From Aquabacter sp. L1I39 (GTDB lineage: Bacteria > Pseudomonadota > Alphaproteobacteria > Rhizobiales > Xanthobacteraceae), in contig NZ_CP072392.1 in NCBI RefSeq assembly GCF_017742835.1, forward strand, positions 4,487,597 through 4,551,596: a DNA stretch of 64,000 nt, read 5' to 3'. Positions 1-64,000 of this stretch are shown piece by piece; the first letter of the stretch is position 1, and every line of letters begins with the position of its first letter. The notes under the pieces are model-generated. The model made no database searches. It was given only the letters and a program-made list of their open reading frames with translations, and was not told where the DNA came from. Position numbers and translations under genes: made by a program.

Positions 1-202
1 GCCAAAGGCAGGGGTGGAGGGATGCGGGAGCGGCCGGCGCGCGGCGGCGCGCCAGATTGGGTAAGGGTTAGACGTCGGAGCCTCGCTCCGTCCGCTCCCG
101 CGCGGGGATTTCTGGCCTCGGCCCCGCGCCGCGTGGGCGACAGGTTCTCCCATCAGCACCGGCCGAACCACTGCCGGATCGGTGCGCCAGGACCTTCAGC
201 CT

Positions 203-325
203 CCTCTGCTAACGGTTCGGGGGGCGTTATTCCCCGTCCCGTCGGACACCCGCCCCCAGCACCACCCATCAGGCCGCTCCGGACGCGCCCCTCCTTGGTG
301 CCAGGTGCTCATACCCTAGCAGAGG
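203..325 (-). ncRNA. candidate structured RNA, family unknown
   Basis: On the minus strand, 325-316 (CCTCTGCTAG) can pair with 212-203 (TTAGCAGAGG) as a 10-bp closing helix. Inside, AGCACC can pair with GGTGCT, and GGGGGCG with CGCCCCC, which would give a three-way junction. The plus strand folds similarly, but the last closing pair becomes an A-C mismatch where the minus strand has a G-U pair, so I prefer minus. An A+T-rich stretch (about 333-366) lies just upstream of the minus-strand 5' end, where a promoter would be. I could not match it to 6S, SRP, RNase P, tmRNA or a known riboswitch. Confidence 0.3.
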
Positions 326-404
326 CTCGTAGAAATAGGAATATGGTCTAGGATATTTTTCTTAATGAGCGATGATTGCGACTCTCGCCCATCCCCCTCC
401 CTAT

Positions 405-429
405 CCCTCCCCCGCTTTGCGGGAGAGGG
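405..429. repeat. REP-like palindrome, copy 1
   Basis: This is a 25-bp imperfect palindrome with 11-bp arms, one mismatch and a TTT loop. Its exact reverse complement occurs at 509-533, and close variants lie between gcvPA and gcvPB (13299-13322 and 13377-13401). The paired inverted arrangement at two loci resembles REP/BIME elements. Confidence 0.75.
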
Positions 430-508
430 GACTTCCGTGCGCTTGGTCGGGGCGGCGCTCTGCCGTCAGGCGTCTGTCATCCGGACCTCTCCCCCGCTGC
501 GACGGGCT

Positions 509-533
509 CCCTCTCCCGCAAAGCGGGGGAGGG
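509..533. repeat. REP-like palindrome, copy 2 (inverted)
   Basis: This is the exact reverse complement of 405-429 (11-bp arms, AAA loop). With copy 1 it brackets about 80 bp, forming a BIME-like inverted pair. Confidence 0.75.
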
Positions 534-724
534 TGGGGGAGGGGGCGCGGGGGCGAGGCGCCGGTGGGGCAGGTCTCAGCGAAGAGGGGGCAGCGGCCCC
601 GTGCAATGGGAGAAGGGGGCGATGCGGCGGCGGGGACAGGAAGGCTCAAGGAAGGCTCACCTGCGTCCGCGCCGTCTCCCCGCCCCCAACGCGCCCCGCG
701 CCTCTTGACGCGTGCATGGACGCG

Positions 725-755
725 ACGTTTGGACGCCACGTTTGGACGCCACGTT
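725..755 (+). repeat. 13-bp direct repeat, about 2.4 copies
   Basis: The unit ACGTTTGGACGCC occurs at 725-737 and 738-750, followed by a partial third copy (ACGTT, 751-755). No function is apparent. Confidence 0.7.
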
Positions 756-1000
756 CACGGCAGGCTTTCCCGGCGAGGCGGGGCCTGATAGAAGCCGGCC
801 ATGCCTTTTTCGTCCCTGCACGCGATCCCGCGTCCGCTCATCGCCGCGCGAATTACCGGCCCGGTCGCCCCTGGGCGCGCCTGACGCGCGCGCGGGCCGG
901 CCGGGATCAAGGCGCCTGCCGGGATCGGGTTGCCCCGCGTGACCCCCGGCCCGACGCTCCAACGCCCATCGCGCAGCACGGACCCCTATCGAGCCTGACC

Positions 1001-4000
1001 ATGACCGACAAGACCGCCGACAAGACCGCAGAAGCCAGCGCCCCCGATTATTCCGCCACGCTCTTCCTGCCGCAGACCGAATTCCCCATGCGGGGCGGCC
1101 TGCCCAAGAAGGAGCCGGAGCTTCTGGAGCGCTGGGAGCGGCTCGGCCTCTATCGCCGCCTGCGCGAGGAAGGCCATGGCCGCCCGCGCTTCGTGCTGCA
1201 TGACGGCCCCCCTTACGCCAATGGCAACATCCATATCGGCCACGCGCTCAACAAGATCCTGAAAGACGTGGTGACGCGCTCGCAGCAGATGCTGGGTCAC
1301 GATTCCAACTATGTGCCCGGCTGGGACTGCCACGGCCTGCCCATCGAGTGGAAGATCGAGGAAGAAAATTACCGCAAGAAGGGCAAGTCCAAGCCGGACC
1401 TGACCGACAGCGCGGCCATGATCGCCTTCCGCCAGGAATGCCGCGCCTATGCCGAGCACTGGCTGAGCGAGCAGCGCACCGAGTTCAAGCGCCTGGGCGT
1501 GGAGGGCGACTGGACCCACCCCTACACCACCATGTCGTATCTGGGCGAAGCGCAGATCGCCCGCGAGATCATCAAGTTCGCCGAAAACGGCCTGCTCTAT
1601 CGCGGCTCGAAGCCGGTCATGTGGTCGGTGGTGGAGAAGACCGCCTTGGCCGAGGCGGAGGTGGAGTATCACGACCACACGTCGGATACGGTGTGGGTGA
1701 AGTTTCCGGTGAAGTCTACCAAAGGGGGAAATACCCAGTGGGGATCTGCCGACTTGGCACGTGCTGAAAGTAATTTTCTTAAACTAAGGGGCGCCTCAGT
1801 CGTTATCTGGACGACCACGCCTTGGACGCTACCGGGAAACCGGGCGATCTCGTTCTCGTCAAAGATCGCTTACGGCCTCTATGAAATCACAGACGCTCCC
1901 GCAGACAATTGGGCTGAGGTCGGCGACAAGCTGATTTTGGCTGATAAATTGGCTCACGAGGTATTTAAGGCAGCGAGAATTGCCGAAAACGGCTTTCGGC
2001 GTATTAGCACTGTTTCGAGCGCTGAGTTGGAGAGTGCCCTTACCGCCCACCCCCTCGCTTCCCTCGGCTACGACTTCCCCGTTCCCTTGCTCGACGGCGA
2101 CCACGTCACCGACGACGCCGGCACGGGCTTCGTCCACACCGCGCCGGGCCATGGCCGCGAGGACTTCGAGATCTGGACCCAGAACCGCCGGTGGCTGGAG
2201 GAGCGCGGCATCAATCCCGCCATCCCCTATACGGTGGATGAGGACAGCTTCTACACCGCCCAGGCCCCCGGCTTCGAAGGCAAGCGCGTCATCACCGAGA
2301 AGGGGGAGACGGGCGATGCCAACAAGGCCGTCATCGAGGCGCTCATCGCCGCCGGCAACCTGCTGGCGCGTGGCCGGCTGAAGCACCAGTATCCCCATTC
2401 CTGGCGCTCCAAGAAGCCGGTCATCTTCCGCAATACCCCCCAATGGTTCATCGCCATGGACCAGGACATCCGCGACGAGCACGGCCGCCCCGCGCCGCGC
2501 CCCGCCACCTTGCCGGGCAATGTGCCGGACACCCTGCGCGAGCGGGCGCTGGCCGGCATCAAGACCGTGCAATGGGTGCCGGAGGTGGGCGAGAACCGCA
2601 TCACCGGCATGATCGCCAACCGGCCGGACTGGGTGGTCTCCCGCCAGCGCGCCTGGGGCGTGCCCATCGCCGTCTTCGTGAAGGAGAAGGGCGACGGGGC
2701 GGTGGAGATCCTGAAGGATGCCGCCGTCAATGCCCGCATCGTCGCCGCCTTCGAGGAAGAAGGCGCGGACGCCTGGTACAAGGAAGGCGCCCGGGAGCGT
2801 TTCCTGGCCGACCGTGCCGCCGAGGGCTGGGTGAAGGTGGACGACATCCTGGACGTGTGGTTCGATTCCGGATCGACCCACGCCTTCACTTTGGAAAAGC
2901 GCGCCGACCTCAAGGCCAACCGCGCGCCCAACGGCCCCGACCGGGTGATGTATCTGGAAGGCTCGGACCAGCATCGCGGCTGGTTCCATTCCTCGCTCCT
3001 GGAAAGCTGCGGCACCCGTGGCCGCCCGCCTTATGACGCCGTGCTCACCCACGGCTTCGTGCTGGACGAGGACGGGCGCAAGATGTCCAAGTCGCTGGGC
3101 AACGTGGTCTCCCCCCAGGAGGTCATCAAGGCGTCCGGCGCCGATATCCTGCGCCTGTGGGTCTGCGCCTCCGACTATTCGGACGATCTGCGCATCGGCC
3201 CGGAAATCCTGAAGACCACCGCCGACACCTATCGCAAGCTGCGCAACACCATCCGCTGGCTGCTGGGCTCGCTGCACCATTACCGGGCGGCGGAAAAGGT
3301 GGCGTTCGCCGACATGCCGGCCCTGGAGCGCCTCGTCCTCCATCGCCTGCAGGAGTTGGACGGCCAGGTGCGCGCCGCCTATGTGGCCTTCGACTATAAG
3401 AAGGTGCACGCGCTGCTCACCAACTTCATGACCACCGAGCTGTCGGCCTTCTATTTCGACGTGCGCAAGGACGCGCTCTATTGCGATCCCATCTCCTCGC
3501 TGACGCGCCGGGCCTGCCTGACCGTGCTGGAGGAGACCTTCAACCGGGTCGTCACCTGGCTCGCGCCCATCCTGCCCTTCACCTGCGAGGAGGCCTATAT
3601 CGCCCGCACGGGGAATGAGGAGGGCTCGGTGCACCTGCTGACCTTCCCCGAGACCCCGGCGGAATGGCGAAACGAGGCCCTGGCCGAGACCTGGCGCAAG
3701 ATCCGCTCCGTGCGCCGGGTGGTGCTGGGGGCGCTGGAGGTGGAGCGTGCCGCCAAGCGCATGGGCTCGTCGCTGGAGGCCGCGCCCCGCATCCATGTGA
3801 GCAATCCGGAGCTTGCCGCCGCGCTCGCGGGCGTCGACATGGCGGAGGTGTGCATCACCTCCGGCGCGCAGGTGCTGCTGGACGAAGGCCCGGCGGATGC
3901 CTTCCGCCTGGAGGACGTGCCGGGCGTCGCGGTGGAGCCGGTTCCGGCCGTGGGCACCAAGTGCGCCCGCTCCTGGAAGGTGTCCACCGAGGTGGGCGCC

Positions 4001-4078
4001 GACCCCGACTATCCCGATGTCACCCCCCGGGACGCGCAGGCCCTGCGCGAACTGGCGGCGGCGCAGGCAGCGGCTTGA
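1001..4078 (+). CDS. ileS: isoleucyl-tRNA synthetase
   Basis: Charges tRNA-Ile with isoleucine in the cytoplasm and edits misactivated valine. The 1025-residue class I synthetase has the HIGH signature at about residue 78 ([12 protein letters not shown]), the CP1 editing domain in the middle and KMSKS at about 694. I start at ATG 1001 because the frame upstream to 365 has no synthetase-like sequence. The C-terminal zinc-finger region keeps KCARSWK, but the further cysteines usual in bacterial IleS are missing, so zinc binding there is probably lost. Oddly, about 1700-2050, inside the editing domain, is only about 53% G+C by hand count (1741-2040), with codons such as CTA, AGG and TTT that neighbours avoid. 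lspA follows after 2 bases. Confidence 0.97.
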
Positions 4079-4080
4079 CC

Positions 4081-4581
4081 ATGTCGGCGCTGCGGCTCGG
4101 CCTTCTCACGGCGCTGGCCTCCCTGGTCCTCGACCAGGCGAGCAAGGTGGCCGTGCTCCACTGGTCGGAGAACTGGACCGAGCGGCTGGTGACGGTGACG
4201 CCGTTCCTGGACTTCGTGGCCATCTGGAACACCGGCATCAGCTACGGCCTCTTCCCCCAGGGAGAGGCCGGGCGCTGGGTTCTGGTGGCCATCAATGCGG
4301 TGGCGGCGGTGCTGTTCGCGGTGTGGCTGGCCCGCACGCCCCGCCGCTTCGAGGCCTTCGCGCTGGGCCTGCTCATTGGCGGGGCCATCGGCAATGCGGT
4401 GGACCGGCTGGTCTATGGGGCGGTGTTCGACTTCATCTCCCTGCACGCTTTCGGCTTGCGCTGGTATGTGTTCAACATCGCAGACGTGGCGGTCGTTGTG
4501 GGCGTGGCGTTGCTTCTTTATGATGCCCTCTTTGCGCGTGCCTCAAAAACGCCGCCCTCAGGGGCCAGCCCTAGGGAGTGA
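4081..4581 (+). CDS. lspA: lipoprotein signal peptidase II
   Basis: An inner-membrane aspartyl peptidase that removes signal peptides from prolipoproteins. The 166-residue protein has the usual family length and four hydrophobic segments. Catalytic aspartates are predicted at about D108 (GNAVDR) and D135 (NIADVA). It starts two bases after the ileS stop, the classic ileS-lspA arrangement, so the two are probably cotranscribed. A likely substrate nearby is the lipoprotein encoded at 8478-9395. Confidence 0.96.
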   Translation: MSALRLGLLTALASLVLDQASKVAVLHWSENWTERLVTVTPFLDFVAIWNTGISYGLFPQGEAGRWVLVAINAVAAVLFAVWLARTPRRFEAFALGLLIGGAIGNAVDRLVYGAVFDFISLHAFGLRWYVFNIADVAVVVGVALLLYDALFARASKTPPSGASPRE

Positions 4582-4635
4582 CCCTGGGTCCGTAGCAGGC
4601 ACCGCGGGGTGGAAGAGATCCTAGAGGACATGTCC

Positions 4636-5367
4636 ATGCGACTGAGCACGAGACCTTCCGGCGAGACGCGCCGCCGCGCCACGGGCGAGGTCGGGTCGTC
4701 CCTGGCCCGGTCGTCCCTGTCCAGTGCCGGCGTGAAGTTCCTGCCGGCGGTGATGCTTGCGGCCGGCCTTTGTGTGCCCGGCGCCTCGGCCCGCGCCCAG
4801 GATGGCGACTTCTTCCAGAACATCCTCGCCACGCTGGGCGTGGTGGAAGGCGAAAAGCCCGACATCCAGTATCGCGAGCGGGCGCCGCTGGTGGTGCCCC
4901 CTGGCACGGCCGCCTCGTCGCTGCCGCCGCCCAAGGAAGGCGCGGCCGTCACCAATCCCAACTGGCCGAAGGACTACGACCTCCAGCGTGCCCAGGCCGC
5001 CAAGGCCGACGACAAGACGCCGCTGCGCCGGGACGATCCCGGCAACCCGCTGCTGCCTTCGCAGTTGAACAACCCCAAGTTCAAGCCGCTGGCCTCAAAC
5101 CGCGTCACCGAGCCGAACACCGGCCGCGCCCGCGACGAACTGATGCCGAGCGAACTGGGCTTCAAGGGTTGGAACATGGGTGCGCTCAATGGCCCCCAGG
5201 ACAAGCCGCTGGTGTTTACGGGCGAGCCGACCCGCGAGGCGCTGACCCAGCCCCCGCCCGGCTACCAGACCCCGGCCCCTAATGCGCCCTATGGCACCGT
5301 GGAGAAGAAGGAAGAGCCGTTCAAGCTCCCGAGCTTCTTCGATCTCCAGAATACCAGTTCCAAATAG
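4636..5367 (+). CDS. secreted protein of unknown function
   Basis: A 243-residue protein with an arginine-rich N terminus followed by a hydrophobic stretch and an A-x-A-type site (ASARAQDGD), consistent with export. The rest is polar, proline-rich and probably largely unstructured, with no enzymatic motif. ATG 4636 is chosen because the AGAGGA at 4623-4628 is well spaced for it and too close to the alternative at 4630. It sits between lspA and a pair of M16 proteases. I recall similarly placed small proteins in other Hyphomicrobiales, but I assign no function. Confidence 0.8.
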   Translation: MRLSTRPSGETRRRATGEVGSSLARSSLSSAGVKFLPAVMLAAGLCVPGASARAQDGDFFQNILATLGVVEGEKPDIQYRERAPLVVPPGTAASSLPPPKEGAAVTNPNWPKDYDLQRAQAAKADDKTPLRRDDPGNPLLPSQLNNPKFKPLASNRVTEPNTGRARDELMPSELGFKGWNMGALNGPQDKPLVFTGEPTREALTQPPPGYQTPAPNAPYGTVEKKEEPFKLPSFFDLQNTSSK

Positions 5368-5496
5368 GGCTCCTGCCGCGCGGGGACAGGCGGGATGGCC
5401 TGCGCCACCGCCCCGTCCCGGCCCCGGACTGCGCGAGCGACGTGAGCGGACGGCCGTACCCGGCCGCCCGTGCAACCGCCCGGAAAGATTTTCATC

Positions 5497-6903
5497 GTGA
5501 CATTGAGACGCATCGCCATGGCCGTTCTGATTGCCGCCGGCACCGCCGCCGCCACCGTCCAGCCCTCGCTTGCCGGTGGTCCGGAGGTGAGCCAGTTTGA
5601 GTTGAAGAACGGCCTGAAGGTGATGGTCATCCCCGACCACCGCACCCCGGTGGTCACCCACATGGTCTGGTATCAGGTGGGCTCGGCGGACGAGCAGCCC
5701 GGCAAGTCCGGCATCGCCCATTTCCTTGAGCACCTGATGTTCAAGGGCACCGAGAAGAACCCGCCCGGCAAGTTCTCGGCCGAGGTGGCGCGGCTCGGCG
5801 GCCAGGAGAATGCCTTCACCTCCCAGGACTACACCGCCTATTATCAGCGGGTGGCCAAGGAGCACCTGGAAAAGGTCATGGCCTTCGAGGCCGACCGCAT
5901 GACCGGCCTGAAACTCTCCGACGAGGTGGTGCTGCCCGAGCGCGACGTGGTGCTGGAAGAGCGCCGTATGCGCACCGACAACGATCCCGGCGCCCGTCTC
6001 GCCGAGGCGCTGCAGGCGGCCACCTATGTGAACCATCCCTACCAGCATCCCATCATCGGCTGGGAGCACGAGATCAAGGGCCTCAATCGCGAGGACGCGC
6101 TGGCCTTCTATCGCCGCTTCTATGCGCCCAACAATGCGGTGCTGGTGGTGGCAGGCGATGTGGACCCCAAGGAGGTGCTCGCGCTCGCCGAGAAGACCTA
6201 TGGCCAGGTGGCCCGCGCCGACACGCCGCCGCGCAACCGCCCGCAGGAGCCCGAGCCGCAGGCCCATCGCCGGGTGTCGCTGGCCGATCCCCGCGTGGCG
6301 CAGCCGAGCCTCCAGCGCACCTATCTCGTCCCGTCCTACCGCACCGCCAAGCCCGGCGAGGCGGAGGCCCTGGATGTGGCCGCCCAGATCCTGGGCGGCG
6401 GCCAGACCGGGCGCCTCTATCGCACGCTGGTGGTGGACAAGGGCCTCGCGGCCGGCGCCGGTGCCTGGTATCAGAGCACGGCCTATGACGCGACGCGCTT
6501 TGGCGTCTCGGCCTCGCCCCGTCCGGGCGTGACCCTGGAAAGCCTGGAGCAGGCGGTGGACGAGGCGGTGGCCAAGCTCGCCGCCGAAGGGCCGGACGAG
6601 CTGGAGCTCGCCCGCGCCAAGACCCGCATGACCGCCGACGCCATCTATGCCCGCGACAACCAGGCGACGCTCGCCCGCATCTATGGCGCCGCCTGGGCCA
6701 CCGGCATCTCGGTGGATGACGTGAACCAGTGGCCCGACCGCATCAAGGCCGTGACCGCCGAGGACGTGAAGGCGGCCATGCAGCGTTATCTCACGCTGAG
6801 CCGCGCGGTGACGGGCTATCTCACCCAGCCCCCCGCGGCCGCCAAGGATGCGCCGGCCAAGGACGGGTCGGGTTCTGCCGCGCCGAAGGAGAACCGTTCG
6901 TGA
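5497..6903 (+). CDS. M16 zinc peptidase, catalytic partner
   Basis: A 468-residue periplasmic protease with an N-terminal signal-like segment ending near PSLAGG. The inverted zinc motif HFLEH (about residues 75-79) and a downstream acidic stretch (VVLEERR) supply metal ligands and the catalytic glutamate, typical of the M16B (processing-peptidase-like) family. I place the start at GTG 5497, after GGAAAG. GTG 5470 would add nine residues before the signal sequence. It overlaps the next M16 gene by 4 bases (GTGA), and the two probably form a heterodimer. The natural substrate cannot be read from the sequence. Confidence 0.9.
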   Translation: MTLRRIAMAVLIAAGTAAATVQPSLAGGPEVSQFELKNGLKVMVIPDHRTPVVTHMVWYQVGSADEQPGKSGIAHFLEHLMFKGTEKNPPGKFSAEVARLGGQENAFTSQDYTAYYQRVAKEHLEKVMAFEADRMTGLKLSDEVVLPERDVVLEERRMRTDNDPGARLAEALQAATYVNHPYQHPIIGWEHEIKGLNREDALAFYRRFYAPNNAVLVVAGDVDPKEVLALAEKTYGQVARADTPPRNRPQEPEPQAHRRVSLADPRVAQPSLQRTYLVPSYRTAKPGEAEALDVAAQILGGGQTGRLYRTLVVDKGLAAGAGAWYQSTAYDATRFGVSASPRPGVTLESLEQAVDEAVAKLAAEGPDELELARAKTRMTADAIYARDNQATLARIYGAAWATGISVDDVNQWPDRIKAVTAEDVKAAMQRYLTLSRAVTGYLTQPPAAAKDAPAKDGSGSAAPKENRS

Positions 6904-8333
6904 GGCGCGCGCTGCGCGCGCCCGCAGGCCGTTCCGAGTCCTCTTTTTCCGCCGTGCGCCGCGCCGGCCTCCCGGACGGCCTGTCGGCCGGGAAATACGC
7001 GCTTGCGGGCCTTGCTGGCTTGTTCTTATTGGTAGCCATGACCATTGCCCTTGCCCCCCACGCCCAAGCCCAGTCCAAGACCACCCGCATCGCGAAGGTG
7101 GTGAGCCCGGGCGGCATCGAGGCCTGGCTGGTGCGCGACACGACCTTGCCGCTCATCGCCATGGAATTCGCTTTCCTGGGCGGGGCCGCGCAGGATCCGG
7201 CGGATCGCCCCGGCGTCGCCAGCCTTGCCGCCTCGCTGCTGGATGAGGGCGCCGGCGATATGAATGCGGAGGCCTTCCACCGGGCGCTGGCCGACAAGGC
7301 CATCGAGCTGCATTTCGACGCCAATCGCGACGAGGTGCGCGGCTCGGTGCGCACCCTGTCGGAGAACCGCGACGCGGCCTTCGACCTCTTGCGCCTGTCG
7401 GTGACGCAGCCGCGCTTCGACGACGAGGCGGTGGAGCGCATCCGCGCCGCCCAACTCGCCGGCCTGCGCCGCCGCTCCACCGATCCCAACAGTCTCGCCA
7501 GCGAGCGCTGGTTCTCCATCGCCTTCCCGAACCATCCCTATGGACGGCCGGTGGACGGCACGCTGGAGAGCGTGCCCAAGATCACCCGCGCCGACCTCCA
7601 GGCCTTCGCCAAGCGGACCCTGGCCCGCTCCAACCTGCGCATCGCGGTGGTCGGCGACATCACGCCAGAGGATCTCGGCCAGGAGTTGGACAAGATTTTC
7701 GGCGCCCTTCCGGACAAGGCGGACCTCACCCCGGTCGCCGATGTGACCCCCAAGGGCATCGGCGCGGTGGATGTGATCCCGCTAGCGGTGCCCCAGTCGG
7801 TGGTGCTGATGGGCACGGTGGGCCTGGAGCGCAAGGATCCGGACTTTATCCCGGCCTATGTGCTCAACCACATATTGGGCGGCAGCGCCTTCTCCTCCCG
7901 CCTCTTCAAGGAGGTGCGCGAGGCGCGCGGGCTCGCTTATTCCGTCTATTCCTATCAGGTGGCCCTCGACCATGTGGGCCTCTGGTTCTCCGGCACCGCC
8001 ACCAAGAATGAGCGGGCGGGCGAATCCATCCGCATCATCGGCGAAGAGTTCGCCGCGATCCTGGACAAGGGGCCGACCGCCGAGGAACTGAAGGAAGCCA
8101 AGAGCTACCTCACCGGCTCCTATGCGCTGCGCTTCGACACCTCCTCGAAGGTGGCGGGCCAGTTGCTCCAGATCCAGATCGACCAATTGGGCATCGACTA
8201 TATCGACCGGCGGAATGCGCTGATCGAGGCGGTGAGCCTGGAGGATCTGAACCGCGTCGCGCGCCGTCTCACCGACGCGCGCAAGGCGCTCACCGTGGTG
8301 GTGGGCCGGCCCGAGGGCCTTGCCGGCCAGTGA
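6900..8333 (+). CDS. M16 peptidase family, non-zinc partner
   Basis: A 477-residue M16 protein lacking HxxEH: the equivalent region reads SLLDEGAG. It keeps the C-terminal-domain R/Y region (FSSRLFKEVREARGLAYSVY) that helps bind substrate in M16 heterodimers. The GTG start at 6900 overlaps the upstream stop and has a well-spaced AAGGAG, so translational coupling is likely. A hydrophobic segment at about residues 30-50 followed by HAQAQS suggests export, although the N-terminal lead is long. I infer a pair in which one subunit supplies zinc chemistry and this one the substrate-binding half. Confidence 0.9.
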   Translation: MRRALRAPAGRSESSFSAVRRAGLPDGLSAGKYALAGLAGLFLLVAMTIALAPHAQAQSKTTRIAKVVSPGGIEAWLVRDTTLPLIAMEFAFLGGAAQDPADRPGVASLAASLLDEGAGDMNAEAFHRALADKAIELHFDANRDEVRGSVRTLSENRDAAFDLLRLSVTQPRFDDEAVERIRAAQLAGLRRRSTDPNSLASERWFSIAFPNHPYGRPVDGTLESVPKITRADLQAFAKRTLARSNLRIAVVGDITPEDLGQELDKIFGALPDKADLTPVADVTPKGIGAVDVIPLAVPQSVVLMGTVGLERKDPDFIPAYVLNHILGGSAFSSRLFKEVREARGLAYSVYSYQVALDHVGLWFSGTATKNERAGESIRIIGEEFAAILDKGPTAEELKEAKSYLTGSYALRFDTSSKVAGQLLQIQIDQLGIDYIDRRNALIEAVSLEDLNRVARRLTDARKALTVVVGRPEGLAGQ

Positions 8334-8477
8334 GGCGCGGCAGGGCCCCGCTTTGCCGGTAACCATGCTTTGCGATAGTGGGCGCCGGTTTCGTTCGGAA
8401 ACGGACCGGGCCTCCCACGCCGGCTTAACATTCTGTTATAGATGCCCGCGAAAAAGCAGGAGGATGGGAGCAGCCTG

Positions 8478-9395
8478 ATGCGTATGCCCTTCAATGCGAC
8501 CTGGCCGGTGCGCTTGCTTGTGCCTGCCGCACTGTCCCTGGCCTTGGCGGGTTGCGCCGGCGGCGGGAATTCCCAGGGCACCTTCGGCGCCCCCGGCGTG
8601 GATGTGGAGCCGGGCGCCGGCACCCGCATCTCCGACCAGGCGGTGGCCGGCGTCGGCGGCCCTTCGGCGGCCCCGCCCAGCCTGACCGTGGGCACCGGCG
8701 CCAATGCGGTGGACTATTCTTGCCCGGTGGTGGACGTGCGCACGGGCGCCGGCACCTGGCAGGTGCCGGGCAATGGCGGTCTGAAATACCAGGCGACGGT
8801 GGCGACCCTCGCCCGCGAATGCGCCATCAACGGCACCACCATGACCATGAAGGTGGGCATCGAGGGCCGGGTGATCCTCGGCGAGAAGGGCACCCCGGGC
8901 GGCCTGTCCGTGCCGATCCGCATCGCTGTGGTGCAGGAGGGGCCGAACCCCAAGACCATCACCACCAAGTTCTTCACCGTGCCGCTGAACATTCCGGCGG
9001 GCGAGAACCAGCTTCTGTTCTCGGTGGTCGAGGACCAACTGAGCTTCCCGCTGACCAATCCCGGCGATGTGGAAAAGTACGTGGTCTATGTGGGCTTTGA
9101 CCCCAAGGGCAGCTCCGAGCCGGCCCGTCCGCGCACCACCTCCCGGCCGCGCCCTGCCGCGCCCGCCGCCGCCGCTCCTGCCGCAGCGGCCCCTGCCGCC
9201 GCCGCGCCCGCGGCTGCCGCACCGGCAGCCAGCTCTTCGTCCTCGTCCTCCAGCTCGTCCTCCAGCAGCGGCGGCTTTGCCCCGCCGCCCAGCACGAGCA
9301 GCAGCTCCAGCAGCACGGGCGGCTTCTCCAACAGCTCCGGCGGGGCCACGTTCGGACCGCCCCCCGGCACCTTCGCGCCGGCGCCCGGCCAGTGA
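8478..9395 (+). CDS. lipoprotein with PAAAA and serine repeats
   Basis: A 305-residue protein with a signal peptide ending in a lipobox (LALAGC), so the mature protein should be a lipid-anchored envelope protein matured by LspA. The middle (about residues 65-210) is compact, with two or three cysteines and a likely beta-rich fold. The tail is low complexity: four PAAAA-type repeats, then long serine runs alternating with glycine/proline blocks. The start at 8478 follows GGGAG. ATG 8442 would add 12 residues. The function is unknown, and the repeat tail is likely to vary in length among strains. Confidence 0.85.
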   Translation: MRMPFNATWPVRLLVPAALSLALAGCAGGGNSQGTFGAPGVDVEPGAGTRISDQAVAGVGGPSAAPPSLTVGTGANAVDYSCPVVDVRTGAGTWQVPGNGGLKYQATVATLARECAINGTTMTMKVGIEGRVILGEKGTPGGLSVPIRIAVVQEGPNPKTITTKFFTVPLNIPAGENQLLFSVVEDQLSFPLTNPGDVEKYVVYVGFDPKGSSEPARPRTTSRPRPAAPAAAAPAAAAPAAAAPAAAAPAASSSSSSSSSSSSSGGFAPPPSTSSSSSSTGGFSNSSGGATFGPPPGTFAPAPGQ

Positions 9396-9468
9396 GCCGG
9401 CGCTGCTGGCACGGGGTATCCCCCGCTGCCGGCAGGCGAAACACGATGGCGCAAGCCGTTTGATCCAG

Positions 9469-9500
9469 GCGCCGCCCTCCGGGGCGGCGCTTTCGTTTTT
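9469..9500 (+). terminator. intrinsic terminator after the lipoprotein gene
   Basis: A perfect 9-bp stem (GCGCCGCCC, 9469-9477, with GGGCGGCGC, 9482-9490) and a 4-base loop, followed by TTTCGTTTTT. It separates the upstream genes from the riboswitch-controlled gcv operon. Confidence 0.85.
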
Positions 9501-9578
9501 GTGCGCCGCGTTGACGCGGCGTGGCGATCCTCTATGCTTGAGGGCGCTGGCAGAGGATTCTGCTGGCAATCGGACGAT

Positions 9579-9791
9579 CCCTGCGGGAGAGACCGGCCGT
9601 TTCCGCATCGTGCGGATCCTGCGCCGGCGCCGAAGGCGCAACCGCCCCGGAACCGCTCAGGCAAAAGGGCCGCAGGGGGACGAGCCTCTGGAAAGCAGGC
9701 GCACGGCGAAGCCATGCGTCTCACCGAAGGAGTAATCCGTGCCCGTTCCACCGGGTGCGGTGAAATCTCTCAGGTTCCGGTGACAGAGGGG
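9579..9791 (+). promoter_or_regulatory. tandem glycine riboswitch
   Basis: Two consecutive glycine aptamers. Aptamer 1 (about 9579-9680) has the core GGGAGAGACC, GCCGAAGGCGCAA, CTCAGGCAAAAGG and a P1 helix CCCTGC/GCAGGG. Aptamer 2 (about 9683-9791) has CACCGAAGGAGTAA, CTCTCAGGTTCCGGTGACAGAGG and a P1 helix CCTCTG/CAGAGG. Both match the known family consensus, and the next gene is gcvT, its most common target. Glycine binding is expected to control read-through at the adjacent terminator hairpin (9799-9823). Confidence 0.96.
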
Positions 9792-9798
9792 GCGCCGC

Positions 9799-9823
9799 AC
9801 GGGCCGAAGGGCCCGTTTGTTTT
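9799..9823 (+). terminator. attenuator hairpin of the glycine riboswitch
   Basis: The stem ACGGGCC (9799-9805) with GGCCCGT (9810-9816) and loop GAAG is followed by TTTGTTTT. It starts eight bases after aptamer 2 and ends 23 bases before the gcvT start. This placement suggests transcription attenuation, with glycine allowing read-through as in other gcv operons. Confidence 0.88.
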
Positions 9824-9846
9824 GGCGCGACCCCCAGGATTCCGGA

Positions 9847-11004
9847 ATGGCTCAGGCTGCAGACGACGCCTCCCTTCTCCAAACCCCCCTTCATGCGGCC
9901 CATGCCGCTCTCGGTGCCCGGCTCGTGCCGTTCGCCGGCTATGAGATGCCGGTGCAATATCCGCAGGGCATCCTGGCCGAGCATGCCTGGACGCGCGCGG
10001 AAGCCGGCCTGTTCGATGTCTCCCACATGGGTCAGGCCCTGCTGGTGGGGCCGGACCACGCCACCACCGCGCGGGCACTTGAAGCCCTGTGCCCGGCGGA
10101 CTTCGTCAATCTGAAGCACGGCCAGCAGCGCTATTCGCAGCTTCTTGCGGAGGATGGCGGCATCCTGGATGACCTCATGGTCACCCGCCCGCTCGATCCG
10201 CAGATGGATGGCAAGCTGATCCTGGTGGTGAACGCCGCCACCAAGGATGCGGACTATGCCCATATCGCCGCCCACTTGTCCGATGGCGTCGTCCTCCACC
10301 CCCAGGAGGACCGGGCGCTTCTGGCGCTGCAGGGGCCCAAGGCCGCGACGGTGCTGGCGCGCCTGAGCCCCGAGGCGGCCGCCCTGACCTTCATGAGCGC
10401 CACTCCCACCACGGTGGCCGGCGCCTATGCCCACATCTCCCGCTCCGGCTATACCGGCGAGGACGGCTATGAAATCTCCATCCCCGCCGCCGAGGCGGTG
10501 AAGGTGTGGGAGGCGCTGCTCGCCGAACCGGAGGTCAAGCCCATCGGCCTCGGCGCCCGCGATTCCCTGCGCCTGGAAGCCGGCCTCTGCCTTTACGGCC
10601 ACGACATCGACCCCACCACCTCCCCGGTGGAAGGCGGTCTCGTCTGGTCCATGCAGAAGCGGCGGCGGGAGGAGGGCGGCTTTCCCGGCGCGGCGCGCAT
10701 CCAGCGCGAGTTGAAGGAGGGGCCGGCGCGGGTGCGCGTGGGCCTCAAGCTGGAGGGCCGCGCCCCCGCCCGCGAGGGCGCCGAGATCGCCAAGGATGGC
10801 GCGGTGGTGGGCAAGATCACTTCCGGCGGCTTTGCTCCCACGCTCAATGCGCCCATCGCCATGGGCTATGTGCCGCCCGCGCTCGCCGCGCCCGGCACCG
10901 CCCTTGAAATCCTGGTGCGCGGCAAAGCCTTGCCCGCCACCGTCGTCACACTGCCGTTCGTGCCGAACCGCTATGCCCGCACCATCGCTCCCCGGGGGAA
11001 CTGA
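9847..11004 (+). CDS. gcvT: glycine cleavage system T protein (aminomethyltransferase)
   Basis: Transfers the methylene group from aminomethyl-lipoyl GcvH to tetrahydrofolate, releasing ammonia. The 385-residue protein has family features such as FDVSHMGQ near the N terminus, a central YTGEDGYE motif and GLGARDSLRLEAGL, with the C-terminal barrel domain. ATG 9847 is preferred over TTG 9817, which lies in the terminator T-tract. It is the first gene of the riboswitch-controlled operon, and gcvH follows after 3 bases. Confidence 0.97.
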   Translation: MAQAADDASLLQTPLHAAHAALGARLVPFAGYEMPVQYPQGILAEHAWTRAEAGLFDVSHMGQALLVGPDHATTARALEALCPADFVNLKHGQQRYSQLLAEDGGILDDLMVTRPLDPQMDGKLILVVNAATKDADYAHIAAHLSDGVVLHPQEDRALLALQGPKAATVLARLSPEAAALTFMSATPTTVAGAYAHISRSGYTGEDGYEISIPAAEAVKVWEALLAEPEVKPIGLGARDSLRLEAGLCLYGHDIDPTTSPVEGGLVWSMQKRRREEGGFPGAARIQRELKEGPARVRVGLKLEGRAPAREGAEIAKDGAVVGKITSGGFAPTLNAPIAMGYVPPALAAPGTALEILVRGKALPATVVTLPFVPNRYARTIAPRGN

Positions 11005-11007
11005 CCG

Positions 11008-11385
11008 ATGACCGAGACCCGCTACACCAAGGATCACGAATATGTCCGCCTGGAAGGCGACGTGGCCGTGATTGGCATCACCGACTACGCCCAGAGCCAG
11101 CTGGGCGACGTGGTCTATGTGGACCTGCCCGAAATCGGCGAGGCCGTGGAGCAGGGCAAGGAAGCCGCCGTGGTCGAGAGCGTGAAGGCGGCGAGCGAAG
11201 TCTATGCGCCGCTCTCCGGCGAGGTGGTGGAGGTCAATTCCGACCTGGAAGCCGCCCCGGCCACCGTCAATGAGGATGCGGAAGGCAAGGGCTGGTTCGT
11301 CAAGCTCAAGCTCGCTGATCCCGCCCAGTTCGCCGGCCTCATGACCGAGGCGGACTACAAGGCCTTCCTGGAAACCATCGCCTGA
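11008..11385 (+). CDS. gcvH: glycine cleavage system H protein
   Basis: Lipoyl carrier that shuttles the aminomethyl group among the P, T and L proteins. It is 125 residues, standard length. The lipoylation site is K60 in [10 protein letters not shown], flanked by the conserved lipoyl-domain glycines. It lies directly between gcvT and the osmC-like gene in the gcv operon. Confidence 0.98.
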
Positions 11386-11428
11386 GCGGGACACCCGCCC
11401 GCGCGGCCCGTCGAAAAAGAGGTGCATC

Positions 11429-11902
11429 ATGGCCCACGCTTACAACGCCACCATCTCCTGGAGCCGGGGCGAGGCTGTCTTCTCGGACGGCCGCTACAGC
11501 CGGGGCCATATGTGGACCTTTGACGGGCTGTCCTTCCCGGGTTCCTCCTCTCCCCTCGTGGTGCGCCCCCCGCTCTCGCGGGAGGACGCCATCGATCCCG
11601 AGGAGGCGCTGGTGGGGGCGCTGGCCAGCTGCCACATGCTGTTCTTCCTGGATTTCGCCCGCAAGGCCGGCTTCGTGGTGGACAGCTATTCCGATGCCGC
11701 CGTGGGCGAGATGGGCCCGAACGCCTCCGGCAAGCTCTATGTGGCACGCATCACGCTGAACCCCGATGCCCGCTTCTCCGGCGAGAAGCTCCCCTCGGCC
11801 GAGGACATCGCCGCCCTTCATCACCGCGCCCATGAGGAATGCTATGTGGGGCATTCCCTGCGCGCGGACATCGTCATTTCCCCCGTGTTGCCGCCCGCCT
11901 GA
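11429..11902 (+). CDS. OsmC/Ohr-family protein inside the gcv operon
   Basis: A 157-residue OsmC-like protein. The family reduces organic or fatty-acid hydroperoxides using two cysteines; here candidate cysteines lie in LASCHMLFF (about residue 69) and HEECYVGHS (about 137). The spacing and the HEEC motif fit the YhfA/OsmC branch better than classical Ohr. The ATG has an upstream AAAGAGGTG. It lies between gcvH and gcvPA on the same strand with short gaps, so it is probably cotranscribed under glycine control. One guess is protection of lipoyl or thiol cofactors; nothing in the sequence proves it. Confidence 0.88.
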
Positions 11903-11924
11903 GGCGGGTGCCAGGAAGTCTGAC

Positions 11925-13268
11925 ATGAGATACTTGCCCCTGACGCCAGAGGATCGCGCCGACATGCTGGCGCGCATCGGCGTCTCCGCCGTGGACGAGC
12001 TGTTCGCCGACATCCCCGCCGACAAGCGCCAGACGGCGCTGCCCGATCTGCCGCTGCGGCGCGGCGAGATGGAGGTGGAGCGCGCGCTCTCCCGCCTCGC
12101 CGCCCGCAACGTGCCGGCGGGCTCGGTGCCCTTCTTCGTGGGTGCGGGGGCCTATCGCCACCATGTGCCGGCGACGGTCGACCATCTGATCCAGCGCTCG
12201 GAATTCCTGACCTCCTACACACCCTACCAGCCCGAGATCGCCCAGGGCACGCTGCAATATCTGTTCGAGTTCCAGACCCAGGTGGCGGAATTGACCGGCA
12301 TGGAGGTGGCCAATGCCTCCATGTATGACGGCTCCACCGCTGCCGCCGAGGCGGTGCTGATGGCCCATCGCCTCACCAAGCGGGGCAAGGCGGTGCTGGC
12401 GGGGAACCTGCACCCCCATTATCGCGAGACCATCGCCACGGTGAGCCGCTATGCGGACCTGCCGCTGGAGAGCCTCACCCCCGTCCCGGCGGGGGGAGAG
12501 GACATTCTTTCCGCCATCGACCAGAGCGTCTCCTGCGTGGTGGTGCAGAGCCCCGACGTGTTCGGCAATCTGGTGGACCTCAAACCCATCGCGGAAAAGG
12601 CCCATGCGGCCGGCGCGCTGTTGGTGGCGGTGTTCACCGAGGCGGTGTCGCTGGGCCTGGTGGAGCCCCCGGGCGCCCAGGGCGCCGACATCGTGGTGGG
12701 CGAGGGCCAGTCCATCGGCAATGCCCTGAATTTCGGTGGCCCCTATGTGGGCCTGTTCGCCACCCGCGCCAAATTCGTGCGCCAGATGCCCGGCCGCCTC
12801 GCCGGCGAGACGGTGGACGCGGAAGGCCGGCGCGGCTTCGTGCTGACGCTCTCCACCCGCGAGCAGCATATCCGCCGCGAGAAGGCGACGTCCAACATCT
12901 GCACCAATTCGGGCCTGTGTGCGCTGGCCTTCACCATCCATCTCTCGCTCCTGGGCGAAGCCGGCCTGACGCGGCTTGCCCGCATCAACCATGCGGCCGC
13001 CTGCGATCTGGCCGACAAGCTCGCCGCCCTCGACAAGGTGGCGGTGGTGAACGCCTCCTTCTTCAACGAATTCACCATCCGCGTGGCCGGCAATGCGGCC
13101 GAGGTGGTGGAGAAGCTGGCCGCCAAGGGCATTCTCGGCGGCGTGCCCTATTCCCGCCTCGCGCCCCAGGCGGGGCTTGATGATTTGATCCTGGTGGCCG
13201 CCACCGAGGTGACCACGGACGAGGATCGCGCCGCCTATGCGGCCGCGCTGAACGAGGTGCTGGCATGA
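11925..13268 (+). CDS. gcvPA: glycine dehydrogenase (decarboxylating) subunit 1
   Basis: N-terminal half of the pyridoxal-phosphate-dependent P protein. With GcvPB it decarboxylates glycine and passes the aminomethyl group to GcvH. The 447-residue protein has the expected length for the split form and family motifs such as [13 protein letters not shown] and [13 protein letters not shown] 11925 follows AGGAAG, while the longer upstream frame overlaps the osmC gene. A 181-bp gap carrying palindromic repeats separates it from gcvPB. Confidence 0.97.
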
Positions 13269-13298
13269 CCGCCGCCATCTCCATTCGCGCGACGCGCT

Positions 13299-13401
13299 CC
13301 CTCTCCCGCTTGCGGGGGAGGGCCGGGGAGGGGGCCATAGGGGCGTGCGCGCCATCGGTCTTTTCCCCCTCCCTGACCCTTCCCCGCTTCGCGGGAGAGG
13401 G
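13299..13401. repeat. inverted pair of REP-like palindromes between gcvPA and gcvPB
   Basis: Copy 1 (13299-13322) and copy 2 (13377-13401) are near matches of the palindromes at 509-533 and 405-429 respectively. Each forms a hairpin with 11-bp arms. They occupy the 181-bp gap between two genes of one complex and could affect processing or read-through of the gcv transcript. Confidence 0.8.
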
Positions 13402-13449
13402 GATTGCGGCGCCCATGGCGGCTGCCGCCCGACTGTTCGAGGTGCGCTC

Positions 13450-15018
13450 ATGAATCGCGAAGGACGCGGCGCCACCACGCCCGCACAGACCACCCAAGCC
13501 GCTGGCCCCAATACCTTCACCGGCAACCGGGCCCTTGAGCTGGAAGAGGGCCTCCTGTTCGAGGTCGGCCGCGCCGAGGTGACCGGCGTCGATCTCGACG
13601 AGCCCGCCGCCTTCACGCCCCGCCTCGGCGGGCTGGAGCGCACCGCCCCCCTCGGCCTGCCCGGCCTCTCCGAGCCGGAGGCCATGCGCCATTATGTGCG
13701 CCTGTCGCGCATGAATTACGGCATCGACAGCGGCCTGTTCCCGCTGGGATCGTGCACCATGAAGCACAATCCGCGCCTGAACGAGCGCATGGCGCGCCTG
13801 CCCGGCTTTGCCGATGTGCACCCCCTCCAGCCCCAGTCCACGGTGCAGGGCGCGCTGGGCGTCATCGCGGAACTCAGCCGCTGGCTGCTGACGCTCACCG
13901 GCATGAGCGGCGTCGCCTTCACCCCCAAGGCCGGCGCCCACGGTGAATTGTGCGGCATGATGGCCATCAAGGCCGCCCACGAGGCGTCCGGCCAGAAGCG
14001 CCACATCGTGCTGGTGCCCGAGAGCGCCCATGGCACCAACCCGGCCACCGCCTCCCTGATCGGCTATGAGGTGAAGTCCATCCCCGCCCGTCCGGACGGC
14101 ACGGTGGACCCTGAAAGCGTGAAGGCGGCGCTCACCCCGCAGGTGGCGGCGCTCATGCTCACCAATCCCAACACCTGCGGCCTGTTCGAGGCCGACGTGG
14201 TGGAGATCGCCGCCGCCGTCCACGCAGCCGGCGCCTATTTCTATGCGGACGGGGCGAACTTCAACGCCATCCTCGGCAAGGTGCGCATCGGCGATCTCGG
14301 CGTCGACGCCATGCACATCAACCTGCACAAGACCTTCTCCACGCCCCATGGCGGCGGCGGGCCGGGTGCGGGGCCGGTGGTGCTGTCTGCCGCGCTCGCC
14401 CCCTTCGCGCCCGTGCCGGCGCTGGTGGCGGATGGCAATGGCCTGCGCCTCGTGGAAGCGGAAGGCGATGCGGGCGCCGAGCAGGCGCTCGGCCGCATGA
14501 GCGCATTCCACGGCCAGATGGGCATGTTCGTGCGCGCCCTGGCCTGGATGTTCTCCCATGGGGCCGACGGCATGCGCCAGGCCTCCGAGGATGCGGTGCT
14601 CTCCGCCAATTATATCCGCGCCAGCCTGAAGGACGTGATGAGCGTGCCCTTCGGCGAGCGGCCGGCCATGCATGAGGCCCTGTTCGACGATGCCTGGCTC
14701 GCCGGCACGGGGCTCTCGACGCTGGACGTGGCCAAGGCGCTCATCGACGAGGGCTACCACCCCATGACGGTCTATTTCCCGCTGGTGGTGCACGGCGCCA
14801 TGCTGATCGAGCCCACCGAGAGCGAGTCCAAGGCCACCCTGGACCTGTTCATCGGTGCCCTGCGCGATCTCGCCTTCGCCGCCAAGGCGGGGGACAAGGA
14901 GCGCTTCCTCGGCGCCCCCCATTACGCCCCGCGCCGCCGCCTGGACGAAACCCGCGCCGCCCGCTCCCCGGTGCTGCGCTGGACAAAGCCGGCGGCGCTG
15001 CCGCAAGCGGCGGAATAG
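13450..15018 (+). CDS. gcvPB: glycine dehydrogenase (decarboxylating) subunit 2
   Basis: C-terminal half of the P protein, carrying the pyridoxal-phosphate lysine. The 522-residue protein has the cofactor-lysine motif NLHKTFSTPHGGGG with K at about 294, and GSCTMKHNPR and ESAHGTNPA typical of the family. I start at ATG 13450 because the longer frame runs into the palindromic repeats. It is the last gene of the operon, followed by a strong terminator. Confidence 0.96.
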   Translation: MNREGRGATTPAQTTQAAGPNTFTGNRALELEEGLLFEVGRAEVTGVDLDEPAAFTPRLGGLERTAPLGLPGLSEPEAMRHYVRLSRMNYGIDSGLFPLGSCTMKHNPRLNERMARLPGFADVHPLQPQSTVQGALGVIAELSRWLLTLTGMSGVAFTPKAGAHGELCGMMAIKAAHEASGQKRHIVLVPESAHGTNPATASLIGYEVKSIPARPDGTVDPESVKAALTPQVAALMLTNPNTCGLFEADVVEIAAAVHAAGAYFYADGANFNAILGKVRIGDLGVDAMHINLHKTFSTPHGGGGPGAGPVVLSAALAPFAPVPALVADGNGLRLVEAEGDAGAEQALGRMSAFHGQMGMFVRALAWMFSHGADGMRQASEDAVLSANYIRASLKDVMSVPFGERPAMHEALFDDAWLAGTGLSTLDVAKALIDEGYHPMTVYFPLVVHGAMLIEPTESESKATLDLFIGALRDLAFAAKAGDKERFLGAPHYAPRRRLDETRAARSPVLRWTKPAALPQAAE

Positions 15019-15042
15019 GCGGCTTACGCGCTGGAAGCTGGA

Positions 15043-15075
15043 ACGGCCCCGCCTGCGCGGGGCCGTTTTCTTTTG
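15043..15075 (+). terminator. gcv operon terminator
   Basis: A perfect 10-bp stem ACGGCCCCGC (15043-15052) with GCGGGGCCGT (15057-15066), loop CTGC, then TTTCTTTT, 24 bases after the gcvPB stop. Confidence 0.92.
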
Positions 15076-15111
15076 CGCGGCGCCCCCATGCCAGGGCCGG
15101 AGCAGCGCGCC

Positions 15112-16335
15112 TCAGTCCGCGCCGGGTTCGGCGGGGGGCAAGGGGAGGGGAGAGGCCTGCGGGATAGGCACCGAATAATAGCGGCGCTGCGGCACGGAGC
15201 CGGTCTCGGCCGGTCCGCCTTGGGTCGGCGCGTAGGACATGGGGCCGGGCGGGCGGAGCGTGGAGGGCTGGGGCACGGCGCCCGGCGGCATGAGCACGCG
15301 CTGGAACGGATCGCTGGCCGGCGCCGGCGGCGCCTTCACATAAGGCGGGGGATAGGCCGGCTGCGGATAGGCGGCTTGGGCCGGCGGCTCCGCCTGGGGC
15401 GGCAGCGCGCCTTGGGGATGGGGCGAGATGTCCATGGGCGCTCCCGCGCCCCGGGCGCCATAGTCCGGCGCGGCGGGGGGCAGGCTCGACATGGGTACCC
15501 CATAGCCGGCGCCCGGCGCCTTCTGCGGCATGGGCTCGGGCGCGGCGGCGGGCGGCGGGTTGCCATAGGGGAAGGAGGGCGGGGCGATGATCGGATTGCC
15601 CTGCGGCGCCTTCAAAGGCATCTGCTGGCGCGCCATGACCGGGGGCGGCATGGGGCTGGGCTTGGGCTTGCAGATGGTGGCGCCCTTGGCGTGGCGCATC
15701 AGGTCCACATGCAGGTGGTCGTAGTGGAAGATGTTGGAGCCCGGCGCCAGCGTGGTGGTGAAGACGTCGCACGCCCCCGCTTGCACCTGGAGCAGGAAAC
15801 CGCGCGCTTCGTTCGGGCCGCGCCAATTGTTCTTCACGCTGATCTCGCGCCCGTCGGCAAACCGGAACGCGCCGATATCCAGGGCATTGCCGAAGGCATG
15901 CTCGGAAATCTTGGCGTTGGGATCCCCGTTCATGCCGCGGCAGGAATAGGAGGACATCTGGGTGATGCCCACCACCGGCGCGCCCATCCAGGCCATGGCG
16001 GCGGGCTGGACCACTTCCTCCAGCCAAATATTGACGTTGCGGGCCATGGGGCAGGCGAGCACCGCGCGGGGCTTCACCTCCACCTGGCCGTCCTCGAAGG
16101 CGGAGATGCGAAACGGGTGCTCCATGCCGCAGACGCCGGGGCCGTTGATGGCCGAGGCCGGCTCCACATAGGCGGAGACGGTGATGCCCTTCTGGGCGAT
16201 GCACTGCTCTTCCGCCTCGGCGCGCCAGGGCTCCCGTCGGTCGAACAGTCCGAACCGACAGCCCGACAGGAGCCCCACGCAGACGAGCGGGGCTACGAGA
16301 TACCTGAACACTCCGCGCGTCATGCTCTGGAGCAT
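15112..16335 (-). CDS. extensin-like lipoprotein with proline-rich tail
   Basis: A 407-residue envelope protein. An N-terminal signal ends in a lipobox-like LLSGC (about residue 26), so lipid anchoring is likely. The conserved domain (about residues 40-240) has features of the extensin-like C-terminal family, including SYSCRGMNG, SEHAFGNALDIGAF and HYDHLHVDL. These His/Asp patterns resemble metal-dependent peptidoglycan peptidase folds. The C-terminal 150 residues are proline/alanine-rich and probably disordered. An in-frame ATG at 16323 would shorten it by four residues. It lies 75 bp downstream of dadA on the same strand. Confidence 0.88.
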   Translation of the reverse strand: MLQSMTRGVFRYLVAPLVCVGLLSGCRFGLFDRREPWRAEAEEQCIAQKGITVSAYVEPASAINGPGVCGMEHPFRISAFEDGQVEVKPRAVLACPMARNVNIWLEEVVQPAAMAWMGAPVVGITQMSSYSCRGMNGDPNAKISEHAFGNALDIGAFRFADGREISVKNNWRGPNEARGFLLQVQAGACDVFTTTLAPGSNIFHYDHLHVDLMRHAKGATICKPKPSPMPPPVMARQQMPLKAPQGNPIIAPPSFPYGNPPPAAAPEPMPQKAPGAGYGVPMSSLPPAAPDYGARGAGAPMDISPHPQGALPPQAEPPAQAAYPQPAYPPPYVKAPPAPASDPFQRVLMPPGAVPQPSTLRPPGPMSYAPTQGGPAETGSVPQRRYYSVPIPQASPLPLPPAEPGAD

Positions 16336-16410
16336 GGGGCGGGGAGATTGAAATGGCGTTAATGCCGCAGGGGGGCGGACGGGAAAATCAGGCCGCCAAC
16401 CCTTGCGGCG

Positions 16411-17664
16411 TCAGCGGTAGCGGGAAAGGGTGAGGCCCTCCATGTCGATCTCCGGCTTCCGCCCGGTGATGAGATCGGCCATCACCCGCCCGGTGCCCGC
16501 CGCCATGGTCCAGCCCAGCGTGCCGTGGCCGGTGGACAGGTGCAGATTGGCATAGCGGGTCGGTCCCAGCACCGGCGTGCCGTCCGGCGTCATGGGGCGA
16601 AGGCCGGTCCAGAAGGTGCCGGTCTCCACCTTGCCGCCATCGGGGAAGAGATCGCGCACCACATGTTCCAGCGTGCCCCGGCGGCTCGGGCGCAAGGCGA
16701 GGTCGAAGCCGGCCAGTTCCGCCGTGCCGCCCGCCCGGATGCGGTCGCCAAGGCGGGTCACCGCCACCTTGAAGGTCTCGTCCATGACGGTGGATTCCGG
16801 CGCCCCGGCCGCATCGGTGATGGGCACGGTGAGCGAATAGCCCTTCACCGGATAGACCGGCACCGACAGCCCGATGGTCTTCAAAAGCGCGGTGGAATAG
16901 GAGCCAAGCGCCGCCACATAGACATCGCCGGTCACTAACCCCCGGTCGGTGCGAACGCCGGTGATCTTGTCCCCCGCCGCCTCGATGCCGGCAATGGTGC
17001 GCCCATAGGAGAAGACGGCGCCCCGTTCTGCGGCCAGCGCCGCCAGGGCGGTGGTGAATTTGAAGCAGTCGCCGGTCTCGTCGCCGGGCAGGCGCAAGCC
17101 GCCGGCATATTTGCCCGCCACCCGCGCCAGGGCCGGTTCCACGGCGACGCAGCCGGCGGGGTCGAGGATCTCATACGGCACGCCGAAGCGTTCGAGGACG
17201 GCGGTGTCGGAGCCCACATGGTCCAGCTGGGCCTGCGTGCGGAACAGTTGCAGCGTGCCCTGCATGCGGGCGTCATATTGCACGCCGGTGCGCTGGCGCA
17301 GGGCGATCAGGCAGTCGCGGCTATATTCGGCAAGGCGCACCATGCGCCCCTTGTTGCGGGCGTAGCGGCCTTCCGTGCAATTGGCCAGCAAGTGCAGGCC
17401 CCAGCGGATCATGTCCAGGTCGAGGCGCGGGCGCACCACCAGAGGCGGGTGGGACATGAGCAGCCATTTGATGGCCTTCTGGGGCAGGCCCGGCCCCGCC
17501 CAGGGGGCGGAATAGCCGGGCGAGACCTCGCCCGCATTGGCAAAGGAGGTCTCCAGCCCCGCCCCCGCCTGCCGTTCGATCACCTCCACCCCATGGCCTT
17601 CTTCGGCGAGGTAATAAGCGAGCGTGGTGCCGATGACGCCGGCGCCCAGAATGACGATGCGCAT
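16411..17664 (-). CDS. dadA: D-amino acid dehydrogenase small subunit
   Basis: An FAD-dependent, membrane-associated dehydrogenase that oxidises D-amino acids (typically D-alanine) to 2-oxo acids and passes electrons to the respiratory chain. The 417-residue protein begins with the dinucleotide-binding motif ILGAGVIG and has the family segment [14 protein letters not shown] 17664 places this motif at the very N terminus. The frame upstream adds 17 unrelated residues. No alanine racemase gene adjoins it. The extensin-like gene lies downstream on the same strand. Confidence 0.93.
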
Positions 17665-18097
17665 GAGGGGCCTCCCCGAGAGCCGGCGGCCCAAGGCGAT
17701 CATCGCCCGCGCCACGGCACCGCTTCAGACTAGATCCTGATCCGATCAGGTTGAACCAATCTGATCGGTGAATCCGCCTCCATTCAGAACGTGGGAGGGC
17801 GATTGAGCGACCAGAGGGGACCGCGTGATGGCTCCATTCGGCCGGATCGCGCTCCCGGCATATTTCGCCATCCGGGAAAGGGTGATGGCGCGCCGCCCGA
17901 CCAGGGCGTCGCGCTCCGTACCCCCGCGGCAGGTGCGACTTGCCCGGAGAGCGATCCGGGTGGGCGATCCGCGAGGGTGATGTCTGGTCCGCCATCCCGC
18001 GCCTTGCCGAGGACCCCCGCAGGGCCTATCGACGCGGCGCGGGCGGCTTGGCCCGACGCCATCCCTCCTGATGGCCGAAGGGGTCTTGCTTTCGTCC
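17665..18097. other. divergent intergenic region dadA/murJ
   Basis: I see no gene in these 433 bases. About 17733-17772 holds several GATC-centred palindromic stretches (GATCCTGATCCGATCAGG, then CTGATCGG), which look like a dispersed intergenic repeat, though I saw only one copy in this window. The remainder is G+C-rich. Promoters for both flanking genes should lie here, but none is clear to me. Confidence 0.5.
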
Positions 18098-19672
18098 ATG
18101 TCGCTGCTGGCCCGCACCTCCACCGTTTCCGCCGCCACGCTGGGCTCGCGGCTGCTGGGCTTTGCGCGGGATGCAGGCACGGCGGCGGTGCTGGGGGCGG
18201 GGCCGCTGGCGGATGCGCTCATGGCCGCTCTCTCTGTGCCGCTCCTGGCGCGACGGCTGTTGGCGGAAGGGGCGTTCAACGCCGCGCTGATCCCTGCTTT
18301 GTCCCGCGCGGAAGGGCGGGGGCAAGGGGAAGGGGAAGGGGAAGGGGAAGGGGGGAGGCAAGGCGGCGGGGCCCGGCGGCTGGCGCGGGCCTGTCTTCTC
18401 CTGCTCACAGGCCTGCTTGCGGGCCTTGCGGTGGCCGGCGCGGTCTTCATGCCCTGGCTCATCCAGGTGCTGGCGCCGGGCTTCAGCCTGGGGGGCGAGC
18501 GGGCGGATCTCGCCATCGCCTGCGGGCGGATCGCGCTGCTCTATCTGCCGCTCGCCGGGGCGGCGGCAATCTATGGGGCGGTGGCCAATGGGGCGCACCG
18601 GATTCTCCTGCCCGCGCTCGCGCCCCTCACCGCCAATGCGGTGGTGCTGGTGGCCATTGTCGGGCTGCTCGCGGCCGGGCTGGTGGCGACCGCGCAGGCG
18701 GCCTTGGTGATGGCGGGCTTTACGGTTCTCGCCGGCATTGCCCAACTCGTCCTCATGGCGGCCGCTGCCCGGGGCGCGCCGGCGGCGCCGGGCGGAGCCG
18801 TCGGGCGCGCCGAGTGGCGGGCCAGCCTTGCCGTGCTGCGCGCATCCGCGCCCGCTTTGCTGTTCGCCGGCCTCTCCCAGGTGCGCCTGCTGCTGGCGGC
18901 GGCGGTGGTGTCCTCGGTTCCGGGATCGGTGGCGGCGCTCAATTATGCCCAGCGCCTGGTGGACCTGCCGCTCGGCCTGGTAGGGGCGAGTGCTGGGGCG
19001 GTGCTGGTGCCACTGCTCGCCTCGGGCGCCGCCAAGGGCGACAAGGCGGAGCATGCCACGGGCGCGGCGCTCGCCGCCTTCGCGCTGGCCTTCCCGGCGG
19101 GTCTCGGCCTCCTGATGCTGGCCGAGCCCATCGTTACCGTGCTCTACCAGCGGGCGAGCTTCACGGCGGACGACACGCTGCTGACCGCCGGCCTGCTGCA
19201 GATGCTGGCGCTCTCGCTGCCGGCGCAGGGCCTGGAGCGGGTGCTGTGCGCCACCGCCATGAGCCATGGCCTGGAAAAGCCCGTGGAGCGCATCGGCCTG
19301 GCCTCCCTGGTGCTGGCTTTGGTGCTGGCCGTTCCGGCCTTCCACCTGTTCGGGCCGGAAGGGGCGGCGGGGGCGGTGGCCGCCTCCGCGCTGGCCTCCG
19401 CTTTGGCCATGCTCGCCCTTCTGATGCGGCGGGGGCATTTGGCGCTGACCGGGGCGACCCTTCGGCAGGGTGCGACGCTGCTTGTGGCGGGCGGGACCAT
19501 GGCGGGTCTGGTGGCGGTGGGCGCGGCGGCCTGGCCGGCCCCAGAGGCAGGCACGGTCCTCGGGCTGGTGCGGCTTGGTTGCCTGGTCCTGGCGGGCATG
19601 GCGGCCTATGGCGGCGTCTGGCTCCTGGGACGGGTGATGCTTTCCGGAGCTAAGCACCAAGAGGCGCCATGA
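18098..19672 (+). CDS. murJ: lipid II flippase
   Basis: An inner-membrane MOP-superfamily protein that flips the lipid-linked peptidoglycan precursor to the periplasm. The 524-residue protein has about 14 hydrophobic helices and the family N terminus (STVSAATLGSRLLGFARD, LLAEGAFNAALIPALS). ATG 18098 gives the canonical start; 18071 would add nine residues. Between TM2 and TM3 the loop contains a Gly-Glu repeat encoded by five AAGGGG units, followed by a glycine-rich stretch. The alpha/beta hydrolase gene follows. Confidence 0.93.
   Translation: MSLLARTSTVSAATLGSRLLGFARDAGTAAVLGAGPLADALMAALSVPLLARRLLAEGAFNAALIPALSRAEGRGQGEGEGEGEGGRQGGGARRLARACLLLLTGLLAGLAVAGAVFMPWLIQVLAPGFSLGGERADLAIACGRIALLYLPLAGAAAIYGAVANGAHRILLPALAPLTANAVVLVAIVGLLAAGLVATAQAALVMAGFTVLAGIAQLVLMAAAARGAPAAPGGAVGRAEWRASLAVLRASAPALLFAGLSQVRLLLAAAVVSSVPGSVAALNYAQRLVDLPLGLVGASAGAVLVPLLASGAAKGDKAEHATGAALAAFALAFPAGLGLLMLAEPIVTVLYQRASFTADDTLLTAGLLQMLALSLPAQGLERVLCATAMSHGLEKPVERIGLASLVLALVLAVPAFHLFGPEGAAGAVAASALASALAMLALLMRRGHLALTGATLRQGATLLVAGGTMAGLVAVGAAAWPAPEAGTVLGLVRLGCLVLAGMAAYGGVWLLGRVMLSGAKHQEAP
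18324..18353 (+). repeat. hexanucleotide repeat (AAGGGG)5 inside murJ
   Basis: Five perfect copies of AAGGGG encode alternating Gly-Glu in a predicted loop of MurJ. The unit length is a multiple of three, so slippage would change loop length without shifting the frame. Confidence 0.9.
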
Positions 19673-19770
19673 CCGCGCCACGGAAGGCTTTGCAGGGCCG
19701 GCGCGGCGCTTTATCGGTGGGACACCGCCACGGGACTGAGGCCCGGTCCCCGCGCCCGAGAAGGATGGCC

Positions 19771-20634
19771 ATGACCACGTGCAGTTCTTTCGCCTATGCC
19801 AGCGATGACGCCCACGCTCTGTTCGGCCGCCGCTGGGGCACGGAGAGCAAGGAAACCCCGCTCGTCTGCCTGCCCGGCCTGACGCGCTCCTCCACTGATT
19901 TCGAGGCCCTCGCCGAGGCGCTGGCCGAACGGGGCCGGCAGGTGGTGGCGCTGGATTTTCGCGGCCGGGGCGGCTCGGCCTATGCGCCCTACACCACCTA
20001 TAATGTGGCCCAGGAGGCCCGTGACACGGTGAAGGGCCTCGCCAGCCTCGGCATCACCAACGCTCATTTCCTTGGCACCTCGCGCGGCGGCCTCGTCATG
20101 ATGATGCTGGCGCTCACCGCGCCGGATCTGCTGGGGGGCTGCATCTTCAACGATATCGGCCCGGTGGTTGAGACCGCGGGCATCGCCCGCATCACCGGCT
20201 ATGTGGGCGCCCCGCCGCCGCCCGCCTGGCCGGATCTGGTCGCGCGGCTGAAGGCCGAGCAGGGCGCGCTCTTCCCCCGCCTCACCGCCGAGGAATGGGA
20301 GCGCTATGCCCGGCAGATCTATGCCGACCATGACGGCGTGCCCAAGCTCGCCTATGACCCGGCCATCGCCGAGGCCTTCAAGGAATTCGACCCAACCAAG
20401 CCGCTGCCCGCCTTCTGGGAGGGCTTCGACGCCCTGGCAGACAAGCCGCTCCTGGTCATTCACGGGGCCCTGTCCGATGTGCTGTCCTCCGCCACGGTGG
20501 AGGCCATGGCCGACCGACACCGGGGCACGGAGGTCTACACGGTGGACGGCCAGGGCCATGCTCCGCTGTTGTGGGATGCGCGCAGCCACAAGGTGATTGC
20601 CAATTTCCTGGCGCGGATCGAAGAGGCGGTCTGA
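19771..20634 (+). CDS. alpha/beta hydrolase
   Basis: A 287-residue alpha/beta-fold hydrolase. The nucleophile elbow is GTSRGG (Ser about 104), a GLTRSS segment near residue 36 could form the oxyanion hole, and the catalytic histidine is in GQGHAPLL near the C terminus. There is no signal peptide, so it is probably cytoplasmic. The substrate is unclear. I start at ATG 19771, since GAGAAGG is well spaced for it; ATG 19765 is too close, and an ATG overlapping the murJ stop (19669) would add 34 unlike residues. Confidence 0.85.
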   Translation: MTTCSSFAYASDDAHALFGRRWGTESKETPLVCLPGLTRSSTDFEALAEALAERGRQVVALDFRGRGGSAYAPYTTYNVAQEARDTVKGLASLGITNAHFLGTSRGGLVMMMLALTAPDLLGGCIFNDIGPVVETAGIARITGYVGAPPPPAWPDLVARLKAEQGALFPRLTAEEWERYARQIYADHDGVPKLAYDPAIAEAFKEFDPTKPLPAFWEGFDALADKPLLVIHGALSDVLSSATVEAMADRHRGTEVYTVDGQGHAPLLWDARSHKVIANFLARIEEAV

Positions 20635-20874
20635 CGGCCGGCAGCACGGCGCGCCCGCCGGCTAAGCGTCCGCCGCGTCTCCCCGCATGCCGCCCCTTGC
20701 CGCGCCCCATCGGGCGTGGCATGAGGCGGCTCGTCCAAGCGGGCGTTGCGCGGTGCGCCATCGGCGTGGGCGCGGCGCGCCCGCATCTTCTGTTGGGCGT
20801 GGGCAGTCTCGCCCGCGTCCCGTCGTGTCGGACGGTCTGCTCCGCAGGGGAGCGCCGTCCCTGAGGAGGTCGCC

Positions 20875-21909
20875 ATGGCGGCGGTCGCGGAACGCGTCTT
20901 CTCCGGTGTTCAGCCCACCGGCAATCTGCATCTCGGCAATTATCTCGGCGCCATCAAGCGCTTCGTGGAGCTCCAGCAGAGCCACGACTGCATCTATTGC
21001 GTGGTGGACCTGCATGCCATCACAGTCTGGCAGGAGCCCGAGGAGCTGAAGCGCCACACCCGCGAGGTCACGGCCGCCTTCATCGCCTGCGGCATCGACC
21101 CCAAGAAGCACATCGTCTTCAACCAGAGCCAGGTGTCCGGCCACGCCGAACTGGCCTGGATCTTCAATTGCGTCGCCCGCATGGGCTGGCTCAACCGCAT
21201 GACGCAGTTCAAGGAGAAGGCCGGCAAGGACCGCGAGAATGTCTCGGTGGGCCTGTTCGCCTACCCGACCCTCATGGCCGCCGACATCCTGCTCTACCGC
21301 GCCACCCATGTGCCGGTGGGCGAGGACCAGAAGCAGCATCTGGAGCTGACCCGCGACATCGCGCAGAAGTTCAACGTGGATTTCGCCCCCTCCATCGCGG
21401 CCCTCGGCCACACTGACGGCTATTTCCCGCTGACCGAGCCGCTCATCGCCGGCCCCGCCACCCGCGTCATGAGCCTGCGCGACGGCTCCAAGAAGATGTC
21501 CAAGTCGGATGCTTCCGACTTCTCGCGCATCAACCTCACCGACGATGCGGACGCCATCGCCGGCAAGGTGCGCCGGGCGAAGACCGATCCCGAGCCTCTG
21601 CCCTCCGAGGAGGCGGGCCTCAAGACCCGTCCCGAGGCGGACAATCTGGTGGGCATCTATGCGGCGCTCAGCGACATCACCAAGGAGAAGGTGCTGACCG
21701 AGTTCGGCGGCGCCCAGTTCTCCACCTTCAAGGCGGCGCTGGTGGACCTGGCGGTGGCCAAGCTGGGCCCCATCGGCGGCGAGATGCAGCGCCTGATGGC
21801 CGACACCTCCGCCATCGACGCCATCCTGCGGGATGGTGCCGAGCGGGCGCGGGTGATTGCCGATGCCACCATCCGCGATGTGAAGGACATTGTCGGCATG
21901 GTGCGCTGA
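20875..21909 (+). CDS. trpS: tryptophanyl-tRNA synthetase
   Basis: A class I synthetase that charges tRNA-Trp. The 344-residue protein has the HIGH-like motif [12 protein letters not shown] near residue 15 and KMSKS ([10 protein letters not shown]) at about residue 205. The ATG at 20875 has a strong GAGGAGG upstream. Length is normal for bacteria. It is the first of two genes on this strand before ubiG, with 142 bases between them. Confidence 0.97.
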
Positions 21910-22051
21910 GGCGCATCGGCTGATTTCGGCAGCGCGATGCGGGTGCGACGCGCCTCGCCTTCAAGGCGGGGCGAAACGCCCCGCTTCGCCGCCCTTGCCG
22001 GGCCGTCCGCGCCTCCCTAGGTGGAAGGGGCCGGGCACATTGGAGAGAGCC

Positions 22052-22795
22052 ATGAACGAGGCGCGCACCACGGTCGATCCCGCTGAGGTCGCCTTCTTCG
22101 AGGCGCTCGGCGCCGAATGGTGGGACCCCAAGGGCAAGATGGCTCCCCTCCATGGCATGAACCCCGCCCGCCTCGCCTTCCTGCGCGATCTGCTGGTGCG
22201 CCGCTTCCACCGCGATCCCAAGTCCATGCGGCCCCTGAAGGGCCTGCGCATCCTCGACATCGGCTGCGGCGGCGGGCTCCTGTCCGAGCCTTTGGCGCGG
22301 ATGGGCGCCGACGTGGTGGGCGTCGATCCCGCCCCCGGAAACGTCGATGTGGCGCGCCTCCATGCGGAGCAGAGCGGGCTTCAGATCGATTATCGCGCCG
22401 CGACCGCCGAGGAATTGGCGGATGCGGGCGAGACGTTTGACGCCGTGCTGGCCCTCGAAGTGGTGGAGCATGTGTCGGATGTGGCGGCCTTCCTGCGCGC
22501 CACCACCGCCTTGGTGGCGCCCGGCGGGGTGATCGTGCTCTCCACCCTCAACCGCACGGGCAAGAGCTTCGCATTGGCCATCGTGGGCGCGGAATACATC
22601 CTGCGCTGGCTGCCGCCGGGAACCCATAGCTGGCAAAAGTTCGTCACGCCGGGCGAAATGGAAGCCGGGCTCGCGGCCTGCGGCTTCTCGCCGGTGGAGA
22701 TGATCGGCTTCGTCTATGATCCCCTGTCGGGGGCCTGGAGCCTCTCCCCCGACATGGACGTGAACTATTTCCTGGCGGCCGAGAAGGCCGCCTAA
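22052..22795 (+). CDS. ubiG: ubiquinone biosynthesis O-methyltransferase
   Basis: A SAM-dependent O-methyltransferase acting twice in ubiquinone synthesis. The 247-residue protein has the family opening (EVAFFEALGAEWWDPKGKM) and the SAM-binding motif DIGCGGGLLSEPLARMGA. ATG 22052 follows GGAGAGAG. The last codons (AEKAA-stop) lie inside a 27-bp tandem repeat that continues past the stop and repeats the same tail out to a second stop. galE converges from the other side. Confidence 0.95.
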   Translation: MNEARTTVDPAEVAFFEALGAEWWDPKGKMAPLHGMNPARLAFLRDLLVRRFHRDPKSMRPLKGLRILDIGCGGGLLSEPLARMGADVVGVDPAPGNVDVARLHAEQSGLQIDYRAATAEELADAGETFDAVLALEVVEHVSDVAAFLRATTALVAPGGVIVLSTLNRTGKSFALAIVGAEYILRWLPPGTHSWQKFVTPGEMEAGLAACGFSPVEMIGFVYDPLSGAWSLSPDMDVNYFLAAEKAA

Positions 22796-22844
22796 CGTCT
22801 CGTGGCCGAGAAGGCCGCCTGACATCTCGCGGCTGAGAAGGCCG
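22781..22844 (+). repeat. 27-bp tandem repeat across the ubiG stop
   Basis: Units start at 22781, 22808 and 22835, each beginning GAGAAGGCCG. The first two are nearly identical over 27 bases; the third is partial. Unit 1 contains the ubiG stop (TAA), and unit 2 repeats AEKAA followed by TGA in the same frame. Confidence 0.9.
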
Positions 22845-22860
22845 GCGGATCGCCGGCCTT
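22838..22860. terminator. hairpin between convergent ubiG and galE
   Basis: A perfect 10-bp stem AAGGCCGGCG/CGCCGGCCTT with a 3-base loop. T-tracts are weak on both sides, so it may act as a modest bidirectional terminator. Confidence 0.6.
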
Positions 22861-22867
22861 GGCCGTT

Positions 22868-23863
22868 TCACGCCACCGTGCGCAGCCGGTCGTCCAGCTG
22901 CCGTTCCCAGGCGAGCGCGTGGGCGACGATGGTGGGCAGGTCGTCCAGCTTCGGCGTCCAGCCGAGCGCCGCGCGGATGCGGTCGGCCTTGGCCACCACG
23001 GCGGCGGGATCGCCGGCGCGGCGGGGCGCATAGTCCACCTTGAAGTCGACCCTGGACGCCTCCTTCACGGCTTTCAGCACCTCGAGCACCGAATAGCCCC
23101 GGCCATAGCCGCAATTATAGGTGCCGCTCTCCCCGCCCGCGCGCAGGTGCCGCAGGGCGTCCAGATGGGCGGCCACGAGGTCGGCCACATGGATATAGTC
23201 CCGCAGGCACGTGCCGTCTGGGGTGGGATAGTCGGTGCCATAGACCTGGATGCCCGCCCTTTTGCCGAGCGCTGTCTCGCAGGCGACCTTGATGAGATGG
23301 GTCGCCCCCGCCGTCGACTGGCCCGTGCGCCCCTTGGGATCGCCCCCCGCCACGTTGAAATATCGCAGGGCCACATAGTGCAGCGGCTTCGCCACCGCCG
23401 TGTCCTGCAGCATCCACTCGCTCATGAGCTTGGAGCGGCCATAGGGCGAGATGGGCGAGAGCACGGCGTCCTCAGCCACCGGGTCGATGCCCACCATGCC
23501 ATAGACGGCCGCCGTGGAGGAGAAGATGAAATGGGGAATGCCCGCCTTTACCACGCTGGCGAGCAGCGCCCGGGTCTTCACCGTGTTGGCGAGATAATAG
23601 CCGAGCGGATCGGCCACCGAATCAGGCACCACGATGCGGGCAGCGAAGTGGATGACGGCATCGATGGCATGTTCGTCGACGATGCGGGCCACGAGCTCGG
23701 GATCGCTCACATCGCCCAGGACGAACGTGGCCTCAGGGGCCACCGCCCAGCGGAAGCCGGTGGACAGGTCGTCCAGCACCACCACCTTTTCGCCCGCATC
23801 GAGAAGCGCAAGAACCATGTGGCTACCGATATAGCCGGCGCCACCCGTCACCAGAACCGCCAT
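22868..23863 (-). CDS. galE: UDP-glucose 4-epimerase
   Basis: Interconverts UDP-glucose and UDP-galactose for polysaccharide synthesis. The 331-residue short-chain dehydrogenase-type protein has the NAD-binding motif TGGAGYIGSH at the N terminus and the catalytic YGRSK (Tyr-x-x-x-Lys) near residue 145. It is divergent from galU, whose product makes its substrate UDP-glucose. The 263-bp gap between them probably holds both promoters. Confidence 0.95.
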   Translation of the reverse strand: MAVLVTGGAGYIGSHMVLALLDAGEKVVVLDDLSTGFRWAVAPEATFVLGDVSDPELVARIVDEHAIDAVIHFAARIVVPDSVADPLGYYLANTVKTRALLASVVKAGIPHFIFSSTAAVYGMVGIDPVAEDAVLSPISPYGRSKLMSEWMLQDTAVAKPLHYVALRYFNVAGGDPKGRTGQSTAGATHLIKVACETALGKRAGIQVYGTDYPTPDGTCLRDYIHVADLVAAHLDALRHLRAGGESGTYNCGYGRGYSVLEVLKAVKEASRVDFKVDYAPRRAGDPAAVVAKADRIRAALGWTPKLDDLPTIVAHALAWERQLDDRLRTVA

Positions 23864-24126
23864 CTTTCCCGATCTCCGTGTGCCGGCAGACCCTGGTGCA
23901 GGCGCGCGGCGCGGTCAATGCGAAGAAACAATCCGGGCGCTGCGGCGTTCCTCAACCCGACACGGGGCGGCCATGCTTGCGCCGGCGCGGCTGTCGATTT
24001 TTTGTCCTTCTGCACCGCGGAAGCCGGAAACCGGCATTTTGCAGCGCAGCACCTTCACCTTGGCGCTTCCCTTCCCGGCGCCGGGGCATTAGGGATTTCG
24101 GACGTCTCAAGATTTGGTGAGCATCA

Positions 24127-25023
24127 ATGCCCAAGCCTTTGCGTAAAGCCATTCTCCCGGTCGCCGGCCTCGGCACGCGCTTCCTGCCCGCGACCAAGGC
24201 GGTGCCGAAGGAGATGCTCACGGTGGTCGATCGTCCCGTGGTGCAGCATGTGGTGGACGAGGCCCGTGCCGCCGGCATCGAGCACATCGTCTTCGTTACC
24301 GGCCGCAACAAGGCGGTGATCGAGGACCATTTCGATCGCCAGTTCGAGCTGGAAAAGACCCTCTCGGACCGCGGCAAGACCAAGGAACTGGAGCAGCTCG
24401 ACCGCGACACCCCGAAGGCCGGCACCACCTCCTTCACCCGCCAGCAACTGCCGCTCGGCCTTGGCCATGCGGTGTGGTGCGCCCGCGACCTGATCGACGA
24501 CGAGCCGTTCGCGCTGCTGCTGCCCGACATGCTCCACCTGCCCAAGAATGGCGGCAAGGGATGCCTGGCGGAGATGGTGGAGGTCTATAACCGCACCGGC
24601 GGCAACGTGATTTCCGTCTATGAGGTGCCCGAGGACCAGACCAACCAGTACGGCATCGTCGGCACCGCCCCCACCCATGGCGGGGTGAACGAGATCGTGC
24701 AGATGGTGGAGAAGCCGGCGCTCGGCACCGCCCCCACCAACCTCGCCATTTCCGGCCGCTACATCCTCCAGCCCACCATTTTCGACCTGCTGGCCCGCCA
24801 GGACCGGGGTGCGGGCGGCGAGATCCAGCTCACCGATTCCATGCTCAAGCTGATGGAGCGCGAGCGCTTTTTCTCCGTGACCTTCGATGGGCCGGTCTAT
24901 GATTGCGGCTCCAAGATCGGGTTCCTGATGGCCAATGTGGCCTATGCGCTCTCCCGTCCCGACATCGCCCCTGAGTTCCGCGCGGCGCTGGGGGAGATGT
25001 TGCAGGGCGGTAACGTCGACTGA
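24127..25023 (+). CDS. galU: UTP-glucose-1-phosphate uridylyltransferase
   Basis: Makes UDP-glucose from UTP and glucose 1-phosphate. The 298-residue protein has the nucleotidyltransferase opening ([24 protein letters not shown]), plus [10 protein letters not shown] and VEKPA motifs typical of bacterial GalU. It is paired divergently with galE. The gap to the downstream pmtA-like gene is about 117 bases, so cotranscription is possible. Confidence 0.96.
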
Positions 25024-25140
25024 AAGACGGAACGGAAGGGCGGGGTGGAGAGCGTGCGGGGGACCCCGCGCGCCTTGACCCGGCCCCCGTTCCCGTCTAA
25101 TCGCCGACCACCTGTCCTCCCCAGGAGTGGAGTCGACCGC

Positions 25141-25743
25141 ATGCTGCAGTCCCAAGATCGTCACTACGCGCCCGTGAAGCCGAAGTTCGACGATGAGATC
25201 CGGTTCCTGCAGTCCTGGTTCCAGAGCCCCCTCAAGACCGGCGCGGTCTCGCCCTCCGGGCGGGCCCTCGCCAAGATGATGGCCTCCTATCTCGATCCAG
25301 CCATTCCCGGCCCGGTGATCGAACTTGGGCCAGGCACCGGCCCCGTCACGAAGGCGCTGCTCGACCGGGGCTTTGCGCCCGAGCGCCTGTTCCTGATCGA
25401 ATATAACCGCGAATTCTGCTCGCTGCTGCGCCTGCGTTATCCGGGCGTGACGGTGCTGCATGGCGATGCCTATGCCATGGCCGATACGCTGAAGGGCCGC
25501 CTGCCGGCCCCGGCGGTGGGCGTGATCTCCTCCCTGCCGCTCTTCACCCGCTCGCCGGCGGACCGGGAGCGGATGGTGGAAGAGGCCTTCGACCTCTCCG
25601 TGCCCAACGCGCCCTTCGTGCAGTTTACCTATGCCGTGGTCTCTCCCGTGCCGCTGAAGCCGGGCCAGATCGATGGCGAGCGGTCGCCCCGCGTGTGGAT
25701 GAACCTGCCTCCGGCCCGGGTATGGGCCTATCGCCGGCCGTGA
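25141..25743 (+). CDS. phospholipid N-methyltransferase (PmtA-like)
   Basis: A 200-residue class I SAM methyltransferase. Motif I is VIELGPGTGPVTKALL, and the N terminus FLQSWFQSPLKTGAVSPS matches proteobacterial PmtA, which methylates phosphatidylethanolamine towards phosphatidylcholine at the inner membrane, and also the related ribosomal adenine dimethyltransferase-like group. I favour PmtA from size and the SSLPLFTRS segment, but the methyl acceptor is not proved. Start ATG 25141. Confidence 0.8.
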   Translation: MLQSQDRHYAPVKPKFDDEIRFLQSWFQSPLKTGAVSPSGRALAKMMASYLDPAIPGPVIELGPGTGPVTKALLDRGFAPERLFLIEYNREFCSLLRLRYPGVTVLHGDAYAMADTLKGRLPAPAVGVISSLPLFTRSPADRERMVEEAFDLSVPNAPFVQFTYAVVSPVPLKPGQIDGERSPRVWMNLPPARVWAYRRP

Positions 25744-25798
25744 TGCTTGCGCCTCCCATCGGGGAGGTTGCCCGCCACCCGAGGGTGGGAGCCCGGCC

Positions 25799-26380
25799 GT
25801 GACCTCCTTCCTGTATGTCAGCCATCCGCAGGTGAAGGTTGACCCCAAGGTCCCGGTGCCGGATTGGGGTCTTTCGGACGTGGGCCGCGCGCGGGCGCAG
25901 GCCTTCGCTGCCCGTCAGCCCCTCACGGGCACGGCCCGCATTGTTTCCAGCGACGAATGCAAGGCCAAGGAGACAGCCGCCTGCCTCTCCCATGCGCTTG
26001 GCGTACCGGTGGAGGTGCGTGCCGACATGCATGAGAATGATCGCTCCGCCACCGGCTTCCTGCCCGAGGCCGAGTTCCAGGCGGTGGCCGACGCCTTCTT
26101 CGCTCACCCCGAGACGAGCGTACGCGGCTGGGAGCGGGCCATCGACGCCCAGGCCCGCATCGTGCGTGCGGTGACCGAGGAGATCGCCCGGGCTCCTGAT
26201 GCGCCGACCATTTTCGTTGGTCATGGCGGGGTGGGGACCCTGCTTCTGTGCCATCTGGCTGAAAGGCCCATTTCCCGCGTCCACGATCAGCCCCCCGTCG
26301 GTGGCGGCTGCTGGTATGGTTGGACCAATACCCGGCGCCCAGACCGATGGCGCGCCATGGAGGAAGGCTTGACCCCATGA
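25799..26380 (+). CDS. histidine phosphatase-superfamily protein
   Basis: A 193-residue protein resembling phosphoglycerate-mutase-like phosphatases. The catalytic-histidine motif reads YVSHPQV rather than the usual RHGxT, yet VGHGGVG near the C terminus and the SSDECKAKETA segment fit the fold. The changed first motif makes full catalytic activity uncertain. It starts with GTG 25799. Its stop overlaps the pyrF start (ATGA), so the two are probably translationally coupled. Confidence 0.8.
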   Translation: MTSFLYVSHPQVKVDPKVPVPDWGLSDVGRARAQAFAARQPLTGTARIVSSDECKAKETAACLSHALGVPVEVRADMHENDRSATGFLPEAEFQAVADAFFAHPETSVRGWERAIDAQARIVRAVTEEIARAPDAPTIFVGHGGVGTLLLCHLAERPISRVHDQPPVGGGCWYGWTNTRRPDRWRAMEEGLTP

Positions 26381-27111
26381 GTGCAACCGCTCTTTCCCTT
26401 CCCCCGTCTCCGTTTGGCCCGGATCCCCGCGACCGCCTGATCGTGGCCCTGGACTTTCCCTCCACCGCTGCCGCCGAGGCCATGGTCTGGCAGCTGGGCG
26501 ATGCGGTGACCTTCTACAAGATCGGCCTGGAACTGACCGTCTCCGGCGGCCTCGACCTCGCCGCCGACCTGATCGGCGCGGGCAAGAAGGTGTTCCTGGA
26601 CCTCAAGCTCCACGACATCGACAATACGGTGGAGCGGGCCACCGCCGCCGCCGCCGAGCGTGGCTTCACCATCCTCACCGTCCATGCTTATCCCAAGACG
26701 CTCGCCGCCGCCGCCCGTGGCGCGGCCGGGAGTGCGCTCAACGTGCTGGGCGTGACCGTGCTCACCTCCTATGACGACGCCGACCTCGCCACCGCCGGCT
26801 ATGCCCGCTCCGTGGACGAGACGGTTCTGATGCGCGCCGGGCAGGTGCGGGAGGCGGGCGTCGCCGGCGTCATCTGCGCGCCCACGGATGCCGAGCGCGT
26901 GCGCCCGCTGCTGGCGCCGCACCAATTGGTGGTCACCCCCGGCGTGCGCCCCGCCGGCGCGGCGGTGGGCGACCAGAAGCGCGTCGCCACCCCCGCCGAT
27001 GCCTTCGCGGCCGGCGCCAACGGCATCGTGGTGGGCCGCCCCGTCATTGCCGCCTCCGACCCCGGCGCGGCGGCACGGGCGATCCTGGACGAGATCAAGC
27101 CCTTCCTCTGA
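26377..27111 (+). CDS. pyrF: orotidine 5'-phosphate decarboxylase
   Basis: Catalyses the last step of UMP synthesis. The 244-residue protein has the catalytic motif DLKLHDIDNT, KIGLEL upstream and TPGVRP near the C terminus. ATG 26377 overlaps the stop of the phosphatase gene by four bases. The DUF1330 gene follows after 21 bases. Confidence 0.96.
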   Translation: MSATALSLPPSPFGPDPRDRLIVALDFPSTAAAEAMVWQLGDAVTFYKIGLELTVSGGLDLAADLIGAGKKVFLDLKLHDIDNTVERATAAAAERGFTILTVHAYPKTLAAAARGAAGSALNVLGVTVLTSYDDADLATAGYARSVDETVLMRAGQVREAGVAGVICAPTDAERVRPLLAPHQLVVTPGVRPAGAAVGDQKRVATPADAFAAGANGIVVGRPVIAASDPGAAARAILDEIKPFL

Positions 27112-27132
27112 GCGCACGAAAGGGGCGGCCAC

Positions 27133-27744
27133 ATGCCCAAGGGATATTGGATCGGCCGGGTGGATGTGTCCGACCCGGAAGCCTACCAGGCCTATGTGGC
27201 GGCCAATGCCGCGCCCATCGCCGCCCATGGCGGGCGCTTCCTGGTGCGCGGCGGGCCGGTCACCGCCCTCGAGGGGCGCACCCGCGCGCGCAACGTGCTG
27301 CTGGAATTCCCGTCCTTTGAGGCGGCGCTTGCCTGCTATCACAGTTCCGGCTACCAGGCCGCCGTGGCGCTGCGCCAGCCCGTGGCGGTGGCGGATCTCG
27401 TCGTGGTGGAAGGCGCGGATGTGCCCGATGCCGCCCCTGGCGCGCCCGCGCCGGGCTATTGGATCATGGGCATCGACGTGATCGATCCGGAGGGCTACCG
27501 CGCCTATGCGGCCGCCGGCGGCACCGCGGCCTACAGGCCGCGCTTTCTGGTGCGCGGCGGGCGGCAGGAGCAGGTGGAGGGCACGGGGCGGGCGCGGCAG
27601 GTGGTGCTGGCCTTCGCGGACGTCCCCGAGGCGCTGGCCTGCTACAACGGGCCCGATTATCAGCACGCCGTCGCCTTGCGGCAGGGGGCGGCGGAGGTCG
27701 ATCTCCTGCTCATTCCCGGCTATGACGGGCCACAGCCCGGCTGA
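27133..27744 (+). CDS. tandem DUF1330 protein
   Basis: A 203-residue protein made of two clear copies of the DUF1330 fold (about residues 4-95 and 107-198). Each copy begins GYW-I-x-DV-DPE-Y and contains a [GR]xRFLVRGG motif, as in dimeric ferredoxin-like alpha/beta-barrel proteins. DUF1330 proteins are usually single-domain and dimeric, so this looks like an internal fusion that mimics the dimer. No reaction is known for the family. It lies between pyrF and dapB and may share their transcript. Confidence 0.85.
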   Translation: MPKGYWIGRVDVSDPEAYQAYVAANAAPIAAHGGRFLVRGGPVTALEGRTRARNVLLEFPSFEAALACYHSSGYQAAVALRQPVAVADLVVVEGADVPDAAPGAPAPGYWIMGIDVIDPEGYRAYAAAGGTAAYRPRFLVRGGRQEQVEGTGRARQVVLAFADVPEALACYNGPDYQHAVALRQGAAEVDLLLIPGYDGPQPG

Positions 27745-27809
27745 GGCCGCACCTCCCATAAGCGCTTCGGCGCACAGGAAACCGCGCCGCGCGGCGCCAA
27801 GGAGACAGC

Positions 27810-28625
27810 GTGTCCGATCTTCGCATCGTCATCTCGGGGGCTGGCGGCCGCATGGGCCGGGTGCTGCTGCGCAACGTGATGGAAGGGGAGGGCCTGCGCC
27901 TCGTGGGCGCCCTGGAGCATGAGGGCAGCACGCACCTGCGCGAGGATTCGGGGATGCTCGCCGGCCTGGGTGCCAATGGCATTGAGGTCCGCGCCGATGT
28001 GGAGGCGACCTTGAAGGGCGCGGATGCGCTCATCGATTTCTCCTCCCCCGCCGCCTCGGTGCGCATGGCGCGGGCCTGTGCGGAGGCCGGCATTGTGCAT
28101 GTGATCGGCACCACCGGCTTCTCCAATGCCGATCTCCAGGACATCGCGGAAGCGGCGCAGCGCACGGTGATCGTGCGCTCGGGCAATATGAGCCTTGGCG
28201 TCAACCTGCTGGCCGCGCTCACCCGACGGGTGGCGGCGACGCTGGGCACCGAGTTCGACATAGAGATTGTCGAGATGCACCATTCCCGCAAGGTGGACGC
28301 GCCCTCGGGCACCGCCTTGCTGCTGGGCGAGGCGGCGGCGGAGGGCCGGGGCGTGGATCTGGAGACCCACAGCGCGCGGGGCCGCGACGGCCATACCGGC
28401 AGCCGCCGGCCCGGCGATATCGGCTTCGCCTCCCTGCGCGGCGGCTCGGTGGTGGGTGAGCATGTGGTGATCTTCGCCGGCCCGTCCGAGCGCATCGAAC
28501 TGGTGCACAAGGCCGAAGACCGGGCGATCTTCGCCAATGGCGCGCTGACGGCGGCGCGCTGGGGCAAGGGGAAGGCGCCGGGCCTTTATTCCATGGCCGA
28601 CGTGCTGGACATCGCGGCCATCTGA
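27810..28625 (+). CDS. dapB: 4-hydroxy-tetrahydrodipicolinate reductase
   Basis: An NAD(P)H-dependent step of lysine and diaminopimelate synthesis. The 271-residue protein has the N-terminal GAGGRMGR dinucleotide motif and the substrate-binding signature EMHHSRKVDAPSGTA. It starts with GTG 27810 after AAGGAGA. The gene converges on the SGNH hydrolase gene with a 19-bp gap. Confidence 0.97.
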   Translation: MSDLRIVISGAGGRMGRVLLRNVMEGEGLRLVGALEHEGSTHLREDSGMLAGLGANGIEVRADVEATLKGADALIDFSSPAASVRMARACAEAGIVHVIGTTGFSNADLQDIAEAAQRTVIVRSGNMSLGVNLLAALTRRVAATLGTEFDIEIVEMHHSRKVDAPSGTALLLGEAAAEGRGVDLETHSARGRDGHTGSRRPGDIGFASLRGGSVVGEHVVIFAGPSERIELVHKAEDRAIFANGALTAARWGKGKAPGLYSMADVLDIAAI

Positions 28626-28644
28626 GGCCGGCTTCCGTCGCGGA

Positions 28645-29421
28645 TCAGCGGGCGGCCGCCTTGGTGCCGCCCGAGCCGAGGCCGGCCGCCAGCGAGATGG
28701 CGAGGCTCTTGGAGAAGCAGGCATAGGCCCAGTCGGTCAAATGCAGGCCGTCGAGGATGATGACGGAGGACAGGGGCACCTTGTCCTGCTCCACCCAGCG
28801 CTTCATCACCTTGTAGCGCGGGAAGACCGAGACCTTCTCCTCCCGGCCGACGGACGCGATGGTGGCCACCACGCCGGGGCTGTCGGGGTCGAGATTGACC
28901 CAGGGCGAATATTGCAGGTCGATGAGCACCACGTCCGCCCCCCAGGAGCGGATGAGGTCGATGCCCTTCTTCAGTGGATCGGCGAACCGGCCCACCCCGA
29001 AGCTGCGCAGGGCGTAATTGGTGCCCACCTGCCAAAGCACCAGATCCGGCTTCAGATCGCGCACGTCCCGCTCGAACCGCCACAGATTCTCGGCCGCGTC
29101 CTCGCCATTGCCGCCGCGATTATAAACCTTGATCTCGGCGCCGGGATAACGGGCCTGAAGGTCCGCCTGGAGCAAGGCGGGATAGGTGCGATCTGCGCTG
29201 GAGGCGCCCACCCCTGTGGTGGAGGAGGAGCCGATGGCAACGATGGTCAGCTTCTTCTGCTTGGCCAGCACCTCGGCCGCATGGGGCACGCTGAGGGCGG
29301 CCTCGGGCGGGGAGGTGATGCAGGCCGGCGCGCCCGACTGGGCCCGCGCCGGTGCGGCAAAAGCCAGCGCGGCGCACAGCACCGCGCCCGCGCGCATGAA
29401 GCCGATGGTCCTGGCGTCCAT
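28645..29421 (-). CDS. periplasmic SGNH/GDSL hydrolase
   Basis: A 258-residue exported SGNH-fold hydrolase. A signal peptide ends near ARAQS. Block I reads IAIGSSST instead of GDS, block III is VGTN and block V is DGLHLTDWAY (catalytic Asp and His). The family includes esterases and peptidoglycan- or polysaccharide-deacetylating enzymes, and the substrate here is unknown. ATG 29397 would shorten the N terminus by eight residues and still keep the signal. It lies 26 bases downstream of the HdeD-like gene on the same strand. Confidence 0.88.
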   Translation of the reverse strand: MDARTIGFMRAGAVLCAALAFAAPARAQSGAPACITSPPEAALSVPHAAEVLAKQKKLTIVAIGSSSTTGVGASSADRTYPALLQADLQARYPGAEIKVYNRGGNGEDAAENLWRFERDVRDLKPDLVLWQVGTNYALRSFGVGRFADPLKKGIDLIRSWGADVVLIDLQYSPWVNLDPDSPGVVATIASVGREEKVSVFPRYKVMKRWVEQDKVPLSSVIILDGLHLTDWAYACFSKSLAISLAAGLGSGGTKAAAR

Positions 29422-29447
29422 GATGCCGCCCCCGCGCCCGCCGCTGC

Positions 29448-30020
29448 TCAGCTGTGGTTCTTCAGCGACCAGCCGAACACGGCGGTGGCCACGCCATTGA
29501 TGATAAGGTCGAGGCCCAGGAACAGGCCGAGGATGAAGACCGAGTTCACCGGCCAGCCGGCCATGATCTCGATGCCCAAAAGCAGGGTGATGATGCCCGA
29601 CAGCAGCAGGAAGCCCCAGCCCTTGGCCGGGCGAGCGCCGAAGCTGGCGAAGATGCGGAAGATGCCGCCGATCACCAGCGCCACGCCGATGAAGAGCGTG
29701 ATGATGCCTGCCGCCAGCAGCGGCTGGTACATGATGAGGCCACCGGCGATCACATAGAGCACGCCCGCGAGCGCCCAGAACAGGAAGCGGCCCCAGCTCT
29801 GCACCCGGAAGGCATGGAGCACCTGCACCACGCCGCCCACCAGCACCATGGCGCCCACATAGAGGGCGGTGGCCACCGTGCTCGCCAGCAGATGGCCGAG
29901 CGCCACGAAGCCGAGAATCACGAAGGCGACGCCAAGGGCCACAAACCAGCCCCAGCCGGCCTTGATGGAGGTGAGCTGGTCGCGCGTGGCTGAGCCGGGC
30001 GTGGGGATGGAGGTAGGCAT
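29448..30020 (-). CDS. HdeD-family membrane protein
   Basis: A 190-residue protein with six predicted transmembrane helices arranged as three similar hairpins, as in HdeD/DUF308 proteins linked to acid resistance in enterobacteria. Repeated GLxxLxGxxxxxxP-like patterns mark the hairpin ends. I start at ATG 30020; the frame allows 15 more residues upstream. It probably forms an operon with the downstream SGNH hydrolase. A role in envelope stress is inference from the family. Confidence 0.88.
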   Translation of the reverse strand: MPTSIPTPGSATRDQLTSIKAGWGWFVALGVAFVILGFVALGHLLASTVATALYVGAMVLVGGVVQVLHAFRVQSWGRFLFWALAGVLYVIAGGLIMYQPLLAAGIITLFIGVALVIGGIFRIFASFGARPAKGWGFLLLSGIITLLLGIEIMAGWPVNSVFILGLFLGLDLIINGVATAVFGWSLKNHS

Positions 30021-30131
30021 GGGGGGCACTCCGAACGTCGAGGATACTGAAGGACTTGCTATCACATTCGCGTAAGCGCCGGGAGGAAATTGGCGGGCGG
30101 AGGCGCGCTCGGGGACCGCGCCCGCCCAAAC

Positions 30132-30157
30132 AAAAAGGGCGCCCGCAAGGGGCGCCC
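30132..30157 (-). terminator. terminator of the L,D-transpeptidase gene
   Basis: Read on the minus strand, GGGCGCCC, loop CTTGC, GGGCGCCC is followed by TTTTTG. It lies about 25 bases after the L,D-transpeptidase stop. Confidence 0.9.
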
Positions 30158-30181
30158 GGATCGATGGGGAAAAATGTCGCG

Positions 30182-31489
30182 TCAGCGTTGGGCGGTCGGG
30201 GAGGCCGACTGGGCGGAGGCGGACTGGGAGGAGGTCTTCGGCATGATGACCACCTTGGTGCCGACCTTCACGCGCTCATAGAGGTCTTCCACATCGTCGT
30301 TCAGCATGCGGATGCAGCCGGAGGACACGAACTTACCGATGGTCTGCGGCTCGTTGGTGCCGTGGATGCGGTAGATGGTGCTGCCGAGATAGAGAGTGCG
30401 CGCGCCGAGCGGATTGCCGGGGCCGCCGGCCATGAAGCGCGGCAGATAGGGCTGGCGCTCGATCATCTCCGCCGGCGGACGCCAGTCGGCCCATTCGGCC
30501 TTGCGGGTGATCTTCTCGGTGCCCTGCCAGGTGAAGCCCTCGCGGCCGACCCCGATGCCGTAGCGCACGGCCTTGCCGTTGCCGAGCACGTAATAGAGGT
30601 AGGTGTTGGGCGTATCGATGATGATGGTGCCGGCCGGCTGGCTGGTCACATAGTCAACCGTCTGGCGGCGGAACCGGGAATCCACCGGCTCGCTCGGATC
30701 CACATTCTCGATGCGGGGGCCGGACGGCGCTTGGGTGGTGCCGGGCACCACCGGCGAGTTGGAGGCATAGGACCCGGCCGGAGCGGGCACAGCCTCGCGC
30801 ACATAGCCGCCGGGGGCATAAGAGGCGTTCTGCGGCGCGGGCGCGACCGCCTGCTGGCTGGCGCGGGCCTGCTGGAGCAACTGGTCCTGCTGGTACGAGC
30901 CGGCATAGCCGCCCGCGGGCGGGGGCTCGGCCGGCTGGGTCGCGGCATAGCCGGGCTGGCCCTGATAGGACGGCTGCTGCTGATAGGACGGCTGGGCCTG
31001 CTGGTAGCCACCCTGCGCAGAGCCCGGCTGGGCGCCATAATTGGCCGCCGGCTGCTGCGCCGACACGGAGCCGGTGGCGCCGGGCGGGGTGATCGCCATG
31101 GGCTGGTTGCTGGGCGCGGCGGCCTGCTGGGCGCCGGGCTGATAGCCATAGCCGGGCTGGACATAGCCCCCGTGACCGCCCTGGCCCTGCGCGGGCGCGG
31201 CGCCATAGGTCTGCCCCTGCACGCCGGCCGGCGGCGCGATGGGCGCGCTCTGCACGGCCTGCTGCCGGGAATAGGGGTCGCGGGCGTAGGGATCATTATA
31301 GCCCGGCACGCTACCGGACGGCACCACGCCGGTGGCGCCGGGGGATTCGGAAGTGATGGTGCCGGTCGTTTCCTCGTCCGCCTGCGCCTGCACATAAGGT
31401 GTGCTGTACGGCACACGCGATTGGGCGTGGGCGGAGATCGCGAGGACAGAGACCCCGAGGGCCGTGAGGAGAGTGGTGCGCAGCATCAT
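30182..31489 (-). CDS. L,D-transpeptidase (YkuD) with Pro/Gln-rich linker
   Basis: A periplasmic enzyme of the class that cross-links peptidoglycan or attaches proteins to it. It is about 435 residues. A signal peptide (MMLRTTLLTALGVSVLAISAHAQ) precedes a long Gln/Pro/Tyr/Gly-rich linker (about residues 25-260). The C-terminal YkuD domain has the catalytic signature IHGTNEP followed by FVSSGCIRM, with the nucleophile Cys near residue 400. Two adjacent ATGs (31489, 31486) are possible. The linker may let the enzyme span the envelope. The gene is divergent from the methionine operon. Confidence 0.93.
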   Translation of the reverse strand: MMLRTTLLTALGVSVLAISAHAQSRVPYSTPYVQAQADEETTGTITSESPGATGVVPSGSVPGYNDPYARDPYSRQQAVQSAPIAPPAGVQGQTYGAAPAQGQGGHGGYVQPGYGYQPGAQQAAAPSNQPMAITPPGATGSVSAQQPAANYGAQPGSAQGGYQQAQPSYQQQPSYQGQPGYAATQPAEPPPAGGYAGSYQQDQLLQQARASQQAVAPAPQNASYAPGGYVREAVPAPAGSYASNSPVVPGTTQAPSGPRIENVDPSEPVDSRFRRQTVDYVTSQPAGTIIIDTPNTYLYYVLGNGKAVRYGIGVGREGFTWQGTEKITRKAEWADWRPPAEMIERQPYLPRFMAGGPGNPLGARTLYLGSTIYRIHGTNEPQTIGKFVSSGCIRMLNDDVEDLYERVKVGTKVVIMPKTSSQSASAQSASPTAQR

Positions 31490-31736
31490 GGACTCGGTGC
31501 TAATCCTGAAACGTGACGAAATTGGAAACGGCCTGCGATTTTTTTCCGCCTTGCTGGCGTCAAGCTCTCGCGGCCCCGCTTGGTTCCGTGCAGCCCAATT
31601 GCCGTGCGTTCCTGAGGGCACCATTAAACCCGTGACCGATGCGGTGCAATGCGCCGGGTGCGCTGCGTGGCGTGCTTCGCCATTTTGTCATCCTGCGTTG
31701 CAGAAAGGTGGCGCTTGAATCGATGTCTGAATGAAT

Positions 31737-31752
31737 ATAAAGATATCTTTAT
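31737..31752. promoter_or_regulatory. 16-bp perfect palindrome, likely operator of the methionine operon
   Basis: ATAAAGATATCTTTAT is its own reverse complement and overlaps the ATG (31751) of the ArsR-methyltransferase gene. Palindromes of this length suit dimeric ArsR-family repressors, so autoregulation by the adjacent product is likely. I saw no other copy in this window. Confidence 0.75.
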
Positions 31753-32815
31753 GTCTTTAGGCCGGTCCCCAGCGCGCCCCGCGCCGCTCTCCTACACCGC
31801 CTTGCTGGAAGGCCTCAAGGCCGCCGGCGAGGACACGCGCCTGCGCCTTCTCGCCGTGCTCGATGCGGCGGAGCTGACGGTGACGGACCTGACCGAGGTC
31901 ATGGGCCAGTCCCAGCCGCGCATTTCGCGCCATCTCAAGCTGCTGGCGGAGGCCGGGCTGGTGGAACGGCACCGGGAGGCCAGCTGGGTCTTCTATCGCC
32001 GCGCCGGCTCTGGCCCCGGCGGGCAAGTGGCGGCCCGGCTGCTGGATCTGCTCGACCCTGCCGATCCTATTGCCGCCCGCGACCGGGCGCGGCTTGCTGA
32101 GGTGCGTGCCCAGCGCGCCGCCCAGGCCCAAGCCTATTTCGCCGAACATGCCGACCGCTGGGACGCCATCCGCTCCCTCCACGTGCCGGAGGCCCAGGTG
32201 GAGGCCGCCATCCTGGAGGCGCTCGGCCCCGAGCCCATTGGCGACCTCTTGGATCTCGGCACCGGCACCGGCCGCATGCTGGAAATCTTCTCTCCCCGCA
32301 TCGGCCGCGGGCTGGGCATCGATCTGTCCCCGGACATGCTGGGCGTTGCCCGAGTGAATCTGGAAAAGGCGGGCATCCGCAATTGCTCGGTGCGCCAGGG
32401 GGACATCTATGCCCCGCCGGCCTCTGGAACCGGCTTCGACGCCATCATCGTCCATCAGGTGCTGCACTTCCTGGACGAGCCGGCCCGCGCGCTGCGCGAG
32501 GCCGCGCGCCTCCTGAAACCCGGCGGGCGGCTGCTGGTGGTGGATTTCGCCCCGCACGATTTGGAATTCCTGCGCGAGGCCCACGCCCATCGCCGTCTCG
32601 GCTTTCCCGCCGAGGCGGTGGCGGGCTGGATGGCGCAGGCAGGCCTTGTTCCCGACCTCCATCGCACGCTTGAGCCCTCCGGTGGTGGCGCCGACGCGCT
32701 GACCGTCTCGCTGTGGCTCGGCCGCGCTGTTCCGGACATGCTTGCGCAAGAAAAGGCTGCGCAAGAAAAGGCGTCTCAACGCAAGACGTCGCAAGACAAG
32801 AAGGAAATCGCCTGA
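31751..32815 (+). CDS. ArsR-family regulator fused to SAM methyltransferase
   Basis: A 354-residue protein: an N-terminal winged helix (about residues 15-100, QPRISRHLKLL recognition helix) joined to a class I methyltransferase domain with the SAM motif LLDLGTGTGRMLE near residue 160. ArsR-methyltransferase fusions beside metF/metH resemble SahR-type sensors of S-adenosylhomocysteine that repress the methionine cycle; this link is from memory and the context. The palindrome at its start supports autoregulation. ATG 31751 leaves almost no room for a ribosome site. An alternative TTG at 31715 has AAAGGTGG upstream and would put the operator inside the gene. The tail is a Lys/Glu/Gln-rich repeat. 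The stop overlaps metF by one base. Confidence 0.88.
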   Translation: MSLGRSPARPAPLSYTALLEGLKAAGEDTRLRLLAVLDAAELTVTDLTEVMGQSQPRISRHLKLLAEAGLVERHREASWVFYRRAGSGPGGQVAARLLDLLDPADPIAARDRARLAEVRAQRAAQAQAYFAEHADRWDAIRSLHVPEAQVEAAILEALGPEPIGDLLDLGTGTGRMLEIFSPRIGRGLGIDLSPDMLGVARVNLEKAGIRNCSVRQGDIYAPPASGTGFDAIIVHQVLHFLDEPARALREAARLLKPGGRLLVVDFAPHDLEFLREAHAHRRLGFPAEAVAGWMAQAGLVPDLHRTLEPSGGGADALTVSLWLGRAVPDMLAQEKAAQEKASQRKTSQDKKEIA

Positions 32816-33777
32816 TGACGACCCCCATCCGGGCCAGCCGGGAACTGGACAGGAGCCCCGTGAGCGTCTCCTTCGAGTTCTTTCCGCCCAAGACGGAGGA
32901 GATGGAGCGCAATCTGTGGGCCAGCATTGCCCGCCTTGCGCCCCTCGGGCCCAAGTTCGTCTCTGTGACCTATGGCGCCGGCGGTTCCACCCGCGAGCGC
33001 ACCCATGCCACCGTGGCCCGCCTGGTTGAGGAGACCGATCTCCAGCCCGCCGCGCACCTGACCTGCGTCGCCGCCAGCCGGACGGAGATCGACGATGTGG
33101 TGCGGGCCTATAAGAAGGCCGGCGTGCGCCACATCGTGGCGCTGCGGGGCGATCCCACCACGGGGGTGGGTACCGCCTATGAGCCGCACCCGGAGGGCTA
33201 TGCCCATGCCTGCGATCTGGTGGCGGGCATCCGCAAGCTCGGCGATTTCGAGGTGTCCGTCTCGGCCTATCCCGAGAAGCACCCGGAAAGCCCTTCCATC
33301 GACGCGGACATTGACTATCTCAAGGCCAAGGTGGATGCGGGCGCCACCCGTGCCATCAGCCAGTTCTTCTTCGAGAACGACGTCTATTTCCGTTATCTGG
33401 ACAAGGTGCGGGCGGCCGGCATCACCATTCCCATCGTGCCCGGCATCCTGCCCGTGACCAATTTCAAGCAGGCCGCGAGCTTTGCCGCCCGCACCGGCGC
33501 TTCCATGCCCGCTTGGCTCGCCCGGCGGTTCGAGGGGCTGGACGGCGATGCCGAGACGCGCAAGCTGATTGCGGCGGCGGTGGCGGCCGAGCAGGTGACG
33601 GACCTGGTTGATCGCGGGGTGGGCGAGATCCATTTCTACACGCTGAACCGCGCCGACCTGGTCTATGCCATCTGCCACCTGCTGGGCCTGCGCGACCAGC
33701 CGGTTGCCGCGCCGCAAGCCGGCGCGCCCGAAGCCGCCCCGCCCAAAGCCGCCCCGCCCAAAGCCTTGGCGGTCTGA
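32815..33777 (+). CDS. metF: methylenetetrahydrofolate reductase
   Basis: An FAD enzyme that reduces 5,10-methylenetetrahydrofolate to 5-methyltetrahydrofolate, the methyl donor for MetH. The 320-residue protein has SFEFFPPKTEEME at the N terminus, the substrate segment ALRGDPTT and QFFFEN. The C terminus has an unusual Ala/Pro/Lys repeat. It overlaps the regulator stop by one base (TGATG) and precedes metH by 46 bases. Confidence 0.97.
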   Translation: MTTPIRASRELDRSPVSVSFEFFPPKTEEMERNLWASIARLAPLGPKFVSVTYGAGGSTRERTHATVARLVEETDLQPAAHLTCVAASRTEIDDVVRAYKKAGVRHIVALRGDPTTGVGTAYEPHPEGYAHACDLVAGIRKLGDFEVSVSAYPEKHPESPSIDADIDYLKAKVDAGATRAISQFFFENDVYFRYLDKVRAAGITIPIVPGILPVTNFKQAASFAARTGASMPAWLARRFEGLDGDAETRKLIAAAVAAEQVTDLVDRGVGEIHFYTLNRADLVYAICHLLGLRDQPVAAPQAGAPEAAPPKAAPPKALAV

Positions 33778-33823
33778 ACGCCTTTGACTGTTCCGCCGGC
33801 ACCCCGGCCAAGACGAGCCTGCC

Positions 33824-37552
<3,729 letters not shown>

Positions 37553-37570
37553 GGGGCGAGCGGGCGGCGC

Positions 37571-39160
37571 TCACCGCCCGCCGTCTGCCCCGACCAGCAG
37601 GGCTTGCAGCCGCGCCGCCAGGGTGTCGGTGGTGAAGGGCTTCACCAGCAGGTCCATGCCCTCGGCGATGAAGTCCGGCCGCTGGGCGGCATCGGCCGCA
37701 TAGCCGGTGATGAACAGAACCGGCAGGCCCGGCCGCATCTGGCGTACAAAATCGGCGAGTTGGCGCCCGTCCATGCCGCCGGGAAGGCCGATATCCGTCA
37801 CCATGGCGCGCACCTGCAGCCCGCCCCCCAGATGGGCGAGGGCCTCGCGCCCGTCCTCGGCGGTAATCGGCTCATAGCCGAGCGAGGTCAGGATTTCCGC
37901 CACCAGCTGGCGCACTTGCGGCTCGTCCTCCACCAGCAGCAGGCGCTCCCCATGGCCGCGACGGACATTTGCGCCGGCCGGTGCCGGCCGCGTCGCACCG
38001 CCTTCCGCCACGCACAGATGCAGAATGGCCTGCGTGCCCGCGCCGGGGCTGGAGGTGAGGGTCAAATTGCCGCCGCTCTGCTTGGCGAAACCATGGATCA
38101 TGGAGAGTCCGAGCCCGGTGCCCTGGCCGAACGGCTTGGTGGTGAAGAAGGGCTCGAAGGCCCGCGCCAGCACCTCGGGGCTCATGCCCTCGCCGCTGTC
38201 GGTGATGGTCAGGGCGATGATGTCGGGCTTGCCATCGCGATCGGTCTCAAGCGCGGTGGCGATGGACAGGCGCCCGCCCGCCGGCATGGCATCACGGGAA
38301 TTGAGCGCGAGATTGAGGACGGCATTCTCCAGCTGGTTTGGATCGGTCCAGGCGGGTGGCAGGCCCGCCGACAGATGAAGCGTCACCGCGATCCCTTCGC
38401 CCAGCGTGCGGGCGAGCATGTCCTGCATGGAGACGAGCGTGTCATTCACGTCCACCGCCTGCATCTTCAGCGGCTGGCGGCGGCCGAAGGCGAGCAGGCG
38501 CTGGGTGAGGCGGCCGGCCCGCTCGGCGGCCGTTAGCGCCAGCTCCACATAGCGGTCCGCCTCGGCGATGCGCCCAGCAGCGATGCGGGCCCGCAGGAGC
38601 TCCAGCGAGCCCATGATGCCGGCCAGCACATTGTTGAAGTCATGGGCGATGCCGCCCGTCAATTGGCCCACCGCCTCCATCTTCTGGGCCTGGAAGAGGG
38701 CTTCGCGGGTCTCTTCCAGCGCCAGCTGGGCGTTGCGGCGCTCGGTGATGTCGCGTGTGACCTTGGCATAGCCGATGAGGACGCCGTCCGTGTCGTGCAC
38801 GGCGTCCAGCAGCACGGAGGCGAAGAAGCGCTCGCCATTCTTGCGGACGCGCCACCCCTCCTTCTCATACTTGCCCGTGAGGGCCGCTGTGGCGAGCGCG
38901 CGTGCGGGTTCGCCCGCCGCCACGTCCTCCGGGGTGAAGAATTGGGCGTAGGGGGCGCCGATGATCTCGGCGGTGCTGTAGCCCTTGATGCGCTCGGCCC
39001 CTGGATTCCAGGTGCAGACCCGTCCGTTCACGTCGAGCATGAACAGGGCGCAATCCCTCACCCCCTCGATGAGGATGCGCAATTGCTGCTCGGTTCCAAG
39101 ACCGGCGAGGCGGCTATCTGGGTCCAGCTTGGGCTGGGCAGGGATCGGCCGGCGGCCCAT
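37571..39160 (-). CDS. soluble PAS hybrid histidine kinase
   Basis: A 529-residue cytoplasmic kinase with no membrane segment. Order: PAS domain (about residues 25-150) with a PAC motif ([11 protein letters not shown]), a HisKA domain with [11 protein letters not shown] (phospho-acceptor His about 175), an HATPase domain with GTGLGLSM, and a C-terminal receiver ([10 protein letters not shown], phospho-Asp in [12 protein letters not shown]). It lies 106 bp downstream of tctA on the same strand. It could regulate the tct genes, although known tct regulation uses TctDE. Its output partner is unknown. Confidence 0.93.
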
Positions 39161-39266
39161 TCTTGATCTTCCGGCTCCATGCGGGATGGGACGGGGATGA
39201 TAACGCCGCAGATGGAAAACCGGCTACCCAAACCACTTCACAAACTGGCCAGATGGCGCGCGCCGG

Positions 39267-40766
39267 TCAATCCTCCTGTGCCTTGAAGCGGTCGAGACCC
39301 TTGAGAAAGAAAGGCGCCACAAGGGCCAGTGCGGCGATGGCCAGCAAGGTGGCCGAGATGGGGCTTTCCACCAGCACCATGGGATCTCCAAGGCTGATGG
39401 AGAGCGCCCGGCGCAGCTGAGCTTCCGCTACGGGACCCAGAATCAGCCCCACCACCACCGGGGCGATGGGATAATCGAACCGGCGCATGAGGTAGCCCAG
39501 GATGCCGAAGGCGGTGAGCATGCTCAGTTCCACCACTGAGGGCTTGGCGGCGATGGTGCCCATGGTGGCGAACACCAGGATGCCCGCATAAAGCCAGGGC
39601 TGGGGAATGGAGAGCAGGCGCACCCACAGCCCCACCAGCGGCAGGTTGAGCACCAGCAGCATCACATTGGCGATATAGAGCGAGGCGATGAGGCCCCACA
39701 CCAGTTGGGGATGATCGGCGAACAGCAGCGGGCCGGGATTGAGGCCATATTGCTGGAAGCCGGCCAGCATCATGGCGGCGGTGGCGGAGGTGGGCAGGCC
39801 GAGCGTCAGCAGTGGCACCAAGGTGCCCGCGGCGGAGGCATTGTTTGCGGCTTCCGGCCCGGCCACGCCCTCGATGGCGCCCTTGCCGAACTCTTCCGGG
39901 TGCTTGGTGAGGCGCCGCTCGATGGCATAGGACAGGAAGGTGGGGATCTCGGCGCCGCCCGCCGGCAGGGCGCCGATGGGAAAGCCCAGGAAGGTGCCGC
40001 GGATCCACGGCTTCCACGACCGGCGCCAGTCGTCGAGGCTCATCCAGAGCGAGCCCTTCACCGCCAGCACTTCCTCGGGGGCGTGCTGGCGGCGGGAGGC
40101 GACGAACAGCGCCTCGCCCACGGCGAACAGGCCCACCGCCAGGGTGGTGATCTCCACCCCGTCCAGCAGTTCGGGCACGCCGAAGCCGAGCCGCGCCTGC
40201 CCGGTGAGCTTGTCGATGCCCACAAGGCCGAGCGCCAGCCCGATGAACAGGCTGGTCAGCCCGCGCACGGGGGAATCGCCGAAGGTGGCGGACACCGTGA
40301 CGAAGGCCACGCACATGAGCGCGAAATAATCCTCCGGCCCGAACTTGACCGCGATCTCCACCAAAGTGGGCGCAAGAAACGTCAGGCCCAGCGTGGCGAT
40401 GGTGCCGGCCACGAACGAGCCGATGGCGGAAGTGGCCAGCGCCGGCCCGCCCCGGCCGGCCTTGGCCATCTTGTTGCCCTCCAGGGCGGTCGCCATGGAG
40501 GCGCTCTCGCCGGGGGTGTTGATGAGGATGGCGGTGGTGGAGCCGCCATACATGCCGCCATAATAGATGCCGGCGAACATGATGAGGGACCCGGTGGGGT
40601 CGAGCTTGTAGGTCACCGGCAAGAGCAGGGCGACGGTGAGCGCCGGCCCGATGCCCGGCAGCACGCCCACCGCGGTGCCGAGCAGCACGCCGATGAGCGC
40701 GAACAGCAGGTTGGTGGGCGCGATGGCGAAGCTGAGGCCGCTGAGAAGCTGCGCGAAGGTATCCAT
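39267..40766 (-). CDS. tctA: tripartite tricarboxylate transporter large permease
   Basis: A 499-residue inner-membrane permease with about 12 helices. The N terminus has the family glycine-rich motif ([17 protein letters not shown]) and [19 protein letters not shown]. With TctB and TctC it imports organic acids using the ion gradient. The actual substrate cannot be inferred; paralogous systems take up aromatic acids and other compounds. It follows tctB after 8 bases. Confidence 0.95.
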
Positions 40767-40774
40767 GGCGGGCC

Positions 40775-41245
40775 TCAGATCAGCCGTTCGAGCGGCCCGG
40801 TGGGCAAGGTCAGGGACAAGAGCTTGGCAAAGAGCAGGTAGGCGACCACGCCCAACGCCAGCCCGATGCCGAAATCAGCCGCCAGCGCGCGCCGGCCGAA
40901 GGCACGGGCGGTGGCGGCGAACAGCACCGCTGTGGCAATGATGAAGCCGCCTCCGAAGGCGACGAGGGCGATAAGCGCGGCGAGCCCGCCGACGATCCAC
41001 AGGATGGCGCCGAGGTCGCCGGGCTCCCGGTGGGGCATGGTGCCCCGCCAGGCATTGATGAAATTGGCCACCGCCAGGAGCGCGAGCCCCGCCGCCACCA
41101 CCTTGGGCGCGGCATCCGGCCCCAGGCCATAGGGGGACAGCGCGCTCAATTTGGTGGCATCCCACCAGATCACGCCCGCAATGCCGGCCAGCGCGGCGGC
41201 AATCACGATGCCGGCCTTGTCCGGCCCCTTCACCTTGCTGTTCAT
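40775..41245 (-). CDS. tctB: tripartite tricarboxylate transporter small subunit
   Basis: A 156-residue membrane protein with about four helices and the usual TctB size and position. The sequence itself is weakly conserved, as is normal for TctB. It is separated from tctC by 67 bases that carry a terminator-like palindrome. Confidence 0.88.
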
Positions 41246-41280
41246 GCGGCTCCCCCTGCCGGCTTCATCCGCGTCACACG

Positions 41281-41304
41281 AAAAGGGGCGCCGCGCGGCG
41301 CCCC
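41281..41304 (-). terminator. intercistronic hairpin between tctC and tctB
   Basis: On the minus strand GGGGCGCC, GCGC, GGCGCCCC is followed by TTTT, right after the tctC stop. It probably lets only part of transcription proceed into tctBA, giving excess binding protein. Confidence 0.85.
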
Positions 41305-41312
41305 CGGACGGC

Positions 41313-42305
41313 TCAGGGCTTCACCAGCCCCACCGTCTTGAGCACATCGGCGGTGCGCGCCGTCTCCTGCTTCAGGAGCGCGGCGAAGGCATCGCCCGTC
41401 ACCAGGGCGTCGTCCCAGCCCTTCTGCTTCAGGACTTCGATCCAGGCGGGGGACTTGGCCATCTTCTCCACCGTGGCCACCAGGGTGTCGCGCTGCTCCT
41501 TCGTGATGCCGGGAGGGGCGACGACGCCGCGCCAATTGGTGATCTTCAGCGCGATTCCCGCTTCGGTGAGGGTCGGCGCGTCCACGCCTGGCAGGCGCTC
41601 GGCGGCGGTCACGGCGAGCACGCGCAGCTTGCCCGCCTTCACCTGGCTCTCGAACTCGCCATAGCCGGAAATGCCAGCCGTCACCTTGCCGCCGAGCACC
41701 GCGGCCAAAGCCTCGCCGCCGCCGGAGAAGGGGATGTAGTTGATCTTGGCCGGGTCGGCCCCTGCCGCCTGAGCGAAGAGGGCAGCCGCGATATGGTCGA
41801 CGCCGCCCGCCGAGCCGCCGGCCCAGGTGACCTTGGCCGGGTTGTCCTTGATGGCGGCCGCCAGTTCCTGGATGGTCTTGATGGGAGAAGCGGCCGGCAC
41901 CGCAATGGCCTCGGTCTCTTCCGTCAGGCGGGCGATGGGGGTGACCTGGTCGAGGTTCACCGGCGCCTTGTTGGTGAGGATGGCGCCCACCATCACGAAG
42001 CCCATGACCATGAGCTGGTTCGGATCGCCCTTGGCCCCGGTGATGAACTGGGCCAGCCCGATGGTGCCGCCGGCGCCGGTGACATTGGTCACCTGCACGG
42101 AACGCACGATGCCGGAGGACACCAGCACCTGCTGCATGGAGCGCGCGGTCTGGTCCCATCCGCCGCCGGGGGAGGCGGGGGCCATGATCTTCAACTCGGC
42201 CATCTGCGCGGCGGCGGGCGCCATGCCCAGGGGCGCAGCCAGCAGCGCGAGGCCGAGGCCAGCCACCAGCCGGCGCGAGGGGCGGGCGAGGCGATGAGAC
42301 GACAT
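41313..42305 (-). CDS. tctC: tripartite tricarboxylate transporter binding protein
   Basis: A 330-residue periplasmic solute-binding protein. The signal peptide ends near APAAAQ. The mature part has the Bug/TctC features: [20 protein letters not shown] and later [12 protein letters not shown] 42305 is preceded by AAGGAAG. It is the promoter-proximal gene of the tct group. Confidence 0.94.
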
Positions 42306-42506
42306 GAGGCTTCCTTCCCTGATCGGACCGCCCGATGGCGCCCGGCGGGCCATCTTGCGCCGGGCGTGGCGACCTTGCGGGAAGCTTGGCTGTTTCCGGC
42401 GTCGGAAGGAAGTGGCGTCGCGCCATATCCGCCTGATTTTTAACGTCAAATAGGCTTACCTAGCGGCATGCCCTTGCCCCTGTGCGGGTGCCGCGACCAT
42501 GAAGAA

Positions 42507-42530
42507 AGGCCCGCGCCGGGGCGCGGGCCT
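42507..42530 (-). terminator. guaB terminator
   Basis: On the minus strand a 10-bp stem AGGCCCGCGC/GCGCGGGCCT with a 4-base loop is followed by TTCTTC, 25 bases after the guaB stop. Confidence 0.85.
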
Positions 42531-42555
42531 CTCAATTTCAATCGGATAGCTGCCC

Positions 42556-44076
<1,521 letters not shown>

Positions 44077-44510
44077 CGCCAACTCCCTTATGGCCTTGCG
44101 GACTGGCGTAGAGGTGTCCGCCGGCAGTGATCGAATCCACGCCGGAGCATGTGCGACCGGCGTTTCGAGTTGGCGGTGGCCCATACCATGGGGACACGAC
44201 GAATAGAAGACCCGGTGCCCCTCTTCGGCATGCGCAGCACGCAGGGGAGGCAGGCCGAAGCTGCGCAGGGGAGGCCCGCCACCCGGCGCCAACGCAGGGC
44301 GCCTCGGTGCCTCCGCAGTCTCCCCTGATGGGAGGTGCGGCTCAGCAGTAAAAAATAACGCAGATATATCATTGTGTTATGGTTTTGATGCGGCGCAATT
44401 GTCGGTCGACTCGGAGCCTCGACATGCTCTAAAGTCGCGCCGCCCGGGGCGCGGACCTGTAAAACGGGGCCGCAGCGGACGCGGGTGTCCATGGAGAGGC
44501 GCAGACGATC
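44077..44510. promoter_or_regulatory. divergent control region guaB/NnrU with inverted repeat
   Basis: I see no gene in these 434 bases. About 44346-44400 is strikingly A+T-rich. At 44355-44380, ATAACGCA and TGTGTTAT are inverted arms (7 of 8 matches) around GATATATCAT. This looks like a promoter with an operator. A small CTCCC/GGGAG hairpin lies around 44318-44333. Which regulator binds is unknown. Confidence 0.55.
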
Positions 44511-45080
44511 ATGGTGGTGATGCTGGTCGGCCTTGTGGTGTTTCTGGGCGTGCATCTCATCGCCAGCCTGCGCGGGGTGCGGGCGAGGCTCATCGCCGCG
44601 CTGGGCGAGGGGCAATATAAGGGTTTCTTTTCGCTGCTCTCGGTCGCCGGGGTGGGCCTGACGGCCTATGGCTTCGCCCTTTGGCGCGCCGCTGGCCCGG
44701 CGCTCATCTGGGACCCGCCCATGGCGCTGCGCCATCTGGTGCTGCTGCTCATGGTGTTCGTCACCATCGCCGCCGTGGCGGCCTATGTGCCGAGCCACAT
44801 CCGCACCGTCCTCAAGCATCCCTTGCTGGCGGCGGTGAAGCTGTGGGCGCTCGGCCATCTGCTCGCCAATGGCGATGCCGCCTCCATGGTGCTGTTCGGC
44901 TCCGTCCTGGTGTGGGCGGTCTTTGCCCGCATCATGGCCAAAAGACGCGGCGCGCCGGTGCCGCCGGCCCCGGCCGGCTATGGCGGCGATGTGATCGCCG
45001 TGGTGGGCGGGCTCGTTCTTTACGGGGTGCTGGCCTTCTGGTTCCACCCCCACATCATCGGCGTGCCGGTCATCGGCTGA
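44511..45080 (+). CDS. NnrU-family membrane protein
   Basis: A 189-residue protein with about five membrane helices and the family signature (H20 in LGVHLIAS, then [13 protein letters not shown] and [12 protein letters not shown]). NnrU proteins occur near denitrification genes and in isoprenoid or heme-related contexts, and their activity is unsettled. There are no nitric oxide genes nearby. It starts at ATG 44511 with GGAGAGG upstream and lies before panB. Confidence 0.9.
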
Positions 45081-45150
45081 GCCGGAGCGGCGGGGCGAAA
45101 GCGCCCGGCCCAGTCTTAACCAACCAAAACAGAACATTGAGGAACGCATC

Positions 45151-45978
45151 ATGTCCATCCAGTCCGACGTGCGCCGGATCACGGCGCCCGAGATCCGCGG
45201 GCGCAAGGGCGGCACCCCCATCGTCTCGCTGACCTCCTACCATGCCCACACCGCTCAGCTCCTGGACCGGCATGTGGACGTGATCCTGGTGGGCGACAGC
45301 CTCGGCATGGTGATGCACGGCCTGGAAACCACGGTGCCGGTGACGGTGGAAATGATGATCGTGCACGGCCGCGCCGTGGTGCGCGGCACCAAGCATGCCC
45401 TCATCGTGGTGGACCTGCCCTTCGGCAGCTATGAGGCCAGCCCCGTGGAAGCCTTCCACACCGCCGCCCGCGTGCTGAAGGAGACCGGCGCCGGCGCCGT
45501 CAAGCTGGAAGGCGGCCGCCGCATGGCCGACACGGTGCGCTTCCTGGTGGATCGCGGCGTGCCGGTGATGGGCCATGTGGGCCTCACCCCCCAGGCCATC
45601 AACACGCTCGGCTCCTTCAAGGCGCGCGGCCGTGACGACAGCGAGGCTTCTGTCATCCTGGACGATGCCCGCGCAGTGGCGGAGGCCGGCGCCTTCTCCA
45701 TCGTGGTGGAGGCCGTGGCAGAGCCGGTGGCCCGCCGGATCACCCAAGAGGTGGCCCCGCCCACCATCGGCATTGGCGGCAGCCCCGCCTGCGACGGGCA
45801 GATCCTGGTGCTGGAGGACATGCTGGGCCTCGGCCAGCGGGTGCCGAAGTTCGTGAAGAAGTATGCCGATCTCGGTCCCGCCATCGAAGAGGCGGTGGGC
45901 CGCTATGCGGACGAGGTGCGGGCCCGCACCTTCCCGGGGCCCGAGCATACCTATGCCCCCAAGGCGCCGAAGGCCTGA
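45151..45978 (+). CDS. panB: 3-methyl-2-oxobutanoate hydroxymethyltransferase
   Basis: Makes ketopantoate from 2-oxoisovalerate and methylene-THF, the first committed step to pantothenate and coenzyme A. The 275-residue protein has [25 protein letters not shown] and MGHVGLTPQ. No panC adjoins. A class D beta-lactamase gene starts 3 bases after the stop, implying one transcript. SD GAGGA precedes ATG 45151. Confidence 0.96.
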
Positions 45979-45981
45979 GGC

Positions 45982-46845
45982 ATGAATGTGGCTTTGCGTC
46001 CCGTGACGCCCCGACAGGATCTCGCCCGGTTGGGCCGTCAGGCCCTGTTGGCCGTGTCGGCCCTGGCGGCGGTCCTCTTCGCCGCCGGTCCCGCCCGCGC
46101 GGTGGAGGAATGCTTCCTGGTGGCGGAGGTGAAGACCGGCCATGTGGCGGCCAAGCAGGGGCTGTGCGCCACGCGCCAGTCCCCGGCCTCCACCTTCAAG
46201 GTGCCGCTGGCCCTGATGGGCTTTGATTCCGGCATCCTGAAAAGCCCGGACGCGCCCGTCTGGACCTCCAAGGCGGGGATGCCCGACTGGATGGAGCAGT
46301 GGAAGGGGCCGCAGACCCCCAAGAGCTGGATGCAATATTCGGTGGTCTGGTATTCCCAGCTCCTGACGCAGGAACTGGGCATGGACCGCTTCCGCGCCTA
46401 TGTGCGCGGCTTCGACTATGGCAACCAGAACCTCTCCGGCGATCCCGGCAAGGACAATGGCCTCACCCGCGCCTGGCTCTCCTCCTCGCTGCGCATCTCC
46501 CCGCGCGAGCAGGTGGATTTCCTGCGCCGCCTGCTGAAGGGGGAATTGCCGGTCTCGCCCGAGGCGGTGGACAAGACCATCACCATCCTGAAGGTGCCTG
46601 AGAGCCCGGCGGGATGGGATCTCTATGGCAAGACGGGCACCGGCTTCCAGCAATTGGGCGACGGCTCGCCAGACCGGCAGCGCCCCTTCGGCTGGTTCAT
46701 CGGCTGGGCGGAGAAAGGCGGCCGGCAGTTCGCCTTCGCCCGCTTCATCACCCTCGACTACATTCCGCCCGAGCCGCTCGGCCCCATGGCGCGGCGCCAG
46801 GCGGTGAAGGCGCTGGAGCCGATCCTGACGGCGCAGGAGAAATAG
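45982..46845 (+). CDS. class D (OXA-type) beta-lactamase-family protein
   Basis: A 287-residue exported serine beta-lactamase-family enzyme; the signal peptide ends near GPARA. All class D active-site motifs are present: S70-T-F-K73, S120-V-V, Y146-G-N and K217-T-G, with WLSSSLRISPREQ in the tryptophan loop. A full motif set predicts activity, but not the range of substrates. It may instead be a chromosomal enzyme with a cell-wall role. It shares a transcript with panB. There are no mobile-element signs nearby. Confidence 0.92.
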   Translation: MNVALRPVTPRQDLARLGRQALLAVSALAAVLFAAGPARAVEECFLVAEVKTGHVAAKQGLCATRQSPASTFKVPLALMGFDSGILKSPDAPVWTSKAGMPDWMEQWKGPQTPKSWMQYSVVWYSQLLTQELGMDRFRAYVRGFDYGNQNLSGDPGKDNGLTRAWLSSSLRISPREQVDFLRRLLKGELPVSPEAVDKTITILKVPESPAGWDLYGKTGTGFQQLGDGSPDRQRPFGWFIGWAEKGGRQFAFARFITLDYIPPEPLGPMARRQAVKALEPILTAQEK

Positions 46846-46855
46846 GAGGCGCGGT

Positions 46856-47416
46856 TCAGTCATCCGCCTCCGCCCGCACCTCCACCTCCGCCAGGGACAG
46901 GCGGGTGAAGATGCGGCGCTGGCGCACCAGCGGCCACCAGTCATAAAGGAAGATCTCGATGGGCCGCCAATTGGCGACCCATCCGACGATGACAAGGCTT
47001 TCCTCGGCGAAGCTGACGAAGCGTGCCTCGCCGAACCGGCCGGAAATGGCCTGAGCCAGTAGGAGGCACAGGCCCAGCACACACAGGCCGATGACCAGCG
47101 AGATGCGGCCCACCCGAAACAATTCCCGCAATTCCCGGGTCATTTCGGCGGCGCGGCCGGCGAAATAGTTGCGGATGGCGTCGGGAATGCCACCGGCCTC
47201 CGGGCTGTCCGCCTCCTCGGCGGGCATGCGCACCATGAGGCGCAAGGGGCTGGCCTTGGGCAGTTCCTCCACCCATTCCACCAGATAGGCTTCCGCTGCC
47301 GGGTCCAGGTCCCGCTCGCCGAAGGGGCAAGGGTCCAGCATGTTGAAGAGCTGGGCGGTCTGGCCGATGCGGATCTGCAGGATGTCCGGCGTTGCGCCGC
47401 GTGTTGGTCCGCTCAT
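46856..47416 (-). CDS. membrane-anchored protein of unknown function
   Basis: A 186-residue protein. The N-terminal 110 residues are soluble and acidic, with a conserved-looking DPCPFGERDLDPAAEAYLV segment, followed by one or two hydrophobic stretches at about residues 105-125 and 140-155. I recall similar proteins of unknown function in alphaproteobacteria. It converges on the beta-lactamase gene with a 10-bp gap. Confidence 0.75.
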   Translation of the reverse strand: MSGPTRGATPDILQIRIGQTAQLFNMLDPCPFGERDLDPAAEAYLVEWVEELPKASPLRLMVRMPAEEADSPEAGGIPDAIRNYFAGRAAEMTRELRELFRVGRISLVIGLCVLGLCLLLAQAISGRFGEARFVSFAEESLVIVGWVANWRPIEIFLYDWWPLVRQRRIFTRLSLAEVEVRAEADD

Positions 47417-47571
47417 GGCCTGCCTCCCGAGATCTTAGGCCTCCGGCATGGCACAGCTTGCGGTCGTGAGCCAGCGGCCTTTACGCCGCCCCTGCGCGAC
47501 ATGTCCCAGCGACGCGGGAACCGGCGGGCACGCGGCCATGCGTCCAGCCGGGAGAGGGAGGGCTTCAGCCC

Positions 47572-48120
47572 TCACGGCATGCGGGACGGGAGGGTGATGT
47601 CGGTCCCGTCCACCGCGAAATGACCATAGCCCTTGTGGTGGATGGTCCGCCGGTCGGTGATGACCGGATCCTGCCAGGCCGCGACCACTTCCAGCACGAA
47701 CAGGTTGAAGCGGTTGACCAGGCGTGTGTCGATGACGCGGCATTCCAGGTTGGCGAAGCAGCCGCCGATGAGCGGGGCCTTCACCTGGGGCGCCGGATAA
47801 GCGGGAATGTCGAAAGTGGCGAACTTGTCCACGTTCCGCCCGGAGCAATTGCCGATCTTCACCACTTGCGCGGCCATGGCCAGCGGGGGAATGCCGATGA
47901 CGCAAGCGCGGTTGGCGCGCAGGGCCGTGAAGCTGAAGTCGCCCCCCGACACCACGCAGGCGATGCGGGGCGGCGTGAACTCCACCATCATGTGCCAGGA
48001 CATGGCCATGACATTGTCACCCGCGCGGCCGCGGGTCGCCAGCAGCACCACCGGGCCGGGCTCGATGAGCGTATAGACCTCATCGAGCGGCAGGGCGGTG
48101 AAGCCGTGGGCCGGCTTCAT
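47572..48120 (-). CDS. flavin reductase-like FMN-binding protein
   Basis: A 182-residue protein of the flavin reductase/flavoredoxin split-barrel family. It has FMN-contact features such as VLLATRGRAGDNVMAMSW near the N terminus and conserved cysteines (GNCSGR, GCFANLECR). It probably binds FMN and reduces it or passes electrons; no partner oxygenase lies nearby. Its ATG overlaps the stop of a 50-residue ORF (ATGA), so the two are coupled. Confidence 0.88.
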   Translation of the reverse strand: MKPAHGFTALPLDEVYTLIEPGPVVLLATRGRAGDNVMAMSWHMMVEFTPPRIACVVSGGDFSFTALRANRACVIGIPPLAMAAQVVKIGNCSGRNVDKFATFDIPAYPAPQVKAPLIGGCFANLECRVIDTRLVNRFNLFVLEVVAAWQDPVITDRRTIHHKGYGHFAVDGTDITLPSRMP

Positions 48121-48269
48121 GCCTGCGGGCGGCGGGCCTGGACGGTGCGGGACCGCGGCAGCCAGGACGCCGACGGGGTGAGCAGCGCGACAGCGATCTG
48201 CTCGAACGCGGCAATGCCAGCGGTGAAGGCTGCGGTGAACCCAACGATGGAAAGAACAAGCGGGGACAT
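48117..48269 (-). CDS. 50-residue protein coupled to flavin reductase
   Basis: A short ORF of 51 codons with a good ribosome site (AAGGAGAGTGTC before ATG). Its first half is hydrophobic (about residues 3-32), so it is a likely single-pass membrane peptide, with an arginine-rich tail. The TGA stop overlaps the ATG of the flavin reductase gene, giving ATGA coupling. I do not recognise the family. The ribosome site and coupling make it credible. Confidence 0.6.
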   Translation of the reverse strand: MSPLVLSIVGFTAAFTAGIAAFEQIAVALLTPSASWLPRSRTVQARRPQA

Positions 48270-48393
48270 GACACTCTCCTTGCCGGCAAACCTTGCCGGC
48301 GCGCCTGCCGCAGTGCGGGAGGGCGCTTAGCCAATGGACCCATCAGAGGCCCGATTTCCCCTATTTTTGTTGCGCTGCATCAAAATCGCAAGG

Positions 48394-49722
48394 TCAAACG
48401 GTCGCAGCATTCCCGGGTCCCTCCATCACCAGGAGGCCCCGTCCTTGCCGCTTTGCAGCATAAAGCGCTGCGTCAGCCCGCCGCAGGAGGTCGTCCGGCG
48501 TGGCGGCGGGAGGCAGGGCGATGCCTACCGACACGCCAACCTGCACGGGTCCGCCGGGCAGGTCGAAAGGCCTTGATACGATTGCAATCAGGCGCTCTCC
48601 GAGGCGCCGCGCGGAGGCGGCGGGGAAGAGCCCCGCATCGCCCGGCGGCGCGGGATGCAGGATGGCAAATTCGTCCCCGCCGAGACGGGCCATGAGGTCG
48701 CCTGGACCCAGCTCGGAGCGGCAACGCTCTGCCATGGCGCATAGCAGAGCATCGCCCGCCGCATGGCCGCCAGCGTCGTTCACCTGCTTGAAGTTGTCGA
48801 GATCCAGGCACAGCAGCGCTAAACCTGCGTCGCCGTCCCTGGCACCGGCCAGACAGGCGTCAAGGCGCGACTTCAGAAAAGCGCGGTTGGCAAGGCCGGT
48901 CAGGCTGTCGTGGGAGGCGAGATGCTGGAGCTGTAGCTCCGCTTCCTTGCGGCGGGAGATGTTGCGCACCGAGGCCACATAGCCGTCCGCCTTGCCGGTC
49001 GCGTCATAGGTGAGCTTGACGAAGGCTTCCAGCCACACCCAAGAGCCGTCCCGGTGGCGCTGGCGGGTCTCGCTCACCGCCACGCCGATGCGGCCGGCCC
49101 GCATGTCGGCCATCAGCAGGCCGAACTGCGCGGCATCGTCGGGATGCACGATCTCCGCCGCCCGGCGGCCGATCATCTCCTCCGGCTCGTAGCCCAGAAG
49201 CGTGCGGACGGAGGGCGAGATATAGGTGCGCACACCGTCCAGCGTGCCGCGCACGATGGTGTCGGTGGTGGTGTCGGCGAGCAGCCGATAGAGGGCGGCC
49301 TGCTGTGTGGCCGAGGCGAGCGCCTCGGCCTGCCGCGCCTGCGCCTGCGCCATGCGGGCAAAGCCCTCGAACAGGGCGCGATCCGTGGCCGAGAGGGCAT
49401 CGCCGCTCGGGCGGGTGATGAAGAAGCGGCCGACGGGTGCGCCAGCCTTGCCCGCAAGCGCGAAGCCCGCGAACAGGCCGGATGCATGAGGATGGGCGTC
49501 CAGCACGAGCGGCCCGTCCGCGCCGTCGAGCCGGGCGAGAAGGGGCGCCAGACGTGCAAGAGCATCCCCGCCGCCGCCCGCGAGCATGGTCGTGCCGGCG
49601 CTGACGAACCCCGCCATCTCAGCCCGCAGCGTCAGGCGCGCCGTGTCGCAGAGCGCGTGCAGCAGGTCATCCCCGCCCGCCTCTGGGTTCGCCCCGCCGC
49701 TGGTCGTCCCGCCTCTGTGCAT
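48394..49722 (-). CDS. PAS diguanylate cyclase without I-site
   Basis: A 442-residue cytoplasmic signalling protein. Order: a GAF-like N-terminal region, PAS (about residues 135-265) and GGDEF (about 280-440). The catalytic motif RLGGDEF is intact, so cyclic di-GMP synthesis is expected. The inhibitory I-site (RxxD just upstream) reads GPGD, so product feedback is probably absent. ATG 49722 follows GGAGGGG. It is divergent from the enhancer-binding regulator gene, with only about 175 bases between starts. Confidence 0.9.
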   Translation of the reverse strand: MHRGGTTSGGANPEAGGDDLLHALCDTARLTLRAEMAGFVSAGTTMLAGGGGDALARLAPLLARLDGADGPLVLDAHPHASGLFAGFALAGKAGAPVGRFFITRPSGDALSATDRALFEGFARMAQAQARQAEALASATQQAALYRLLADTTTDTIVRGTLDGVRTYISPSVRTLLGYEPEEMIGRRAAEIVHPDDAAQFGLLMADMRAGRIGVAVSETRQRHRDGSWVWLEAFVKLTYDATGKADGYVASVRNISRRKEAELQLQHLASHDSLTGLANRAFLKSRLDACLAGARDGDAGLALLCLDLDNFKQVNDAGGHAAGDALLCAMAERCRSELGPGDLMARLGGDEFAILHPAPPGDAGLFPAASARRLGERLIAIVSRPFDLPGGPVQVGVSVGIALPPAATPDDLLRRADAALYAAKRQGRGLLVMEGPGNAATV

Positions 49723-49897
49723 GCATCCCCTCCGCAGGGGGATGATTCCGCAGGTGCCTGTGCACGGCAAGCCAAGACGGCGAGGGCGTGGCGCTTGTTG
49801 GGCGGAGGGCCTCTGCTCCCATCCGCGTCCGCCATCGACAGGCCGGTTGGCGGCCGTCATACTCGCTTCAACAAATACAGGACGGGGAGGAACATCG

Positions 49898-51301
49898 GTG
49901 CAGTCGGAAGCGGCGGCGCGTCGGCTGCGGGACGCATCGAGCCATCCAGAGTTCGGCCCCTGGCTGGCCCAGGCCTCCATCCTCGTGGTGGATGATGAGC
50001 CCGGCATCCGGAACTTCCTGGTGCGCACGCTCGCCCCCCGCTGCAAGCTGGTGGAAGAGGCCGCCGACACGCAGCAAGCCTCCGCCAAGCTCGATGCCCA
50101 GCATTTCGACGTGGTGATCGTCGACAATGTGATGCCCGGCAAGAGCGGGGTGGAGTGGCTGGCGGAGCAGCGCTCCGTGGGCCTGTTCGCCGATGCCATC
50201 CTGATTACCGCCTATGCGGACTTGGAAACCGCCATCCGGGCGCTGCGCGCCGGGGCGGTGGACTTCGTGCTCAAACCCTTCCGCTCCAACCAGATCCTCA
50301 ATGCGGTGGCGCGGTGCCTGGATCGTATCCGGCTGCAGCATGAGAATTTCATGCTCCAACACGAATTGCGCTTCAGCGCCAATCACGGCGTGTTGCGCGA
50401 CCGGCTGATTGGCGAATCCCACCTCATTGCCCAGGTGCGCGAGACCCTCTCCCGCGTCGCCCGCATGCCCACCACCGTGCTCATCACCGGGGAATCGGGC
50501 ACCGGCAAGGAAGTGGCGGCCCGTTCGCTTCATGCCTTGTCGGAGCGGGCCGAGAAGCCGTTCGTGCCGGTCAATTGCGCCGCCATCCCCGCCGATATGA
50601 TCGAGAGCGAATTGTTCGGCCATCTGAAGGGGGCCTTCACCGGCGCGCTGGCGGGCCGCGACGGGCTCTTCCTCCATGCCAATGGCGGCACGCTGTTCCT
50701 GGACGAGATCGGCGAACTGCCCCCCGCCACCCAGAGCAAGCTCCTGCGGGTGCTGGAGGATCGCCGCGTGCGGCCGGTGGGGGCCGAGCGCGAGGTGCCG
50801 GTCGACCTGCGCTTTGTCTTCGCCACCAATCGCGACCTGGAGCGGGAGGTGCGCGAAGGTCGCTTCCGGGCCGACCTCTTCTACCGCATCAATGTGATGA
50901 AGATCGATCTGCCACCGCTGCGCGCCCGCGGTGAGGACGTGGCGGAACTGGCCGCCATGTTCATGCGCACCTTGTCCCGCCAATTGGGCGTGCCGCCGGT
51001 GCCCCTCGATGCCGCCGCCTCCGCCGCGCTCGCCCGCTATGACTGGCCGGGCAATGTGCGGGAATTGCGCAATGTCATCGAGCGCACCTTGATCCTCGGT
51101 CGCCTGCCGGACGATTTCCCCGGCCGCGCGCCTTTGCGCCGCGAAGCGCTGGGAAACAGCCTCGACGAGGTGGAGCAGCGGCACATCCTCTCCGTGCTGG
51201 AGGCCTGCGGCTTCGACCGCACCGAGGCCGCCCGCCGCCTCGGCATCTCCCGCAAGACCATCGACCGCAAATGCGCGCGCTGGAATGTCCGTGAGCCCTG
51301 A
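49898..51301 (+). CDS. NtrC-family sigma-54 response regulator
   Basis: A 467-residue enhancer-binding protein. Receiver domain with VVDDEP and phospho-Asp 76 (VIVDNVMPG), AAA+ domain with Walker A GESGTGKE (about 198-205), the sigma-54 contact loop GAFTGA (about 245-250) and LFLDEIGEL, then a Fis-type helix-turn-helix near the C terminus (TEAARRLGISRKTIDRK). It starts at GTG 49898 with GGGGAGG upstream. It overlaps its sensor kinase by 17 bases. Its likely target is the sigma-54 promoter at 53436-53450, with binding at the palindromes 53327-53359. Confidence 0.94.
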   Translation: MQSEAAARRLRDASSHPEFGPWLAQASILVVDDEPGIRNFLVRTLAPRCKLVEEAADTQQASAKLDAQHFDVVIVDNVMPGKSGVEWLAEQRSVGLFADAILITAYADLETAIRALRAGAVDFVLKPFRSNQILNAVARCLDRIRLQHENFMLQHELRFSANHGVLRDRLIGESHLIAQVRETLSRVARMPTTVLITGESGTGKEVAARSLHALSERAEKPFVPVNCAAIPADMIESELFGHLKGAFTGALAGRDGLFLHANGGTLFLDEIGELPPATQSKLLRVLEDRRVRPVGAEREVPVDLRFVFATNRDLEREVREGRFRADLFYRINVMKIDLPPLRARGEDVAELAAMFMRTLSRQLGVPPVPLDAAASAALARYDWPGNVRELRNVIERTLILGRLPDDFPGRAPLRREALGNSLDEVEQRHILSVLEACGFDRTEAARRLGISRKTIDRKCARWNVREP

Positions 51302-53309
51302 AGGGGCAGGCGCGCGCCCGCGCGGGCGCTCCGTCCGCTTCCGCCTCCTGGCCATCGCGCTTCTGCCCACTTTGGTGGTGGTGCCGCTGCTGCTGGGCGC
51401 CACCATGGCGCGCTGGAACGCAAAGTTCGACGCGCTTTTGGCCTCCAAGGTCCATGGCGACCTCACCATTGCCCACCAATATCTGGCCCGCCTGCTGGAG
51501 ATCACCGGCGACCATGTGCAGGCGCTCGGCCTCTCCGCCTTGTTCCGCGACGTGGCGGCGGGGCGGCAGGACAGCGATCTGTCGGAATTGCTGGAAACCC
51601 GGCGGCGGGCGCTGGGGCTGGATTTTCTCTATGTGATCGATCCCGGCGGTCAGGTCTCCGCCGCCGCCCCGCCGGCCACCGGCGCGCCGCTTCGGGCCGA
51701 CTGGCCGGTGATCGAGGCGGCGTTGCGGGGTGAATTGCGCACCGCAATCGATATCTTCACGGCGCAGGATTTGGCCGCGCTCTCCCCGCACCTGGAAGAA
51801 CGGGCGCGCATCGAGCTGGTGCCCACCCCCAATGCCCGTCCCACGGACCGGGCGGCGGAGACCTCCGGCATGGTGGTCCATTCCGCCGCAGCCGTGCGGT
51901 TCGAGGATGGGCGGGTGGGGGCGCTGGTGGGTGGCATCCTGCTCAACCAGAACCTCGTCTTCATCGACACCATCAACGACCTCGTCTACCGCGCCGCCAG
52001 CCTGCCGGAGGGCAGCCAGGGCACGGCGACGCTGTTCCTGGGCGACGTGCGCATCTCCACCAATGTGCGCCTGTTCGAGGGCAAGCGGGCGCTGGGCACG
52101 CGGGTTTCCAACGCGGTGCGCACGCAGGTGCTGGAGGAGGGCCATATCTGGCTCGGCAGCGCCTTCGTGGTGAACGACTGGTACATGTCCGCCTACGAGC
52201 CCATCACCGACAGCTACGGGACGCGCGTGGGCATGCTCTATGTGGGCTTCCTGGAGCGGCCCTTCTTCGAGGCCAAGCTCTCCACCGTCCTCTCCGTGGT
52301 GCTCGCCTTCCTGGTGGTGGCGGCGGCCAGCGTGCCGCTTTTCCTGCGCTGGGCGCGGGGCATTTTCCGGCCGCTGGAGCGCATGAACGCCACCATCGCC
52401 GCCGTGGAGACGGGCGAGCGGGAAGCCCGGACCGGCCTGAAGCATGCTGATGACGAGATCGGTCGCGTGGCGCTCCATCTCGATCATCTCCTCGACCAAT
52501 TGGCCGAACGCGAGCGCGAACTGGTGCGCTGGAATGACGAGCTGAATGTGAAGGTGGCCGAGCGCACCCGGGACCTCGAAATCGCCAACCGCCAGATCGA
52601 GGCCACCACGCGCCAGCTCATCATGTCGGAGAAGCTCGCGGCCATTGGCGAGGTGACGGCGGGCGTCGCCCATGAGATCAACAATCCCGTGGCGGTCATC
52701 CAGGGCAATCTGGACGTGTTGCGCGATGTGCTGGCCGATCATCCCGACCGGGGGCGCACCGAGTTCCGGCTCATCGACGAGCAGATCGACCGCATCACCC
52801 AGATCGTCAACAAGCTGCTGCAATTCGCCCGGCCCGAGGAATATGCCGGCTTCGTGGAGGCCAATGCCCCCGCCGAGGTGATTTCCGACTGCCTGCCTTT
52901 GGTCCAGCACCTTCTCAACCGTTCCGCCATCACCCTGGTGCGGGAGGATGCGGCGAGCCGGCTCATCGTCATGAACCGCACCGAATTGCAGCAGGTGCTG
53001 GTGAACCTCATCGTCAACGCGGTGCACGCCATGCCCCAGGGCGGCCGCCTGACCTTGCGGACGCGCGATGCCGAGCATGATGGACGCCCCGGCATCCGCA
53101 TTGAGGTGGACGATACGGGGGTGGGCATGAGCGAAGAGGTGCTGGCGCGCATCTTCGATCCCTTCTTCACCACCAAGCGCCAGCAGGGCACGGGCCTCGG
53201 CCTGTCCATCACCCAGAAGCTGATCGCCCAGCAAGGCGGCGCCATCGACGTGCGCAGCACGCCGGGGGAAGGGACGACCTTCTCCATCTTCCTGCCCGAG
53301 GCCAACTGA
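51285..53309 (+). CDS. membrane sensor histidine kinase
   Basis: A 674-residue kinase. TM1 (about residues 20-42), a periplasmic cache-type sensor domain (about 45-330), TM2 (about 340-365), a HAMP-like linker and coiled coil, HisKA with GVAHEINNP (His 463), and an HATPase with GTGLGLSI. The periplasmic cache domain suggests direct sensing of a small organic acid. It overlaps the response regulator gene by 17 bases and lies directly before the sigma-54 promoter region. Confidence 0.94.
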   Translation: MSVSPEGAGARPRGRSVRFRLLAIALLPTLVVVPLLLGATMARWNAKFDALLASKVHGDLTIAHQYLARLLEITGDHVQALGLSALFRDVAAGRQDSDLSELLETRRRALGLDFLYVIDPGGQVSAAAPPATGAPLRADWPVIEAALRGELRTAIDIFTAQDLAALSPHLEERARIELVPTPNARPTDRAAETSGMVVHSAAAVRFEDGRVGALVGGILLNQNLVFIDTINDLVYRAASLPEGSQGTATLFLGDVRISTNVRLFEGKRALGTRVSNAVRTQVLEEGHIWLGSAFVVNDWYMSAYEPITDSYGTRVGMLYVGFLERPFFEAKLSTVLSVVLAFLVVAAASVPLFLRWARGIFRPLERMNATIAAVETGEREARTGLKHADDEIGRVALHLDHLLDQLAERERELVRWNDELNVKVAERTRDLEIANRQIEATTRQLIMSEKLAAIGEVTAGVAHEINNPVAVIQGNLDVLRDVLADHPDRGRTEFRLIDEQIDRITQIVNKLLQFARPEEYAGFVEANAPAEVISDCLPLVQHLLNRSAITLVREDAASRLIVMNRTELQQVLVNLIVNAVHAMPQGGRLTLRTRDAEHDGRPGIRIEVDDTGVGMSEEVLARIFDPFFTTKRQQGTGLGLSITQKLIAQQGGAIDVRSTPGEGTTFSIFLPEAN

Positions 53310-53326
53310 GGCTTCCCCCCCGTTTG

Positions 53327-53359
53327 GACAATTTGTCCCGCGCGCCGGACGAAATGTCC
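53327..53359 (+). promoter_or_regulatory. tandem palindromes, likely enhancer sites
   Basis: GGACAATTTGTCC (53327-53339) and GGACGAAATGTCC (53347-53359) share GGAC-N5-GTCC and start 20 bp apart, two helical turns, on the same face of the DNA. They lie about 77-109 bp upstream of the sigma-54 promoter, the typical position of enhancer-binding-protein sites. Confidence 0.85.
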
Positions 53360-53435
53360 CGTGCGCCTGTTCCCCATTGGGCGGCCATTTCCGTCGGGTG
53401 ATTGAAAACGCTGATCTTTCCCCGCGTACCGCGTG

Positions 53436-53450
53436 TGGCACGGCGCTTGC
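53436..53450 (+). promoter_or_regulatory. sigma-54 promoter (-24/-12)
   Basis: TGGCACGGCGCTTGC matches the consensus TGGCACG-N4-TTGC exactly, including GG and GC at the right spacing. It lies about 190 bp upstream of the MFS transporter gene and downstream of two palindromes that the adjacent NtrC-type regulator could bind. Confidence 0.95.
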
Positions 53451-53640
53451 GGAAGGTGTTCCGGACAAAACGCACAAAAACCGGAGGACACGTCCGCAAC
53501 CGCCCCGCTTCTCCGCATGTCCGGCCGTCATGGCCGGCGCGGACGCGGAGCCGGCATCCAAGACACCTCAATCGTGCCCACCGCCTCAGGCCGGCGGCGC
53601 ACGCCATCAATCACATCGAGGGCAATCTCGGGGGAAACGC

Positions 53641-55302
53641 ATGACTGCTGGTATCGAGACCTATCACGGCGCGGCCAAGGAGGCCGGGCTTCTGGACCGG
53701 GAGCGCATCATCGCCCGTCCCGGCTTCAACCGCTGGATGGTGCCGCCGGCCGCCTTGGCCATCCATCTGTGCATCGGAATGGCCTACGGCTTTTCCGTCT
53801 TCTGGCTGCCGCTGACGCGCTCGCTGGGCGTCTCCCAGTCGGTGGCCTGCCCGGACCTCACGCTGGTGGGCGCGCTCTTCACCCGCACCTGCGACTGGCG
53901 CGTGGCGGATCTCGGCTGGATCTACACCCTCTTCTTCGTGCTGCTGGGCTCCTCCGCCGCCATCTGGGGCGGCTGGCTGGAAAAGGCCGGCCCGCGCAAG
54001 GCGGGCGTGGTGGCGGCCCTGTGCTGGTGCGGCGGCATCGCACTGGCGGCGCTGGGCGTGGCCATCCACCAATTGTGGCTGATGTGGCTGGGTGCTGGTG
54101 TCATTGGCGGCATCGGCCTCGGCCTCGGCTATATCTCCCCCGTCTCCACCCTCATCAAGTGGTTCCCCGACCGGCGCGGCATGGCCACCGGCATGGCCAT
54201 CATGGGCTTTGGTGGCGGCGCCATGATCGGCGCGCCACTGGCCAACCTGCTGATGACCCATTTCCGCACCGCCGAGACGGTGGGCGTGTGGCAGACCTTC
54301 CTGGTGATGGCGGCGGGCTATTTCGTCTTCATGATGGCCGGCGCCTTCGGCTATCGCGTGCCCCCGTCCGGCTGGCGTCCGGAAGGCTGGAACCCGCCTG
54401 CGGCCAAGTCCGCCCTCATCACCCACCGCAACGTGCATCTGCGCGATGCCCACAAGACCCCGCAATTCTGGCTGATCTGGGCGGTGCTGTGCCTCAACGT
54501 GTCGGCGGGCATCGGTGTCATCGGCATGGCCTCGCCCATGCTGCAGGAGATCTTCAGCGGCCGCCTCATCGGCCTGCCGGACCTCACCTTCACCCAGCTG
54601 GACGCCTCCCAGAAGGCGGCCATCGCCGCCATCGCGGCGGGCTTTGCGGGCCTGCTCTCGCTGTTCAACATTGGCGGCCGCTTCTTCTGGGCCTCCCTGT
54701 CGGACCGCATCGGCCGCAAGAACACCTATTATACCTTCTTCATCCTCGGCATCGCGCTCTATGCGCTCGCCCCCACGGCGGCGCACATGGGCAGCCAGGT
54801 GGCGTTCGTGGCCATCTTCTGCGTGATCCTGTCCATGTATGGCGGCGGCTTCGCCACGGTGCCGGCCTATCTCGCCGACATCTTCGGCACCCATTTCGTG
54901 GGCGCCATCCATGGCCGGCTGCTGACCGCCTGGGCGACCGCCGGCATCATCGGCCCGGTGGTGGTGAACTATATCCGCGAGGCGCAGCTCAATGCCGGCA
55001 TCCCGCGGGCGCAGGTCTATGACTTCACCATGTATATCCTGGCCGGCATGCTGGTGCTGGGCCTCATCGCCAACGCCCTGGTGCGTCCGCTGCCCGAGCG
55101 CTGGTACATGAGCGAGGCCGAGGAAGCCGCCCTTCTTGCCAAGAGCGCGGCCGCGCAGAAGGGGCCGTCCGGTTCGTTCGGCATCGGTCGCGGCGGTCTC
55201 GACCTGAAGGCGGCTTTGGCCTGGGCGGCGGTGGGCATTCCCATGCTGTGGGGCGTGTGGATCACGCTGCAGAGCGCCGCCATCCTGTTCCGCGCCGGCT
55301 GA
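53641..55302 (+). CDS. OFA-family MFS transporter
   Basis: A 553-residue, 12-helix transporter resembling the oxalate:formate antiporter (OFA) family of monocarboxylate carriers. A 20-30-residue insert with two cysteines lies between TM1 and TM2. The motif DRRGMATG appears in the TM4-5 region and GGRFFWASLSDRIGRKN in the central loop. ATG 53641 is preceded by GGGGGAAACGC. Expression should depend on the sigma-54 promoter and the upstream two-component pair. Formate or oxalate are the best guesses for the substrate; acetate-type acids are also possible. Confidence 0.88.
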   Translation: MTAGIETYHGAAKEAGLLDRERIIARPGFNRWMVPPAALAIHLCIGMAYGFSVFWLPLTRSLGVSQSVACPDLTLVGALFTRTCDWRVADLGWIYTLFFVLLGSSAAIWGGWLEKAGPRKAGVVAALCWCGGIALAALGVAIHQLWLMWLGAGVIGGIGLGLGYISPVSTLIKWFPDRRGMATGMAIMGFGGGAMIGAPLANLLMTHFRTAETVGVWQTFLVMAAGYFVFMMAGAFGYRVPPSGWRPEGWNPPAAKSALITHRNVHLRDAHKTPQFWLIWAVLCLNVSAGIGVIGMASPMLQEIFSGRLIGLPDLTFTQLDASQKAAIAAIAAGFAGLLSLFNIGGRFFWASLSDRIGRKNTYYTFFILGIALYALAPTAAHMGSQVAFVAIFCVILSMYGGGFATVPAYLADIFGTHFVGAIHGRLLTAWATAGIIGPVVVNYIREAQLNAGIPRAQVYDFTMYILAGMLVLGLIANALVRPLPERWYMSEAEEAALLAKSAAAQKGPSGSFGIGRGGLDLKAALAWAAVGIPMLWGVWITLQSAAILFRAG

Positions 55303-55324
55303 TCGCGCGCCGACCAGACACGAC

Positions 55325-55349
55325 CGGGCGCGCCCTTCCGGCGCGCCCG
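55325..55349 (+). terminator. hairpin after the MFS gene
   Basis: Stem CGGGCGCGCC/GGCGCGCCCG with a 5-base loop, without a following T-tract. It could slow read-through into the LysR gene. Confidence 0.5.
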
Positions 55350-55369
55350 TATCGCTGGGGGAACAGGCC

Positions 55370-56362
55370 ATGCTGGACAAGCTGGAAATGCTGCTGTGCC
55401 TGGCCGCCGAGCGCCATTTCGGCCGGGCGGCCCTCGCCGCCGGCGTGACCCAGCCCACTCTGTCGTCCGCCGTGAAGACGCTCGAAGAGCAGTTCGGCGT
55501 CCTCATCGTGGCGCGCGGCGCCCGCTTCCAGGGCTTCACGCCGGAAGGGGAGCGCATCCTCCATTGGGCACGCCGGCTCGTCGCCGATGCCCGCAGCATG
55601 CGCCAGGAGATCCGCGCCGCCAGCGAGGGCCTGTCGGGGCAATTGCGCCTTGCGGTGGTGCCCACCGCTCTGCCCTTCGTGGGCGAGCTCACCTTGCCCC
55701 TGTGCCGGCGTCATGCGCGCCTCGGCTTTTCCATCCTCTCCATGCCCGCCGACCAGATCCTCACGGCGGTGGAGCAATTCTCCGTGGATGCGGGCATCGC
55801 CTATGTGCAAGGGCCGCTGCCGGCACGGCTCATGGCCATTCCCCTCTATGAGGAACGCCACGGCTTGCTTCTGGACGAGGCCTTGCTGGCGACCCATCTG
55901 GCCGAGCGCGAGAACCCGGCTCGAAGCGGCTGGAGCGCGGCACGGGCGAGCGCGCCGCCGGCTTTCGTGAGCTGGGCGCAGGTGGCGCGCCTGCCCTTGT
56001 GTCTTTTGTCGTCGGATATGCGCTATCGGCGCCTGGTGGATGCCCGCCTCGCAACCATCCCTGGTGCGGCGGCGCCGCGCGTGGAGACCAATGCGCTGAC
56101 CGTCCTGGACACCCATGTGGCGTCCGGCCTCTTCGCGACCCTCCTGCCCGTGCGCCACGCTCGCGCCTTGGCCGGCCAACGCCCTGGAGGCACGCGGCTC
56201 ATCGCCATTCCCCTGGAGGAAGACGGGCCCGGCCACCAGATTGGCCTCGTCGTGCCCCGCCGCGATCCCTTGCCAGCGGCGGTGGCCGCCCTGGCGGAAG
56301 CCGCCCGCCGCTGGCCCGCCACGGGCATCGACGCCCGTGGCGAAGCGCCGGTGCCCGCCTGA
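55370..56362 (+). CDS. LysR-family regulator
   Basis: A 330-residue LysR protein: N-terminal winged helix (HFGRAALAAGVTQPTLSSAVKTLEE) and an effector-binding domain from about residue 90. From memory it resembles LysR regulators found next to formate dehydrogenase genes, with the shared stretch RFQGFTPEGERIL. No dehydrogenase genes are nearby. It lies 67 bases after the MFS stop and may be cotranscribed or separately expressed, giving a second regulatory layer. Confidence 0.85.
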   Translation: MLDKLEMLLCLAAERHFGRAALAAGVTQPTLSSAVKTLEEQFGVLIVARGARFQGFTPEGERILHWARRLVADARSMRQEIRAASEGLSGQLRLAVVPTALPFVGELTLPLCRRHARLGFSILSMPADQILTAVEQFSVDAGIAYVQGPLPARLMAIPLYEERHGLLLDEALLATHLAERENPARSGWSAARASAPPAFVSWAQVARLPLCLLSSDMRYRRLVDARLATIPGAAAPRVETNALTVLDTHVASGLFATLLPVRHARALAGQRPGGTRLIAIPLEEDGPGHQIGLVVPRRDPLPAAVAALAEAARRWPATGIDARGEAPVPA

Positions 56363-56373
56363 GCCGGCGCGTC

Positions 56374-56562
56374 TCACGCCGGGGGGCGCGGGGCCAATTG
56401 GGCGGCGAGGTAGCGCTCTGAAGACGGACGGCTGACGCCTTGGCACCGCCCCTGCCAATCCTGGAAGAGGCACGCATCGGCCCGCCTCCCGGCGGTGTTG
56501 GAGGGGGCGGTGTTGGAGCGGGCGGGGGCGGCGGCGAGAGGGGTCTTTGAGGTGTGAGACAT
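56374..56562 (-). CDS. 62-residue hypothetical protein
   Basis: A small ORF with a reasonable ribosome site (GAAAGGAACGCGAC before ATG). The sequence is basic and polar with two cysteines (CLFQDWQGRCQ) and SERYLAAQL near the end. I do not recognise the family, and an adventitious high-G+C frame is possible. Confidence 0.4.
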   Translation of the reverse strand: MSHTSKTPLAAAPARSNTAPSNTAGRRADACLFQDWQGRCQGVSRPSSERYLAAQLAPRPPA

Positions 56563-56625
56563 GTCGCGTTCCTTTCGGTTGCGACATCCCTCTGAGTTTC
56601 CCCACGCGGGCCCTTCCGACCGCTC

Positions 56626-57336
56626 CTATGGGGCGGCGGTCGAGACCGCCCGGCGCAGCGCCGAAAGACGCTGGTCGAGGGCGGCGAAGTCCGGACCGCC
56701 AGGGGTCGGGGTTGTGGCGGAGGCCACGGCGCCCCCTTGCAGCGCGCGGGAGGCAGCCTCCTGCTGGCGCGCCTGGGCCATGAGCCCGGCCAGTTGCGCC
56801 GCTGCTGCATCCCGCTCCCGCTCGATCTGCGCCAGCTCGGCGCGGGACACCGTGTTCGACGCCTCCAGCCGCCGGATCTGGGCGTCGATACCGGCCAGAT
56901 CCCTTTGCCGCGCCTCGGCGGCGCGGGTGGCGGCAGAGACCTGCCGGTCGAGCCGTGCGGCCTCCGCCTCGCTGGAGGCAAGGCTTGCCCGCAGCTTGGC
57001 ATCTGCCGCGCCGATGGCCGCCAATTGCTGGGTGCGTGCCGCGATGCGGGCGTCATAGGCGCCGGTCGCCGCGCCGCCGCCCGCGCGCGTGGCTCCGATG
57101 ATGCCGCCGATGGCCGCGCCCGCCGCCACGCCCAGCAGGGCGCCTTCGCTCACCGTGCGGCGGTAGTCGTCGGTCTGAGCCTGGAGGCGGGGGGCTGCGA
57201 CCCCTTGCGCGGCTGCGGCCGGCACGTCCACCGCCAGCAGGCCCGCACACAGGACGAGCGTCATCGCCCACATGCCCCGGCATCCGGCATTCGGCCTGTC
57301 TGGCGCGGTCGCGATCGCCCTGCCCAGCCTTCTCAT
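56626..57336 (-). CDS. exported glycine-zipper coiled-coil protein
   Basis: A 236-residue protein. A hydrophobic signal-like stretch ends near PAAAAQ; starts at ATG 57273 or 57264 would put it at the N terminus. A glycine-zipper segment (GALLGVAAGAAIGGIIGATRAGG, about residues 66-88) suggests membrane association, followed by a long alpha-helical coiled coil rich in Ala/Glu/Arg (about 95-200). The function is unknown; envelope scaffold is a guess. It is divergent from the 57448 operon across a palindromic control region. Confidence 0.75.
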   Translation of the reverse strand: MRRLGRAIATAPDRPNAGCRGMWAMTLVLCAGLLAVDVPAAAAQGVAAPRLQAQTDDYRRTVSEGALLGVAAGAAIGGIIGATRAGGGAATGAYDARIAARTQQLAAIGAADAKLRASLASSEAEAARLDRQVSAATRAAEARQRDLAGIDAQIRRLEASNTVSRAELAQIERERDAAAAQLAGLMAQARQQEAASRALQGGAVASATTPTPGGPDFAALDQRLSALRRAVSTAAP

Positions 57337-57367
57337 GGTCCCACCTCACGCCGCGGGAGTGGGGAAG

Positions 57368-57394
57368 AAAATTGCAATTATCAATTGCAATTTT
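57368..57394. promoter_or_regulatory. perfect 27-bp A+T-rich palindrome
   Basis: AAAATTGCAATT and its reverse complement AATTGCAATTTT flank ATC, in an otherwise G+C-rich intergenic region. It lies 53 bp before the operon at 57448 and 31 bp from the opposite gene. It looks like an operator or promoter for one or both. Confidence 0.8.
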
Positions 57395-57447
57395 AACAGC
57401 GATCTACCCAAAATAGGTGCAGTGCGGGAGAGGGTGGGGCGGGTGCC

Positions 57448-58515
57448 ATGGGGATGTTCCACATATCGCAGGCGCAGCCGCGCGCGCCCGAAGCGCGGGT
57501 GGCTGTGCGGATCGGTTCGGTGCCGCGTCGCACGGTCACTTCACTCACCACGATCCGCTTCGACGAGGGCCGCAGCACCTACGTTTTCGGACCGGAGGTG
57601 CCGGCCAGCTTTCGCATGGAGACCCGCGTCTTTCTGCGGCGGAGCGCCGAGGGGACGCCGCGCAAGGTGACGTCGCGGCGGTTCGAGATCGTGGTGGATC
57701 CCAAGCACGCATCCGCCCATGAGGTGAAGGCGGGCCACATTCTGGCCTTCGCCGATCTGCCGCCCGGCCAGCGCCGGGTGCAGCAGGCCCGTCTGCAGCG
57801 CCGGGCGAAAGCGCTGGCGCCCGTCATGTTCGATGATCTGGAACAGATCCGCGCGGCCTTTCCCGATCCTGCCGCCCTGGATGATCGCGCGGCGCTGCGC
57901 GCCCTCCACGCCTTGCCGGTCAATCTGTTTTCCAGCGCGCCGGGGCTTTCCGCCTGTATCGCCGCCGACGAGTCGGGGGCATTTGCATCCTATGACGATG
58001 AGGTGGATCTGGCGGGTGCCGACGCCTCCGACGCGGGGGGACCGGCCCGGGCCAAGCTCACGGCCCGCACGCGCGAGGACGGCACTTATGCCCTCGGTGT
58101 GGTGGCTGATCCAAAGGCCGTGCGCGACCACCTGTTCCTGCACCCCCGCTTGAAGATCCTCCTGGACCTGTCCGGGGATGGCGCGCTGAAGCTGAAGGTT
58201 CCCGGCCGCAAGACCAATATCCGGGTGCCGGACGATCTGTCGGCCCAGGTCATCGCCCATTTCGGCCTCGCGCTCGAGCAGGCGCTGGCCGGTGCCGGCG
58301 AAAAGCACGCCAAACATCTCGGCTGGCCGGTGGCGGACTATGCCCATGACCTCTTCTTTATCCATCTGAAGGAGGCGGTGCGGCGCACGCAGGGGCGCTA
58401 TCCGCAGTTCCGGCAATTGTTCGAAGGGGTGGCCGACCCGGACGGCGCGGTGTCCGACGAGGATGGCGATCCCGAGCCTCCGCCCTTCGATCCGCCACCC
58501 CGGGACGAGGACTGA
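57448..58515 (+). CDS. unknown protein, first gene of a protease operon
   Basis: A 355-residue soluble protein with no signal peptide or membrane segment. The N-terminal part (about residues 1-90) is beta-rich. The middle (about 100-230) has acidic stretches, and the C terminus (about 230-320) has several helices before a tail of acidic residues and prolines (PPPFDPPPRDED). I do not recognise a family. Its stop overlaps the start of the trypsin-like gene by one base, so the products probably act together. Confidence 0.8.
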   Translation: MGMFHISQAQPRAPEARVAVRIGSVPRRTVTSLTTIRFDEGRSTYVFGPEVPASFRMETRVFLRRSAEGTPRKVTSRRFEIVVDPKHASAHEVKAGHILAFADLPPGQRRVQQARLQRRAKALAPVMFDDLEQIRAAFPDPAALDDRAALRALHALPVNLFSSAPGLSACIAADESGAFASYDDEVDLAGADASDAGGPARAKLTARTREDGTYALGVVADPKAVRDHLFLHPRLKILLDLSGDGALKLKVPGRKTNIRVPDDLSAQVIAHFGLALEQALAGAGEKHAKHLGWPVADYAHDLFFIHLKEAVRRTQGRYPQFRQLFEGVADPDGAVSDEDGDPEPPPFDPPPRDED

Positions 58516-59843
58516 TGGGGGGCGCTTCGCCATATGGGCCGGCCCCCGGGGCGGCAGGGGCCGATCTGGCCGTGACGCCTCCCCTGCGCGGCCGGCCGAG
58601 CGGGCCGGAAGCCGGCTTTCGCGAGCGCCTGCAGCATCCGGCCTGGCCGCCTTATGTGGCGGCGGTGATGAATGTTGACGCCTCTGAGCCGGGCGGCCAC
58701 GGCTCCGGCATCCTGGTGGGCGAGCAGCATGTGCTCACCTGCCTGCACGTGATCCTCTTCGGACAGGGCGTGGGCGACCGCCTGTCCCTGAGCGAGGCGC
58801 TGCCCAGCTTTCGCGCCACCTTCGGTGACCTTCCCGTGTCGGTGCATCTCTTCGGGGCCGGGGAGCGGCCGCGGCGTGCCACGTGCGTGGCCGAGGATCG
58901 GCACCTGGATCTGGCCTTGCTGAAGCTCGACGAACCCGTGTTCGGCGTGGCGCCGCCCCTGGAGGCGGTGGAGCCGCTGGCCGGGATGCAATGGGCCTTC
59001 TTCTGCGGCTTCGAGCGCGCGCCCGATCTTCGCTTCGCCTACACATTGCGGCAGATCGATCCCATGCTGGGCACCCTGGCGGTGGGGACGCGCCGCACCG
59101 GCGACCACGCCTTTGGTGTCCCGGCCGGCTATAGCGGCGGGGCGGTTTTCTGCGAACGGGAGGGCCAGCCGGTCTTCGTCGGTCTCGCGGACATGGGGGG
59201 AATTGCCACCGCGGCCGGCCATTATGCGGCTGCCGACGCGGTCCGCCGTTTCCTGCGCGAGAAGCTCGGCCATCACTGGGCCGACACCTTGCCCGTCACC
59301 GCCGGTGCGCGCCGGGCACGGATCGCCGGTTTGTTGAGCCGGGTGGCCGGCGGCGTGGATGTCGCTCCCGAGTTTCATCTCCTGCCGGGGGAGGGGGTGT
59401 TCCTCGCCGTCCATCCCTTGACCGCCGCCTCGGCCGACCAGGCATTGGGACGGTCGGTCCGGCCCGGCGGCGACCGGTTGGTCGCCCATGTGCCGGACCC
59501 CGAGGCCCTGGGGCGCCTTTTGCATTTTGCCCGGCAGCGCACGGGCCTGCCGATCCGGTTGCCGAGCCTTGCAGCGTTCGGTGCCCTATGTGCCAGCGGG
59601 CCGCCGGTGCGCATCGTCGGACGGCCACCCGTCCTTGGCGACCTGTGGCACGCAGACGGGCTGCGCGCGCCGCCCGAGGTGTGCGCGGTGTGGGTGGAGG
59701 CCGATGGCGCGCCGTGCGTTGCGGTGTTCGAGGGCGGGCGGGTGATCCGCCACGGCTCCGCGGGCGGCGCTCTTGCCGGCATGCCCCATCGGCGCATCGC
59801 CTTCCTCCCGGCCTTCGCGCCGCAGGACGGGTCGCACCGATGA
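58515..59843 (+). CDS. trypsin-fold serine protease, cytoplasmic
   Basis: A 442-residue protein. Residues about 45-240 form a trypsin-like domain with a plausible intact triad: His78 (LTCLHVI), Asp132 (HLDLALLKLD) and Ser207 (AGYSGGAV). No signal peptide is visible, which is unusual for this fold. A C-terminal region (about 255-442) of unknown fold may sense or recruit. The gene overlaps the upstream gene by one base and the downstream small gene by four (ATGA). Cytoplasmic trypsin-fold proteases of this type often serve as effectors in bacterial conflict systems; that is inference. Confidence 0.85.
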   Translation: MGGASPYGPAPGAAGADLAVTPPLRGRPSGPEAGFRERLQHPAWPPYVAAVMNVDASEPGGHGSGILVGEQHVLTCLHVILFGQGVGDRLSLSEALPSFRATFGDLPVSVHLFGAGERPRRATCVAEDRHLDLALLKLDEPVFGVAPPLEAVEPLAGMQWAFFCGFERAPDLRFAYTLRQIDPMLGTLAVGTRRTGDHAFGVPAGYSGGAVFCEREGQPVFVGLADMGGIATAAGHYAAADAVRRFLREKLGHHWADTLPVTAGARRARIAGLLSRVAGGVDVAPEFHLLPGEGVFLAVHPLTAASADQALGRSVRPGGDRLVAHVPDPEALGRLLHFARQRTGLPIRLPSLAAFGALCASGPPVRIVGRPPVLGDLWHADGLRAPPEVCAVWVEADGAPCVAVFEGGRVIRHGSAGGALAGMPHRRIAFLPAFAPQDGSHR

Positions 59844-60103
59844 GCGACTCCCTGTGGCCCGAAGGCGCCGCCGACGCCGTGGCTTCCAACGGGGAGGACG
59901 ACGGCGCGCGGGCAGGGAAGGCGGAGGGCGCCTCTGGCGTGATCTTCCGGCGAGACGGGGCGGCGGTGGGGGCGCCCGTGCTGACCTACCGCATCGACCC
60001 GCCGGAGCCGGCCCCGCGTGCCGATCCTGCTCTCGCGCAGGCCATCCCCGGGGACATCTGCGCGCCTGACCTCCTGTCGGAAGCCCTCATCAATCTTCCA
60101 TAA
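59840..60103 (+). CDS. 87-residue protein in the protease operon
   Basis: A small acidic protein beginning MSDSLWPEGAAD, low complexity in the middle and ending CAPDLLSEALINLP. It has no known domain. Its ATG overlaps the protease stop (ATGA), which supports real translation. It may be a regulatory, substrate or adaptor peptide of the protease. Confidence 0.7.
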   Translation: MSDSLWPEGAADAVASNGEDDGARAGKAEGASGVIFRRDGAAVGAPVLTYRIDPPEPAPRADPALAQAIPGDICAPDLLSEALINLP

Positions 60104-60223
60104 GGGGAGATTGATCCAAATGTGCACAAAAATGGGGTCACTTCCGCTCGGAAGGTATTTTATAGCCGCCCCTGTCTGTCCATATCCCGCTAAGGTTGCG
60201 CCTGCGCGGGAGGAGACAAGATC

Positions 60224-63200
60224 ATGACCACGTTGAGCGTCAACCTTACTCCCACCTTGCAGACGACGCTGCAGCAACCGGGCGTGTGGGCCTATGCGGT
60301 CTATTTCGACAGCACGGGACCGGTCTGGAACCCGCTGGTGGAAAACGGCCAACTCCAGACCACGGCCGGCGCGCTCGACATCGCGCTGCCCACCACTTTC
60401 AATGGCGGCAAGGTCTATTTTCTCATCCAGAGCCAGGATTCCTCGCAGCCCTATGATCTAACGACGTTGATCACCGGCGAGGACAATATCAACTGGACCA
60501 GCGCCCAGACCTACGACTTCCGCTATGACAGCTTCGAAGTCTCCCTGCTGAGCGCGCCGGGCGATGCCGGCAACCTGACTTCGGTGGAAGGCTTCGGCCT
60601 GCCCATGTCGGTGGCCATCAATTATTCCAACGGCACCAGCGCCTCGGTGGGCTACGGCATCACCGGCAGCGCGCTGTTCCAGCAGATCGCCGACATCGAT
60701 GCGTCAAAGACCTATGTCTATGACTATACGTCCGGCCCCTTGGCCGGGGACCCCCGCGCCGGCATTTCGCCGTCCCAGGCGGTGGGCCTCTCGCCGCCCA
60801 ATCCGGCCTTTCAGGCCTCCGATTGGGACGCCTATATCCAGAGCCTGGAAAATACCACCGCCGCTTCCGCCATCACGCTCGCCGGCTATTTCAACGGCGC
60901 GCCCGATGCCAACGGCATTTATCACAACGAAGCCTTCTTCTCCTATCAGTTGCAATGGGACGCGAGCGAGAACGTATTCTGGCTGGCGCCCACCGAAAGC
61001 AGCAACGTCAAGGGCTATATCAAGATCACGCCGGACAATCTGGCGGACAGTATCTATTCGACGCTCGGCACGGTGGAAATCTATACCAACCAGACCGACA
61101 CCACGCCCTACCAGATCCTCGGCAGCACCTCGCCGGAAATGAATACCGGCCTTAACAACCAATGGGGCGAGGTGCTCACCCAGTTCCTGACCGGCTTCAC
61201 CGCCGGCTATTACGGCACCACCGGCGCCTCGCCCAACGGGGCGGTGACGACCCCTATCGACCTGAATGCCAACTGGAACTGGGATCCGACCTATGCGTTC
61301 GGGCACAATCTTTCCTCGGCCCAGCCAGTCTATATGGACCCCTATTCGGAGATCTATTTCTACAATTCCAATTCCTATGGCTCGGGATATTCCGACAATC
61401 TGATGCGTCAATACAGTGTCGGCGGCCCCCTCATTTCGGTGTGGGACTCCCAGCTCGGCACCGATGTCAATACCATCTCGCTGACCATCTTCGACGACAG
61501 CGAGCAGCCCACCGGCTATACGACGCCCGTCCTGTATAATTACATTGCCCCCGTGGGTGGCAGCTATGGGGTGCCCACCTATAGCGGCGATGGCACCAAC
61601 ATGGTGATGACCTTCGCCAACCACGAAATGGTGCTGGTGGAGGATACCCCCATCGTGCTGCGCATCTATGCCGGCATGAGCGGCGGGGTGGCGCAGTGGA
61701 ACGAGGTCACCATCCAGGCGGCCTCCGGCGAGACGCTGTGGCAGAACTGGAACCTCACCTATGATGCCGGCACCGGCACCTATGCGGCGAGCGCGGTCTC
61801 CGGTTCCTCGCAGCCGGCGGGCTCGCTGCTGGTGAACAACCTGCCCAAGCCGCAGGACGGCACGGCCTGGTACCAGATCGTGGTGGGCACGGGCGATGCG
61901 GCCAAGACCTACAACCTCTATGCCAATGTCACCGGCGGCGAGCTGGAGAACCCGGCCTATGCCGGACAAGAGGGGAGCCTGGCCATTGATGGTCTGGCCC
62001 TGGCGACGCCCAGCGCCTCCACCGCGCAGACCATTTCCACCTTCTCGCTGAGCTTCCTCTATGGCGGCTCCACGTCCATCGATCCCGCTTTGCTGGAGCA
62101 GAACACGGCCGCGAGCTATGTGAGCACCCGCGCCGTTCCATTCGCGCCGGTTGCGGGAACGCTCGATGGCGGCACCTTCACCGCGGAGCCGGACCAGGAC
62201 AATGCAACGACGAATGCCGTCACGGTCTCCGAAGGAGCGATCGCCTTCGGCTGGACCGGCACCAACACCGCCTCCGGCACCGCGTCCTGGATCTCCGGCT
62301 ACACCAACAAGGTGGGCGCCCTGAACTGGGGCGTGCTCTCCCTGGTGGAGGCGGGTGGGGGCACCACCTTCGCCCCGCTGGGCGCCCAGGCGGATATTGA
62401 CGGCCAGTGGACCTCTGTTGCCGCGACCTTGGGAAATGGCACCTACACGGTCACCATGACCGAGTATGCACAGGCCGATACCGGCTTCACCACGCCGCTG
62501 GGACCCCAGAGCTCGGCCCTCACCCTGACGGTCGACCTTTCCGACCTCCAGATCCAGACCACCGCCGGCAATGCGTTGAAGCTGCTGGACGATGCCTCGG
62601 CCACCGCCGGCAATTGGCTGCGCTTCGAGGTGCAGTCCTCCAGCCTGCCCCATTCCACCAGCGTGCTGCTTTATGTGGTGAATGCCCAGGGCGAGCTGGT
62701 GGCGCGCGATGGCGAGACGGGCGCCGGCGTGACGCTGGAGGATGCGGTCATCGGCACCCTCGGCGCCGCGGTTTCCGATGCCGGGGCGACCTTGTTCAAC
62801 GGCTCGCAGATGGTCTATCTGGGCCTTGGCCAGGAATTGCGCTTCGCCCTTCAGACCGGCGATGCGCCCGTGAACCTTGCCCCCACCTTCTCGGCCACCG
62901 TCCCGGGGGACGGCACCGCGGTGCTGAACGTGGGCGGCGTTCACATGTTGGCCAGCGTGGACAACACCCTCACTGATGGGGCGGAGCTGGCCGCTCCCCA
63001 GCGCGCCGCCAACGAAGCGCTCACCTATCTCACCCACGGGGCGACGCTGGACGTGGAGGTCGCCGGCAGTTGCGCCAATACCAACCAGCTCGCCTTCGTG
63101 AAGGTGGACGTGAACCCCGCCACAGGCACCTGGAGCGTCAACGGCGTAGCCTATGGCGATACGCCGGAATTCCATGCCGCCGTCCTCGCCAGCCTGGATG

Positions 63201-63460
63201 CCGGCTATTCGGCCCAGCATGGGGGGGGCACCTTCCAGGCGTCCTCCACCTGGACTGTCAGCGGCTCGGACGGCTATTACGTGCCGGTTCTGGTCACCCA
63301 GTCGGGCGCAGTCTTCCTGCCCGGGCAAGGCAATTCGGGTGGGCACGAATACATCCAGATGTATGGCGAGAACACGTTCGGCTTCGAGGATCTGACCGCC
63401 GCGCAAGGCTCGGATTTCGACTATAACGACATGGTCATGCACCTCGTGCCGCACCTCTGA
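60224..63460 (+). CDS. GH64-like beta-1,3-glucanase/DUF4114 protein
   Basis: A 1078-residue protein rich in Thr/Ser/Asn/Tyr and Gly, typical of secreted proteins, with no classical signal peptide. Residues about 1-450 resemble the GH64/thaumatin-like beta-1,3-glucanase architecture (VWAYAVYFDSTG, SVEGFGLPMSV, NWNWDPTYAFGHN, NSYGSGYSDNLM). The middle is repetitive beta-sandwich-like. The C terminus carries a DUF4114-like motif (GFEDLTAAQGSDFDYNDMVM), common at the ends of type I secreted and surface proteins. No secretion genes adjoin. ATG 60224 follows GGGAGGAG. It has its own leader 120 bp after the protease operon. Confidence 0.75.
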   Translation: MTTLSVNLTPTLQTTLQQPGVWAYAVYFDSTGPVWNPLVENGQLQTTAGALDIALPTTFNGGKVYFLIQSQDSSQPYDLTTLITGEDNINWTSAQTYDFRYDSFEVSLLSAPGDAGNLTSVEGFGLPMSVAINYSNGTSASVGYGITGSALFQQIADIDASKTYVYDYTSGPLAGDPRAGISPSQAVGLSPPNPAFQASDWDAYIQSLENTTAASAITLAGYFNGAPDANGIYHNEAFFSYQLQWDASENVFWLAPTESSNVKGYIKITPDNLADSIYSTLGTVEIYTNQTDTTPYQILGSTSPEMNTGLNNQWGEVLTQFLTGFTAGYYGTTGASPNGAVTTPIDLNANWNWDPTYAFGHNLSSAQPVYMDPYSEIYFYNSNSYGSGYSDNLMRQYSVGGPLISVWDSQLGTDVNTISLTIFDDSEQPTGYTTPVLYNYIAPVGGSYGVPTYSGDGTNMVMTFANHEMVLVEDTPIVLRIYAGMSGGVAQWNEVTIQAASGETLWQNWNLTYDAGTGTYAASAVSGSSQPAGSLLVNNLPKPQDGTAWYQIVVGTGDAAKTYNLYANVTGGELENPAYAGQEGSLAIDGLALATPSASTAQTISTFSLSFLYGGSTSIDPALLEQNTAASYVSTRAVPFAPVAGTLDGGTFTAEPDQDNATTNAVTVSEGAIAFGWTGTNTASGTASWISGYTNKVGALNWGVLSLVEAGGGTTFAPLGAQADIDGQWTSVAATLGNGTYTVTMTEYAQADTGFTTPLGPQSSALTLTVDLSDLQIQTTAGNALKLLDDASATAGNWLRFEVQSSSLPHSTSVLLYVVNAQGELVARDGETGAGVTLEDAVIGTLGAAVSDAGATLFNGSQMVYLGLGQELRFALQTGDAPVNLAPTFSATVPGDGTAVLNVGGVHMLASVDNTLTDGAELAAPQRAANEALTYLTHGATLDVEVAGSCANTNQLAFVKVDVNPATGTWSVNGVAYGDTPEFHAAVLASLDAGYSAQHGGGTFQASSTWTVSGSDGYYVPVLVTQSGAVFLPGQGNSGGHEYIQMYGENTFGFEDLTAAQGSDFDYNDMVMHLVPHL

Positions 63461-63809
63461 CGGCGGGCACGCCGGCCGCTCACCTGGGTTTCGGACGCGT
63501 CCGACATTCACCCCTGCGGCCGGCTCCGCCTTCCAATGGGAGGGCGGCGAGCAAAGACATTGCGTTCCCCCGCATGGGCATCTTGACGCCCTCCGAGCCT
63601 GACCCGGCTGGAGGACGGCGCAGGAGCGTTCCGCCTATCCTCGAGATCGGCGAGACAGAACCATCGCGCCTGCGGCACACCAGGGCGCGAACCATCAGGG
63701 CACGAACCACCAGGGCACGGGCCGTTGGGGCAGGGATTGGCGGCGGCTCGGCCATGCCCGCTCCACCTTCCGTTCTGCATGGTGCTTTGCGCTATGATGG
63801 GACGGGTGG
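63461..63809. other. intergenic region with a 15-bp tandem repeat
   Basis: I see no convincing gene in these 349 bases. A 15-bp unit (CAYCAGGGCRCGAAC type) is repeated three times at 63678-63722. No terminator with a T-tract is evident after the large gene. Confidence 0.5.
63678..63722 (+). repeat. 15-bp tandem repeat, three copies
   Basis: Copies at 63678-63692, 63693-63707 and 63708-63722 differ at one to three positions, with the core CAGGGC shared. Confidence 0.8.
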
Positions 63810-64000
63810 ATGGACGAGGATCAGGCGGAACGGATGACGGGCGGCTTCAGCATTTATCGCAATTTCTACATCAAGATCACCGTGTTGATGCTGGCCTCCA
63901 TCCTGGTTTTCCCCGCCGTGGAAAATCTCAGTGCCGGCATCGCGGTGATCACGCTCTTGGACGTGGCGCTGATGCTGATGGCCATCCATCTGGTCTCCAC
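63810..64000 (+). CDS. membrane protein, truncated by window end
   Basis: The start of a gene running off the right edge. The first 63 residues include two hydrophobic helices (about residues 19-37 and 40-61). ATG 63810 gives MDEDQAER and ATG 63834 is an alternative start. I do not recognise the family from this fragment. Confidence 0.6.
   Translation, partial: MDEDQAERMTGGFSIYRNFYIKITVLMLASILVFPAVENLSAGIAVITLLDVALMLMAIHLVS

Follow-up and report, generated by a model that had tools for sequence, protein, structure and literature searches.

The divergent gene 56626 and the overlapping genes 57448, 58515 and 59840 of the window (the whole 64,000-nucleotide stretch of DNA analysed here) probably represent what erosion has left of a rare multi-gene system that combines a motor with a protease, namely its left end (A/A2, B, C and the start of D). 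The observed basis consists of gene linkage, a conserved protease triad and MotA-like and MotB-like sequence features; complex formation, sensing, a target and a defence role of the system are what we infer. Full loci were found in three places only: L011 (Neorhizobium plasmid CP030828), L026 (genome G339) and L027 (genome G353). In its full form, the system is perhaps anti-phage or envelope-guarding.

Layout of the window locus

The features of the locus, by position in the window, are:

56626..57336, minus strand: gene A/A2, coding for a predicted envelope protein, divergent from the cassette
57368..57394, no strand: inverted repeat in the divergent gap, a putative operator or promoter element
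57448..58515, plus strand: gene B, the system's variable component, a 355-aa ORF that no library entry matches
58515..59843, plus strand: gene C, 442 aa, a trypsin-fold serine protease (H78/D132/S207) with no signal peptide seen
59840..60103, plus strand: gene D', an 87-aa ORF occupying the position where gene D (~975 aa) starts, probably a truncated D
60224..63460, plus strand, as the cassette: large neighbour gene, a 1078-aa ORF

The initial annotation had the genes 57448, 58515 and 59840 overlapping by 1 and 4 bases, which the ORF coordinates bear out, and had recognized no family for the partners of the protease; for the products of 57448 and 59840, Pfam, NCBIfam and PADLOC indeed gave no match even at a limit of E = 1. 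For the three cassette proteins the libraries offer no names beyond a generic trypsin domain and weak defence-protease matches on the same core. What had been described as a perfect 27-bp palindrome is a real inverted repeat (57368-57394), but it consists of 12-bp arms separated by 3 nt; each arm is a copy of AATTGCAATT, of which the window contains no further copy. Because one of 20 simulated 64-kb sequences (Markov-1) also had arms of at least 12 bp, the length of the repeat is only modestly beyond chance, and its notable feature is its location in the AT-rich divergent gap.

The gene on the other side of this gap (56626-57336), absent from the initial annotation, probably belongs to the cassette unit. 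Its product has an N-terminal hydrophobic segment, a glycine-rich stretch and a coiled coil, with no Pfam match to Gly-zipper in the window copy. In tblastn comparisons without masking, residues 25-93 match A of L026 (41%, 2.6e-7) and residues 56-207 match A2 of L027 (39%, 2.8e-17), and from its sequence the window gene looks like a fusion of A and A2, which are separate genes in the other loci. Since these pairwise E-values drop to 0.007-0.13 with low-complexity masking, the case leans also on position and on the motifs DYxxTV and TGAYxxR, shared with the A/A2 proteins of the other loci in the alignment.

At the opposite end, D' overlaps C by 4 bases (ATGA), as D does in L011, L026 and L027. 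Its composition is coding-like (GC3 0.84) and stays so to the end of the ORF, which stops 2 bases before a block shared with G001, a genome of the same genus, where the variable segment 55425-60104 ends. In a comparison of the D' product with long proteins, none of 2136 candidates reached E <= 10 and no sequence homology to D was seen; by position and overlap, D' is probably the truncated start of D. Profiles of D and G found nothing in the genome that carries the window, and the same searches matched G339 and G353. The E profile also found nothing there, with scoring of the top 2-3 among 4 candidates, and it matched none of 385 genomes of the class, no genome at all being matched with the best 2 candidates per genome scored; it does match in a separate search. 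With D shortened to 87 aa, no E-G and a seeming fusion of A/A2, what the window holds is probably a remnant, either decaying or pared down.

The protease and its linkage to gene B

By profile and triad, C is a trypsin-fold serine peptidase, with catalysis predicted: it matches PF13365 (Trypsin_2) at 2.8e-12 with 48 bits (cut-off 27.6), and the proposed His78/Asp132/Ser207 triad is intact, the residues lying within TCLHV, HLDLALL and GYSGG. All three are invariant in the eight aligned proteases, at identities down to 28%. The Kyte-Doolittle scan finds no hydrophobic segment in C, in agreement with the reported lack of a signal peptide. Pairwise identities of C to its relatives are 38% (L027), 29% (L026) and 26% (L011). 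Weak profile matches to LmuA (6e-5), RT-Protease_XI (5e-3) and Avs1b (6e-3) cover the trypsin core only. The C-terminal half, by eye, looks similar to a formylglycine-generating-enzyme (FGE)/C-type-lectin domain (TGxPxRLPTxxAF ... EWVExDG), but we do not propose this identity: it found no support in Pfam up to E = 10, and hhalign against two FGE proteins of the same genome gave E = 0.58. An AlphaFold model of C built from 5 sequences was unusable (mean pLDDT 30.7), as was that of B built from 4 sequences (mean pLDDT 40.6), and a PDB profile search with B returned only E = 0.09 or worse.

The initial annotation regarded the cassette as a linked system, and this holds for 57448 and 58515 as a linked pair, but the large gene falls outside, and the complete system comprises more than three or four genes. 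Three relatives of B were found at 70-76%, and those of B and C, from metagenomes, are full-length at 69-76%. Close relatives of the two proteins are listed on contigs of identical sizes (2,762 and 18,698 bp), which implies shared contigs. Farther away, partial relatives of B lie directly upstream of the protease in L011 (N-terminal part, 27% over 122 aa) and in L026 (C-terminal part, 36% over 74 aa), thus matching different halves of window B, and no B relative was detected in L027. The L011 match scores 40 bits pairwise, a value reached by none of 200 shuffles; it is missing from the all-against-all comparison. At E <= 0.01 the B profile matches 9 of 397 genomes of the order, among which only the genome of the window and G339 were counted as real, the latter because the match lies directly upstream of the G339 protease; the other seven stand at E = 9e-4 to 0.0097. 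Pattern-based scans, with B and C against GTDB contigs and IMG/VR and with B against plasmids, gave nothing useful.

Full loci and their distribution

All three full loci contain A and A2, coiled-coil envelope proteins that carry a glycine-rich stretch, together with protease C, D (~975 aa), E (~820 aa), F and G, while B and an APH/TCAD9-like kinase, H, are each present in two of the three. F is MotA/ExbB/ZorA-like, scoring above the Pfam MotA_ExbB cut-off in two loci and below it in L026. Its matches to ZorA models are weak to moderate, the best being 1.1e-9 (L011, 1.2e-8; best-per-locus span 1.1e-9 to 6e-5), with scores well under the NCBIfam cut-offs (31.3 vs 190 bits); the window locus has no F. 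G is MotB-like, with one N-terminal membrane segment and an invariant DxYxPxxDL at the start of that segment, and its LmuB matches (0.004-0.015) are at coiled-coil level. The D protein of L011 matches the other D proteins marginally (35% over 40 aa, 0.007), and in a hydropathy scan of the three D proteins the borderline segments numbered 0, 1 and 4. H matches TCAD9 weakly (4e-4) and below the TCAD9 cut-off. PDB profile searches returned nothing for E and, for F, mostly coiled-coil and designed proteins with no usable relative.

The distribution is very patchy. Searches for the protease detected it in 3 of 397 genomes of the order, that of the window included (the others being G353, 4e-67, and G339, 2e-28), and in one of 72,556 plasmid records (the Neorhizobium plasmid CP030828). 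Within one family, the system was seen in two of 15 genomes. Five queries against IMG/VR contigs gave no match. The mobile or defence-island pattern that the initial annotation had named as a test was not seen in the flanks examined, which consist of metabolic-type genes, with no phage or island markers seen there.

Known systems and competing explanations

Zorya is described, in the available part of PMC11890865, as having a ZorA-like MotA/ExbB subunit, ZorB with a peptidoglycan-binding (OmpA-like) domain, and ZorC/ZorD, ZorE or ZorF/ZorG partners. The full loci are similar in that F resembles ZorA/MotA/ExbB, a one-TM MotB-like G is encoded beside F, and large extra proteins adjoin; unlike Zorya, they encode A/A2, a kinase-like protein and a protease of the trypsin fold. 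No peptidoglycan-binding Pfam domain was found in G of the three loci up to E = 0.1, PADLOC gave one ZorB1 match (0.0077) to G in L027 and none in L026, and no PADLOC match to ZorC/ZorD, ZorE or ZorF/ZorG was found up to E = 0.1 (D, E and H of L027; E of L026; D, E and H of L011). We rejected Zorya membership, given no recognisable peptidoglycan-binding domain in G and no matches to the other partners in the proteins scanned. The vWA-MoxR-VMAP and NucA-trypsin conflict systems, as far as the available text of Kaur et al. (2020, PMC7159879) describes them, also have trypsin-like peptidases in multi-gene loci, with APH-like kinase domains in some, as in the full loci with the APH/TCAD9-like H; in contrast to the full loci, no MotA/ExbB motor is mentioned in that text ('ExbB', 0 occurrences). 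Membership in the VMAP ternary systems was rejected, as no vWA, MoxR, VMAP or NucA Pfam match was found up to E = 0.1 (9 proteins of L011, 10 of L026/L027). Lamassu LmuA, AVAST Avs1b and the retron/RT-protease effectors are defence-associated trypsin-fold proteases that weakly match C, but the libraries name no STAND NTPase, SMC or reverse-transcriptase partner in the full loci (LmuB coiled-coil matches in G aside). Membership in Avs1 (AVAST type 1) was likewise rejected, the Avs1b equivalog model scoring C at 8.4 bits, far under its cut-off of 1500. Our search of open-access papers found no description of this gene set.

The initial annotation had extended the system to the large gene 60224, which does lie on the same strand, with 120 bp from the stop of 59840 to its start. 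A four-gene system including it as a GH64/DUF4114-like protein is nonetheless extremely improbable. G001 carries the large gene without the segment 55425-60104 and thus without the cassette; the gene occurs in four other genomes among 61, whereas a search of 100 further relatives did not find the protease; BLASTP found no relative of the large gene in either large protein encoded after the L011 protease; and D and E, not the large gene, follow the protease in L026 and L027. It is an unrelated neighbour. The GH64-like region once proposed in its product did not appear, with no GH64 in Pfam up to E = 1 for four homologues and no PDB match of any kind up to E = 5 with the homologue profile. A DUF4114 match is present, but only over residues 1048-1073 (1e-4, 23.6 bits vs a cut-off of 27); DUF4114 was seen in 4 of 4 homologues (best 3.5e-6).

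The intact, coding-like B and C with full-length relatives at 69-76%, and a D' that looks coding up to its end, would also fit a compact functional derivative, in which A/A2, B, C and D' form a short protease cassette with D' as a genuine small regulator. We consider this unlikely, as the end of D' coincides with that of the variable segment, the three other loci have a D of ~975 aa, and the A/A2 fusion and absent E-G suggest erosion. As for the full system, we tentatively favour motor-gated protease immunity. From their seat in the envelope, A/A2 and the F-G motor would detect a disturbance, for example the entry of phage DNA; this ion-driven, MotAB/ZorAB-like complex would relay its state via the long tail of F and the two giant adaptors D/E to protease C; and C would then cleave a cytoplasmic target, leading to growth halt. 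B would be a variable specificity protein, the kinase an optional part, and the window a case of stepwise loss of the same system. Just as tentative is a role outside defence, in which an Exb/Tol-like motor and a regulatory protease would make up a machine for envelope maintenance or stress, its patchiness reflecting niche use. The envelope-type A/A2, the Ton/Tol/Mot-like motor, the metabolic-type flanks and the empty IMG/VR searches agree with such a role, but the rarity in the family and order, strong divergence, loss within a genus and ZorA as the closest motor models argue against it.

The window mainly points to the full system and captures a moment in its loss from a single genus. Phage defence by a flagellar-stator-like motor is known from Zorya. 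If motor-gated protease immunity is true, a second, differently built motor-plus-protease system would make motor-coupled immunity a broader design, and proteolysis would give an output that can be measured to learn which signals these motors respond to.

Composition of the larger locus

The genes A, A2, C, D, E, F and G recur together in three loci, on a Neorhizobium plasmid (L011) and in genomes G339 (L026) and G353 (L027).

Components of the larger locus
A, A2: coiled-coil envelope-type proteins; three loci
B: variable; 378 aa in L011, 128 aa in L026, not found in L027
C: protease; three loci
D: 972-992 aa; three loci
E: 803-824 aa; three loci
F: MotA/ExbB/ZorA-like, 476-519 aa; three loci
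G: MotB-like, 306-340 aa; three loci
H: kinase-like with a unique C-terminal part; single protein in L011, two adjacent genes (H1, H2) in L027

A-A2 is divergent to B-C-D-E-F-G in L026, as are A-A2-H1-H2 to C-D-E-F-G in L027 and F-G-A-A2-H to B-C-D-E in L011. L026 is a 19-kb contig that stops 1.7 kb past G, so the missing H there is not firm. The C/D overlap of 4 bases is the same in all three loci and at the window's 87-aa gene.

Compared with the window protease, C is 38% identical in L027 (1e-50), 29% in L026 (1e-16) and 26% in L011 (5e-12). B of L026 matches the window's B at 36% over 74 aa (1.6e-7), and B of L011 at 27% over 122 aa (4e-8); the latter was unlisted in the all-against-all comparison, and its pairwise score of 40 bits exceeded all 200 shuffles (highest 22.7). 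Between L026 and L027, identities are 28% for D (3e-49), 33% for E (8e-104), 32% for F (3e-42) and 32% for G (2e-33). L011 is similar to the others at 22-24% for E (1e-24, 1e-19), 26-30% for F (3e-12, 2e-14), 23% for G (with L027, 1.6e-7) and just 35% over 40 aa for D (0.007), and its H matches L027 at 44-47% (1e-61, 1e-95).

F exceeds the Pfam MotA_ExbB cut-off of 22.9 bits in L011 (26.6) and L027 (23.0) and falls below it in L026 (15.4). It also matches ZorA models (best 1.1e-9 in L027, 1.2e-8 in L011 and 6e-5 in L026), with scores far under the NCBIfam cut-offs. In every locus F carries five hydrophobic segments, of which the final one is close to the C-terminus, and G has a single N-terminal one whose start bears an invariant DxYxPxxDL; the scan gave none in B, C, E and H, and a borderline 0, 1 and 4 in the three D proteins. 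A of L026 has a weak Gly-zipper family match (1.5e-5, under cut-off), which was not found for window A. H matches APH above cut-off (1.6e-7 in L027, 6.8e-6 in L011) and TCAD9 under it (4e-4, 0.037). B, D, E and H2 are unnamed in Pfam, NCBIfam and PADLOC, with just weak or chance-level matches; H2 (L027 15413-16393, L011 789-1757), whose L027 copy had no Pfam match, is 44% identical between these two distant loci.

A more divergent locus was found in G857:

L031 8644-16975: genes resembling A and A2, a 511-aa gene of no recognised kind, a 953-aa gene and an E-like protein

Its E-like protein was matched by hhalign at 1.3e-6. The 953-aa gene, before E in D's place, has no detectable D similarity, and comparing ORFs across 19.9 kb revealed no recognisable protease or motor. 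This locus is a distant cousin of the system.

An S41-type (carboxyl-terminal processing) peptidase adjoins the system at L011 1-671 and L031 7125-8573, which may be chance. A short ORF at L026 1946-2260 (-), which by eye we take to resemble a tyrosine-recombinase C-terminus, had no Pfam hit at E <= 0.01.

The window copy as a probable remnant

Window features
56626-57336 (-): A/A2
divergent gap between 56626-57336 (-) and 57448: inverted repeat
57448: B
58515: C, protease
59840: 87-aa gene in the place of D
60224-63460: large neighbour, 1078 aa

On rechecking, the gene coordinates and overlaps of the initial annotation were correct. The product of 58515 is, as proposed, a trypsin-fold protease with H78, D132 and S207 (PF13365, 2.8e-12), the triad being kept in 8/8 aligned proteins, and 57448 and 59840, described as lacking a known family, gave no hit at E <= 1 in any of Pfam, NCBIfam and PADLOC. 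An FGE/C-type-lectin domain for the C-terminal half of the protease (59364-59840), a by-eye likeness, was unsupported by Pfam and hhalign. The reported perfect 27-bp palindrome is indeed an inverted repeat, but one of two 12-bp arms around 3 nt (two copies of AATTGCAATT), an arm length reached in 1/20 Markov-1 simulations of the window. A terminator-like hairpin lies at 60141-60154, between the 87-aa gene and 60224; the region has 4 such sites against a shuffle mean of 1.8.

The large neighbour, previously included by adjacency, is not a member of the system, its relatives occurring in genomes where the protease was not found: it has relatives in 4 other genomes of the 61 searched (91, 61, 49 and 48% identity), and the protease occurs in one of 101 related genomes, its own. 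The proposed GH64 region was undetected, PDB matches were likewise sought and not found, and the DUF4114 match holds only at the extreme C-terminus. The protein (also L014-L017) is of a separate family, 49% identical across families, with a DUF4114-like tail only. The copy in G002 has one in-frame TGA.

The window looks like only the eroded end of a full system. Residues 21-93 of window A resemble A and 56-207 resemble A2, separate genes elsewhere, so that it looks like a fusion of the two; these E-values are unmasked, and masking weakens them to 0.007-0.13. D appears to stop at 87 aa, at the edge of a variable segment, and the 87-aa gene is coding-like to its end (GC3 0.84). Against its own whole genome, the D and G profiles gave nothing, and the same searches match G339 and G353; the E profile also gave nothing (best 2-3 of 4 candidates scored), and in a separate search matches G339 and G353. 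The F profile gave one generic match (9.4e-4), which the same-genus genome G001 shares. The weak point of the remnant reading is that homology of the 87-aa product to D was not found; a search for its long relatives was also empty.

G001 is collinear with window blocks 49187-55424 and 60105-64670, and has about 110 bp in place of the sequence between them, whose right edge is 2 bases past the stop of the 87-aa gene. Because a short, apparently degraded start of the LysR gene (55370-56362) persists at the G001 junction (L019 6150-6240), the difference is probably, at least in part, a deletion in G001. A tRNA-Arg (CCG; L012 825-901, window coordinate 64628) lies just right of the window near this segment, about 1.2 kb downstream of 60224; G001 has one too (L019 10999-11075).

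Distribution

Among 5.8 billion proteins, of which the best 7994 candidates by shared words were scored, 3 relatives of 57448 and 4 of the protease were found (69-76% identity, the window's own excluded), labelled 'lgn' and taken to be from metagenome assemblies. Relatives of both share contig sizes of 2,762 and 18,698 bp, which implies that two B/C pairs are neighbours. Remote protease relatives occur in one of 72,556 plasmid records (Neorhizobium sp. NCHU2750) and, among 397 order genomes, in G353 and G339. The E profile matches 2/15 genomes of the G353/G339 family, 0/385 of the class sample (best 2 candidates per genome scored) and 1/319 of the phylum sample (G857). H2 matches 1/297 order genomes (G353), and across these and the plasmid set was found beside this system alone. 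No IMG/VR contig was matched by any of five queries. The flanks carry mostly transport, regulatory and metabolic-type genes, unlike between loci.

Possible role and relation to known systems

Around the gene linkage, the protease triad and the motor-like sequence, which are the established part of the model, we infer an assembly, a trigger, a target and a defence role. In the best-supported version, F and G would make up a stator-like complex driven by ions, with A and A2 as an envelope anchor or sensor and D and E as a relay, and C would cleave a cytoplasmic target. The patchy occurrence, divergence and loss speak for a conflict role, and the lack of a mobile context speaks against one. Defence as the function of the full system falls somewhat short of an even chance; that the system instead maintains the envelope is only slightly less likely.

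The motor idea is common to Zorya, whose partners and peptidoglycan-binding ZorB domain, as far as the available part of the source describes them, are absent here (PMC11890865). Trypsin peptidases are shared with the VMAP and NucA-trypsin systems, which, in the part of the account available, are without the present motor (PMC7159879). Two studies of stator and force-transducer evolution name Zorya, and a search of their main text for a few terms gave neither 'protease' nor 'trypsin' (PMC12505986, PMC12204202). On this evidence, the full system is a motor-coupled multi-gene system of new make-up.
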